NCBI GenBank assembly: GCA_902509905.1
Contig: CABWZI010000013.1
Location: 1-42,558, forward strand
Direction: 5' to 3'
DNA: 42,558 nucleotides
DNA from: an uncultured Gammaproteobacteria bacterium
Lineage (GTDB): Bacteria; Pseudomonadota; Gammaproteobacteria; PS1; Pseudothioglobaceae
Part shown: positions 1 to 42,558 of the stretch, piece by piece
Numbering within the stretch: the first letter of the stretch is position 1
Layout of the letters: every line of letters starts with the position of its first letter
Translations under genes and position numbers: made by a program
The notes under the pieces: generated by a model
Seen by the model: the letters and a program-made list of their open reading frames with translations, nothing else
The model's database searches: none
Told to the model about the DNA's origin: nothing

Positions 1-291
1 CTATGCCTTATCAATCCAGAAATTATAGAAAAAAGTGGAGAGATTGAATATGAGGAAGGATGCCTATCTGTTCCTAATTACTATGAAAACGTTAAAAGGT
101 CTAATGAAATTAAGGTTAGTGCCTTGAATGAACTTGGACAGCCTTTTGAGATTGATGCAGATGAAACACTAGCAGTCTGTATTCAACATGAAATGGATCA
201 CCTTAATGGAATACTATTTGTCGATCATTTATCGAAACTTAAGCAAAAAAGACTAAAAAAGAAAGCCGAAAAGCAATCAAAAAAATTATAA
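1..291 (+). CDS. def: Peptide deformylase, 3' part (partial at window start)
   Basis: Removes the formyl group from the N-terminal methionine of nascent proteins; a cytosolic metalloenzyme. The frame is open from base 1 to TAA at 289-291, and the 5' half lies outside the window. Two diagnostic motifs are visible: EGCLSVP (its Cys is a metal ligand) and QHEMDHLNG (HExxH-type, two His ligands and the catalytic Glu). The C-terminus is a Lys-rich tail, common in this family. dusB starts four bases after the stop, so the genes are probably co-transcribed. The more usual def partner is fmt, which is not seen downstream. Family assignment is firm; the start is not visible. Confidence 0.95.
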
Positions 292-295
292 ATTA

Positions 296-1264
296 GTGAA
301 TATTGGAAAATACAAACTCCATTCAAAGGTTCTGCTTGCGCCAATGGCAGGTACGAGCGATAAACCATTCAGAATGATTTGTAGAGAACAAGGGGCTGGG
401 CTGACTACTTCAGAAATGGTTGTTATTCAAAGTCATTTGATGAACTCAAATAAATCAAAGCATCGCCTAGACTTTAGCTCTGAGAAATCTCCAATTAGTG
501 TTCAGATAGCTGGCTCAGAAGCAGATGAACTTGCTGAATCTGCAATAAAAGCACTTGAGTTTGGAGCGGAGATTGTTGATATCAATATGGGTTGTCCGGC
601 AAAAAAAGTTTGCAACAAAGCAGCTGGATCTGCCCTCATGCAAAATGAAAAATTAGTTGAAGATATTATTAAAAATGTCGTCAAATCTGTAGATGTTCCT
701 GTTACTCTGAAAATGAGGACAGGCTGGGATGATGACCATAAGAACGCACCAATGATTGCTAAGATTGCAGAAGATAATGGCATCCAAATGATTGCAATTC
801 ACGGACGAACTAGAACGCAGAAGTTTAAGGGAAGTGCTGAATTTACAACAATTAAAAAAATTGTAAATCAAGTATCGATTCCAGTTGTTGCAAATGGTGA
901 TATTGACTCTCCAGAAAAAGCAAGAGATGTCCTTAACTTCACTGGAGCAGATGCTGTAATGTTAGGAAGAGCTTCTCAAGGAAATCCATGGCTGATAAAC
1001 CAGATCAATGAGTTTCTAACCGATGGAAGCAACGCAGAGGAGCCTTCTCTTGAAAAGAAAATACCTCAAATATTAAAGCACATTAAGCAGATTCATGAAT
1101 TTTATGGACATAAAATGGGTACACAGCTTTCCAGAAAGCATATTTTTTGGTATTCTATGCACCTTGACCGTGAAAAAGGCTTTGCCTTTTGGCCAAGCAT
1201 TAACAGGGTGACAGATCACTCTGAGCAATATTCAAAATTTCAAAATTTTTTGTATTCGATATGA
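296..1264 (+). CDS. dusB: tRNA-dihydrouridine synthase B
   Basis: FMN- and NADPH-dependent reduction of uridine to dihydrouridine in the tRNA D-loop. The 322-aa TIM-barrel protein starts at GTG 296 and has the family N-terminus APMAGTSD (residues 15-22). The proton-donating Cys is C100 in INMGCPAKKV, and the phosphate-binding region HGRTR follows later. The length is normal for DusB. It sits four bases after def and overlaps fis by four bases (ATGA), which is the conserved gammaproteobacterial dusB-fis arrangement and supports subgroup B over DusA or DusC. Confidence 0.95.
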   Translation: MNIGKYKLHSKVLLAPMAGTSDKPFRMICREQGAGLTTSEMVVIQSHLMNSNKSKHRLDFSSEKSPISVQIAGSEADELAESAIKALEFGAEIVDINMGCPAKKVCNKAAGSALMQNEKLVEDIIKNVVKSVDVPVTLKMRTGWDDDHKNAPMIAKIAEDNGIQMIAIHGRTRTQKFKGSAEFTTIKKIVNQVSIPVVANGDIDSPEKARDVLNFTGADAVMLGRASQGNPWLINQINEFLTDGSNAEEPSLEKKIPQILKHIKQIHEFYGHKMGTQLSRKHIFWYSMHLDREKGFAFWPSINRVTDHSEQYSKFQNFLYSI

Positions 1265-1491
1265 AGCAAAGGGGTATACAAGACAGCATCAAAGATAATC
1301 TTGAGAAGTATTTCTCTGACTTGAATGGCGAGTCATCGAATGGTGTGTTTAAGATGGTCACTCAACAAGCTGAGTCAGCAACTATTAAGTTTGTTCTTGA
1401 CAAAGTCAATCAAAACCAAAGCGAAGCTGCGAGAATCCTTGGTATAAATCGTGCAACCCTGAAGAAAAAAGCAAGTCTATATAATCTTTAA
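1261..1491 (+). CDS. fis: DNA-binding protein Fis
   Basis: Small nucleoid-associated dimeric regulator that bends DNA and tunes rRNA, tRNA and metabolic promoters. At 76 aa it is shorter than the 98-aa E. coli protein; the missing part corresponds to the flexible N-terminal arm. The C-terminal helix-turn-helix is clear ([18 protein letters not shown], residues 53-70), and an amphipathic helix rich in Gln/Glu/Ala precedes it. The start overlaps the dusB stop by four bases, implying translational coupling. Position between dusB and purH matches the order known in pseudomonads. Confidence 0.93.
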
Positions 1492-1538
1492 GAGTCTATA
1501 ATTTAACTCTTGAGTTTCTTCACCAAAAAACCCAAAAA

Positions 1539-3080
1539 ATGCCAATCAAAAGAGCTTTAATAAGCGTTTCGGATAAATCTGGAATCGCTGAGTTTGCAAA
1601 AAGTTTATCCTTACTCGATATAGAAATTATTTCAACTGGAGGCACTGCAAAACTCCTTCAAGAGATGAATATCCCAGTGACAGAAGTATCAAATTTTACG
1701 GGTTATCCTGAAATGATGGCGGGAAGAGTTAAGACACTAAACCCCAAAATTCATGGCGGCATTTTAGCGAGAAGAGGAATTGATGAAGAGGTCATGTCGC
1801 AAAATGGAATCAAACCAATAGACCTTGTAGTAGTTAATTTGTACCCCTTTCAAGAAACAATTAAAAATCCAAACTCTACTGAGGAAGAGGCAATCGAAAA
1901 CATTGATATTGGTGGGCCAGCAATGCTTCGATCAAGCGCAAAAAATCACATTTCTGTCACAGTGGTTGTCGATAGCAAAGACTATCAAAAAGTGTTAAAT
2001 GAAATCACTGACAACGGAGATACAACACTATCAACAAGGCAGTCACTTGCAATGAAGACTTTTGAGCATACTGCACAGTATGACGGCGCTATAGCGAATT
2101 ATCTTGGTAGGAAGAGTGATGGATTTTCTAATACTATCAATTTACAATTTGTTAAGTCCCAAACAATGCGATATGGTGAAAACCCGCATCAAAGTGCTGC
2201 CTTCTATAAAGAAAATAATTTGTTTGAGACCTCTGTCTCTTCAAGCACTCAACTCCAAGGCAAGCCGCTTTCATATAACAATTTAGCTGATGCAGACGCT
2301 GCGCTTGAATGTGTAAGAGACTTTGAAGAGCCAAGCTGCGTTATTATTAAGCACGCAAACCCTTGTGGAATTGCAACTAGAGAAAACATATCTGAAGCCT
2401 ACCAAAGTGCATACCTCACAGATCCAACCTCTGCCTTTGGAGGAATCATAGCCTTTAATCGTGAACTAGATAGAAAGACTGCAAAAAGTATTATTGATAA
2501 ACAGTTTGTTGAGGTAATAATAGCTCCAAAAATTGCTGAAGATGCAAAAACAACTCTTCACAGTAAAGAAAATATAAGGGTTCTTGAGTGTGGATATCTA
2601 GAGAAAGCGCAAAAATCATTTGATTATAAAAAAATCTCTGGTGGCCTTCTTGTTCAAGATAAAGATTTAGAATCTTTAAATCCTGCTGACATGAAGTGCG
2701 TCACCTCATCTAAACCCTCTGAATCAGAGATGAAAGATCTATTGTTCGCCTGGAAAGTTGCCAAGTATGTCAAGTCCAACGCTATTGTTTACGCAAAAAA
2801 TCAAATGACGATTGGTGTAGGAGCTGGTCAAATGTCTAGAATTTATTCAGCCAAAATTGCAGGAATCAAAGCAGCAGATGAAAATTTAGAGGTTCAAGGA
2901 TCAGTTATGGCTTCAGACGCATTTTTTCCATTCAGAGATGGAATCGATGCTGCCGCTCAAGCTGGAATCAAGGCAATCATTCATCCAGGCGGATCGATGC
3001 GTGATGACGAAGTAATCGCAGCAGCAAATGAGCATGGTATTGCAATGATTTTTACTGGAATGCGCCACTTTAAACACTAA
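1539..3080 (+). CDS. purH: Bifunctional AICAR transformylase / IMP cyclohydrolase
   Basis: Catalyses the last two steps of de novo IMP synthesis: formyl transfer from 10-formyl-THF to AICAR, then ring closure. The 513-aa protein has an N-terminal MGS-like cyclohydrolase domain beginning [11 protein letters not shown] with the STGGTAK phosphate loop. A C-terminal AICARFT domain carries the catalytic Lys-His in IIKHANPCG near residue 270. Length is typical (E. coli 529). It follows fis by 47 bases and is convergent with the DDAH gene, from which it is separated by ten bases inside a long hairpin. purD is not adjacent. Confidence 0.97.
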
Positions 3081-3104
3081 GGTATTAAGATCAGTATCTT
3101 AGTG
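3075..3104. terminator. Hairpin over the convergent purH and DDAH stop codons
   Basis: CACTAAG (3075-3081) pairs perfectly with CTTAGTG (3098-3104), and four further inner pairs (two A-U, two G-U) extend the stem to about 11 bp with an 8-base loop. It spans the stop codons of both convergent genes. There is no strong U-run on either side, so it may be a weak bidirectional terminator or an mRNA 3'-end stabiliser. Function is inferred from position. Confidence 0.45.
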
Positions 3105-3855
3105 ACAAGCAACTTAATCCGCCGTCAAGCTTTTTAAACTCAGACACATCGACCTCAAGTACATTGTAACCAGTAGCACTAACTTTTTGCTTCGTGATTG
3201 GGTACCCGGATGGAATAATAACATTGTCATTAACCCAAATGCAGTTGGCGGCATAACTCTCAGATTCAGGAATTTCAATTTGTTCAAATCCAGAAAAGAC
3301 AGGGTCGTTCTTAAATTCACCACACACAACAAGCCTGTTATTTTCTAGATAGGACAATCCAGTCTTTAGATGAAGAACCTCCTTAAGTCTGACAGTCGAA
3401 CCTTTAAGACCATACCTCACAAGTATTGCAATTAGTTGCTCTGCACCTTGAAGATTAGTCCTTTCAGACAAGCCAACATAATAGTGATCACCAACCATCA
3501 TTACGTCTCCTGCCTCTATTGTTCCTGGTGACTCAATATACTCAAGATTTTTGAATTGACTTTCTAGAGTTTTAGTCATTTTTGTAACCTCACCCCTTCT
3601 GGACTCCGCTCCAGGACGGGTCATGATTGTGCATTTCGGTGTAATTAAAGCAACATCTTCAACAAACGTAGAGTCCGGATATTCCTCACAGGGATCTAGA
3701 ACTGTGATCTTTAGGCCACAGGACTTTAGCGCCTCAATGTATTGTTGGTGCTGAATTATTGCTTTAGAATAATCTGGTGTGCCAAGATGTTTAGAATCGG
3801 ATAAACCATTGACTAGACTTTTTCCAGGAGTTCTAACAATTGCCTTATTGAACAT
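3091..3855 (-). CDS. N(G),N(G)-dimethylarginine dimethylaminohydrolase (DDAH)
   Basis: Hydrolyses asymmetric dimethyl- or monomethyl-arginine to citrulline plus dimethylamine or methylamine. At 254 aa it has exactly the length of the Pseudomonas aeruginosa enzyme, and the catalytic residues fall at the same positions: E114 (GTIEAGD), H162 (VLHLKTG) and C249 (DGGLSCLSLRY). The RPGAESRRGE substrate-binding stretch is also intact. It is the last gene of a minus-strand operon, 17 bases after the M20D amidohydrolase. Context suggests use of methylated arginine or related compounds as nitrogen or methyl source. Arginine deiminase is less likely given the length and motif match. Confidence 0.93.
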   Translation of the reverse strand: MFNKAIVRTPGKSLVNGLSDSKHLGTPDYSKAIIQHQQYIEALKSCGLKITVLDPCEEYPDSTFVEDVALITPKCTIMTRPGAESRRGEVTKMTKTLESQFKNLEYIESPGTIEAGDVMMVGDHYYVGLSERTNLQGAEQLIAILVRYGLKGSTVRLKEVLHLKTGLSYLENNRLVVCGEFKNDPVFSGFEQIEIPESESYAANCIWVNDNVIIPSGYPITKQKVSATGYNVLEVDVSEFKKLDGGLSCLSLRY

Positions 3856-3872
3856 AACAAGCCTTAATAGTT

Positions 3873-5051
3873 TTACTTAAGAAGCGATCTAACCAACTCC
3901 ACCCAATAGCTACTTCCAGTAGGCAGAATTTCATCATTAAAGTCGTACTGAGTATTATGGAGCATGCAGCCACCTTCAGGGCTATCTTCAGGAACTAGTC
4001 CATTGCCAATCCAGATGTAAGCGCCTTCCGAGGCATTTAGCAAAAAAGAAAAATCCTCAGAGCCCATGCTTGGCTTTTCATTTCTTAATACATTCTCCTT
4101 GCCAACAACTTTTTCAGCAGCTTGCGCACATAGCTGAGCATGCTTTGGAGTATTAACCGTTGCTGGATAGTTTGGAATAGAGCTAAATGTTGCTGTCGCT
4201 CCCATTGATTGACTAATCCCTTGAGCTATATTTTTTATTTTTTCCTTTACTTCCTCACCAACCTCTGACTTGAAGTATCTAAGTGATCCAGTTAGATTCA
4301 TTTCGTTCGGAATGACGTTTGACACAAACCCTGCATCAACCATAGTAATACTGATGACTGCCGAATCTAATGGAGCGACGCTTCTAGACACGACGCTTTG
4401 AAGAGCTGAAATAACTTGAGCCCCAATCATAATTGGGTCAACGCACTGGTCAGGCATTGCGGCATGCCCGCCCTTTCCTTTAATGGTAATTTTCAGTGTC
4501 TCATTAGCCGCCATGACAGCGGTGTCGTGAACAGCAAACTGACCTTCTGCAAGTCCAGGCCAATTATGCATGCCATAAACCGCCTCACAAGGAAATTTTT
4601 CAAAAATACCTTCCTCAACCATTACCCGACCGCCGCCGCCACCTTCTTCGGCTGGCTGAAAAATAAAATGAACCGTTCCTGCAAAATTATTATTCTTTTT
4701 TAAGTAAACTGCGGCGCCCAAAAGCATTGTTGAATGGCCATCATGGCCACAAGCATGCATTTTCCCTTCATGAACAGATTTATGGCTGAAGTCATTCCTC
4801 TCTTGAATTGGAAGTGCATCCATATCAGCACGAAGACCAATAGCCTTGCCTTTTTTTGTGCCATGTATAGTAGCCACTATTCCTGTCACAGCCATGCCAC
4901 GATGCATTTCAATATTATTAGATTCAAGAACAGAGGCGATATAGTCACTTGTCATCTCCTCCTTAAAGCTGAGCTCAGGATGTTTATGAATATGATGACG
5001 CCAGGTCACCATTTCTTCATGAAGCTTAGAGTTGTGTTTAATTTCTGACAT
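3873..5051 (-). CDS. M20D-family amidohydrolase (N-acyl-amino-acid hydrolase type)
   Basis: A zinc or manganese hydrolase of the hippurate/IAA-amino-acid hydrolase group that cleaves amide bonds of acylated amino acids; the true substrate is unknown. The 392-aa protein has C101 and H103 in HACGHDGHSTM, the general-base pair in FQPAEEGGGGG (E135-E136), H162 in GMHNWPG and a C-terminal SEDFSF segment with a late His. These are the usual ligands. No signal peptide is seen, so it is likely cytosolic. It is six bases downstream of the dehydrogenase gene and 17 upstream of DDAH, so it may release a methylated amino acid for its neighbours (inference). Confidence 0.88.
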   Translation of the reverse strand: MSEIKHNSKLHEEMVTWRHHIHKHPELSFKEEMTSDYIASVLESNNIEMHRGMAVTGIVATIHGTKKGKAIGLRADMDALPIQERNDFSHKSVHEGKMHACGHDGHSTMLLGAAVYLKKNNNFAGTVHFIFQPAEEGGGGGRVMVEEGIFEKFPCEAVYGMHNWPGLAEGQFAVHDTAVMAANETLKITIKGKGGHAAMPDQCVDPIMIGAQVISALQSVVSRSVAPLDSAVISITMVDAGFVSNVIPNEMNLTGSLRYFKSEVGEEVKEKIKNIAQGISQSMGATATFSSIPNYPATVNTPKHAQLCAQAAEKVVGKENVLRNEKPSMGSEDFSFLLNASEGAYIWIGNGLVPEDSPEGGCMLHNTQYDFNDEILPTGSSYWVELVRSLLK

Positions 5052-5057
5052 TATTTT

Positions 5058-7583
5058 TTATGATCTTAAACATTCGTTATTAGGATCAAAAGGTGACTCA
5101 TCAATCACAATCGATTTGTACTTTTCACCTAAAATTTCGATCTCGAGTTCAGTTCCAACTGCTGTCAGATCTTTTCTAACTATGCCCAGTGCTAGTGACT
5201 TGCCACAGCGCCATCCATAGCCCCCTGAAGTACCTCTTCCAACAACCATACCATCTTTATAAATGGCCTCTGAGCCTCTAGCATCAGCATCAGTCACTCC
5301 CAACACTTCCATAGTAACAAAGCCATTTATGGCTCCACGGTCCTGCCATTCTTTGAGAGCATTTTTACCAATGAAGTCAGCTTCTTTATCAAGCCTAACG
5401 AATCGATCCAGGCCTGACTCATACGCAGAGTATTCAATTGACATTTCTCTCGGAATTAATCGATATGACTTTTCAAGTCGCATACTATCCATTGCACGAA
5501 TTCCAAATGGTTTAATATCAAACTCCGCTCCGGCTTCCATGACTTGATCAAAAATATAGTTTTGCATCTCGATTGGGTGGTGAAGCTCCCAGCCAAGTTC
5601 ACCAACAAAGTTAACACGAAGAGCCTCTGCAGAAGCATAGCCTACGTTTATTTTCTTACCAGTCAGCCACTTAAAATTTTCATTAGACAAATCAGTGTCT
5701 GTAAGTTTTTGCAGCACATCACGAGATCTAGGGCCTGCAAGAACTAAAACACCAGTCTGAGTTGTGACTCTCTGAACGCTTACGTTTCCATCTTTTGGCG
5801 CAAGTTTAAATAGATAGTCGTGGTCGTGTGTTTCAAAGGCACCAGCGGAGACTAGATAATAGCTTTGTGGACCAGTCTTATAGACAGTAAACTCAGCTCT
5901 AACTCCTCCGTTCAAAGATAACATATGAACCAGACTTATTCTGCCAATAGATTGGGGCATCTTGTTAGCAAAAATAGACTCAAGCCACTCCTCTGCTCCA
6001 GGACCTTTAACAATGCATTTAGCAAAGGCGGACATATCTAGAAGTCCGACCTTCTCATTAACGTGCTTGCATTCGTTCCCGACATGTTCAAAGTAATTTG
6101 AACGTCTAAATGAATTTTTCTCTACAATTCGACCGTCCTCTAATGCCTTTGAATGGTTTTTATTCAAGTAAACCTTTTCTGGATCCTCTTGATTTAACTC
6201 TTCAGCACTGAGGGAATAATCAAGGCTAGGCATAAACCAATTAGGTCGTTCCCATCCATAAACTGATCCAAATACAGCTCCAAGAGCTTTCATTCGATCA
6301 TAGCATGGTGCAGTTTTAAGTGGTCTAGCAGCGCTGCGCTCTTCATCAGGATAATGAGTTGTAAAAACATTTGCATAGGCCTCTTCATTTTTTTCTTTAA
6401 GGTAGCCTCTAGTTGCATAAGGACCAAATCGTCGTGGGTCAACACCCATCATGTCAACTGTTGGTTCTCCGTCAACAATCCACTCAGCTAACTGCCAACC
6501 AGCACCGCCAGCGGCAGTTATTCCAAAACTGTGGCCTTCGTTAAGCCAGAAATTCTTTAAACCAGGCGCTGGACCAACTATTGGATTACCATCTGGGGTG
6601 TATGCGATAGCACCATTATAGATATCTTTGATTCCAACCTCTCCAAAGGCGGGCACTCGACTAATGCAGCGATCAATATGCGGCATAATGCGGTCCAACT
6701 CGCCGTTAAATAATTCATATTGGCAATCTTTGCTCGGACCATCGACATAACACGCTGGCGCTCCTTTTTCATAAATACCCAGAATCATTCCTCCAGCCTC
6801 TTCTCGCAAGTAATATGCTGAATCAGATTCACGAAGAACGGCCATTTCAGGCAAACCTTGTTTTTTTCTTTCCATGATTTCTGGATGCTGCTCTGTAACT
6901 AAGAATTGGTGTTCAACTGGAATGACAGGAACATCAAGGCCAACCATCTCTCCTGTTTTTCTTGCAAAACTCCCAGTACAAGATACAACATGTTGACATG
7001 AAATATCGCCCTTGTCAGTTGAAACAACCCAGCTTTGATCCTTTTGCTGCTGAATGCCTTCTACCAAAGTATGCTCATATATTTCAGCACCCCTATTTCT
7101 TGCGCCCTTGCAAAGAGCTTGGGTTAAATCTGCTGGTTGAATATAACCATCATCTGGATGCTGTATTGCGCCAACTAGTCCTTCAGTATTACAAAGTGGC
7201 CAAACCTCTTTAACTTCATCTGGGGTCAGAAATTTAACATCTACACCCACAGTACTTCCAACTCCTGAGTAGTATTTATACTCATCCATTCTGTCTTGAG
7301 AATTCGCAAGACGAATATTAGAAACAACACTAAACCCAACGTTCATCCCTGTTTCTTTTTCAAGATCGTGATAAAAGTCGACAGAATATTGGTGAAGTTT
7401 TCCTACCGAGTAGCTCATATTGAATAATGGCAGTAATCCAGCTGCATGCCAAGTGGATCCAGATGTTAAATCCTTACGCTCAACTAAAACCACATCAGTC
7501 CAGCCTTTCTTAGCTAAATGATAGAGCGTTCCTGCACCTACCACACCGCCACCAATGACAACTACTTGTGCTTTATTTTTCAT
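5058..7583 (-). CDS. Dimethylglycine/sarcosine dehydrogenase-like FAD- and folate-binding enzyme
   Basis: Oxidative N-demethylation of a small N-methyl amine such as dimethylglycine or sarcosine, passing the methyl carbon to tetrahydrofolate. The 841-aa protein has an N-terminal DAO-type FAD domain with VVVIGGGVVGAG (residues 7-18). H46 in STWHAAGL is the position that carries covalent FAD in DMGDH and SARDH. An FAO_M-like linker and a C-terminal GcvT-like folate domain (RAMDSMRLEKSYR and a GRGTSGGYGW region) follow. First gene of the operon with the amidohydrolase and DDAH, with GGATAGG upstream of its ATG. Exact substrate (dimethylglycine, sarcosine or another) cannot be read from sequence. 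Confidence 0.9.
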   Translation of the reverse strand: MKNKAQVVVIGGGVVGAGTLYHLAKKGWTDVVLVERKDLTSGSTWHAAGLLPLFNMSYSVGKLHQYSVDFYHDLEKETGMNVGFSVVSNIRLANSQDRMDEYKYYSGVGSTVGVDVKFLTPDEVKEVWPLCNTEGLVGAIQHPDDGYIQPADLTQALCKGARNRGAEIYEHTLVEGIQQQKDQSWVVSTDKGDISCQHVVSCTGSFARKTGEMVGLDVPVIPVEHQFLVTEQHPEIMERKKQGLPEMAVLRESDSAYYLREEAGGMILGIYEKGAPACYVDGPSKDCQYELFNGELDRIMPHIDRCISRVPAFGEVGIKDIYNGAIAYTPDGNPIVGPAPGLKNFWLNEGHSFGITAAGGAGWQLAEWIVDGEPTVDMMGVDPRRFGPYATRGYLKEKNEEAYANVFTTHYPDEERSAARPLKTAPCYDRMKALGAVFGSVYGWERPNWFMPSLDYSLSAEELNQEDPEKVYLNKNHSKALEDGRIVEKNSFRRSNYFEHVGNECKHVNEKVGLLDMSAFAKCIVKGPGAEEWLESIFANKMPQSIGRISLVHMLSLNGGVRAEFTVYKTGPQSYYLVSAGAFETHDHDYLFKLAPKDGNVSVQRVTTQTGVLVLAGPRSRDVLQKLTDTDLSNENFKWLTGKKINVGYASAEALRVNFVGELGWELHHPIEMQNYIFDQVMEAGAEFDIKPFGIRAMDSMRLEKSYRLIPREMSIEYSAYESGLDRFVRLDKEADFIGKNALKEWQDRGAINGFVTMEVLGVTDADARGSEAIYKDGMVVGRGTSGGYGWRCGKSLALGIVRKDLTAVGTELEIEILGEKYKSIVIDESPFDPNNECLRS

Positions 7584-7708
7584 AACCTATCCAAACTTAA
7601 AAAAACGTGAATTATATACTTTAATTATAGCAATTGCATCAATAACTTAATGGTAGAATTTTGCGAAATTTATTTGATTAATTGTTTATTGTTTTCTTGG
7701 AGAATTAG

Positions 7709-8008
7709 ATGAAGCTTACTGTAATAAAATGGCGTGATATACCCACACAGGTGATGATAAAAAAAAGCAGAAGAGAGGTTGAGAAAGTTCAGCTAGATAA
7801 TCGCTTTATGGAAGCCGTTGACTCTGCCGCAACGGTAGGTGACTCAACAGATGCGGACGCATATCTGACTGATTGGCACAATGATGTTACTGAAATTGAG
7901 GATGGGGACTTAAGAGAGCCAGTTGAGAAGAAAGCAGCAGAACTTGAAGCAGAGTTTACTGATGATATACTTCTAAGTTATGTAAACAATTCTGGTTACA
8001 AACCTTAA
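7709..8008 (+). CDS. Small conserved protein, PF13769 'virulence factor' family
   Basis: A 99-aa acidic protein beginning MKLTVIKWRDIPTQVMIKK, with DADAYLTDW in the middle and a helical Glu/Ala-rich C-terminus. From memory this matches the PF13769 family; the name is historical and its biochemical role is unknown to me. No signal peptide, membrane segment or Cys cluster is present. A GGAG ribosome site precedes the ATG. It is divergent from the dehydrogenase operon across 125 AT-rich bases and convergent with the aspartokinase gene, one base separating their stops. A role in methyl-group or amine metabolism is guilt by association only. Confidence 0.72.
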   Translation: MKLTVIKWRDIPTQVMIKKSRREVEKVQLDNRFMEAVDSAATVGDSTDADAYLTDWHNDVTEIEDGDLREPVEKKAAELEAEFTDDILLSYVNNSGYKP

Positions 8009-8009
8009 C

Positions 8010-9137
8010 TTAGGAAGTGTATCTACCGTGTAAGAATTTTAGGGTTTCCCTAACCTTTGGTTCTTTAAGGAGATATCTAATAATCGTATCTGGCGCATCA
8101 AGCAACTCCGCATAGTCCAAATCAGCAGGTTTTTTTGACACTTTATTATTGAAAACCACTGAAATTGTTGCCCAGTGCCTACTCAACTTATAAAAACCGA
8201 GCTTCTCCTCAAGCTGAGCCAACTTGTCGCTTAAATAAACATCGTCATTCAGTAGCAGTCTTCTAGAATCTATATTAACAACGCCATTGACGTGGCTCGC
8301 AGCTTTGTGTTCAAGAGCAAACTCAATCAGAACCATGCTCTCACGATGGGCAATTGCCACGACCTCTTCTTTTTTTGATTCGTCATGATGGATTAAAGTT
8401 CCTTCAGAATCATTAAAATTGTTTTTTGCAATAATAGGTGTTTTAGTTTTTAATGAAGCCTTTATAGCTCTAGGATGAATCACTCTAGACCCCTCATCAG
8501 CCATAGCCAGCATCTGATTAACACTAATGGACTCCAAATAACTTGAGCCTTCAACCTGTCTTGGATCACAGTTTGCTATGCCATCAACATCAGAAAAAAT
8601 TTCAACTTTTTCAGCGCCCAGTGCAGACGCAAGTGCAACTGCAGATGTATCGCTACCGCCTCTACCTAAAGTCCGAATATCTCCCTTGTCGTTGACTCCT
8701 TGAAAGCCAGCTACTACTGCTATAAATCCATTATCAAGCGCTTCAACAATTCGTGATGGATTAATCTCTAAAATTTCAGCATTTCCAGCATTGTCATCAG
8801 TTAGAATTCCGGATTGCCTTCCATTAAAAGACTCTGCTGGCATTCCATTATGACTTAATAGGTGAGAAAAATAAGCAGAGCTTAAAGTCTCGCCAACACT
8901 CATTACAAGGTCTAACTCCCTAGGATTGATGTTGTGTCCAACATCCCTTAGAAGTGCTACTAAAGTATCCGTAGCATATGGCTCACCTTTTCGTCCCATA
9001 GCAGAAACAACAACCACAATTCTTTCACCAGACTCGTGGTAGCGTTTAATATGCTGTAAAGCATGAGAACGACAAACCTCATCTCTGAGACTCGTTCCCC
9101 CAAATTTCATAACTATAGGTGCCAAATTCTTCGCCAT
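8010..9137 (-). CDS. Aspartate kinase family protein with short, atypical C-terminus
   Basis: Phosphorylates aspartate at the head of the lysine/methionine/threonine pathway if it acts like its family. The 375-aa protein has the kinase signatures VMKFGGTSL (residues 9-17), the TLGRGGSDTSA nucleotide loop and FSDVDGIANCDPR. After about residue 260 the regulatory part is shorter than in a normal ~405-aa enzyme. It begins VVAIAHRESMVLIEF, ACT-like, then WATISVVFNNK, and ends in a charged helical tail. Allosteric control by lysine or threonine may therefore be altered (inference). It stands alone, convergent with the small PF13769 gene. Confidence 0.82.
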   Translation of the reverse strand: MAKNLAPIVMKFGGTSLRDEVCRSHALQHIKRYHESGERIVVVVSAMGRKGEPYATDTLVALLRDVGHNINPRELDLVMSVGETLSSAYFSHLLSHNGMPAESFNGRQSGILTDDNAGNAEILEINPSRIVEALDNGFIAVVAGFQGVNDKGDIRTLGRGGSDTSAVALASALGAEKVEIFSDVDGIANCDPRQVEGSSYLESISVNQMLAMADEGSRVIHPRAIKASLKTKTPIIAKNNFNDSEGTLIHHDESKKEEVVAIAHRESMVLIEFALEHKAASHVNGVVNIDSRRLLLNDDVYLSDKLAQLEEKLGFYKLSRHWATISVVFNNKVSKKPADLDYAELLDAPDTIIRYLLKEPKVRETLKFLHGRYTS

Positions 9138-9231
9138 TAAATTTTTAAAAAAGGCGCCATTATAGTCTTTTCAGGGCTACATAGCAAATTTGAATTGGTC
9201 GAAATAGATTATGATTTTTGAAAATTAAATA

Positions 9232-9819
9232 TTAAATATTAAATGTCTGTTTAATTCCGTCTAGAACAAAGTCAACTGAGATCATTATTAAGAAAATACC
9301 CATTAATCTTTCAATCGCTGTTAAAGCTCTATTGCCAAGCTTTCTTCCAAGTGATTCTGATGAAACCAAAATGATTCCTGAAATTAGACTTGCTACAAAT
9401 ACAGCTAGCGTCCAATCTACCCATCTGTGTGGCTCTTGAGCCATTAATAGAATTACTGCAGCGATTGCAGATGGTCCGGCAAGCATTGGTATTGCAAGGG
9501 GGACAACTAGAGGCTCAGATTCTTCATCATGGCTAAACATCGGCTTGGTTCCAGGGAAAATCATTCTGATGGCAATAATGAATAGTATGATACCTCCTGC
9601 AATTCCTAATGATGACTGCGCAATTTGAAGGAGTTGAAGCAGAAACCTTCCAACAAACATAAAAAACATCAAAATTAAGAATGCAATAATCAACTCCCTT
9701 ATGATGATTATTTTTCGTCTTTCCATTGGAATATTTTTAAGAATACTCAAAAATACAGGCACATTGCCTATCGGATCCATAATAATAACAAGTAATAAAA
9801 TTGCAGCTAATACAGTCAC
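9232..9819 (-). CDS. MarC/YhgN-family integral membrane protein
   Basis: A 195-aa inner-membrane protein of the MarC (UPF0056) family, closest by length and motifs to YhgN (197 aa in E. coli). About six hydrophobic helices are visible. Family motifs are VIIMDPIGNVPVFLSIL near the N-terminus, VPLAIPMLAGPSAIA in the middle and ALTAIERLMGIFLIMISV near the end. Transport function in this family is unproven; older links of MarC to drug resistance are not supported. Monocistronic, divergent from the 6S RNA gene. Confidence 0.88.
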   Translation of the reverse strand: MTVLAAILLLVIIMDPIGNVPVFLSILKNIPMERRKIIIIRELIIAFLILMFFMFVGRFLLQLLQIAQSSLGIAGGIILFIIAIRMIFPGTKPMFSHDEESEPLVVPLAIPMLAGPSAIAAVILLMAQEPHRWVDWTLAVFVASLISGIILVSSESLGRKLGNRALTAIERLMGIFLIMISVDFVLDGIKQTFNI

Positions 9820-9944
9820 TTAGAGAAACCTTTTTGAAAATTGAAAAAGGGATTTTATAGCAATAGGTTTTTAAAATTACCTTATTTGGAAAATATCTGA
9901 ACTCTTAGCTGCTAACTTAATTTCATAGAAAAGAAGAAAATGCA

Positions 9945-9973
9945 TTGCAAACAAACTCCTAACCGGAGATAAT
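9945..9973 (+). promoter_or_regulatory. Sigma-70 promoter of 6S RNA
   Basis: A -35 TTGCAA (9945-9950) and a -10 GATAAT (9968-9973) are separated by exactly 17 bases. The predicted start, seven bases beyond the -10, is about 9980, where the 6S RNA terminal stem begins. The agreement between promoter geometry and RNA boundary supports both calls. Confidence 0.65.
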
Positions 9974-9979
9974 TTATTT

Positions 9980-10151
9980 ATCTGTTGTGTTCGTGGTTGA
10001 TTTATTTCCCTGAGCCGATTAAGTATAGAAAAGGAGATGAGATTGGGTGCTTTTGTGTAAGCCCGCCTTGAAGCGGGAAACCTACGGTAAACATCGAACT
10101 TCCGCCTTGAACCAGAATGGTTCAGGACCATGTCAACGCGGCACAACGGAC
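9980..10151 (+). ncRNA. ssrS: 6S RNA
   Basis: Regulatory RNA that binds the sigma-70 RNA polymerase holoenzyme by mimicking an open promoter. The sequence keeps stretches identical to E. coli 6S: CCCTGAGCCGAT on the 5' side (10008-10019) and CCTTGAACC with GGTTCA on the 3' side (about 10105-10123). The ends close as a terminal stem, GTTGTG (9983-9988) with CACAAC (10142-10147). Length is about 172 nt against 184 in E. coli. It lies just upstream of the 5-formyl-THF cyclo-ligase gene, the conserved ssrS-ygfA arrangement. The 92-codon open frame on the opposite strand here is not a gene. Confidence 0.9.
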
Positions 10152-10230
10152 CCATTATTCGTCAAAGAATTATCTATTCTTTCATTTTTTTCTACTGCTA
10201 AAATTAGACCATAAATCTTCATAATGAAAC

Positions 10231-10785
10231 ATGAAAGAACTTAGAAAAGAGCTTAGAGAAATCAGAAGATCAATTGACCAGCCTTCAAGAAAAAAGTTTG
10301 GCAGGCAGCTTCTTTACCAATGCCAAAAGCGGGCCATTTTTAGAAATGCAAAGCACATAGCAATTTTTATTCCAAATGATGGTGAAATCGAAACAGCTGA
10401 CACATTAAAATTCTTATTGAAGCAAGGGTATCTTGTCTACTTACCAATACTTGCAGGGGAAAAGCTAAAGTTTGCAAAGATGGGTAAATTATTCAAAAAA
10501 AACAGATTTGGTATTGAAGAACCGATCTTTAGCCCTCTTCTAGGAGCTCACAGAATGGACATCATTCTTATGCCACTTGTTGGTTTTGATAAACATAAAA
10601 ATCGCTTAGGTATGGGTGGTGGTTTTTACGACAAAACTCTCAGCTTCCATAATAAAATAAAAAAATTTAGAGTTCCAAAACTCTTTGGGCTGGCTTTCGA
10701 CTCTCAAGAGGTTGATCGCTTGACCTCTCAGCCTTGGGATGTTCCAGTTGACGGCATAGTTACCCCAACAAGATTTATTAAATGA
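10231..10785 (+). CDS. fau: 5-formyltetrahydrofolate cyclo-ligase
   Basis: ATP-dependent conversion of 5-formyl-THF to 5,10-methenyl-THF, clearing an inhibitory folate. The 184-aa protein has a basic N-terminus (KELRKELREIRRSI), the substrate region FIPNDGEIET and the glycine-rich ATP site RLGMGGGFYDK (residues 125-135). Length is normal. Placed 79 bases after 6S RNA as in many gammaproteobacteria, where both can share a transcript. Its stop abuts, with no base between, the stop of the convergent ubiquinone hydroxylase gene. Confidence 0.95.
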   Translation: MKELRKELREIRRSIDQPSRKKFGRQLLYQCQKRAIFRNAKHIAIFIPNDGEIETADTLKFLLKQGYLVYLPILAGEKLKFAKMGKLFKKNRFGIEEPIFSPLLGAHRMDIILMPLVGFDKHKNRLGMGGGFYDKTLSFHNKIKKFRVPKLFGLAFDSQEVDRLTSQPWDVPVDGIVTPTRFIK

Positions 10786-11955
10786 TTAATTTTTCTTAAT
10801 CTTCCCCAGTGCTTGTCTTTGAAAAAAGGATTTCAATGAAGGAGTATCATCAATCAGATTCATTCCATAACCCCTAAGCCATCTGAGTGGTTCCATATTC
10901 TCTTTGTAGACCCAATCCAGGCCTGTCATGGTTTTGGCCATTAATTCGTTATCAAGCCTTCTAGCTCTTGCGTATTTCCTAAGAACTAGGAATTCACCCA
11001 GAGTGTCTGAGTTGCTTGCTTGCAACTGTTTGCTTAGCTCCATTACATCAGAAAACCCTAAATTTACTCCTTGGCCTGCTAGAGGATGAATGTTATGGGC
11101 TGCATCGCCAATCAAAGAAAGATTCTCAAGAACGTATTGATTTGCACTCCTTGCAACCAAAGGAAAGTATTTCCTACTGCTTTGAAGTTCTAGTGAACCA
11201 AATTGATACTCTGAAGCTTCAGTAATGCATTTATTGAATGCAATATCATCTAGTTTTTCAAGTGTATTAGCTAAAGAATTTTTACAAGACCACACAATCG
11301 ATGCTTGATGATCCGATAATGGTAAAAAAGCAAGAATGCTATCCGATAAAAATCTTTGCCAAGTAGTTTTATTGAGTGGCTTTTCAGTTAAAACATTAGC
11401 AATGATAGCTGCTTGGTTATAGTTCTGCTCCTTGAACTCTATATTGGCTAAACTTCTGACTTTTGATTGGGGGCCATCTGCTCCAATCAATAATTTGCAA
11501 GACAAGGTTTGGCCATTATTTAGAACAACTTGATAGCCAACATCAGTAGCAATTAGCTCAACTAAACTGGCCTGAATCATGGCGGTAGTTGATGGTTCAG
11601 TTGCTCTATAGAGAGCAGATTGAATCACATCATTTTCAACAATGTAACCTAAGTATTCCATTCCCTCATCTTTCGCATGAAAGTTTAGCCGACCATGTGA
11701 ATTCTGATCCCACACTTTGGTTGCCTCAAAAGCATTCTTTCTCTCTAACTCATTCCATACATTGATCGATTTCAAAAAGTCTATTGAGGCTGGTGTTATG
11801 GCACTCACTCGGGTATGAAATTTTGGACTGATTGTTGGATTTAAATCATTTGGGTCAATCACAGCGATGCTGAGAGTCATCTTGTTGGCAAGCTCAGCAG
11901 CCATGGATAGTCCAACAATACCACCGCCGATTATAACAACATCAAAATTATTGAT
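10786..11955 (-). CDS. UbiH/UbiF/VisC-family ubiquinone biosynthesis FAD hydroxylase
   Basis: FAD-dependent aromatic hydroxylase for ring hydroxylation in ubiquinone synthesis. The C-terminal family motif GDAAHNIHPLAGQGVNLGFS is intact. Start choice is the oddity. The first ATG (11902-11904) would remove the dinucleotide-binding loop, because in-frame upstream codons encode NNFDVVIIGGGIVGLS. Between the in-frame upstream stop and that loop there is no ATG, GTG or TTG. The best position is ATC at 11953-11955, overlapping the pmbA stop as TAATC where TAATG is expected, with GGGGA about six bases upstream. Coordinates here assume that start (389 aa). Which ring position it hydroxylates is not determinable. 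Confidence 0.85.
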   Translation of the reverse strand: MNNFDVVIIGGGIVGLSMAAELANKMTLSIAVIDPNDLNPTISPKFHTRVSAITPASIDFLKSINVWNELERKNAFEATKVWDQNSHGRLNFHAKDEGMEYLGYIVENDVIQSALYRATEPSTTAMIQASLVELIATDVGYQVVLNNGQTLSCKLLIGADGPQSKVRSLANIEFKEQNYNQAAIIANVLTEKPLNKTTWQRFLSDSILAFLPLSDHQASIVWSCKNSLANTLEKLDDIAFNKCITEASEYQFGSLELQSSRKYFPLVARSANQYVLENLSLIGDAAHNIHPLAGQGVNLGFSDVMELSKQLQASNSDTLGEFLVLRKYARARRLDNELMAKTMTGLDWVYKENMEPLRWLRGYGMNLIDDTPSLKSFFQRQALGKIKKN

Positions 11956-13271
11956 TACCCTTCCCCAGCGATAGTCATTTCATTAATGAGTGTGGAGCCA
12001 ACTTTCAGATTACTTCTGAGGTCAATATCATTTCCAACATAGGTTATATTTTTTAACATCGTTTTCAGATTACCTGCAATCGTAACCCCTGACACAGGAT
12101 ATTGAATCTGTCCACCTTCTACCCAAAAACCACTCGCTCCTCGCGAATAGTCACCCGTTGTAGCATTGACGCCATGCCCCATCAAATCGGTCACAATAAG
12201 ACCTTTATTCATGATCTTAGTTAATTCTTCGAGCCCTCCATCAAAGTTTGATTCGACCTGGCAATTACTCACTCCACCAGCATTTGCAGTTGTTTCTAGC
12301 CCAAGCTGATTTGCTGAATATTGTCCCATCAAGTAGCTAACAACTTTTCCATTTTGAACGAAGAATTGTTTCTTTTTTAATACACCATCAAGATCAAAAG
12401 ATCTCGAACCTAGAGTTTTCAACTGAAGTGGATCTTCATAAATACTGATTGAATCTGTCACTACAGACTTACCAACCGAGTCAAGCAAGAAAGATGTTTT
12501 TTTAAATTGCCTTGATCCACTTAGTGCACCTAATAGTTGAGAAAAGAGCCCTGAAGCCTGTCTTGGAATAAAAATAACAGGGCATTTTTGTGACTTGAGA
12601 TTTCGTGAACCCAATTTCTTTTGGGCAAAACGAGATGCCTCTTTGCCAACCATAGAAGGGCTCATTAAATTATTTGAGTCCAGAGCAATTGAGTACTCAT
12701 AAGCAGTCTGCATTTCTGAGTCTCTCTTAGCAATTAAAGAGCAATGCAACGAATGCTTAGTATTTTTTATACTTGTAATCAATCCATTTGAATTTGCATA
12801 ATATGTTTCGCCTTCATGGCTTGACAACTCAGCACCATCTGAGTTATCTATTTCGTCCTGCTCTAGGGCTATTTCTTCACACTCTTTAGCAATTTCAATA
12901 CTCTCTTGAGCATCCAAACTCCAGGGATGATAGAGATCTAAATCTGGAGCATTCCAAGCCATTGTATCTTTTGGAGCTAGTCCGTTAAATGGGTCAGCTT
13001 GAGTATATTTAGCAATCATGCAAGCTGATTCAATCGCTTTTTTTAAACTATCCTTGCTAAGATCAACACTCGAAGCTTGTCCTTTATTTTTACCAAAATA
13101 AACACTGACATCAAAGCTGGTATCTAAATGATATTGTAACGTTTCAACTTTAGATAATCGAACTGCAGTAGAGACGCCAGAACTCCTACCAACTGAAAAT
13201 TCAAAATCTGTCGCTTTATTTTGCTTGATTAGGTCAATGACTAATTGAGTTGTTTGATCTAAAGGATTCAT
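11955..13271 (-). CDS. pmbA: Metalloprotease PmbA/TldE
   Basis: Subunit of the TldD-TldE protease, which matures microcin-like peptides and degrades unstructured proteins; TldE itself lacks the metal-binding HExxxH. The 438-aa protein has family landmarks: YQADPFNGL-like segment (TQADPFNGL), LMGQYSANQLGLETTANAGG, NGLIVTDLMGHGVNATTGDYSRGASGFW-type region (position about 365-395) and a C-terminus ending INEMTIAGEG. No tldD gene is in the window. Its TAA overlaps the inferred start of the ubiquinone hydroxylase, suggesting coupling. Confidence 0.93.
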   Translation of the reverse strand: MNPLDQTTQLVIDLIKQNKATDFEFSVGRSSGVSTAVRLSKVETLQYHLDTSFDVSVYFGKNKGQASSVDLSKDSLKKAIESACMIAKYTQADPFNGLAPKDTMAWNAPDLDLYHPWSLDAQESIEIAKECEEIALEQDEIDNSDGAELSSHEGETYYANSNGLITSIKNTKHSLHCSLIAKRDSEMQTAYEYSIALDSNNLMSPSMVGKEASRFAQKKLGSRNLKSQKCPVIFIPRQASGLFSQLLGALSGSRQFKKTSFLLDSVGKSVVTDSISIYEDPLQLKTLGSRSFDLDGVLKKKQFFVQNGKVVSYLMGQYSANQLGLETTANAGGVSNCQVESNFDGGLEELTKIMNKGLIVTDLMGHGVNATTGDYSRGASGFWVEGGQIQYPVSGVTIAGNLKTMLKNITYVGNDIDLRSNLKVGSTLINEMTIAGEG

Positions 13272-13322
13272 AGTGGGGATTATACTAAGTGATTACAATT
13301 AATTAAAGCATCAAAGATTGCT

Positions 13323-14177
13323 TTAGTTATCTTTGAGCTTTTCGTCGGAAGTTTGATGCTGAACCTCTAATAAATGTAGCCTTCGATTATCCGTTTTTAA
13401 AACTTTAAATTGAAACCCATGAAGGCTAATTTCACTGAGCTGTTCAGGTAAATAACTAAAACCTGAAATAACCAATCCAGCTACTGTGTCATAATCATCA
13501 CTCTTTATATTTGAGTCAAAAAAATCATTGAATTCACTCAGTGTTGTATTGGCTTGTAACAAGAATCGACCATCACCATAATCAATGATATTGTCCTCTT
13601 CTTTATCATGCTCGTCCTCAATTTCACCAACAATTTGTTCGATCACATCTTCGAGTGTCACTAGCCCTGCAATTTCACCATACTCATCTAAGACGATTGC
13701 CATATGAGATTTATTCTGTTGAAACTCCCTCAATAAAGCCCCTAATGGCTTACTCTCTGGAACCGATAAAGCGTCCCTCAAGTACTCTCTATAGTTAAAT
13801 TCATCATCTTGATTATTTGCCAAATGCGCAAGGAGGTCTTTAGCCAGAATAACCCCTAGAATAGAATCTTGCTCTTCGTTGTGTATAGGAAATCTAGAGT
13901 GGGAAGAGGCCACCATAATTTTTAGAAGATTTTTAGTACTAGCCTCAGAGCTAATCATAATCATCTTAGAACGTGGAACCATAACATCCCTTACTTTAAG
14001 ACTCTCAACCTGTAATGCGCCTTCAATTACAGATCGACTATAAGGATCAATAACAAGGTTTTCCTCAGCCTCTTCTAAGGCTTGCATAAGTTGTGCTCGT
14101 GGTTTTAAAGTTTTAGGAAAAAACTTATCAAATATCTTGAATAAAGATGGTCTACTCGGAGGTTTGTCTTCGCTCAT
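13323..14177 (-). CDS. corC: CorC/YbeX-type CBS-domain protein
   Basis: A 284-aa cytosolic protein with two CBS domains followed by a CorC_HlyC domain. It lacks the N-terminal DUF21 membrane part, as in E. coli YbeX/CorC. The CBS start VRDVMVPRSKMIMI is at about residue 60, HMAIVLDEYGEIAGLVTLEDVIEQIVGEIEDE marks the end of the second CBS, and a beta-rich C-terminal domain follows. Linked to magnesium/cobalt efflux and to ribosome and late rRNA processing in E. coli (ybeX sits by ybeY there). ybeY and ybeZ are not adjacent here. Family call firm, function moderately so. Confidence 0.9.
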   Translation of the reverse strand: MSEDKPPSRPSLFKIFDKFFPKTLKPRAQLMQALEEAEENLVIDPYSRSVIEGALQVESLKVRDVMVPRSKMIMISSEASTKNLLKIMVASSHSRFPIHNEEQDSILGVILAKDLLAHLANNQDDEFNYREYLRDALSVPESKPLGALLREFQQNKSHMAIVLDEYGEIAGLVTLEDVIEQIVGEIEDEHDKEEDNIIDYGDGRFLLQANTTLSEFNDFFDSNIKSDDYDTVAGLVISGFSYLPEQLSEISLHGFQFKVLKTDNRRLHLLEVQHQTSDEKLKDN

Positions 14178-14217
14178 ATAATTTATAAATATATTTTGAT
14201 ATGTATTTTACCCTGAT

Positions 14218-14514
14218 TTAGGCTTTTTTAATGCTTCTCATTGCCTTAACCTGGGCGGCTCTCTCTTTGCGAACCTCCTTTGGGTCAGCAATAAGAGATC
14301 GATATATCTCAACTCTATCTTTTTCTCTTAGAACAGTATCTAAAGTTGCAAACTTAGAAAAAATTCCCACCTGCTGCTTTGACAAATCAATTTCATTATA
14401 CTTTTCAAGGATGCCTGAGGCTTCAATAGCATCTTTGAGCGTTGTTCCCTCTTCAACTTCAAGGCTAATAAGACTTTGCTTTTCTGCTAGAGCATATGCT
14501 ACTTCAACTATCAT
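14218..14514 (-). CDS. RnfH-family ubiquitin-like protein
   Basis: Small beta-grasp protein of the RnfH (UPF0125) family, beginning [20 protein letters not shown] and containing [13 protein letters not shown] and [10 protein letters not shown], both typical. About 98 aa from the ATG at 14514; a GTG three codons upstream (14523) is possible but less likely. It overlaps the hisA stop by 11 bases, so translation is probably coupled. In other gammaproteobacteria this family usually sits with ratA and smpB; the hisA partnership here is different. The molecular role is unknown. Confidence 0.85.
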
Positions 14515-15241
14515 AAATATCACTCATTGCTTGCGCATCTCTAAAGTTAAGTTGGCCTTCATAAATTGCTCGACCAGTAATAGCTCCAATTATTCCATGA
14601 TGCGCATTTTTTAAAAGTGCAGCTATATCATCCAGATTAGTTATACCTCCAGAAGCAATGATTGGAATTGAAGTTTGATCAGCAAGAGCTGCTGTAGCAT
14701 CTACATTTACACCCTGCATCATTCCATCTCGGGCTATATCGGTATAGACAATCGAACTGACTCCATACTGCTCGTACTTTTTTGCTAGTTCAACAACACT
14801 AATGTTTGTTTGCTCTGCCCATCCATCTGTTGCCACAAAACCATTATTTGCATCAAGACCAACAATGACTTTGTCTGGAAACTCGAGGCAGAGCTCTTCG
14901 ACAAAATCTGGGTTTTTAACAGCCATAGTGCCAATAATCAAATAACTAATTCCCGCCTCAATGTATGCACTTGCAGTTTTAAGATCACGAATACCTCCTC
15001 CAATTTGGACTGGCAGTTTTGGGAATGATTTTGTGATCTCGTTAATACAGTCTGCATTGATAGGTCTGCCCTCAAATGCTCCATTAAGATCAACTAAATG
15101 AAGTCTTCTTGCGCCCTCCTCAACCCACTTTGAAGCCATCTCAGTTGGATTATTTGAAAACACCGTTGTGTCCTCCATAACTCCTTTACGTAGCCTTACG
15201 CACTGGCCATCTTTTAAATCAATTGCAGGGATAATAATCAT
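14504..15241 (-). CDS. hisA: ProFAR isomerase, histidine biosynthesis
   Basis: Amadori isomerisation of ProFAR to PRFAR, step four of histidine synthesis. The 245-aa TIM barrel has [17 protein letters not shown] with the catalytic Asp (D8), [10 protein letters not shown] phosphate-binding loop, [13 protein letters not shown] with the second catalytic Asp and [12 protein letters not shown]. These distinguish HisA from HisF. No other his genes are in the window, so the his operon is split in this genome. A TATAAT -10 lies upstream with an 8-bp inverted repeat directly after it. Confidence 0.95.
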
Positions 15242-15259
15242 AAAATTCTTCTTTAGTTT

Positions 15260-15287
15260 ATTACTTCAATTTACAGAAGTAATTATA
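15260..15287 (-). promoter_or_regulatory. Candidate hisA promoter -10 with adjacent 8-bp inverted repeat
   Basis: On the minus strand a perfect TATAAT (15287-15282) is followed by ATTACTTC and its complement GAAGTAAT (15283-15276 and 15267-15260) around an 8-base spacer. The repeat overlaps the expected transcription start of hisA-rnfH and could be an operator or a 5' stem-loop. The -35 is weak. Only the -10 and the repeat are certain. Confidence 0.35.
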
Positions 15288-15331
15288 CTCTATGCACTTT
15301 TAACTTGAATGTGTTCAGTTTCCTGATTTGT

Positions 15332-16354
15332 CTAGACTGGAAGGAGCTCCTCAAGGCTCCATCTAGGTTTGATAGATATTTCATAATTCTCGTTAGACTG
15401 TCCAGCAAGCAGTCGGTAATGCCCAGCAAGTGCAATCATAGCTCCATTATCTGTGCAGAAATTCAGTGCTGGATAGAATACACTTACATCATTTTCAGTT
15501 CCCATCTGATTTAATGATTGACGAAGAGAAAGGTTTGCGCTCACTCCTCCAGAGACTACTAAAGTTTTATAGCCAGTATGTTTGATTGCTCGATTACATT
15601 TGATTGTCAAAGTTTCAGTAGCAGCAACTTCAAATGCTTTAGCAATATTAGCTTTTTCATCAGGAAAATCAAAATAGGTATTTCTTGCAAACGTCTTTAA
15701 GCCACTGAAGCTAAAATCAAGACCTGGCCTATCTGTCATTGGCCTAGGAAAAGTAAACCTATTCTTATCTCCTTTTTTTGCAAGATTTGCTAATGCAGGT
15801 CCTCCAGGATACCCCAACCCAAGAATCTTAGCAGTCTTATCAAATCCCTCGCCAACCGCATCATCAAGTGACTCTCCAAGAATTTTATACTCACCTATCC
15901 TGGGAACATCAACAAGCAGCGTATGACCTCCTGAGACTAGGAGTGCAACAAATGGAAACTTAGGCTTTTTTGATTCAAGTAATGGAGCCAAAAGATGCCC
16001 CTCCATATGGTGAACACCAAGAGCTGGAATACCTAAACCCCAAGCTAAGCTCTGAGCTATAGAGCTTCCGACCAAGAGCGCGCCTGACAAGCCAGGCCCA
16101 GCAGTATATGCAATTCCGGTGAGTTGATTTAATTTGACATTACTCTCTTTGAGTGCATCTTTAATAAGAGGTATAGCCTTTTGAATATGATCTCTTGACG
16201 CCAGTTCAGGGACTACCCCACCATACTCTGCATGCAATTTGACTTGAGAAAATAGCTTATGAGATATCAGACCATCATCGCTACTATAAATTCCAATTCC
16301 AGTTTCATCACAAGAAGATTCAATACCTAATGTGATCAGATTTTTATTAACCAC
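15332..16354 (-). CDS. tsaD: tRNA N6-adenosine threonylcarbamoyltransferase TsaD
   Basis: Transfers threonylcarbamoyl to A37 of ANN-decoding tRNAs, with TsaB and TsaE. The 340-aa ASKHA-fold protein begins [15 protein letters not shown]. It has the metal-binding HMEGHLLAP (two His), [11 protein letters not shown] and the late [13 protein letters not shown], and its [12 protein letters not shown] segment provides the last metal Asp. Length is normal. Its start overlaps the lptB end by eight bases, indicating one transcript. The usual gammaproteobacterial neighbour rpsU is not present. Confidence 0.96.
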
Positions 16355-17078
16355 CTACCGTCTCACCTAAGTAAACTTTCTTCACTTCTTCATTAGCTAA
16401 AATTTCATCCTTGCCACCTTGAGCAATAATTTTTCCAGCACTTAATACATAAGAATGGTTGCAGGTATCTAACATTTCCCTGTAGTTATGATCTGTAATT
16501 AGAATGCCAATTCCTTTGTCTCTTAATTGATAAATAATTTCTTGAATATCGCCAACTGAAATTGGATCTATTCCTGCAAACGGCTCATCGAGCAATATGA
16601 ATTTTGGATCCATTGCCAAGGCACGAGCAATTTCTACCCTTCTTCGCTCTCCTCCAGAGAGAGTAATTCCCTTAATATGGCGGACATGCTCAACTTTGAA
16701 TTCAGATAACAGCTCTTCTAATCGACCAGGCCTATCTTTTGCAGAAACTGATTTGTTCATTTCTAGAACAGCCAAAATGTTGTCTTCAACACTTAATTTA
16801 CGAAAAATTGAGGGTTCCTGAGGAAGGTAGCCAAGACCAAGATTAGCGCGTTTATGCATCGGCATGTTGCCTATACTTTTGTTATCTAGATTGACCTCAC
16901 CTTTGCTAGATCTGACCAGCCCACAGGTAATATAGAAGCAGGTTGTCTTTCCTGCACCATTTGGACCAAGTAATCCCACAATTTCACCGCCTTTAACTGA
17001 AAACGAAACATCGTTTACAACCTCACGTCTTGCATACTTTTTATATAGATTTTTTACTTCTAGCTGATGTCCCATCAT
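16347..17078 (-). CDS. lptB: LPS export ABC transporter ATPase LptB
   Basis: Cytosolic ATPase that powers LptFG extraction of lipopolysaccharide towards the outer membrane. The 243-aa protein has Walker [16 protein letters not shown], signature [16 protein letters not shown], Walker [17 protein letters not shown] and the H-loop [10 protein letters not shown]. The FAGIDP and [17 protein letters not shown] stretches are LptB hallmarks versus generic ABC ATPases. lptA, lptC and rpoN, usual neighbours, are absent here. It implies a Gram-negative envelope with LPS. Confidence 0.95.
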
Positions 17079-17116
17079 TCAATTTAAATGGCTTTGTATT
17101 GGAAAACTATCTTACC

Positions 17117-17872
17117 CTAAATGTACTCAATATGCATAGAGCTATAGAGCTCTTTGACGCCTTCTTCTGTTAAAACTTTGAGCGCACCTTGATTGGTTAT
17201 TCCATCAATTTTGCCTTGAAACTCTTGACCAGACTCTTTTGATTTAATCAAAACCCCTTTAAGCATATCGTAGTCTTCCCAGTGAGATAATAAGCTTGAA
17301 AGACCATTCGACTGAAAGTCGTCTGAAAAGTCTATGATATTGTTAATTATTGAGGCAGTTAAATGCTGAAAATTAGGAAGTCTATTAGCAATTCTAGATA
17401 GATCAACCCAAGGCGCATCAATTACAATTTTATTCGATAGTTTAAAGTTAACTCCAACTCCAATTAAGACATATTGCTTCCCATTGTGTAAGTTATTTTC
17501 CATCAGAATTCCAGCTAACTTTTTATCTTCATAATAAATATCATTAGGCCATTTAATTTTAAGACCAAAAAACTGGCATTGATACTCTATAGATTTTATT
17601 ATTGCCAACCCAACAACTAAACTAAGTCCATTTATATTTGTATGCTCATGAAAACTTTTTCGAATCGAAAAAATGATACTTCCATCTTTTTGTGAGGCCC
17701 ATTTTCTACCATGCTGTCCATACCCTTTGGTTTGTTCCCTAGTGACACATAACTGTGTCTTGGTTTCGTATGGAGAATTTGCAAGAAAGGCGTTGGTGCT
17801 GTCGATTGAGTCAAAAAAGTGACAATCTAAATCAAAATCTAAACGCTTCTTTAAAGAAGAATAATGATCCAC
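17117..17872 (-). CDS. birA: Biotin--[acetyl-CoA-carboxylase] ligase
   Basis: Activates biotin as biotinyl-AMP and attaches it to the AccB lysine. At 251 aa it holds only the catalytic and C-terminal domains and lacks the N-terminal winged helix of the bifunctional E. coli BirA (321 aa), so it should not repress transcription directly. Visible motifs are FFDSIDSTNAFL, the TKGYGQHGRKWAS biotinyl-AMP loop (about residues 49-61), IKWPNDIYYEDKKLAGIL and LIGVGVNF. It overlaps dgkA by 22 bases. Confidence 0.94.
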   Translation of the reverse strand: MDHYSSLKKRLDFDLDCHFFDSIDSTNAFLANSPYETKTQLCVTREQTKGYGQHGRKWASQKDGSIIFSIRKSFHEHTNINGLSLVVGLAIIKSIEYQCQFFGLKIKWPNDIYYEDKKLAGILMENNLHNGKQYVLIGVGVNFKLSNKIVIDAPWVDLSRIANRLPNFQHLTASIINNIIDFSDDFQSNGLSSLLSHWEDYDMLKGVLIKSKESGQEFQGKIDGITNQGALKVLTEEGVKELYSSMHIEYI

Positions 17873-18213
17873 GTGACTAAGAAAATGATTAAGGAAATTA
17901 GAACAGCCGCTGAGGCTGTATCTTTTGCGAAGCCTGATAGTTCATGATGCTCCATCCCAACACGATCAACTACAGCCTCGATTGCAGAATTAACCAGCTC
18001 TACAATCAAAACCAAAAAAATTGGAGTGATTAAAAGCACTTGTTCAATAGAGTTTTCCCCTAGCCAGTAGCCAAGAGGTATCAAAACGACTGCCAACCAA
18101 ACTTCAAGACGAAATGCGTACTCTGATTGATAGCAAGCCTTGAGTCCTTTCGCAGAGTAAACAGAGGCAGACCAAAGTTTTTTTATACCAGTCGGTTTTT
18201 GGTTTTCATTCAT
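17851..18213 (-). CDS. dgkA: Diacylglycerol kinase (prokaryotic DgkA type)
   Basis: Small trimeric inner-membrane kinase recycling diacylglycerol to phosphatidic acid. From the ATG at 18211-18213 it is 120 aa (E. coli 122); an upstream in-frame start would add nine residues but the ATG has TTGGAAG upstream and fits the family. Three transmembrane helices and the signature IVELVNSAIEAVVDRVG (Glu, Asn, Glu of the active site) are visible, with EYAFRLE near the N-terminal amphipathic helix. Operon head for birA. Confidence 0.95.
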   Translation of the reverse strand: MNENQKPTGIKKLWSASVYSAKGLKACYQSEYAFRLEVWLAVVLIPLGYWLGENSIEQVLLITPIFLVLIVELVNSAIEAVVDRVGMEHHELSGFAKDTASAAVLISLIIFLVTWIIILL

Positions 18214-18306
18214 ATGAATAGCTTCCAAGAGACTCGTCAAGTGAGTCGAAATAGTTTGTTAAAATGTAAACCTTAATTTTACAACAAATAAAATCAATGG
18301 TTGATT

Positions 18307-19050
18307 ATGAAAATTGCGCTTGGCGTTGAGTACTTTGGAAAAAATTATCATGGCTGGCAAATACAAAAATCTGGCCTTCGAACAGTACAAAGCGTTGTTG
18401 AAACGGCGCTATCTAAAGTAGCCAATCATCCAGTTCGTGTATTTTGTAGTGGCAGGACTGATTCTGGAGTGCATGCAGTTGAACAAGTTATTCATTTTGA
18501 GACTGAAACAAAGAGAACAGACAGAGCTTGGCTTTTTGGTGGCAATGTAAACCTTCCTAGTGATGTCAACTTTAAATGGGCTAAGGTTGTCACTGAAGAC
18601 TTTCATGCCAGGTTTGGTGCCTTTGCTAGATTATATGAATATAAAATTCATCACCACCCTGTAAGGTCCTCACTCAAAGCAGATTACTTTCTCTGGGAAC
18701 CTAGACCTCTTAATGTTGAAGACATGAGAGAGGCAGCAGCTTTGCTTTTAGGTGAACATGATTTTTCTTGCTTTAGGGGAAGCCTGTGTCAAGCAAAGTC
18801 TCCCATTAAAACGGTTGAGCATATTCAGATTGAGACATTTGAAGATGAGTTGATTTTTAGCATCAAAGCTAATGCATTCCTTCATCATATGGTTCGAAAC
18901 ATTGTTGGAACCCTTTTAAAAATAGGTAGGGGTGAAAAGAGTGTCGAATGGATGTCGTCGGTCTTAGCTAGCAAGGATCGAAAAAAAGCTGGTCCAACTG
19001 CAGAGCCTCAAGGACTTTATTTCATAAAAGCATTTTATAAGGAGATCTAG
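18307..19050 (+). CDS. truA: tRNA pseudouridine synthase A
   Basis: Makes pseudouridine at tRNA positions 38-40. The 247-aa product from ATG 18307 begins MKIALGVEYFGKNYHGWQ; a TTG two codons upstream is a weaker start. The catalytic Asp is in CSGRTDSGVHAVEQVIHFET, and KANAFLHHMVRNIVGTLL and AKDRKKAGPTAEPQGLYF-type C-terminal motifs follow. The last bases CTAG contain the stop codons of both truA and the convergent SulP gene (three-base overlap). Confidence 0.96.
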   Translation: MKIALGVEYFGKNYHGWQIQKSGLRTVQSVVETALSKVANHPVRVFCSGRTDSGVHAVEQVIHFETETKRTDRAWLFGGNVNLPSDVNFKWAKVVTEDFHARFGAFARLYEYKIHHHPVRSSLKADYFLWEPRPLNVEDMREAAALLLGEHDFSCFRGSLCQAKSPIKTVEHIQIETFEDELIFSIKANAFLHHMVRNIVGTLLKIGRGEKSVEWMSSVLASKDRKKAGPTAEPQGLYFIKAFYKEI

Positions 19051-20915
19051 CTTGGCTCTAGTTCAGGATTTTGTATGTCAAAATCTTGCTCAGCGTCCGT
19101 ATGATTATCATCCTCGATATCGTTTTCGAGGTTTTCCATCTCCTGCCAAACATACTTTAAGGCGTCAGCTCTAAGATCAAAGAATCGATTATCCCCATAG
19201 CGCTTCTTAAATCCTGATCTAAATAACTCTGCCTCCAGCCTCTCTGTTCTGGCAAAAAGAATCTCCACACCAGAGTTTGAGCATGTCTCAACTAAGCTCG
19301 ATAATACCTGCTCGCCGCTGGCATCAACTTGAACTATAGAGGCAACATCAACTATTATGTACTTCAAGTCATCATTATGCCTTGCTATTAAATCCAGCAA
19401 CTTTGTCTCAAAATATGCAGCATTAGCAAAATAAAGAGAGCCGCTCCATTTTGCAACTTTAACTGAGGGACTTACCTCAACTGACTCATCAGCAAACCTT
19501 GAGGCAATGATCGAACCATGCTCAACAGATAATTCTGAAAAGTTAGGCTCCATAGTTCTATAGAGGAATAGCCCAAGAGACATGATCACCCCAAAAGCAA
19601 TGCCATTTTCTAGATGCGGTGCAAAAATGAGTGTCATTATAAAAGTCAGGAGGCCAACAAGACCATCATGCTTTTCAACCTTCCAGGCATGCCTCAAGGG
19701 TGAGAAATGAATCAGATTAACAACAGCCATAAGAATAATTGCAGCTAGCGTTGCTTGCGGGAGGTGATAGAGTAAAGGCGTTAACCAGATAATTGTCAAA
19801 CCTACAATAATCGCTGTAACGACAGATGAGAACCCAGTAACCGCGCCAGCAGTCAGATTCACTGCGGACCTTGAAAAAGAACCCGAGACAGCATAACCCT
19901 GAAAGAAGCTTGAGGTTACATTTGATAACCCCTGACCAATGAGCTCCTGATTCACATCTAAACGCTGCTTCGTTGTTGCAGCCATTGACTTGGCAACAGA
20001 GATAGCCTCCATAAAACCAATTAATGATATTGTAATTGCATATATAAATAGTGTTCCAACAGCATTAAAATCAAAGCTTGGTAATTTAAAACTTACCAAT
20101 CCCTCGATGTTAATTGAACTAACTATAGCGCCCCCCATGCCTTGATAGTCAATCAAGAAGGATGCGGCAGTAGAAATCACTGCAACCGATAAGATTGCTG
20201 GCAATCTAGGGAAATAACGCTGAAAAATAATAATACCTAGTACCCCTGCAATAGCCATGGCGAGTGTTGGAAGATGAGTATGGTAGATTGCTGCCTCAAG
20301 CAGCCTTGCAATCGTCTGGTAACTTTGATCAGCATTACAAATTGTATGAAGTCCATTGATGTCGACTTTCTCAATCCTTTCAATAATAGTTAAAGGCTGG
20401 CACGCGCTCTCCCAATCAGTGTCGTTCGAATTAATCACTCTGATTCCAAAAACTTTAGGGAGCTGAGATGTTCCAATAATGATTGCTGCTGCGTTTGTAA
20501 AACCAGTGACTACTGGGAGAGAAAGGAAGTTAATTACAAAACCTAACCTCAGGATGCCTAGTGAAAATTGAAACACCCCAACGATTAAAGCCAACAGAGC
20601 AGCGTAGACAGCATAGCTTGCAGGATCGGTTACAATTTCACCAAGAGCCGCCGCTGTCAGCAAAGAAACTACAGCAACTGGGCCTGTTGAAAGCTGTCTT
20701 GATGAGCCCATCATAGCGCCAATCAGTACTGGCAAAAAAGAGGCATATAGTCCATACTCAGGACCAAGTCCGGCAAGCTGTGCATAAGCCATTGATTGAG
20801 GAATTAAAACGAAAGCAACAGTTGCACCTGCAACCACATCAGCTTTGAGAGTTTTTGGGTTACTAAGGTCTTTAATCCATAACAAAAATGGAAATAATCT
20901 TGTTATCCAAATCAT
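19047..20915 (-). CDS. SulP-family anion transporter with STAS domain
   Basis: Inner-membrane SLC26/SulP carrier for sulfate, bicarbonate or a related anion; the sequence does not decide. The 622-aa protein has an N-terminal domain of about 12-14 hydrophobic helices with IPQSMAYAQLAGLGPEYGLY, STGPVAVVSLLTA and the SulP signature NQELIGQGLSNVTSSFF. A C-terminal STAS domain contains IIVDVASIVQVDASGEQ. It ends in a strongly acidic tail of about 35 residues. Monocistronic and convergent with truA. In a marine sulfur-oxidising lineage either sulfate handling or bicarbonate uptake (BicA-like) would fit. Confidence 0.92.
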   Translation of the reverse strand: MIWITRLFPFLLWIKDLSNPKTLKADVVAGATVAFVLIPQSMAYAQLAGLGPEYGLYASFLPVLIGAMMGSSRQLSTGPVAVVSLLTAAALGEIVTDPASYAVYAALLALIVGVFQFSLGILRLGFVINFLSLPVVTGFTNAAAIIIGTSQLPKVFGIRVINSNDTDWESACQPLTIIERIEKVDINGLHTICNADQSYQTIARLLEAAIYHTHLPTLAMAIAGVLGIIIFQRYFPRLPAILSVAVISTAASFLIDYQGMGGAIVSSINIEGLVSFKLPSFDFNAVGTLFIYAITISLIGFMEAISVAKSMAATTKQRLDVNQELIGQGLSNVTSSFFQGYAVSGSFSRSAVNLTAGAVTGFSSVVTAIIVGLTIIWLTPLLYHLPQATLAAIILMAVVNLIHFSPLRHAWKVEKHDGLVGLLTFIMTLIFAPHLENGIAFGVIMSLGLFLYRTMEPNFSELSVEHGSIIASRFADESVEVSPSVKVAKWSGSLYFANAAYFETKLLDLIARHNDDLKYIIVDVASIVQVDASGEQVLSSLVETCSNSGVEILFARTERLEAELFRSGFKKRYGDNRFFDLRADALKYVWQEMENLENDIEDDNHTDAEQDFDIQNPELEPS

Positions 20916-21000
20916 GAAATATGTTTCTGAAGTTAAGTTTTAATCCACTAATAAGTGTACCTAACTAGAACAGATAAACGCAGATTTTTTTTAACTCTAA

Positions 21001-21522
21001 CTAAAAATCTTTGTCCCAATCAACTAGTATTTTATTATTTTTAGAGTCAATAGAAACTAAAAAGGGTTCAATATATGGAATCCAATATTCCTTTTTCCCT
21101 TTAACCACCAGAACATCATTAGCTCCTGTTTCTACAAAATAATCAACAGTTCCAAGCTGTTCTTCATCCTTATTGATCACATCAAATCCAATGAGCTCAT
21201 GCCAATAGTATTCGCCCTGCGTGAGTTCAGGTAGCTGCTCTTTATTTATATAAATATCTTGTCCAATAAATTTTTGAGAGTCCTCTCGATTATCTATCCC
21301 TTTGATATGGGCGACAATTGTTTTTGACTGTTCACGTCCATTAGTAATGTCAATGGAATGGAAATTTCCATCGACTTTAATAGACCAGGGTGAATAATTA
21401 AGGATGTTTGTCCTGGGATTGGTGTATGAAAATACTTTTACCCAGCCCTGTAAACCAAAAAAGCCATTAATCTTTCCGACTAATAGCTTTTTATTGTTTT
21501 CTTGAGGCGTCAATGACACCAA
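21001..21522 (-). CDS. rimM: Ribosome maturation factor RimM
   Basis: Assists 16S rRNA 3'-domain processing and 30S head assembly and binds S19. The 173-aa protein shows the N-terminal RimM motif LVGKINGFFGLQGWVKVFSYT and a C-terminal PRC-barrel with YYWHELIGFDVIN, GANDVLVVKG and IPYIEPFLVSID. One base separates it from rpsP, conserved in bacteria. Unlike the classical rpsP-rimM-trmD-rplS operon, trmD and rplS do not follow; a SulP gene on the same strand comes 85 bases later. Confidence 0.96.
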   Translation of the reverse strand: MVSLTPQENNKKLLVGKINGFFGLQGWVKVFSYTNPRTNILNYSPWSIKVDGNFHSIDITNGREQSKTIVAHIKGIDNREDSQKFIGQDIYINKEQLPELTQGEYYWHELIGFDVINKDEEQLGTVDYFVETGANDVLVVKGKKEYWIPYIEPFLVSIDSKNNKILVDWDKDF

Positions 21523-21523
21523 A

Positions 21524-22129
21524 TTATTTTTCTTCAGGCTCTTCAGCTGGCTTTTCTGCGGCTTCTTCTGCTGGAGCTTCTTCTGCTGGAGCTTCCGCTG
21601 CTGTAGCTTCTTCTGCTGCGGCCTCTTCTGCTGGAGCTTCCGCTGCTGCGGCCTCTTCTGCTGCGGCTTCTTCTGCTGGAGCTTCCGCTGCTGCGGCTTC
21701 TTCTGCTGGAGCTTCCGCTGCTGCGGCCTCTGCTGCTGCCTCTTCTGCTGCTGCCGCTTCTTGGGCTGCGGCCTCAGCAGCCTCTTTAGCCTCTAAGTCT
21801 GCCTTTGCTTTTTCTTCTGCAGCAATCTTTTTAGCCTTTTCATCAGCTTTAGCTGCCTGCATTGCTAACTGCTTTTCACGAATAGATGGGTCTTTATATT
21901 CCTTAACAAGCTGTTTGACGCGATCTGAAATCTGTGCTCCCTGAGAAATCCAGTATGACAGTCTGTCTTCTTCGAGTTGAAGCCTGACCTCTTGTCCGCG
22001 AGCAACAGGATTAAAGTATCCAATACGCTCAATGTAACCACTGTCTCTTCTCTTTCTAGAGTCTGTTGCTACAATCGAATAAAAAGGGTTTTTCTTGGCT
22101 CCACCTCGGGCTAGTCTAATCTTAACCAT
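21524..22129 (-). CDS. rpsP: 30S ribosomal protein S16 with long Ala/Glu-rich C-terminal tail
   Basis: Residues 1 to about 83 are a complete, ordinary S16 ([20 protein letters not shown], then [15 protein letters not shown]). E. coli S16 stops at 82 aa, but this product continues to 201 aa. The extension is first a Lys/Ala/Glu helix (84-115), then a Pro-punctuated Ala/Glu repeat ([13 protein letters not shown]-type units) ending PAEEPEEK. The tail is very acidic, unusual for a ribosomal protein, and its DNA holds tandem repeats. The ORF appears intact and in phase to the end. An open frame on the opposite strand over the repeats is an artefact. Confidence 0.95.
21631..21780. repeat. Tandem GCT/GCG-rich repeats in the rpsP tail
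   Basis: A 30-bp unit occurs twice back to back without mismatch at 21661-21690 and 21691-21720, with near copies on both sides (about 21570-21660 and 21721-21760). The unit length is a multiple of three, so copy-number change would lengthen or shorten the S16 tail by ten residues without frameshift. The region is far richer in G and C than its surroundings. Confidence 0.85.
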
Positions 22130-22173
22130 GGGTTTTTTGCTCCTTTTTGATTGTTAAATTATTAAGGCGGGAA

Positions 22174-23583
<1,410 letters not shown>

Positions 23584-23644
23584 TCATATCAAAAAGGATA
23601 AAATTATACTCTATTTATTTAATCACCTTATATTCAGTAAAGTT

Positions 23645-26203
23645 ATGAAAGAAGCTTATCTAAAGCATTGCAATGAAAGAGAGTCAGAAAACCTTCCCCC
23701 TTTGGCTCTCAACGCCAAACAAACAAAATCAGTAGTTGAATGCCTTTTAGAGGGCAATGGTGATGATTTTTATTTGAATCTTCTAACGCATAGAGTGCCC
23801 CCAGGGGTTGATGAGGCAGCATACGTCAAAGCAGGCTTTCTCACTAGTGTCGCTAAGGGTGAAGAAATATGCAACGCCATTTCAAAAAAACATGCTACCT
23901 TCCTATTAGGAACGATGCTTGGTGGCTATAGTATTGCATCGTTAATCGACCTTCTTGATGAAGAGGAAACTGCTGAGGCAGCCTGTGAGGCCCTTTCGCA
24001 CACCATTCTAATTTACGAAGCGCATCAACAAATCCTAGAAAAGTCCTCAAGCAACTCGTATGCCAAAAAAATTGTTGATTCATGGGCATCGGCAGATTGG
24101 TTCACATCGAAAGAGCCACTTCCTGAAAGCATCAAAGTGACTGTTTTTCGCGTAGATGGTGAAACCAATACAGATGACCTGTCTCCAGCAACTGAGGCCT
24201 GGTCACGACCTGATATTCCGCTTCATGCGAAAGCGATGCTCATTAAGAAAATGGATAGGCCTCTTGAAAAAATTGAAGAACTTAAGCAAAAAGGTCTTCC
24301 TTTAGCCTATGTAGGCGATGTAGTTGGTACTGGCTCTTCAAGAAAATCAGCCATTAACTCAGTATTATGGCATATGGGAGAACCAATAGACTATATCCCA
24401 AACAAAAATAGTGGTGGAATAGTGCTTGGTGGAAAGATTGCTCCAATCTTTTTTAACACTGCAGAAGATTCTGGTGCGCTTCCAATACAGTGCGATGTTT
24501 CTGAACTGAATATGGGAGATGAAATTACAATATTTCCATATGAGGGCGTTATTAAAGATGCGTCTGGAAAAGTTGTCTCAAAGTTTGATCTTGCTCCTAG
24601 CACGATGCCAGATGAAGTCAGGGCAGGCGGCAGGATTCCTCTTATTATTGGTAGAGGTCTGACCGATAAAACAAGATCTGAACTAGGGCTTGATGTCAGT
24701 GATGTCTTTCTTCGTCCGGTTGATCCAAAGAACAGCGAATTAGGATTTACCTTGGCTCAAAAAATTGTGGGTAAAGCTTGTGGCGTAAAGGGCATTCGAC
24801 CTGGAACGTATTGTGAACCCCGAATGAGCACCGTTGGATCCCAAGACACAACAGGTGCAATGACTCGTGACGAACTAAAGGAGTTAGCCTGTTTAGGGTT
24901 TTCAGCAGACCTTGTGATGCAGAGTTTTTGTCATACAGCTGCTTATCCAAAACCGATTGACCTTGAACTTCAACATACACTGCCAGATTTTATGCATTCT
25001 CGGGGTGGTGTCTCTCTAAAACCTGGAGACGGTATTATTCACTCGTGGCTGAATCGTATGCTTCTTCCTGACTCAGTTGGAACTGGAGGAGATTCACACA
25101 CACGCTTCCCAATAGGAATTAGCTTTCCAGCAGGCTCTGGACTCGTCGCATTTGGAGCATCCATTGGCGTACTGCCTCTTGACATGCCTGAGTCTGTGTT
25201 GGTCAGATTTAAAGGTGATATGCAGCCAGGAATAACTCTAAGAGATTTAGTCAATGCAATCCCTTATGTTGCTATCCAAAAAGGACTACTAACTGTTGAT
25301 AAATCTAACAAAAAGAATATTTTCTCTGGTCGCGTTCTCGAAATTGAAGGGCTTGGTGACCTTAAAGTTGAACAAGCATTTGAACTTGCAGATGCTACTG
25401 CTGAGCGTTCAGCAAATGGCTGCACTGTCAAACTAAATAAAGAACCTATTCAGGAATATCTTAACTCTAATATTACACTTCTTGGCTCTATGATTGACTC
25501 CGGATATGACGATAAAAAAACAATAGCAAAGAGGATCCAGGACATGAAAAAATGGCTTGATAATCCTGAGCTTCTTGAAGCTGATGAAGACTGCGAGTAT
25601 GCAGAAGTAATCGAGATAGATCTTGCAGAAATTAAAGAACCTATATTGGCATGTCCTAATGATCCAGATGATGTCAGACTTCTCTCATCAGTAGCCAAAA
25701 CCTCTATCGATGAAGTCTTTATAGGGTCTTGCATGACTAACATTGGGCACTTTAGAGCAGCAGCTCAGCTTCTCAAAGATAAATCTGAGCTGAATACTGT
25801 TTTGTGGGTAGTGCCGCCAACAAGGATGGATGAAAAACAGTTAAGGGCAGAAGGAATTTATGAGACATTTGAGCGCCTGACAGACAGAACTGAGGTCCCT
25901 GGTTGCTCCCTCTGTATGGGAAATCAAGCCAGGGTAGAAGAAGGTGCGTCAGTTGTATCTACGTCCACAAGGAACTTCCCTAACAGACTCGGCGACAACA
26001 GTGACGTTTTCTTGGCCTCTGCAGAAGTTGCTGCTATCTCAGCAAAATTAGGCTACATTCCTACACCTGAGGAGTACCTATCTTTAATGAAAGATATTGA
26101 ACCTTTGTCTGGTGAAATTTATCAATACCTAAACTTTGATCAGATTGCAGATTACCAAGAGTCTTCATCTAATGTTCCTCTCGAAGTAATTCTCCAAAGC
26201 TAA
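23645..26203 (+). CDS. acnB: Aconitate hydratase B
   Basis: [4Fe-4S] enzyme of the TCA cycle interconverting citrate and isocitrate, also active on 2-methylisocitrate. The 852-aa product starts at ATG 23645; the frame is open 43 codons further upstream, but that part is AT-rich, lacks family homology and would run into the purB 5' end. The N-terminal HEAT-like domain starts [27 protein letters not shown]-style (position 1-27), and cluster ligands are in [14 protein letters not shown] and [12 protein letters not shown] (CxxC). [13 protein letters not shown] is the substrate region. A bidirectional terminator follows. Confidence 0.96.
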
Positions 26204-26218
26204 ATAATAGGCAATAAA

Positions 26219-26243
26219 AAAGCCGCATAATGCGGCTTTTTTT
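26219..26243. terminator. Bidirectional intrinsic terminator between acnB and rpmG
   Basis: The hairpin AGCCGCA-taa-TGCGGCT (26221-26237) is followed by a run of Ts in the plus direction and preceded by As that become a U-run in the minus direction. It therefore can end both the acnB transcript and the convergent rpmB-rpmG transcript. Confidence 0.9.
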
Positions 26244-26258
26244 AAATCCTATCTTAAA

Positions 26259-26414
26259 TTACTTGATTTTGGCTTCCTTATACATCACGTGCTTTCTAAC
26301 GACTGGATCGAATTTTTTGACTTCAACCTTCTCTGGATGAATTCTTTTATTTTTTGTTGTAGTGTAGTAGTGACCAGTGTCAGCTGAAGAAACTAGTTTA
26401 ATTTTCTCTCTCAT
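26259..26414 (-). CDS. rpmG: 50S ribosomal protein L33
   Basis: A 51-aa basic ribosomal protein, translated here by hand: begins [19 protein letters not shown], continues [17 protein letters not shown] and ends MYKEAKIK. The Cys pairs of zinc-type L33 are absent, as in E. coli L33. It lies ten bases after rpmB, the conserved rpmB-rpmG order. It is short enough to be missed by ORF length cut-offs. Confidence 0.96.
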
Positions 26415-26424
26415 AAATTACTCC

Positions 26425-26661
26425 TTATACCTTTTCGCCGCGACCACGGATCTCTTCTAAAACGGCATCGATACCCTTCTTGTCAATGACACGAAGGCCG
26501 CGTGCTGATAATTTAAGCTTAACAAAGCGGTTTTCAGCTTCAACCCAAAAACGGTGCGTGTGAAGGTTTGGATAAAAACGGCGACGCGTTTTATTGTTAG
26601 CATGCGAAACGTTATTTCCGCTTATTGGTCTCTTACCAGTTACTTGACATACTTTAGACAT
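26425..26661 (-). CDS. rpmB: 50S ribosomal protein L28
   Basis: A 78-aa ribosomal protein: [20 protein letters not shown], then [20 protein letters not shown] and [10 protein letters not shown], all typical of the 78-aa proteobacterial L28. First gene of the rpmB-rpmG unit; a perfect TATAAT lies on the minus strand at 26700-26695, about 35 bases upstream, probably its -10, though the -35 is poor. Confidence 0.97.
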
Positions 26662-26709
26662 TACGACTACCTAATGAATTTCTAAAAAGTGAGAATTATA
26701 CGCAAAAAA

Positions 26710-26738
26710 TTGTAGTTTTTTTAAATAAATTTTATATA
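26710..26738 (+). promoter_or_regulatory. Candidate promoter of tRNA-Ser
   Basis: TTGTAG (26710-26715) and TATATA (26733-26738) are 17 bases apart. The predicted start near 26745 would leave a leader of about 29 bases before the tRNA. The region is very AT-rich, so chance matches are likely. Confidence 0.35.
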
Positions 26739-26773
26739 CTTTATGCATAAAAACGGTATCATACCAATCTTTT

Positions 26774-26863
26774 GGAGGGATGGCAGAGCGGTTGAATGCA
26801 CTGGTCTTGAAAACCAGCAAGGGCTAATACCCTTCCAGGGTTCGAATCCCTGTCCCTCCACCA
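26774..26863 (+). tRNA. tRNA-Ser (UGA)
   Basis: A class II tRNA with long variable arm. The acceptor GGAGGGA (26774-26780) pairs with TCCCTCC (26853-26859), then A and an encoded CCA (26861-26863). The anticodon arm reads CTGGT-CTTGAAA-ACCAG, giving anticodon UGA. The variable arm AAGGGCTAATACCCTT forms a hairpin, and the T arm has GGTTCGAATCC. It closely follows E. coli serT, including the GGTTGAAxGCAC D-arm. No other tRNA is adjacent. Confidence 0.97.
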
Positions 26864-26956
26864 TTAAATGTCTTTTTTTAATCCGTCCTCATTTTAACAA
26901 TTACAAACTACCTCATCCCTTGAGAGGTTTGTGAAAAATAAGAAAAATTAATAGAT

Positions 26957-27631
26957 ATGGCAATAAATTACAAAGCAATACTCTTTGGATCTATAGGAAC
27001 AATAGTTGAAACTTCTGAGCTTCAGCTCAGATCCTTTAATCAAGCTTTTTCTGAAGCAGGCCTTGACTGGAATTGGTCAATTGAAGAATATCAAACAATG
27101 CTCAAAAAGTCTGGTGGACGAAATCGTATCAATGATTTTGCAAATCAACGTGGAATCAAGGTCAATGCTAGTGAACTTCATCTAAGAAAAACTGAGATCT
27201 TTGACAGCATGATGAGTGATGAAAAAATCTCACTTCGTCCTGGAGTAGCTAACTTGATTAATTATGCTCATGAAAATAGTATTTATTTAGCATTCGTGAC
27301 TAGCACTTCTGAAGCCAACATTGATGCTATGTTCTTTGCGCTTGATAATCAAATTAAAAAAAGTGACTTTAGCTTCATAGGAAATGACAAGATTGTTTCT
27401 CAGCCTAAGCCTAACTCTGAAATTTACCTTAAAGCGCTCTCTGAACTTAACTTAAGTGCAGATGAATGTATTGCAATAGAGGACACCGAAGTCAGCATGA
27501 GCTCGGCAATTGACGCAAACTTGAAATGTATTGCATTTCCTGGAGCACTTGCTCATGACAACAACTTTAGTAATGCTCACCTTGTTACTGAAGATCTTTC
27601 ACCAAATCTTTTATTTGAAAATCAGATTTAG
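26957..27631 (+). CDS. HAD-superfamily protein lacking the catalytic aspartates
   Basis: Overall a CbbY/beta-phosphoglucomutase-like HAD fold: motif II around VTSTSEAN (T115-S116), motif III Lys in SQPKPNSEIYLKA (K151) and motif IV IEDTEVSM (E175-D176). Motif I, normally DxDGT, reads ILFGSIGTIVETSE, so the nucleophile Asp is Gly11 and the second Asp is Ile13. Ordinary HAD phosphatase chemistry should be impossible. The ORF is full length (224 aa) with no frameshift, so it looks like a maintained pseudoenzyme rather than a decayed gene. The next genes are glnK-amtB; whether related is unknown. Confidence 0.8.
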   Translation: MAINYKAILFGSIGTIVETSELQLRSFNQAFSEAGLDWNWSIEEYQTMLKKSGGRNRINDFANQRGIKVNASELHLRKTEIFDSMMSDEKISLRPGVANLINYAHENSIYLAFVTSTSEANIDAMFFALDNQIKKSDFSFIGNDKIVSQPKPNSEIYLKALSELNLSADECIAIEDTEVSMSSAIDANLKCIAFPGALAHDNNFSNAHLVTEDLSPNLLFENQI

Positions 27632-27681
27632 CATCAAAAAAAAATCTAATAATCTATAATAGACTTGCAGCTGCAATGAAG

Positions 27682-27697
27682 TGGCTGTTTTTTAGCA
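27682..27697 (+). promoter_or_regulatory. Sigma-54-like promoter upstream of glnK-amtB
   Basis: TGGCTG (27682-27687), six Ts, then AGCA place GG at 27683-27684 and GC at 27695-27696, the exact -24/-12 spacing of sigma-54 promoters, though the -12 element is imperfect (AGC instead of TGC). glnK-amtB is classically NtrC/sigma-54 controlled. The site sits between inverted repeats AGCTGCA (27670-27676) and TGCAGCT (27699-27705). A sigma-70-like TATAAT is also present at 27655-27660. Confidence 0.45.
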
Positions 27698-27737
27698 ATG
27701 CAGCTTCCAAGGAGCCAATGTCGGATATTATTCCAAG

Positions 27738-28115
27738 ATGTCTACGGAAGATATTAATAGTTCAAGGAAGATAAAAGTGAAATTAGTTACAGCAATTTTA
27801 AGGCCCGAAAACCTAGATAAAGTTAGAGAGGCTCTTTGTGATGTCGATATTCCAGGCATGACAGTAACTGAAGTTAAAGGCTTTGGAAAACAAAAAGGTC
27901 ACACGGAGTTATATCGTGGTACTGAGTTTACCGTTGAATTTGTTCACAAAGTAAAACTTGAAATTGCAATCTCAAATAAAAATTTGGATCTGCTAATTAA
28001 TACAATTAGCGATATCGCTCGCTCCGGAAAAAAAGGTGATGGCAAAATCTTTGTCACTGACATCGAAAAAGTAGTTCGTATTCGCACAGGCGAAACGGAC
28101 CACGACGCACTTTAG
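27738..28115 (+). CDS. glnK: PII nitrogen-regulatory protein (GlnK-like), T-loop Tyr51 replaced by Phe
   Basis: Trimeric sensor of ATP/ADP and 2-oxoglutarate that gates AmtB. From GTG 27777, which has AAGGAAG upstream, the product is the standard 112 aa; the ATG at 27738 would add 13 residues. Conserved parts are REAL, GMTVTEVKGFGKQKGHTELYRG and the C-terminal GKIFVTDIEKVVRIRTGE-type signature. Numbering from GTG 27777 as in E. coli GlnB, position 51, the uridylylated Tyr, is Phe (RGTEF); Tyr46 remains. GlnD-type control therefore seems lost while the ligand and AmtB contacts remain. amtB starts nine bases after its stop. Confidence 0.94.
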   Translation: MSTEDINSSRKIKVKLVTAILRPENLDKVREALCDVDIPGMTVTEVKGFGKQKGHTELYRGTEFTVEFVHKVKLEIAISNKNLDLLINTISDIARSGKKGDGKIFVTDIEKVVRIRTGETDHDAL

Positions 28116-28124
28116 GAGAGCTCA

Positions 28125-29396
28125 ATGAAAAAATTTATACTATTGGCTTTATTGCCAATGACTGCCTTTGCGGACGTCATAAATGGCGCCGATACTGCCT
28201 GGATCATGACATCTACTGCCCTAGTCTTGTTTATGACGCTTCCAGGATTGGCACTTTTTTATGGCGGACTTGTCCGCTCAAACAATATTCTATCCGTCCT
28301 GATGCAATGTTTTGCCATTGCTGGAATTGTTAGCATGTTATGGTTTATTGCTGGATACAGCATTGCATTCTCGGGTGATAACCCATTTATAGGAAACTTA
28401 TCTAACTTTATGTTAGCCCAAGTCACTATAGACAGTGTCAGTGGCTCAATTCCAGAGTCCCTCTTTGCAATGTTTCAGATGACATTTGCCATTATAACGC
28501 CTGCCCTTATCGTGGGTGGCTTTGCAGAGAGAATGAAGTTCTCTGCTGTACTGTTATTTAGTAGCATTTGGTTATTTGTCGTTTATGCTCCAATTACTCA
28601 CTGGGTATGGGGCGGCGGATGGCTTGGCGATACCCTGGATTATGCTGGCGGAACAGTCGTTCACATAACAGCAGGTGTTGCTGCTTTGGTCGCAGCTATT
28701 GTACTTGGTCCAAGACAGGAATTTCTTAAAAAGCCAATTCCACCTCACAATATGACTATGACTTTTATAGGCGCTGCAATGCTTTGGGTAGGATGGTTCG
28801 GCTTCAATGGTGGCTCTGCACTCTCTGCTGGTGGAGATGCTGCAATGGCAATCCTTGCTACTCATATCTCTGCAGCAGCAGGTGCTATGACCTGGATGTT
28901 CTATGAATGGATTAAATTTGGAAAACCAACCGCACTCGGTTCAGTAACAGGTATGGTTGCAGGACTTGGAACCATTACTCCTGCCTCTGGCTTTGTGGGA
29001 CCTGCTGGAGCCTTAGTGATTGGAATTATTGCTGGTGCTGTATGTTTCAATGCTGTCATCATGATCAAACAAAAATTCAAGATTGATGACTCTCTTGACG
29101 TGTTTCCAGTTCATGGCGTTGGAGGTATATGTGGAACAATTTTGGTTGGATTTTTTGCATCGAAAGAGCTTGGAATTTTTTCAGGCCAAGGTGGCTGGAG
29201 TCATGAAGCGATTGTGATTAGTGATCAACTACAGATTCAATTAACAGCTGTTGTGGCTACTGCAGTCTATACAGCTCTCGCAACATTCGTGATTCTTAAA
29301 ATTGTTGATGTAGTGACTGGATTGAGAGTGGATTCACAGACTGAAACTCAAGGTCTTGACCTTGATAGCCACGGAGAGACGGGATACAACCTTTAA
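28125..29396 (+). CDS. amtB: Ammonium transporter
   Basis: Trimeric inner-membrane ammonium channel. The 423-aa precursor has an N-terminal signal peptide (MKKFILLALLPMTAFA) and about 11 membrane helices. The twin pore histidines lie in YAPITHWVWGGGWL and DVFPVHGVGGICGT, and the signature DYAGGTVVHITAGVAALVAA is intact. The C-terminal tail ends LDLDSHGETGYNL, the normal PII-interacting region. It has GGAG upstream and is cotranscribed with glnK, indicating scavenging of low ammonium. Confidence 0.97.
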   Translation: MKKFILLALLPMTAFADVINGADTAWIMTSTALVLFMTLPGLALFYGGLVRSNNILSVLMQCFAIAGIVSMLWFIAGYSIAFSGDNPFIGNLSNFMLAQVTIDSVSGSIPESLFAMFQMTFAIITPALIVGGFAERMKFSAVLLFSSIWLFVVYAPITHWVWGGGWLGDTLDYAGGTVVHITAGVAALVAAIVLGPRQEFLKKPIPPHNMTMTFIGAAMLWVGWFGFNGGSALSAGGDAAMAILATHISAAAGAMTWMFYEWIKFGKPTALGSVTGMVAGLGTITPASGFVGPAGALVIGIIAGAVCFNAVIMIKQKFKIDDSLDVFPVHGVGGICGTILVGFFASKELGIFSGQGGWSHEAIVISDQLQIQLTAVVATAVYTALATFVILKIVDVVTGLRVDSQTETQGLDLDSHGETGYNL

Positions 29397-29421
29397 TCCT
29401 AGCCTCTTAAGTAAAGAAACT

Positions 29422-29447
29422 AAAAGCCGGCATTTGCCGGCTTTTTT
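29422..29447 (+). terminator. Intrinsic terminator of glnK-amtB
   Basis: An 8-bp GC-rich stem, AGCCGGCA with TGCCGGCT (29425-29442), is followed by six Ts, about 30 bases after the amtB stop. Classic rho-independent form. Confidence 0.92.
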
Positions 29448-29520
29448 ACTATGAAAAAAATTTAATAGAATGATAAAAAAACCTATAATAAAATTTCCTT
29501 GAAAAATTCATTACTTATTT

Positions 29521-30123
29521 ATGCGCTTTAAATCCATTTATAAAAATAAATTAAATCATTTTTTAACTCTAGTTCTCATGTCTTTATCAATGCTCGCATT
29601 CAACACTCAGACTTTTGCAGATGAGGAGACTCTCTCTTATCCATTTAATGCTGACAGTGGTAGGTACTGGCAATATGTCAGCGATCGCGTAATGGGTGGA
29701 GTCTCAGATGGTCAAGTCTCACTTGAGCAAGACGGAGAAATGTATTATGCGAGACTTACAGGGAACGTTAGCACCGCAAATAATGGTGGCTTCATACAGT
29801 TGCGGGCCAGTGTCTCATTCGCAAACTCAGAAAAAGAGGGAAAAAACCTTCAAGGTGTTCGTCTTAACGTAAGAGGCAATGGAGAAACCTACTACATACA
29901 TATCAGAACCAATGAGAGCTGGTCTCCATCTGATTACTATGCCACAACTTTTAAAGCTGATGCGGATTGGAAAATGATTGATCTACCTTTTAGTTCATTT
30001 AAAAGAAGATGGTCAAAAGACTCGGTTTTAGATCCAAAAAAAATTAGAAGCTTTGGAATTGTTGCTTATGGCAGAGACCATGTGTCTGACATTTCAGTAT
30101 CAACCTTAGAGTTTTACTATTAG
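29521..30123 (+). CDS. CIA30-family protein, probably exported
   Basis: A 200-aa protein with an N-terminal signal peptide (hydrophobic stretch LVLMSLSMLAF, likely cleavage after TFA, residue 33). The rest is a beta-sandwich resembling NADH:ubiquinone oxidoreductase intermediate-associated protein 30 (PF08547): YWQYVSDRVMGGVSDGQ, NGGFIQLRA and IRSFGIVAYGRD are the recognisable parts. The bacterial function is unknown and export argues against complex I assembly. Single gene between the amtB terminator and convergent aroQ. Confidence 0.8.
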   Translation: MRFKSIYKNKLNHFLTLVLMSLSMLAFNTQTFADEETLSYPFNADSGRYWQYVSDRVMGGVSDGQVSLEQDGEMYYARLTGNVSTANNGGFIQLRASVSFANSEKEGKNLQGVRLNVRGNGETYYIHIRTNESWSPSDYYATTFKADADWKMIDLPFSSFKRRWSKDSVLDPKKIRSFGIVAYGRDHVSDISVSTLEFYY

Positions 30124-30148
30124 GAATTTAAGTAGCTATTTTTCTAAT

Positions 30149-30592
30149 CTAGTTTACCTTGATTGGTAACTCTGATAACAAGTCGATTACATGACTATAG
30201 CCATCCGCACCAAGGCCAGCAACAACAGAATCAACTGCCGAAGAAATAAAAGAAACGTGGCGAAATGATTCACGCAGATGTGGATTGGAAATGTGTAACT
30301 CAACCTTGTAACCTGAATATGACTTTAATGCATCATGAATCGCAATTGATGTATGAGTATATGCAGCAGCATTGATTACAATCGCATCTACTTTCTGCAT
30401 AATTGCATCTTGGATCCATTCTACAATCTCGCCCTCATAGTTAGACTGCATAAATTTAACAATATGGCCATCTTTTGATGCTTTTTCTTGGCAATCTATA
30501 GCAATACCTTCTAGAGTATCTCTGCCATAAATTTCAGGCTCACGCGTACCTAAAAGATTTATGTTTGGACCATTTATGACGTATATATTCAT
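30149..30592 (-). CDS. aroQ: Type II 3-dehydroquinate dehydratase
   Basis: Third step of the shikimate pathway, trans-dehydration of 3-dehydroquinate. The 147-aa dodecameric-type protein keeps the active-site set: INGPNINLLGTREPEIYG (Asn, Arg and Tyr of the lid), INAAAYTHTSIAIHDAL (Asn, His), VELHISN (Glu, His) and ESFRHVS (Arg). Its ATG follows directly on the TAA of an upstream paralogue, so translation is probably coupled. The common accBC partner is not here. Confidence 0.95.
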   Translation of the reverse strand: MNIYVINGPNINLLGTREPEIYGRDTLEGIAIDCQEKASKDGHIVKFMQSNYEGEIVEWIQDAIMQKVDAIVINAAAYTHTSIAIHDALKSYSGYKVELHISNPHLRESFRHVSFISSAVDSVVAGLGADGYSHVIDLLSELPIKVN

Positions 30593-31057
30593 TTATTGAT
30601 TGCTTAGTTTTTTGTTAATTGACCGAATAGCCAGCACGTAACCATGCTTACCAAGTCCGCCAATAAAGCCTAACCCACTCTCAGGGACTTGCAAAGGCTT
30701 ACTGACATTCCGCTTGAAGATATTTTCTATACGGACTTCAATAACTGGCTTACTTTGATTGCTAATTTCACTAATTGCTGAACTAAAAGCATCGTAATTT
30801 ATCACTGATGATTTTGAGAGTGCAGCTGGATTAATTATGAAAGCATCAAAATTATTAATATCATTAATCAAGCCACTCAAAAGCTCAGATTCATCATCAT
30901 TTTGACGAAAATCCACTTCGAGACCAAATTTACCTGAAGTCTCAATGCATTTTTGCTCTATAACAGACAAAGATAAGTCATAATTAGCTACCTCATTATG
31001 ATCACTTAAATCTGATAATCCAGGTCCATTTATTATTAATAATTTACCGTTACTCAT
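30593..31057 (-). CDS. Divergent AroQ paralogue, catalytic residues lost
   Basis: A 154-aa protein alignable with the downstream AroQ over its full length: LLIINGPGLSDL versus IYVINGPNINLL, FIINPAALSKSSVINYDAF versus IVINAAAYTHTSIAIHDAL, VIEVRIEN versus VELHISN. The lid Arg/Tyr motif (LGTREPxxYG) has become LSDHNEVANYD, the THT His is Lys-Ser, the HISN His is Arg, and the FRH Arg region is changed. The first Asn of GPN is Gly. Dehydratase activity is therefore unlikely. The frame is intact and it abuts aroQ (TAA then ATG), so a heteromer subunit or regulator is possible (inference). Confidence 0.8.
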   Translation of the reverse strand: MSNGKLLIINGPGLSDLSDHNEVANYDLSLSVIEQKCIETSGKFGLEVDFRQNDDESELLSGLINDINNFDAFIINPAALSKSSVINYDAFSSAISEISNQSKPVIEVRIENIFKRNVSKPLQVPESGLGFIGGLGKHGYVLAIRSINKKLSNQ

Positions 31058-31131
31058 TTATTGATTTAGTCCATCATTTTATAAAATTAACAAATATTCC
31101 GTGCAATAACGCCTATCTAACACTCTGGGAT

Positions 31132-31160
31132 ATTATATATACCTCAAGGTTTAATGTATA
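31132..31160 (-). promoter_or_regulatory. Candidate promoter of the aroQ pair
   Basis: On the minus strand TATACA (31160-31155) and a perfect TATAAT (31137-31132) are 17 bases apart, about 75 bases upstream of the first ATG. It lies in the 157-base gap after the tmpB-like gene. That gap also holds the imperfect hairpin ACTCTTT-cA-AAAGAGT (about 31174-31190), possibly the end of the oxygenase transcript. Confidence 0.4.
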
Positions 31161-31214
31161 TGGGCTTAATCTTACTCTTTTGAAAGAGTCTAGTTAAGAA
31201 CTAAATTTATATAG

Positions 31215-31778
31215 TTAATTTTTGACTAAAGAGTCAATTAATGGGCGGTAGTATGAAAATGGAGGATGTTCTCTATCTGGATCTTTCCCCTCTTCATCCC
31301 AATATCTTAAATTTATGCAGTGATCTAAATAATCATTATTTTCAAATTCTTCTATTTCTTTCTCATTCATTGGGCCGCCCTGAAGATTAAGAGTATGAAC
31401 TGAGGCTGCAGATAGGCGCTCAAAATAATCTGCTTTAACTGCACACAAATAACGTTTTGCTGCAACATGCTGACGAATCGGTTCGACAACGGAAGCCGGG
31501 AAATATTCTTCCAGAAAATTAGCGCCTGCCTCCTCATGAAAGTTATTCACTCCCTTTGCCAAAGATGAGTCAGGAATTTCGTTTTTGTAATGACCTATAT
31601 CATGAAGAAGAGCTGCCACTATTTGAGCACTATCAGCGCCAGCCTTTTCAGCGCATTGAGCTGTTTGAAGCATATGCTGTGCCATCGTGACCTTTTCACC
31701 AAGGTATGATTCAGCGCCTCGCCTTAGAAAAATATCTTCAATAAGGTCTACAACATTTTTCGAAGTAATCTGACTCAT
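31215..31778 (-). CDS. HD-domain mixed-valent di-iron oxygenase, TmpB/PhnZ-like
   Basis: Predicted to cleave the C-P bond of a 1-hydroxy-phosphonate with O2, releasing phosphate. The 187-aa protein has the iron ligands H35, H59, D60, H81, H104 and D161, matching PhnZ (H34, H58, D59, H80, H104, D161 from memory). The Tyr-x-x-Glu gate is YLGE (Y25, E28), and HVAAKRYL (K108) and R158 in the substrate pocket are also kept. The LNLQGGPMNEKE stretch resembles PhnZ closely. It overlaps the upstream dioxygenase by four bases. PhnZ acts on hydroxylated 2-aminoethylphosphonate, TmpB on its N-trimethyl form; pairing with a TmpA-type partner favours the latter. Confidence 0.85.
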   Translation of the reverse strand: MSQITSKNVVDLIEDIFLRRGAESYLGEKVTMAQHMLQTAQCAEKAGADSAQIVAALLHDIGHYKNEIPDSSLAKGVNNFHEEAGANFLEEYFPASVVEPIRQHVAAKRYLCAVKADYFERLSAASVHTLNLQGGPMNEKEIEEFENNDYLDHCINLRYWDEEGKDPDREHPPFSYYRPLIDSLVKN

Positions 31779-32905
31779 TTATTTTTTCCTTCTAATGTAT
31801 TTAGGAGACTATAAAGTCCATCTAAATCACTGTAGGCTCCTTGAAGGTGACGCTTGCCAGTTTTTGAAAACTTAGTTCTGGCATGCATAACTCGAGTGTT
31901 ATCAAACAGCATTAAGTCGCCCTCAGAGAGCCTAAACTGAATCTTCAACTCGTCTCTCTCAATGACCTCACTCCAGTGACGATACGCCTTATAAAAAGAT
32001 CTCATTTTATCTTTTGGCACTTTAATTGTATCAATAGAACGGTTGTTGTATCTGACCTTAATGATTTCATTGTTGTCGTTTAGCTCTATCATTGGCACCC
32101 TTGAGCGAAGATCAGTTTTAGAATCAGTAAACCGATAATTAATCCAACTACTTGTCAAAGTCAGAAAGTTCTCTTTACTTTCATCACGAAGAATTGAGGC
32201 TGCCTTGAATCCATCAACCAAGATCGAATCACCGCCCTCGGTAGAGCTCTCGAGACAATGCAGCAGCTGCACCGTTGGGACAGGGTCTCGGTATGGATTA
32301 TCAGTGTGGGAGCCAAGCCCTAGATTGGTATAAGCAAGATTGTTTGGATTAACTTCAGTTCTCACCTCAAAAAGAGCTCCATAGTTGGTCTCACGTGTGT
32401 ATCCGATTTTACTTATGACTTTTAGTACTTGACCTTCAACACTAGGAACACCTTTGATAACAAAGAATCCTATCTCTCTTAATGATCGAAGCGCAGATAA
32501 CTGCGTATCACTCTTATCTATAGAGTCATAGTTAATGAAAGGAAGTCCAGCCTCAAAACTATTTTTTTGCCAGAGCTTTTTTTGTTTCTCGCTCCTGTCT
32601 TCAAAGTGATCATTGAGGTCATAGCAATTGGAGAGCAGCCAATCTTGCGTAAAGACTGATAAATGATTTTCAGGCTGAAATAGGATACAAACATCTCCGT
32701 TTTCATCCATATAAGCCTCCTCTATGGATACATCTACAGGTAAGTCTTTCACACTAAAGAGTCTTTGGCCATTATTTTCGTTTCTTGATTCAGGCATCTG
32801 GCAGTGATCCCTGAGCCAGTAGCTAAAGAGTGAGCTTTTATTCCCATCATTCCAGTCAATCACTAACTCGTCGCTGACTATAGAAATTTTTTTGATTAAG
32901 TCGAT
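31775..32905 (-). CDS. Gamma-butyrobetaine-hydroxylase-like Fe/2-oxoglutarate dioxygenase, TmpA-like
   Basis: Predicted to hydroxylate a quaternary-amine substrate next to its phosphonate. Numbered from GTG 32863 (362 aa), the N-terminal DUF971-like domain has SYWLRDHC but lacks the full CxC-x2-C zinc set of human BBOX1. The TauD-type domain has H186-x-D188 (GLGSHTDNPYRDP), H327 (NTRVMHARTKF) and R338 for 2-oxoglutarate. GTG is the only canonical start, but upstream codons read DLIKKISIVSDELVIDW, which looks like the family's first strand. An ATC at 32905-32903, four bases after GGGGA, would include it; coordinates assume that. Alternative roles: carnitine synthesis, less likely beside an HD oxygenase. 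Confidence 0.78.
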   Translation of the reverse strand: MDLIKKISIVSDELVIDWNDGNKSSLFSYWLRDHCQMPESRNENNGQRLFSVKDLPVDVSIEEAYMDENGDVCILFQPENHLSVFTQDWLLSNCYDLNDHFEDRSEKQKKLWQKNSFEAGLPFINYDSIDKSDTQLSALRSLREIGFFVIKGVPSVEGQVLKVISKIGYTRETNYGALFEVRTEVNPNNLAYTNLGLGSHTDNPYRDPVPTVQLLHCLESSTEGGDSILVDGFKAASILRDESKENFLTLTSSWINYRFTDSKTDLRSRVPMIELNDNNEIIKVRYNNRSIDTIKVPKDKMRSFYKAYRHWSEVIERDELKIQFRLSEGDLMLFDNTRVMHARTKFSKTGKRHLQGAYSDLDGLYSLLNTLEGKNK

Positions 32906-32948
32906 TCTATCCCCTTCATGTATAAAGCATTAACACTTCAGATTGGCT

Positions 32949-33824
32949 CTACATTGCCATGTTTTTACTTTTGGATTGTTGGCCAAAGAATGAGACCTCT
33001 TTAGGATACTCTGGCAACTCAACACTATAACTAGTGCACCTGACAGTTCCAGTTTCTTTTCCTCTAACAACCATTCCAACGAGCTCACTAGGCAGGTGAT
33101 TTGGCGACAGAGCCACTGCATCCTCAGCCTTATAAGTTACTATAAACAGGGATCTTGAATGGGCTGATAAATTAGGCGCTGAACCATGCAGTAACTTTGA
33201 ATGCATGAGGCAAGCAGAGCCCGCCTTTCCAGTACACTTTATAGCCTTGTTCTTGTTCGACTCCATAACTTTGTCATCAACTGCACCTGTAAAAATACCA
33301 TTCTGCCAATGAGAGTGGAGTGGTCCATTATGTGTCCCTGGGACGACCTCTAATGGCCCATTATCCAGAGTTACATCATCCAAAAAATACAGGACAGTCA
33401 TGATATCTTCATTTGAATGCGGCTCAAAAGGAAAGTCCTGATGAAACTTTACTTCGGTACCAGCACCAGGCAACTTAAGATTTATTTTGTTTCCCAAATG
33501 AGTGATATTTGGACCAAAGATTTCAGAAACTAAATCCAGTGCACTATTGTCTTTGACAACATCCAGACAAATATCAGAAATCTCTGCTGGGGAAGTTATT
33601 CTTCTAACCGCAGGTGCTTCAGGCGAGTGTGTTATTGGCTCAAGATCAAATCGAGGTCTGCCGTCCATGATTCTGCCGAAAGGCTCTTTATATTTTTTGC
33701 TCTCCTCAACCCACTTGGCTAGCTCAGAATTTAGTGATGCGAGTTGTTCACTGGTAATGGCGTTGTCAAAGAAGAGGTAACCATCCCTATGAAACTGGTC
33801 AATTAAGTCTTTATTTTCATGCAT
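32949..33824 (-). CDS. PhyH-family Fe(II)/2-oxoglutarate dioxygenase
   Basis: Phytanoyl-CoA-dioxygenase-fold enzyme of unknown substrate. The start is the ATG at 33824, with GGAG seven bases upstream (291 aa); the frame continues 12 codons further but without a better site. Iron ligands are the HxD of VKFHQDFPFEPH and the distal His of LLHGSAPNLSAHSRSL, with the 2-oxoglutarate Arg in HSRSLFIV. PhnY, which hydroxylates 2-aminoethylphosphonate, belongs to this superfamily, as does ectoine hydroxylase. First gene of the cassette; the second oxygenase follows after a 43-85 base gap, depending on that gene's start. Confidence 0.82.
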   Translation of the reverse strand: MHENKDLIDQFHRDGYLFFDNAITSEQLASLNSELAKWVEESKKYKEPFGRIMDGRPRFDLEPITHSPEAPAVRRITSPAEISDICLDVVKDNSALDLVSEIFGPNITHLGNKINLKLPGAGTEVKFHQDFPFEPHSNEDIMTVLYFLDDVTLDNGPLEVVPGTHNGPLHSHWQNGIFTGAVDDKVMESNKNKAIKCTGKAGSACLMHSKLLHGSAPNLSAHSRSLFIVTYKAEDAVALSPNHLPSELVGMVVRGKETGTVRCTSYSVELPEYPKEVSFFGQQSKSKNMAM

Positions 33825-33914
33825 ATCAAGTCTCCAAAACGCATTATGTACCAAACTCAAGAAAAAATAAAGAAAAATTTAATGGTTGATTAGAAAGAAT
33901 ATAAAATTATCATC

Positions 33915-34355
33915 ATGGAAATGCTATTTGAAAATTTAAACTTTATGCACTGGCTCGTTCTTGGGCTTTCGCTTATCATCCTTGAGCTTTTTTTGTGGAC
34001 AGTCTTTATGCTCTGGATCGGAGCCTCTGCAATTACAGTTAGTATCTTTTTCTACCTTATGCCAGATACTTCATGGCCAATACAGCTTCTCATTTTCGTT
34101 ATACTCTCTTTAACTACAACCAGCCTTGCAAAACGTTACTACCCCGTGAAAACTGTTGATGATGAGTTGCACGAAAAAGCTAAAACCTACATCGGAAAAG
34201 AGTGCAAGGTCAGCTCCATTGAGAATGGTAGTACCAAGGTTCAGATAGGAAAGTCACTTTGGTTTGCTAAGGGACAAAATCTAAGCATCGGGCAGACAGT
34301 TAAAATAATTAATGTCGAATCTTCGACCTTCATTGTTGAACCAGTCGACTCTTAA
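33915..34355 (+). CDS. NfeD-family membrane protein
   Basis: A 146-aa protein with an N-terminal membrane region of two to three helices (about residues 10-75: MHWLVLGLSLIILELFLWTV and a later IQLLIFVILSLTT) and a C-terminal OB-fold-like domain (GKECKVSSIENGSTKVQIG and GQTVKIINVESSTFIVEP). This is the short NfeD type that usually pairs with an SPFH/stomatin protein; no such gene is adjacent. Divergent from the oxygenase cassette and convergent with pyrE. Confidence 0.88.
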   Translation: MEMLFENLNFMHWLVLGLSLIILELFLWTVFMLWIGASAITVSIFFYLMPDTSWPIQLLIFVILSLTTTSLAKRYYPVKTVDDELHEKAKTYIGKECKVSSIENGSTKVQIGKSLWFAKGQNLSIGQTVKIINVESSTFIVEPVDS

Positions 34356-34360
34356 TTAGG

Positions 34361-35002
34361 TTAGCTGATTCCGTACTGAGACCTGTAGCTCTCTATATCA
34401 CTTAGGACCTTTGAGTCATTGCTTGATCTAAGATAATCTATGATTTGTGACAGATTAATGATGCTCAAAACTGTCATTCCAAAAATCTGTTCAACCTCTT
34501 GTATAGCAGAGAGCTCTCCCTTACCTTTTTCTTGACGGTCAAGCGCCACAATAACTCCTTTGGCTTTAGCACCGCAATTGTTAATGATATCTTGGGCCTC
34601 TCGAATCGCAGTACCGGCTGTAATGACATCATCAATGATGAGGATGTCTCCCTCTAAAGGATGCCCAACGATACTTCCGCCCTCCCCATGATCTTTCACC
34701 TCTTTTCGGTTAAAGCTGTAAGGTACGCTTTGATTAAATTGATCATTCAGCGCGATAGAGGCTGCCGATGCTAATGGTATACCCTTGTAGGCAGGGCCAA
34801 ACAAGACATCAAACTTGAGACTACTTGCCACAATCGCATGGGCATAGAATTTTCCAAGTTCGGATAGATGACTCCCAGTATTGAAGAGACCTGCGTTGAA
34901 AAAATACGGACTCACCCTTCCAGACTTTAAAGTAAACTCACCAAACTTTAATACACCTGTTTCCAGTGTGAAGTCCACAAAATCCTTCTGATACTGTTCC
35001 AT
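34361..35002 (-). CDS. pyrE: Orotate phosphoribosyltransferase
   Basis: Makes OMP from orotate and PRPP in pyrimidine synthesis. From ATG 35002 (AGGA eight bases upstream) it is 213 aa, the E. coli length. The PRPP motif [14 protein letters not shown], the orotate region [16 protein letters not shown] and [11 protein letters not shown] with the catalytic flexible loop [15 protein letters not shown] are all intact. Divergent from xthA with 22 bases between the starts. Confidence 0.97.
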
Positions 35003-35024
35003 CAAATATTCCTAAACAATTAAA

Positions 35025-35798
35025 ATGAATGCAATGAGAATTATAACAATTAATGTCAATGGAATTCGTGCGGCTGAAAGAAAAGGCTTCTTCGATTGGC
35101 TAAAAAAACAAAACGCTGACGTTGTCTGCCTCCAAGAGATTAAGGCGCAAGAGGACCAGCTTGATGAGCGCTTTTATCCCGATGATATGCATACCTTTTA
35201 TCACAGCGCTGAGCGAAAAGGTTATAGCGGGACAGGCCTCTACTGTAAATCTAAGCCTGATAAGATTTCTTTCAGTCCTTGGGATGATATGAATTCGGAG
35301 GGTAGAATTATTCAGGCCGACTTTGGAAATCTCAGCGTGCTCTCAATCTATCTGCCTTCTGGTTCATCAAAAGAGGAGAGGCAAGCCCTAAAAATGGAGT
35401 TTATCTATGAACGTTTTCTACCTCACTTAAAAGACCTGCAGAAAGATGGAAGGAAATATATCATTTGTGGAGACTGGAACATCGCCCACAAAAAAATTGA
35501 TTTAAAAAATTGGCGTTCTAACCAGAAGAACTCAGGCTTTCTTCCAGAGGAGCGGGCATGGCTGGATATACTTTATGACGAGGTTGGGTATATCGATTCG
35601 TTCAGAGAAATTAATAATAAAGAGTTTCAGTACACCTGGTGGTCAAATAGAGGCCAGGCTTGGTTAAATAATACGGGTTGGAGACTGGATTATCAGGTGG
35701 TCAGTTCAAACCTTGTTGGAGCTGCGCACTCCTGCGAGATTTATAAGGATGAGCGCTTCTCAGATCACTCCCCTTTGACTATTGATTACCAAATATGA
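35025..35798 (+). CDS. xthA: Exodeoxyribonuclease III
   Basis: AP endonuclease and 3'-5' exonuclease of base-excision repair. The 257-aa protein has TINVNGIRAAERKGFFDWL, the catalytic Glu in VVCLQEIKA, the ICGDWNIAHKKIDLKNW nucleotide site, WRLDYQVVS and the terminal SDHSPL. A second in-frame ATG three codons in (35034) fits the family N-terminus equally well. It overlaps trmB by four bases (ATGA). Confidence 0.95.
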   Translation: MNAMRIITINVNGIRAAERKGFFDWLKKQNADVVCLQEIKAQEDQLDERFYPDDMHTFYHSAERKGYSGTGLYCKSKPDKISFSPWDDMNSEGRIIQADFGNLSVLSIYLPSGSSKEERQALKMEFIYERFLPHLKDLQKDGRKYIICGDWNIAHKKIDLKNWRSNQKNSGFLPEERAWLDILYDEVGYIDSFREINNKEFQYTWWSNRGQAWLNNTGWRLDYQVVSSNLVGAAHSCEIYKDERFSDHSPLTIDYQI

Positions 35799-36491
35799 CA
35801 GAGACAAAACATCATCGAAAAATTCAAAGCTTTGTAAAGCGCTCTGGAAGACTTTCGAAAGGGCAATCACTAGGACTCAATGAGCTATGGAGTGATTACG
35901 GGATTAACATAGCTAGTTCAACGCTGGACTTTGAAGAAATCTTTTCGAATCATAATGATGTTACCCTTGAGGTGGGTTTTGGGAATGGTGACAGCCTTCT
36001 TGAGATGGCCATAGAACAGCCTTACCAAAACTTTTTAGGTATTGAGGTTTATGAGGCTGGCGTTGGGAGACTGGTCAACGAGGCGAGCAAGAAGAGTATC
36101 AGTAACCTCAGGGTTATCAAGGAGGATGCGGTAGAAGTCCTTGAAAATAATATACCTAACAAAAGCATTTCCAATTTCCAACTATTTTTTCCTGATCCTT
36201 GGCACAAAAAGAGGCACCATAAGCGTAGAATTGTTCAAAAGAGTTTTTTTAGATCTGCTATCCAGAAAACTAAAAGATAGCGGAATGGTTCACATCGCTA
36301 CCGACTGGGAGGACTATGCGGAGCACATAATGGATACACTTGAATCTCACCCGCACTTTAAAAATCGCTCTGGAGACCATATGTACTCTGAAAGGCCTGA
36401 ATATAGGCCGCTTACAAAATTTGAAAATAGAGGTCAAAAATTGGGTCACGGAGTTTGGGATATTATCTTTACAAAAACAAAGGGAGGTTAA
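35795..36491 (+). CDS. trmB: tRNA (guanine-N7)-methyltransferase, broken by a +1 frameshift
   Basis: SAM-dependent m7G46 methylation of tRNA. Two frames together make one TrmB. The first (35795 to about 36250) has VTLEVGFGNGDSLLEMA for SAM and FFPDPWHKKRHHKRRIVQ. The second, one base later, continues FLDLLSRKLKDSGMVHIATDWEDYAEH and RPLTKFENRGQKLGHGVWD to 36491. The break is at the seven-T run 36244-36250; with six Ts the reading is continuous (VQKSFLDLLSRK). Left uncorrected, the first frame stops at 36280 and loses the C-terminal third. A sequencing error is more likely than a pseudogene, since the rest is undamaged. xthA overlaps it and fxsA follows at once. Confidence 0.93.
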
Positions 36492-36944
36492 ATGTTATTT
36501 CCTATATTTGTAGTAATCACTCTTGCTGAAATCTACGTACTGGTCAGTGTCGGTCAAGCGATTGGCGGACTATCGACAGTACTCCTCGTCATTATTACTG
36601 CATTTATTGGATCAAGCCTTCTGAGGCAGCAGGGCTGGTCTACTATGGCAAAAGCGCAACAAAGCATGGCAGAGGGAAGAACCCCAGCGATGGAAATGCT
36701 AGAGGGGGTTGTAATTCTGGTTTCTGGAATCCTGTTGCTCACGCCTGGCTTTTTGACAGACGGTCTCGGACTTCTTGGACTGATGCCATGGAGCAGGCAT
36801 TACTTTATCAATCACTTCCTCGAAAAGAATGCAGAGAGAGTCTTTAGGTCAAGAAATTCAGTATTTATTCATCGCTCAGATTCAACTGAAACAAAAAACA
36901 AAAAAGATGAAACTATTGAAGGTGAGTTTTGGGAAGACAAATAA
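36492..36944 (+). CDS. FxsA-family membrane protein
   Basis: A 150-aa inner-membrane protein of the FxsA/YtzA family: LFPIFVVITLAEIYVLVSVG, an amphipathic middle with LLRQQGWSTMAKAQQSMAEGRTP and a second hydrophobic part GVVILVSGILLLTPGFLTDGLGLLGL, then a charged cytosolic tail. In E. coli FxsA overproduction relieves F-exclusion of phage T7; the normal role is unknown. GGAGG overlaps the trmB end and directs its ATG. Confidence 0.9.
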   Translation: MLFPIFVVITLAEIYVLVSVGQAIGGLSTVLLVIITAFIGSSLLRQQGWSTMAKAQQSMAEGRTPAMEMLEGVVILVSGILLLTPGFLTDGLGLLGLMPWSRHYFINHFLEKNAERVFRSRNSVFIHRSDSTETKNKKDETIEGEFWEDK

Positions 36945-36977
36945 GCTTAATACCTTCAATAGAATCTAGTTCCTAGC

Positions 36978-38174
36978 ATGCAAGATAAAAACACTCTCAA
37001 CGATTGGCTCAATTGGCAAGAAGCCCTAATGGAAGAAACAATCGTTCTTGGCCTTGACCGTGTCCAAATCGTCTATGACAGACTATTTCCAAATGGAGCC
37101 CCTTACAGCGTAATTACGGTTGCTGGAACCAATGGCAAAGGCTCTACTGTCTCCTTTATTGATAGCATCTATCACCAATCTGAATTTAAGGTGGGTCGCT
37201 CTACCTCTCCTCACCTATTGAAATACAATGAGCGCTTCGCAATAGATGGGGTTGATGTTTCAGACGAAGTCATCATCAACGCGTTCGAACTCATTGAAAC
37301 AGAACGAAACGACGTTACCCTCACCTACTTTGAATTTTCAACGCTAGCAGCATTAATCATCTTTGCAGAGGCCAAGGTCGACCTTGCAATACTTGAGGTT
37401 GGCCTAGGAGGAAGACTCGACTCTGTCAACGTTGTCGATAGTGACGTCAGCGTAATCACTAATATTGCGATCGACCATACTGATTATCTTGGTGACACGC
37501 GTGAGGCCATTGGCAGGGAAAAGGCGGGCATTATGAGAACGTCTAGACCTTGCATTTGCGGGGACCAGAATCCACCAAAAAGCCTGCTGTCGTATGCCAA
37601 AGAAATCAAGACTCCAGTTACTTTCATTTCCGAAGGCTACCCGGGTGATATAGGGCTTGAAGGTGCTCATCAAAGACTCAATGCAGCAGTTGCAATCAAG
37701 GCCATTGAAAGCCTCATTGACAAGTTTCCAGTCTCAGACCAAATGATTACTGATGGCGTCAAGACAGCAACTATAAAAGCGCGCTTTGAAAGAAAAATGA
37801 TAGGGGATAAGCTCATTATTCTTGATGTAGCTCACAACCCAGCTGCGGTAAAAACACTAGTTGATACATTAGCAGAGTCCCAAATGAAAACAGTCGCTAT
37901 TTTTTCTGCACTAATCGATAAGGATATTATTGATATGGTCAACCTGGCCTCAGAGTCAATCCAGCACTGGTATCTGGTTCCCTTGTCGTCAGAGAGAGCG
38001 ATTGAATCAAGAGAGCTTAAAAATAAATTTTCCAACCCAAACTTAACATCAATTTGCGATGATATGAACAACGCTATAAAGCAGTCATTAGCACTTAAAG
38101 ACATCGAGAGAGTAGTGATTTTTGGCTCTTTTTATACGATTGCTGATGCAACCCTTATTATTGATCAAATCTAA
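36978..38174 (+). CDS. folC: Bifunctional dihydrofolate / folylpolyglutamate synthase
   Basis: Adds glutamate to dihydropteroate and then to folates. The 398-aa Mur-ligase-type protein has the P-loop VAGTNGKGSTVSFI, the Ω-loop region STSPHLLKYNERFAIDG, LAILEVGLGGRLDSVN and IDHTDYLGDTREAIGREKAGI. It heads the folC-cvpA-purF-metZ block known from pseudomonads, here without dedD. Confidence 0.95.
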   Translation: MQDKNTLNDWLNWQEALMEETIVLGLDRVQIVYDRLFPNGAPYSVITVAGTNGKGSTVSFIDSIYHQSEFKVGRSTSPHLLKYNERFAIDGVDVSDEVIINAFELIETERNDVTLTYFEFSTLAALIIFAEAKVDLAILEVGLGGRLDSVNVVDSDVSVITNIAIDHTDYLGDTREAIGREKAGIMRTSRPCICGDQNPPKSLLSYAKEIKTPVTFISEGYPGDIGLEGAHQRLNAAVAIKAIESLIDKFPVSDQMITDGVKTATIKARFERKMIGDKLIILDVAHNPAAVKTLVDTLAESQMKTVAIFSALIDKDIIDMVNLASESIQHWYLVPLSSERAIESRELKNKFSNPNLTSICDDMNNAIKQSLALKDIERVVIFGSFYTIADATLIIDQI

Positions 38175-38249
38175 TTTCTATAAGAGTGGGTAGATAACTA
38201 CAAAGCCCTTGAAACTATTGTAAAATTGAATCTATCTATCAGGGAGCTC

Positions 38250-39146
38250 ATGAGCAATTTTTTTAACAACGTTTGGAGTGCTATCAGTTTACTGGCTTGG
38301 TCAGATTGGGTTACCCTTATAATTCTCATCGTATTTGTTGTTAGGGGCTTTGTTCAGGGCCTTGCGAAAGAGGTCATCAGCTTTATTTTTGTTATTTTTG
38401 CAATAGTCATAGCCTGGCTGTATTACGAAACCTTCGCGAAAACTTTTTTAAACTCATGGATTAGCTCAGACAATCAGTCGATTTATGCTCTATCATTTGG
38501 TGGAATATTTCTGAGTATTTGGTTGGTTAAAAAAGGCTTGTATAGAATCGCGAGTGCCTCATCAAGCAATCAAAACCCAAATGAACTCAACCGCCCATTT
38601 GCAAATATTGTTATCAGCCTCTTAATAGCTACCATCAGCTTTAACTATTTAGGCATGATTTCAGATCTCAATACATTTGATTCATTAATAGCAAATGAAT
38701 CGCTTAGAAATTTTGTCTCATTTATAGTGCTCTTTGCAATAATGACGCTTGCTCTTCTAGCGCTATCAAAGATTCTTAATATTAAGATTGATACAGAAAA
38801 TCCTTCATTAATGGCGCCTGCTTATGAGGGTATATTAAGAGCTCTGAGTACTTTAGATGTTCTCATCAATGCAAGAAATATTGTTGGACTTAAGAATAAA
38901 TTTTTTGGCGCAATATTAGGTCTATTCAAAGGAGGTACGTTCGTCTTAATTGCCGTTCTTATTCTTCAAAGCATGTCTTGGGTTACTCAAAATCATGCCT
39001 GGGTAGAAACTACTGGCGCACTAAGAACATTTCAGGACTGGTCTGTTGACATCAAGCCAGTCTTGTCAAAACACCTGCTATTTGTCGAATTGGAGCCAGG
39101 TGATGTTGTTGTAGAGTTTATAGAAAGCGAAATTTTAAAGGAATAA
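38250..39146 (+). CDS. cvpA: CvpA-family membrane protein, enlarged
   Basis: Inner-membrane protein of the colicin V production family, whose role is obscure. The start is ATG 38250 with GGGAG upstream; a TTG eight codons earlier is less likely. About 298 aa versus ~160 in E. coli. Family features are present at the N-terminus (SDWVTLIILIVFVVRGFVQGLAKE) and near the end (FFGAILGLFKGGTFVLIAVLILQ). Between them lie about 130 extra residues with two more hydrophobic segments (FANIVISLLIATISF and FVSFIVLFAIMTLALLALS). Three bases separate it from purF, the conserved neighbour. Confidence 0.85.
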   Translation: MSNFFNNVWSAISLLAWSDWVTLIILIVFVVRGFVQGLAKEVISFIFVIFAIVIAWLYYETFAKTFLNSWISSDNQSIYALSFGGIFLSIWLVKKGLYRIASASSSNQNPNELNRPFANIVISLLIATISFNYLGMISDLNTFDSLIANESLRNFVSFIVLFAIMTLALLALSKILNIKIDTENPSLMAPAYEGILRALSTLDVLINARNIVGLKNKFFGAILGLFKGGTFVLIAVLILQSMSWVTQNHAWVETTGALRTFQDWSVDIKPVLSKHLLFVELEPGDVVVEFIESEILKE

Positions 39147-39149
39147 AAT

Positions 39150-40668
39150 ATGTGCGGAATTATTGGAATCCTCTCAACAACTAAAAAAGATGTAGGTCTA
39201 TACATTTATGATGCACTTACAATTATTCAGCATCGTGGACAAGATGCCGCAGGTATTACAACTGCTAGCAAAGGTCGATTCTACATGCGAAAGGGCAATG
39301 GCCTAGTACGAAACGTATTTAGAACCAAGCATATGGAAAAACTCATAGGTGATATGGGTATCGGCCACATTCGCTATCCGACTGCAGGAAGCTCTTCTGA
39401 AGCTGAAGCTCAGCCCTTTTACGTTAACTCGCCATACGGTATTGCGTTTGCGCATAACGGAAACCTGACCAATGCGAGCGCTTTGGCTCAAGAAATCTTT
39501 GAGCAGGACCTGAGGCATATCAATACTAACTCAGATTCTGAAATACTGCTTAATATTTTGGCTAGTGAGATTGCTGAAGAGCAGAAGCATAGAATTAATG
39601 AGAATGATATTTTTAAAGCTGTAACAAAACTTCATCTAAGGGTCAAAGGGGCTTATGCCGCCATTGGAATGATTCCAGGTTTTGGAGTATTTGGCTTTAG
39701 AGATCCTAACGGCATACGCCCACTGATACTTGGAGAAAGGACAACCAGTGAGGGAACTAAATATATGCTGACCTCAGAAAGCGTTGCTTTGACAGCTCTC
39801 GGATATAAAATTACACGGGATATAGCCCCTGGTGAAGCGGTTGTCATAGACCGCAATGGTCAGGTACACTCTCAACAGTGCTCCGAAAACTCGAGGCTTT
39901 CTCCTTGCATTTTTGAGTTTGTTTATTTTGCCAGGCCTGACTCAATTATCGATAACATCTCGGTCTATAAGTCCCGCCTTAGGATGGGTGAGAAGCTTGC
40001 AGAAAAAATAAAGTCGGAGTGGTCTGACGAAAAGATAGATGTGGTGATACCCATCCCAGACACTTCAAGAACTGCAGCGCTTCAACTGGCCAATGAATTG
40101 GACGTAAAGTATAGAGAAGGGTTCATTAAGAATCGTTACATAGCCAGAACGTTCATCATGCCAGGGCAAAAAACAAAGAAAGAAATCGGTACGTCAAAAA
40201 TTAAGTGCTATCGATCTTGAATTTAAAGACAAGAATGTGCTTCTTGTCGATGACTCTATAGTAAGAGGCACAACCAGCAAAGAAATTGTCCAGATGGCAA
40301 GGTCAGCGGGTGCAAAAAAAGTTTATTTCGCATCTGCAGCTCCTCCAGTTCGGTACCCTAACGTGTACGGCATTGATATGGCAAGCAAAAACGAGTTCAT
40401 TGCTCATGATAAATCAACAGATGAAGTTTGTCAGGCAATTGGGTCTGATAAGCTCATTTACCAAAACCTTGATGACTTAATTTGGTCAGTCAAGCAAGGC
40501 AATCCGAGAATTACTGCTTTTGATTGCTCATGCTTCGATGGAAATTATCTCACTAATGACATTGATAAACCATACCTTGATAATCTTGCTGCAAACAGAT
40601 CGGACAAAGCAAAAGAGAGTGATATTACTAACGAAAGCTCCGAATTAATCTACAATGATGCGGACTAA
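39150..40668 (+). CDS. purF: Amidophosphoribosyltransferase, broken by a +1 frameshift
   Basis: First committed step of purine synthesis: PRPP plus glutamine to phosphoribosylamine. The N-terminal glutaminase has the nucleophile Cys right after Met (MCGIIGIL). The PRPP domain is split. Frame one ends at 40220 after [16 protein letters not shown]; the next frame carries [19 protein letters not shown], then [14 protein letters not shown] and [17 protein letters not shown], to 40668. Removing one A from the six-A run at about 40169-40174 restores [15 protein letters not shown], which matches the family. One of two such +1 events within 4 kb, so probably a sequence error. metZ follows after 11 bases. 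Confidence 0.94.
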
Positions 40669-40679
40669 CAATCAAAATC

Positions 40680-41834
40680 ATGAAAGATAACGGTTTCAAA
40701 ACAAAGTCAGTGCGCGAAGGACAAAAGCCCTCAAACGAGCAAGAGCACTCGGCTGCGATTTTTTTGACGTCGAGCTTCCGTTTTGATAGTGCTGAGCAGG
40801 CTGCTGAGCGCTTTGATAGCAACCAAGGCAATGTCTACTCTAGGTTTACCAACCCAACCGTTGAATCATTTCAGAACAAACTGGCAGCACTTGAGGGTGC
40901 TGAAAAATGTCAGGCGACAGCCAGCGGCATGTCGGCCATCTTTGCAACCATTATGACCATACTTAAGCCGGGCGAGCACATGGTTGCCTCTCGATGTATG
41001 TTCGGAACAACCATTGTTCTTTTACATAGTATTATTGAAAAATTTGGCATTCAAGTTACCTTTGTCGATTTGCCAGATCTTGATGGATGGCAGAAAAGTA
41101 TTCAAAAGAATACAAAATTATTTCTTTTAGAGACTCCCTCCAATCCTTTGGGTGAAGTTGTAGATATAGAAAAACTATCTGCAATTTCAAAGAAAAATGA
41201 AATTGTTCTTGCGGTAGATAACTGCGTAATGTCTCCTGCACTTCAAAGGCCATTATCACTTGGCGCTGATCTTGTGATTCACTCAGCTACAAAATACATT
41301 GATGGTCAAGGGAGATGCCTTGCTGGAGCGGTTGCTGGTAAAGCGTCAATTGTTGATGCAATTAGTTCGTTTACACGAAGCACTGGGCCCACACTCAGCG
41401 CTTTCAATGCCTGGGTTGTCCTCAAGGGTCTTGAAACTCTGAGCCTCAGAATGAAGGCACATAGCGAGAGCGCTCTTAAACTCGCAATTTGGCTTGAAAC
41501 TCAAGCATTTGTTGATCAGGTTTACTATCTAGGGCTTGAAAATCACCCACATCATGAAATTGCTAAAAAGCAACAAGCTGGCTTTGGAGGTATAGTTTCG
41601 TTCAAAGTAAAAGGTGGAAGAAAAGAGGCATTCAAACTCATCAATAATACGAGAATGATTTCAATTACTGCGAACTTGGGTGACGCTAAAACAACGATTA
41701 CTCACCCATCAACTACAACGCATGTAAGGCTGACAAATGAAGAAAAAGAGCAAACACATATTTCAGAAAGCTTGATTCGCATCTCTGTCGGACTTGAAAA
41801 TATTGAAGATATCATTGATGACATTAGGCCTTAA
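40680..41834 (+). CDS. metZ: O-succinylhomoserine sulfhydrylase
   Basis: PLP enzyme making homocysteine directly from O-succinylhomoserine and sulfide. The 384-aa Cys/Met-metabolism family protein has the PLP Lys K205 in VIHSATKYIDGQGR, SGMSAIFATIMTIL and VYSRFTNPTVESF. Placement directly after purF is the conserved metZ location in pseudomonads and favours MetZ over MetB or MetY. Direct sulfhydrylation fits an organism with ready sulfide. Confidence 0.92.
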   Translation: MKDNGFKTKSVREGQKPSNEQEHSAAIFLTSSFRFDSAEQAAERFDSNQGNVYSRFTNPTVESFQNKLAALEGAEKCQATASGMSAIFATIMTILKPGEHMVASRCMFGTTIVLLHSIIEKFGIQVTFVDLPDLDGWQKSIQKNTKLFLLETPSNPLGEVVDIEKLSAISKKNEIVLAVDNCVMSPALQRPLSLGADLVIHSATKYIDGQGRCLAGAVAGKASIVDAISSFTRSTGPTLSAFNAWVVLKGLETLSLRMKAHSESALKLAIWLETQAFVDQVYYLGLENHPHHEIAKKQQAGFGGIVSFKVKGGRKEAFKLINNTRMISITANLGDAKTTITHPSTTTHVRLTNEEKEQTHISESLIRISVGLENIEDIIDDIRP

Positions 41835-41835
41835 G

Positions 41836-41856
41836 TTGAATTACTCCTCAATTCAA
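41836..41856 (+). promoter_or_regulatory. Inverted repeat between metZ and fabA
   Basis: TTGAATT (41836-41842) and AATTCAA (41850-41856) form a perfect 7-bp dyad with a 7-base spacer, just after the metZ stop and 40 bases before fabA. It may be an operator for the fabA promoter or a weak terminator. It lacks a U-run. Confidence 0.35.
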
Positions 41857-41896
41857 CTATGTTAAAATTTATCCATCAAAAGATTTGACAGGACTT

Positions 41897-42439
41897 ATGA
41901 AGCAAAACAGCTACTCTTATGAAGATTTAATCCAATGTGGAAAGGGTGAACTGTTTGGTCCTGGTAATGCTCAACTGCCTCAGCCACCGATGCTGATGTT
42001 TGATCGTATAACAAATATCAGTGAGAATGGTGGTGACTATGGCAAAGGTGGGATGACTGCTGAGCTCGATATAAATAAAGATTTATGGTTTTTTGATTGC
42101 CACTTTAATGAGGACCCGGTTATGCCTGGATGCTTAGGTGTGGATGCTATGTGGCAGTTAGTCGGTTTTTATCTTGGCTGGCTAGGTGGCCCTGGAAGGG
42201 GTCGTGCGCTTGGTTCAGGCCAAGTCAAGTTCACAGGACAAGTTCTCCCAACAAGCAAAAAAGTTACATACAACGTAAGCCTTTCGAGAGTTATTGCGCG
42301 AAAACTTTATATGGGAATTGCCGATGCTACTATGGAGGTTGATGGCAAAACTATCTATGAGGCAACAAACCTTAAGGTTGGATTGTTTACTGATACCTCA
42401 GCATTCCGGTGGCTTCAATGTCAAGGTTTTCAATATTAA
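41897..42439 (+). CDS. fabA: 3-hydroxydecanoyl-ACP dehydratase/isomerase, 3' end altered
   Basis: Introduces the double bond for unsaturated fatty acids. The start is ATG 41897 with AGGA upstream. Catalytic His (H69) and Asp (D83) sit in [21 protein letters not shown]. FabA normally ends ...KVGLFxDTSAF; here DTSAF is residue 166-170 (42392-42406), and the frame runs on for ten more codons ([10 protein letters not shown]). Those ten codons are the antisense of a fabB fragment. The native stop is therefore missing because of the junction at about 42404-42407, and the true protein is probably 170 aa. Confidence 0.93.
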
Positions 42440-42558
42440 CAGATTCAGCAACAAAGTCATTTTGAAGCATTAAGAGTGAGTAGATTGACTCATTAACCCC
42501 TGCCGCTCCAAGAGCATGCCCAGACAAAGACTTAGTAGAACCTATGAGAGGTATATTA
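42387..42558 (-). pseudogene. fabB: fabB 3' fragment, inverted and truncated (probable chimera)
   Basis: The minus strand from the window end reads [20 protein letters not shown], then [20 protein letters not shown] and [10 protein letters not shown], unmistakably 3-oxoacyl-ACP synthase I near its C-terminus (with the GHALGAAG active-site His). At about 42405 homology stops and the frame ends soon after (MLRYQ, stop 42387-42389). The last ~35 residues, with the essential NSFGFGGTN motif, are missing. fabA and fabB normally lie in tandem on one strand; here fabB is inverted and joined directly to the last fabA codon. Confidence 0.85.

Follow-up and report, generated by a model that had tools for sequence, protein, structure and literature searches.

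Three adjacent oxygenase genes in a Pseudothioglobus (PS1 clade) bacterium raise the question of whether the locus serves the oxidative degradation of an N-methylated phosphonate, and what part a PhyH-family oxygenase plays beside a predicted TmpA-TmpB pair. N-methylated phosphonates are a poorly charted portion of the marine phosphorus cycle. We examined the genes in their window, i.e. the whole analysed stretch of 42,558 nt, and in related genomes. The first-pass annotation had proposed a TmpA-TmpB pathway and, as one option, PhyH as a second, PhnY-type feeder of the same HD enzyme; the pathway found support in our analysis, while this role of PhyH did not.

Layout and surroundings of the cassette

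As the annotation had described, the three genes are co-oriented and the final two overlap by 4 nt. The first gene (33824-32949, minus strand) encodes a PhyH protein of 291 aa (Pfam PhyH, E 5e-29), an Fe(II)/2-oxoglutarate oxygenase whose clade is uncharacterised. It is followed after a gap of 85 nt by a TmpA-like gene (32863-31775, minus strand; 362 aa; Pfam TauD, E 1e-44, plus GBBH-like_N), a predicted 2-trimethylaminoethylphosphonate hydroxylase, and this in turn by a TmpB-like gene (31778-31215, minus strand; 187 aa; Pfam HD, E 7e-8), whose product is an HD-domain diiron oxygenase predicted to split the C-P bond, yielding glycine betaine and phosphate. The metal sites that had been claimed, HxD...H in both dioxygenases and six ligands in the HD protein, were located in all three proteins: H128xD130...H213 with R224 in PhyH, H186xD188...H327 in the TmpA-like protein, and H35, H59-D60, H81, H104 and D161 in the TmpB-like protein. 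Gene order, families, catalytic residues and linkage are read directly from the sequence; the genes probably form a co-transcribed cassette. The GTG start of the TmpA-like gene is regarded as provisional, since the sequence 5' of it has codons that correspond to the N-terminal part of longer homologues, yet in the upstream direction an in-frame stop comes before any ATG, GTG or TTG.

Downstream of the cassette lies a pair of AroQ genes, including AroQ2 (30593..31057, minus strand), a degenerate paralogue of type II dehydroquinase for which no evidence of a role in the cassette was found. Upstream, a divergent NfeD-like gene (33915..34355, plus strand) lies outside it. No transporter or regulator adjoins the cassette, in agreement with the annotation, and neither the cassette nor its immediate flanks contained an ectoine gene. 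Pho box matches in the window (five, with 4.3 expected) included none in the cassette, promoter and terminator scans did not rise above shuffled sequences, and the only RNA element detected between 26000 and 36000 was a tRNA at 26774-26860.

The TmpA-TmpB pair

The reading of these two genes as an oxidative phosphonate-cleaving pair is supported by their nearest solved structures, ligands, contact residues, a sequence motif and the TmpA tree. The TmpA-like protein matched PDB 6npb (TmpA) best, with 317 bits versus 181 for human BBOX, and scored 426 bits on NF049936, above the curated cut-off of 400. Its residues N175, N274 and R275 align to the phosphonate contacts N187, N287 and R288 of TmpA, the roles of which are described in the accessible part of PMC9296572. 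The motif N-[NSH]-R-S, which holds R288 of TmpA, was present in all 42 TmpA rows that came from TmpB loci or Thioglobaceae; it was absent from the three plasmid BBOX-like rows lacking TmpB in the stretch and from the three 'TmpA2' rows; matches shorter than 231 residues (L134, L238 and L248 among them) had been dropped from this set, and L063 gave no motif row. In the arbitrarily rooted TmpA tree, the window protein stood apart from BBOX-like proteins without a TmpB neighbour.

For the TmpB-like protein, the best solved structure was PDB 6npa (TmpB; 192 bits versus 122 for PhnZ), and the three top NCBIfam models were all phosphonate HD oxygenases (TmpB 261, Phn-HD 199 and PhnZ1 151.5 bits). 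The best of these, NF049941, was matched below its curated cut-off of 300. The YxxE loop is present (Y25xxE28), as is the full ligand set; both are defined in the available text of PMC8177086. Grouping with myo-inositol oxygenases (MIOX) or unrelated HD hydrolases, named beforehand as the outcome that would speak against the assignment, did not occur among NCBIfam models: identity as MIOX or an ordinary HD hydrolase was rejected on the three top models and on the absence of a match to any MIOX model. In the midpoint-rooted TmpB tree, 23 Thioglobaceae rows held together. Beyond them the tree was poorly resolved, with TmpA-paired rows split rather than forming one group, so it was used only for the cohesion of the Thioglobaceae rows; L250-L254, for which about 1.5 kb around each is known, served as HD rows. 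A single-sequence scan found no viral carriage of TmpB, and a PDB search with a 432-aa neighbour of TmpB gave spurious matches only.

TmpAB was detected in 23 of 29 genomes of the marine genus Pseudothioglobus/PS1. Our literature searches found no report of it there, the accessible portions of PMC11933879 and PMC8748734 naming other things. All 20 unfused Thioglobaceae loci that contain both genes show a TmpA-TmpB overlap of 4-14 nt (starts extrapolated), and the two are fused, in both orders, in three related genomes. Judged from sequence, the pair should yield glycine betaine and phosphate from N-trimethyl-aminoethylphosphonate.

The PhyH oxygenase within and outside the genus

The proposed survey for co-occurrence of all three genes showed the following within the genus: among the 29 genomes searched, 22 of the 23 with TmpB also carried PhyH. 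In 20 genomes, including that of the window, PhyH lies upstream of TmpA, directly or one gene away. Eighteen of these have a PhyH-TmpA gap of 77-111 nt; an intervening gene was present in two, and TmpB was cut by a contig end in two. Since these 20 genomes share the PhyH-TmpA order, at 68-98% identity, the arrangement is not due to chance. Two further genomes of the genus contained PhyH only, in both cases cut at a contig end. From the three genomes with fused TmpAB, where PhyH is located at another site (two genomes) or was not found (one), it can be concluded that PhyH is separable from TmpAB.

PhyH itself belongs, on sequence grounds, to an uncharacterised clade of 2-oxoglutarate oxygenases. 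Against NF052437 (GIM8 methylphosphonate hydroxylase), the sole PhnY model matched, it scored 31 bits, whereas two PhyH proteins whose partners are PhnZ-like enzymes scored 207 and 258, although the cut-off of 500 was reached by none of them. In the PhyH tree it falls in a clade of 36 rows (SH-aLRT 97), with three PhnZ-paired PhyH rows outside on their own branch; these comparison rows include no characterised AEP PhnY. The PhyH alignment A2 comprised the window sequence and 32 of 47 loci (all but L128, L145 and 13 Pseudothioglobus/PS1 loci), with L124 trimmed at a stop. On model scores and tree, a PhnY identity was rejected. The best general matches included ectoine hydroxylase EctD/ThpD and human PhyH, which are of the same family; however, the ectoine hydroxylase model TIGR02408, with its cut-off of 336.5, gave a score of 64 bits.

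Outside the genus, PhyH was counted in 26 genomes. L145, a partial sequence absent from the tree, and L146, which falls beyond the clade of 36 rows, are included in this number; neither of these genomes has TmpAB. Twelve of the 26, from two phyla, possess TmpA with TmpB (L238 with a partial TmpA frame only, L249 with a partial TmpB only), compared with 5 of 368 other genomes of the class sample, two of these five also having PhyH. PhyH and TmpAB occur together in Roseovarius albus and Curvivirga aplysinae, for example. Such co-occurrence tests ignore shared ancestry, and the genome set consists mostly of MAGs and single-cell genomes. In none of the 26 loci was TmpAB found beside PhyH (up to 6 kb per side, less where a contig ended). 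Phosphonate HD matches were present in 8/11 actinobacterial PhyH genomes versus 53/244 of the remaining genomes in the order sampled (p 0.0006 by one-sided Fisher test, which ignores kinship; the control counts HD matches irrespective of PhyH status and TmpA adjacency, and four of the 11 are known to be in the sample). Neighbours of PhyH in these loci include FAD-GcvT dehydrogenases, GcvP, GcvT, M24 hydrolases (12/26), M20 hydrolases and EutA-like proteins (14/26), which suggests N-methyl and glycine catabolism. In the genus, an 811-aa FAD-GcvT protein and a homocysteine methyltransferase are encoded nearby in eight genomes each. In the window's genome (89.6% complete), by contrast, the 811-aa and 297-aa betaine genes have no close counterparts, the best matches reaching 37% and 26%. 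Ocean reads of mtgC, a gene of betaine demethylation, include Candidatus Thioglobus according to the accessible part of PMC12478193.

Proposed route and alternative readings

TmpA would hydroxylate N-trimethyl-2-aminoethylphosphonate at C1 with Fe(II), O2 and 2-oxoglutarate, and TmpB, as a diiron HD oxygenase, would then split the C-P bond, releasing phosphate and glycine betaine, the latter to be demethylated towards glycine and one-carbon units. PhyH may act as a third, ancillary 2-oxoglutarate oxygenase, its substrate most likely being a methylated-amine compound from this catabolism, whether a precursor that feeds into the route or a betaine-type product that comes out of it. We consider this combination, TmpAB phosphonate cleavage with an ancillary, non-PhnY methylated-amine oxygenase, to be likely, the predicted substrate of PhyH being its most conjectural part. 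Somewhat doubtful is the wider proposal that N-trimethyl-aminoethylphosphonate catabolism has an overlooked third enzyme in the PhyH clade, one conserved in Gammaproteobacteria, Alphaproteobacteria and Actinomycetota alike, which might free the phosphonate from a naturally occurring conjugate or oxidatively demethylate the betaine product. With the clade now singled out, its substrate could reveal the natural form of these phosphonates or the fate of betaine.

That both dioxygenases feed one HD enzyme, as the annotation had suggested, would make PhyH a second, PhnY-like hydroxylase whose alpha-hydroxyphosphonate is cleaved by TmpB. Its position upstream of TmpA in 20 genomes and the PhyH-type nature of PhnZ-paired PhnY enzymes fit this, as does the somewhat relaxed substrate range of PhnZ given in the available text of PMC10574752. 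We nevertheless regard it as improbable: PhyH scores low on the GIM8 model and branches separately, no TmpB-like frame occurs within 6 kb (less where contigs end) of its relatives in the 26 out-of-genus loci, and TmpB is described as inefficient on unmethylated hydroxy-AEP in the accessible portion of PMC11203657. The alternative also raised in the annotation, in which PhyH removes an N-methyl or another group, survives, and the neighbourhoods fit it better than a feeder role. A real possibility, though not the reading we favour, is that PhyH is an independent enzyme of methylated-amine or amino-acid catabolism that in a single genus happened to become fixed next to TmpAB, a common methylated-compound lifestyle accounting for the broader association. 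Its separation from fused TmpAB, its EutA-like and M24 neighbours elsewhere and the commonness of phosphonate HD matches in the sampled actinobacterial order (56/248 genomes at 117 bits or more) point this way, whereas its conserved place upstream of TmpA and the actinobacterial enrichment described above do not.

The TmpA-like protein might also be a gamma-butyrobetaine dioxygenase, the locus then making carnitine and degrading no phosphonate. Indeed, it scored 477 bits on TIGR02409, above the cut-off of 414.75 and above its own TmpA score. However, three of five TmpB-paired TmpA proteins scanned also pass (L083 478, L076 421, L259 417), the other two, L204 (395) and the short frame L075 (337), falling below, as does the BBOX-like L257 (321). 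One TmpA above the cut-off, from Phyllobacterium, overlaps an HD gene and is named gamma-butyrobetaine dioxygenase in its record; the model is therefore non-exclusive and does not discriminate. With the overlap or fusion of TmpA with TmpB and the Asn-Arg phosphonate motif also opposing it, carnitine synthesis appears very improbable, and a BBOX identity was rejected on contact residues, TmpB neighbour and tree.

The closest known system to the favoured TmpAB route is the TmpA-TmpB pathway of Leisingera caerulea (6npb, 6npa), reportedly described by Rajakovich et al. in 2019. Both enzymes, the two-gene order, metal ligands, YxxE loop and phosphonate-binding residues are alike; the window pair differs in its host, Pseudothioglobus, in the preceding PhyH oxygenase and in a TmpB score below the curated cut-off. 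It also lacks an adjoining LysR gene, whereas two alphaproteobacterial plasmid TmpAB loci have one, and one of them a phosphodiesterase gene too. PhnY-PhnZ, acting on AEP, or on methylphosphonate in Gimesia maris, shares the logic of a dioxygenase followed by an HD diiron oxygenase, but the window PhyH is not PhnY by score and tree, and the HD protein is nearer to TmpB. PhoF, a fungal PhnY-PhnZ fusion according to the accessible part of PMC10574752, carries a hydroxylase and an HD oxygenase on a single polypeptide; the TmpA-TmpB fusions of the three relatives do likewise. Unlike PhoF, the latter are bacterial fusions, occurring in both orders and with a TauD-type hydroxylase; the window copy is unfused.

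Identity of the TmpA and TmpB proteins

The cassette lies on the minus strand, flanked by a tandem aroQ pair on one side and a divergent nfeD on the other, and consists of PhyH (33824-32949), a dioxygenase of the TauD/BBOX type (32863-31775) and, last, an HD protein (31778-31215). The window's genome comprises 1.52 Mb in 46 contigs, with a completeness of 89.6%. On residue check, the catalytic residues named in the first-pass annotation were present. Among solved structures, the HD protein matched TmpB best (6npa, 192 bits; PhnZ 122), and TmpB was also its best NCBIfam model (261 bits, under the cut-off of 300; general Phn-HD model 199, methylphosphonate PhnZ1 151.5 bits). The HD protein carries the diiron ligand pattern H...HD...H...H...D together with a YxxE loop, both known from PhnZ and TmpB (PMC8177086, excerpt), and the TmpB model detected a single copy in the genome. 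On sequence evidence, we assign the HD protein to TmpB.

For the TauD-type protein, TmpA had to be weighed against gamma-butyrobetaine dioxygenase (BBOX). Its best structural match was TmpA (6npb, 317 bits; human BBOX 181), but the BBOX model TIGR02409 scored above the TmpA model (477 and 426, respectively, both exceeding their cut-offs). TIGR02409 is non-discriminating, because three of the five scanned TmpB-paired TmpA proteins pass it (the other two fail), while a BBOX-like protein encoded near choline-transport genes fails it. The question is decided by the phosphonate contacts of TmpA, N187, N287 and R288 (PMC9296572, excerpt), which correspond to N175, N274 and R275 of the window protein (counted along the 6npb alignment, with a six-residue chain offset), together with the N-[NSH]-R-S motif. 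All 42 TmpA rows belonging to Thioglobaceae or to TmpB loci contained the motif (reading NHRS in the L247 row); it was absent from all three BBOX-like rows and from all three rows of TmpA2, the second TmpA-like gene of fused TmpAB loci. In the arbitrarily rooted TmpA tree, the 24 Thioglobaceae rows formed one group (SH-aLRT 98), adjoined by TmpB-paired TmpA of two other gammaproteobacteria; BBOX-like rows stood apart, grouped with TmpA2 and then with two actinobacterial TmpA rows. These features identify the protein as TmpA rather than BBOX. Elsewhere, a clear TmpA (L259:3938-5089, 596 bits) that overlaps an HD gene is accepted by TIGR02409 at 417 bits and labelled gamma-butyrobetaine dioxygenase in the public record.

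The earlier call of a phosphonate pathway was right, and on sequence evidence we predict with high confidence that TmpAB of the window is a new member of the known pathway from N-trimethyl-aminoethylphosphonate to glycine betaine and phosphate.

The PhyH protein and its coupling to TmpAB

The first-pass annotation had also suggested that a PhnY-like PhyH and TmpA might feed one HD enzyme, which we found unsupported. PhyH scored 31 bits on the methylphosphonate hydroxylase PhnY model (GIM8), versus 207 and 258 for two PhyH proteins whose partners are PhnZ-like enzymes. In a tree of 56 rows it fell inside a 36-row clade (SH-aLRT 97), outside the separate branch of three PhnZ-paired rows (96); one EctD row had a very long branch and an unsure position. 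Model score and tree position set PhyH apart from PhnY, as represented by GIM8 and the PhnZ-paired proteins rather than by a characterised AEP-type PhnY. Records holding the closest PhyH sequences bear the names Candidatus Thioglobus, PS1 clade or uncultured gammaproteobacterium, and H128, D130, H213 and R224 were invariant across 33 aligned rows.

Among 29 genomes of the genus, TmpB was present in 23 and PhyH in 24: both occurred in 22, TmpB only in one, PhyH only in two (cut at a contig end in both) and neither in four. In 20 of the 22 genomes with PhyH and TmpB, PhyH stood together with TmpA, spaced by 77-111 nt in 18 loci and by one inserted gene in two (L095:10330-11118 and L086:8100-9074). 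TmpB followed TmpA in all 20, although a contig end cuts it in two, and TmpA and TmpB overlapped by 4-14 nt (starts extrapolated) in 20/20 unfused family loci holding both. The insert of L095 encodes a HalD-family protein; that of L086, a 324-aa protein for which no family match was found, recurs at 67% in genome G030.

Scanning 84,980 species genomes for PhyH yielded 47 loci, of which 26 fall outside the genus. None of the 26 had a TmpB-like frame within up to 6 kb per side, and one had, roughly 3 kb off, a TmpA-like gene (25%). A TmpB-model match of at least 117 bits was nevertheless found in 15 of these 26 genomes, and TmpA beside or fused to TmpB in 12 (five Pseudomonadota, seven Actinomycetota, by record title; one TmpA partial; L075 represents G450, with coordinates identical to G271). 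In the class sample without the window's genome, TmpB with TmpA occurred in 5/368 genomes; PhyH (at least 380 bits) was present in four, a TmpB-model match (at least 140 bits) in eight and both in two (Fisher p 0.002, kinship not corrected), whose genus also contains another PhyH genome that lacks TmpB. HD matches of at least 117 bits were present in 56/248 genomes of the order to which one actinobacterial PhyH genome belongs; 8/11 actinobacterial PhyH genomes had such a match, versus 53/244 genomes of that order sample without known PhyH (p 0.0006, kinship not corrected). We regard PhyH as a putative ancillary oxygenase that is genetically coupled to TmpAB in the genus and shows a statistical association with TmpAB in other genomes.

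The neighbourhoods outside the genus suggest that PhyH serves the breakdown of N-methylated or glycine-type compounds and is not a phosphonate hydroxylase. EutA-like racemase-family proteins were found near PhyH in 14 of the 26 loci, M24 creatinase/DoeA-like hydrolases in 12, and FAD-GcvT dehydrogenases and 4-hydroxyproline epimerase in two each; M20, Rieske, arginase-family, DUF1989 and other proteins occurred in single or few cases. The PhyH of Curvivirga aplysinae, at 23336-24181 on a contig of 30.6 kb, is surrounded by a GcvA-like regulator, GcvP and GcvT, about 14 kb from TmpA-TmpB. In Roseovarius albus, one FAD-GcvT gene adjoins TmpAB and another lies one gene from PhyH. The neighbours in several loci (e.g. 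L130, L133) give no such hint. The set recurring in L122-L144 (PhyH, EutA-like, M24 hydrolase, sometimes FAD-GcvT) is similar to ectoine-utilisation genes.

Neighbouring genes and TmpA-TmpB fusions

Encoded next door on the opposite strand are an 811-aa FAD-GcvT protein in eight genomes of the genus and a 297-aa homocysteine S-methyltransferase, also in eight. The window's genome has no close copy of either (best 37% and 26%), and carries other FAD-GcvT paralogues, one at 5058-7583. Candidatus Thioglobus is among the sources of ocean reads of mtgC, a betaine demethylation gene (PMC12478193, excerpt). The paralogue at 5058-7583 belongs to a stretch (3091-7583, minus strand) encoding a FAD-GcvT dehydrogenase, an M20 hydrolase and a DDAH/arginine-deiminase-family protein, which is likely one operon and a candidate for methylarginine catabolism.

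A 432-aa protein weakly matching the methylcobalamin:coenzyme M methyltransferase model (E 4e-4) occurred in 7/83 genomes of the order, adjoining TmpB in all seven (L080:9712-11010, L081, L083, L084, L085, L088, L091; once cut by a contig end). It has no Pfam relative and no convincing PDB relative, and is absent from the window's genome. A 47% paralogue lies elsewhere in genome G006, and L124 ends in a fragment with 43% similarity, some 6 kb away from PhyH.

Flanking the cassette, AroQ2 (30593-31057, minus strand), a paralogue of type II dehydroquinase, stands in tandem with the gene at 30149-30592 (minus strand). It lacks the NLLGxREPxxYG loop and HLRExFRH segment, which we take to be catalytic in this enzyme, yet is retained in all 11 loci aligned. 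By these features, AroQ2 is classed as a conserved pseudoenzyme.

In three genomes (loci L083, L084 and L085 of G028, G030 and G015), TmpA and TmpB form a single protein of 569-587 aa. Two of them carry PhyH away from the fusion, beside trxB- and ftsK-like genes (by eye), whereas the third yielded no PhyH. The 432-aa methyltransferase-like gene stands downstream of all three fusions; TmpA2, which lacks Asn-Arg-Ser, and a gene for an MFS transporter lie close by. Actinobacterial loci L246, L247 and L248 contain single open frames of 764-798 aa in the order phosphodiesterase-family, TmpB, TmpA (first part assigned by Pfam for L248 only, by eye for L246 and L247), each apparently a trifunctional phosphonate enzyme. 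On a Labrenzia plasmid (L205), TmpA, TmpB and a phosphodiesterase-family protein are encoded by separate overlapping genes.
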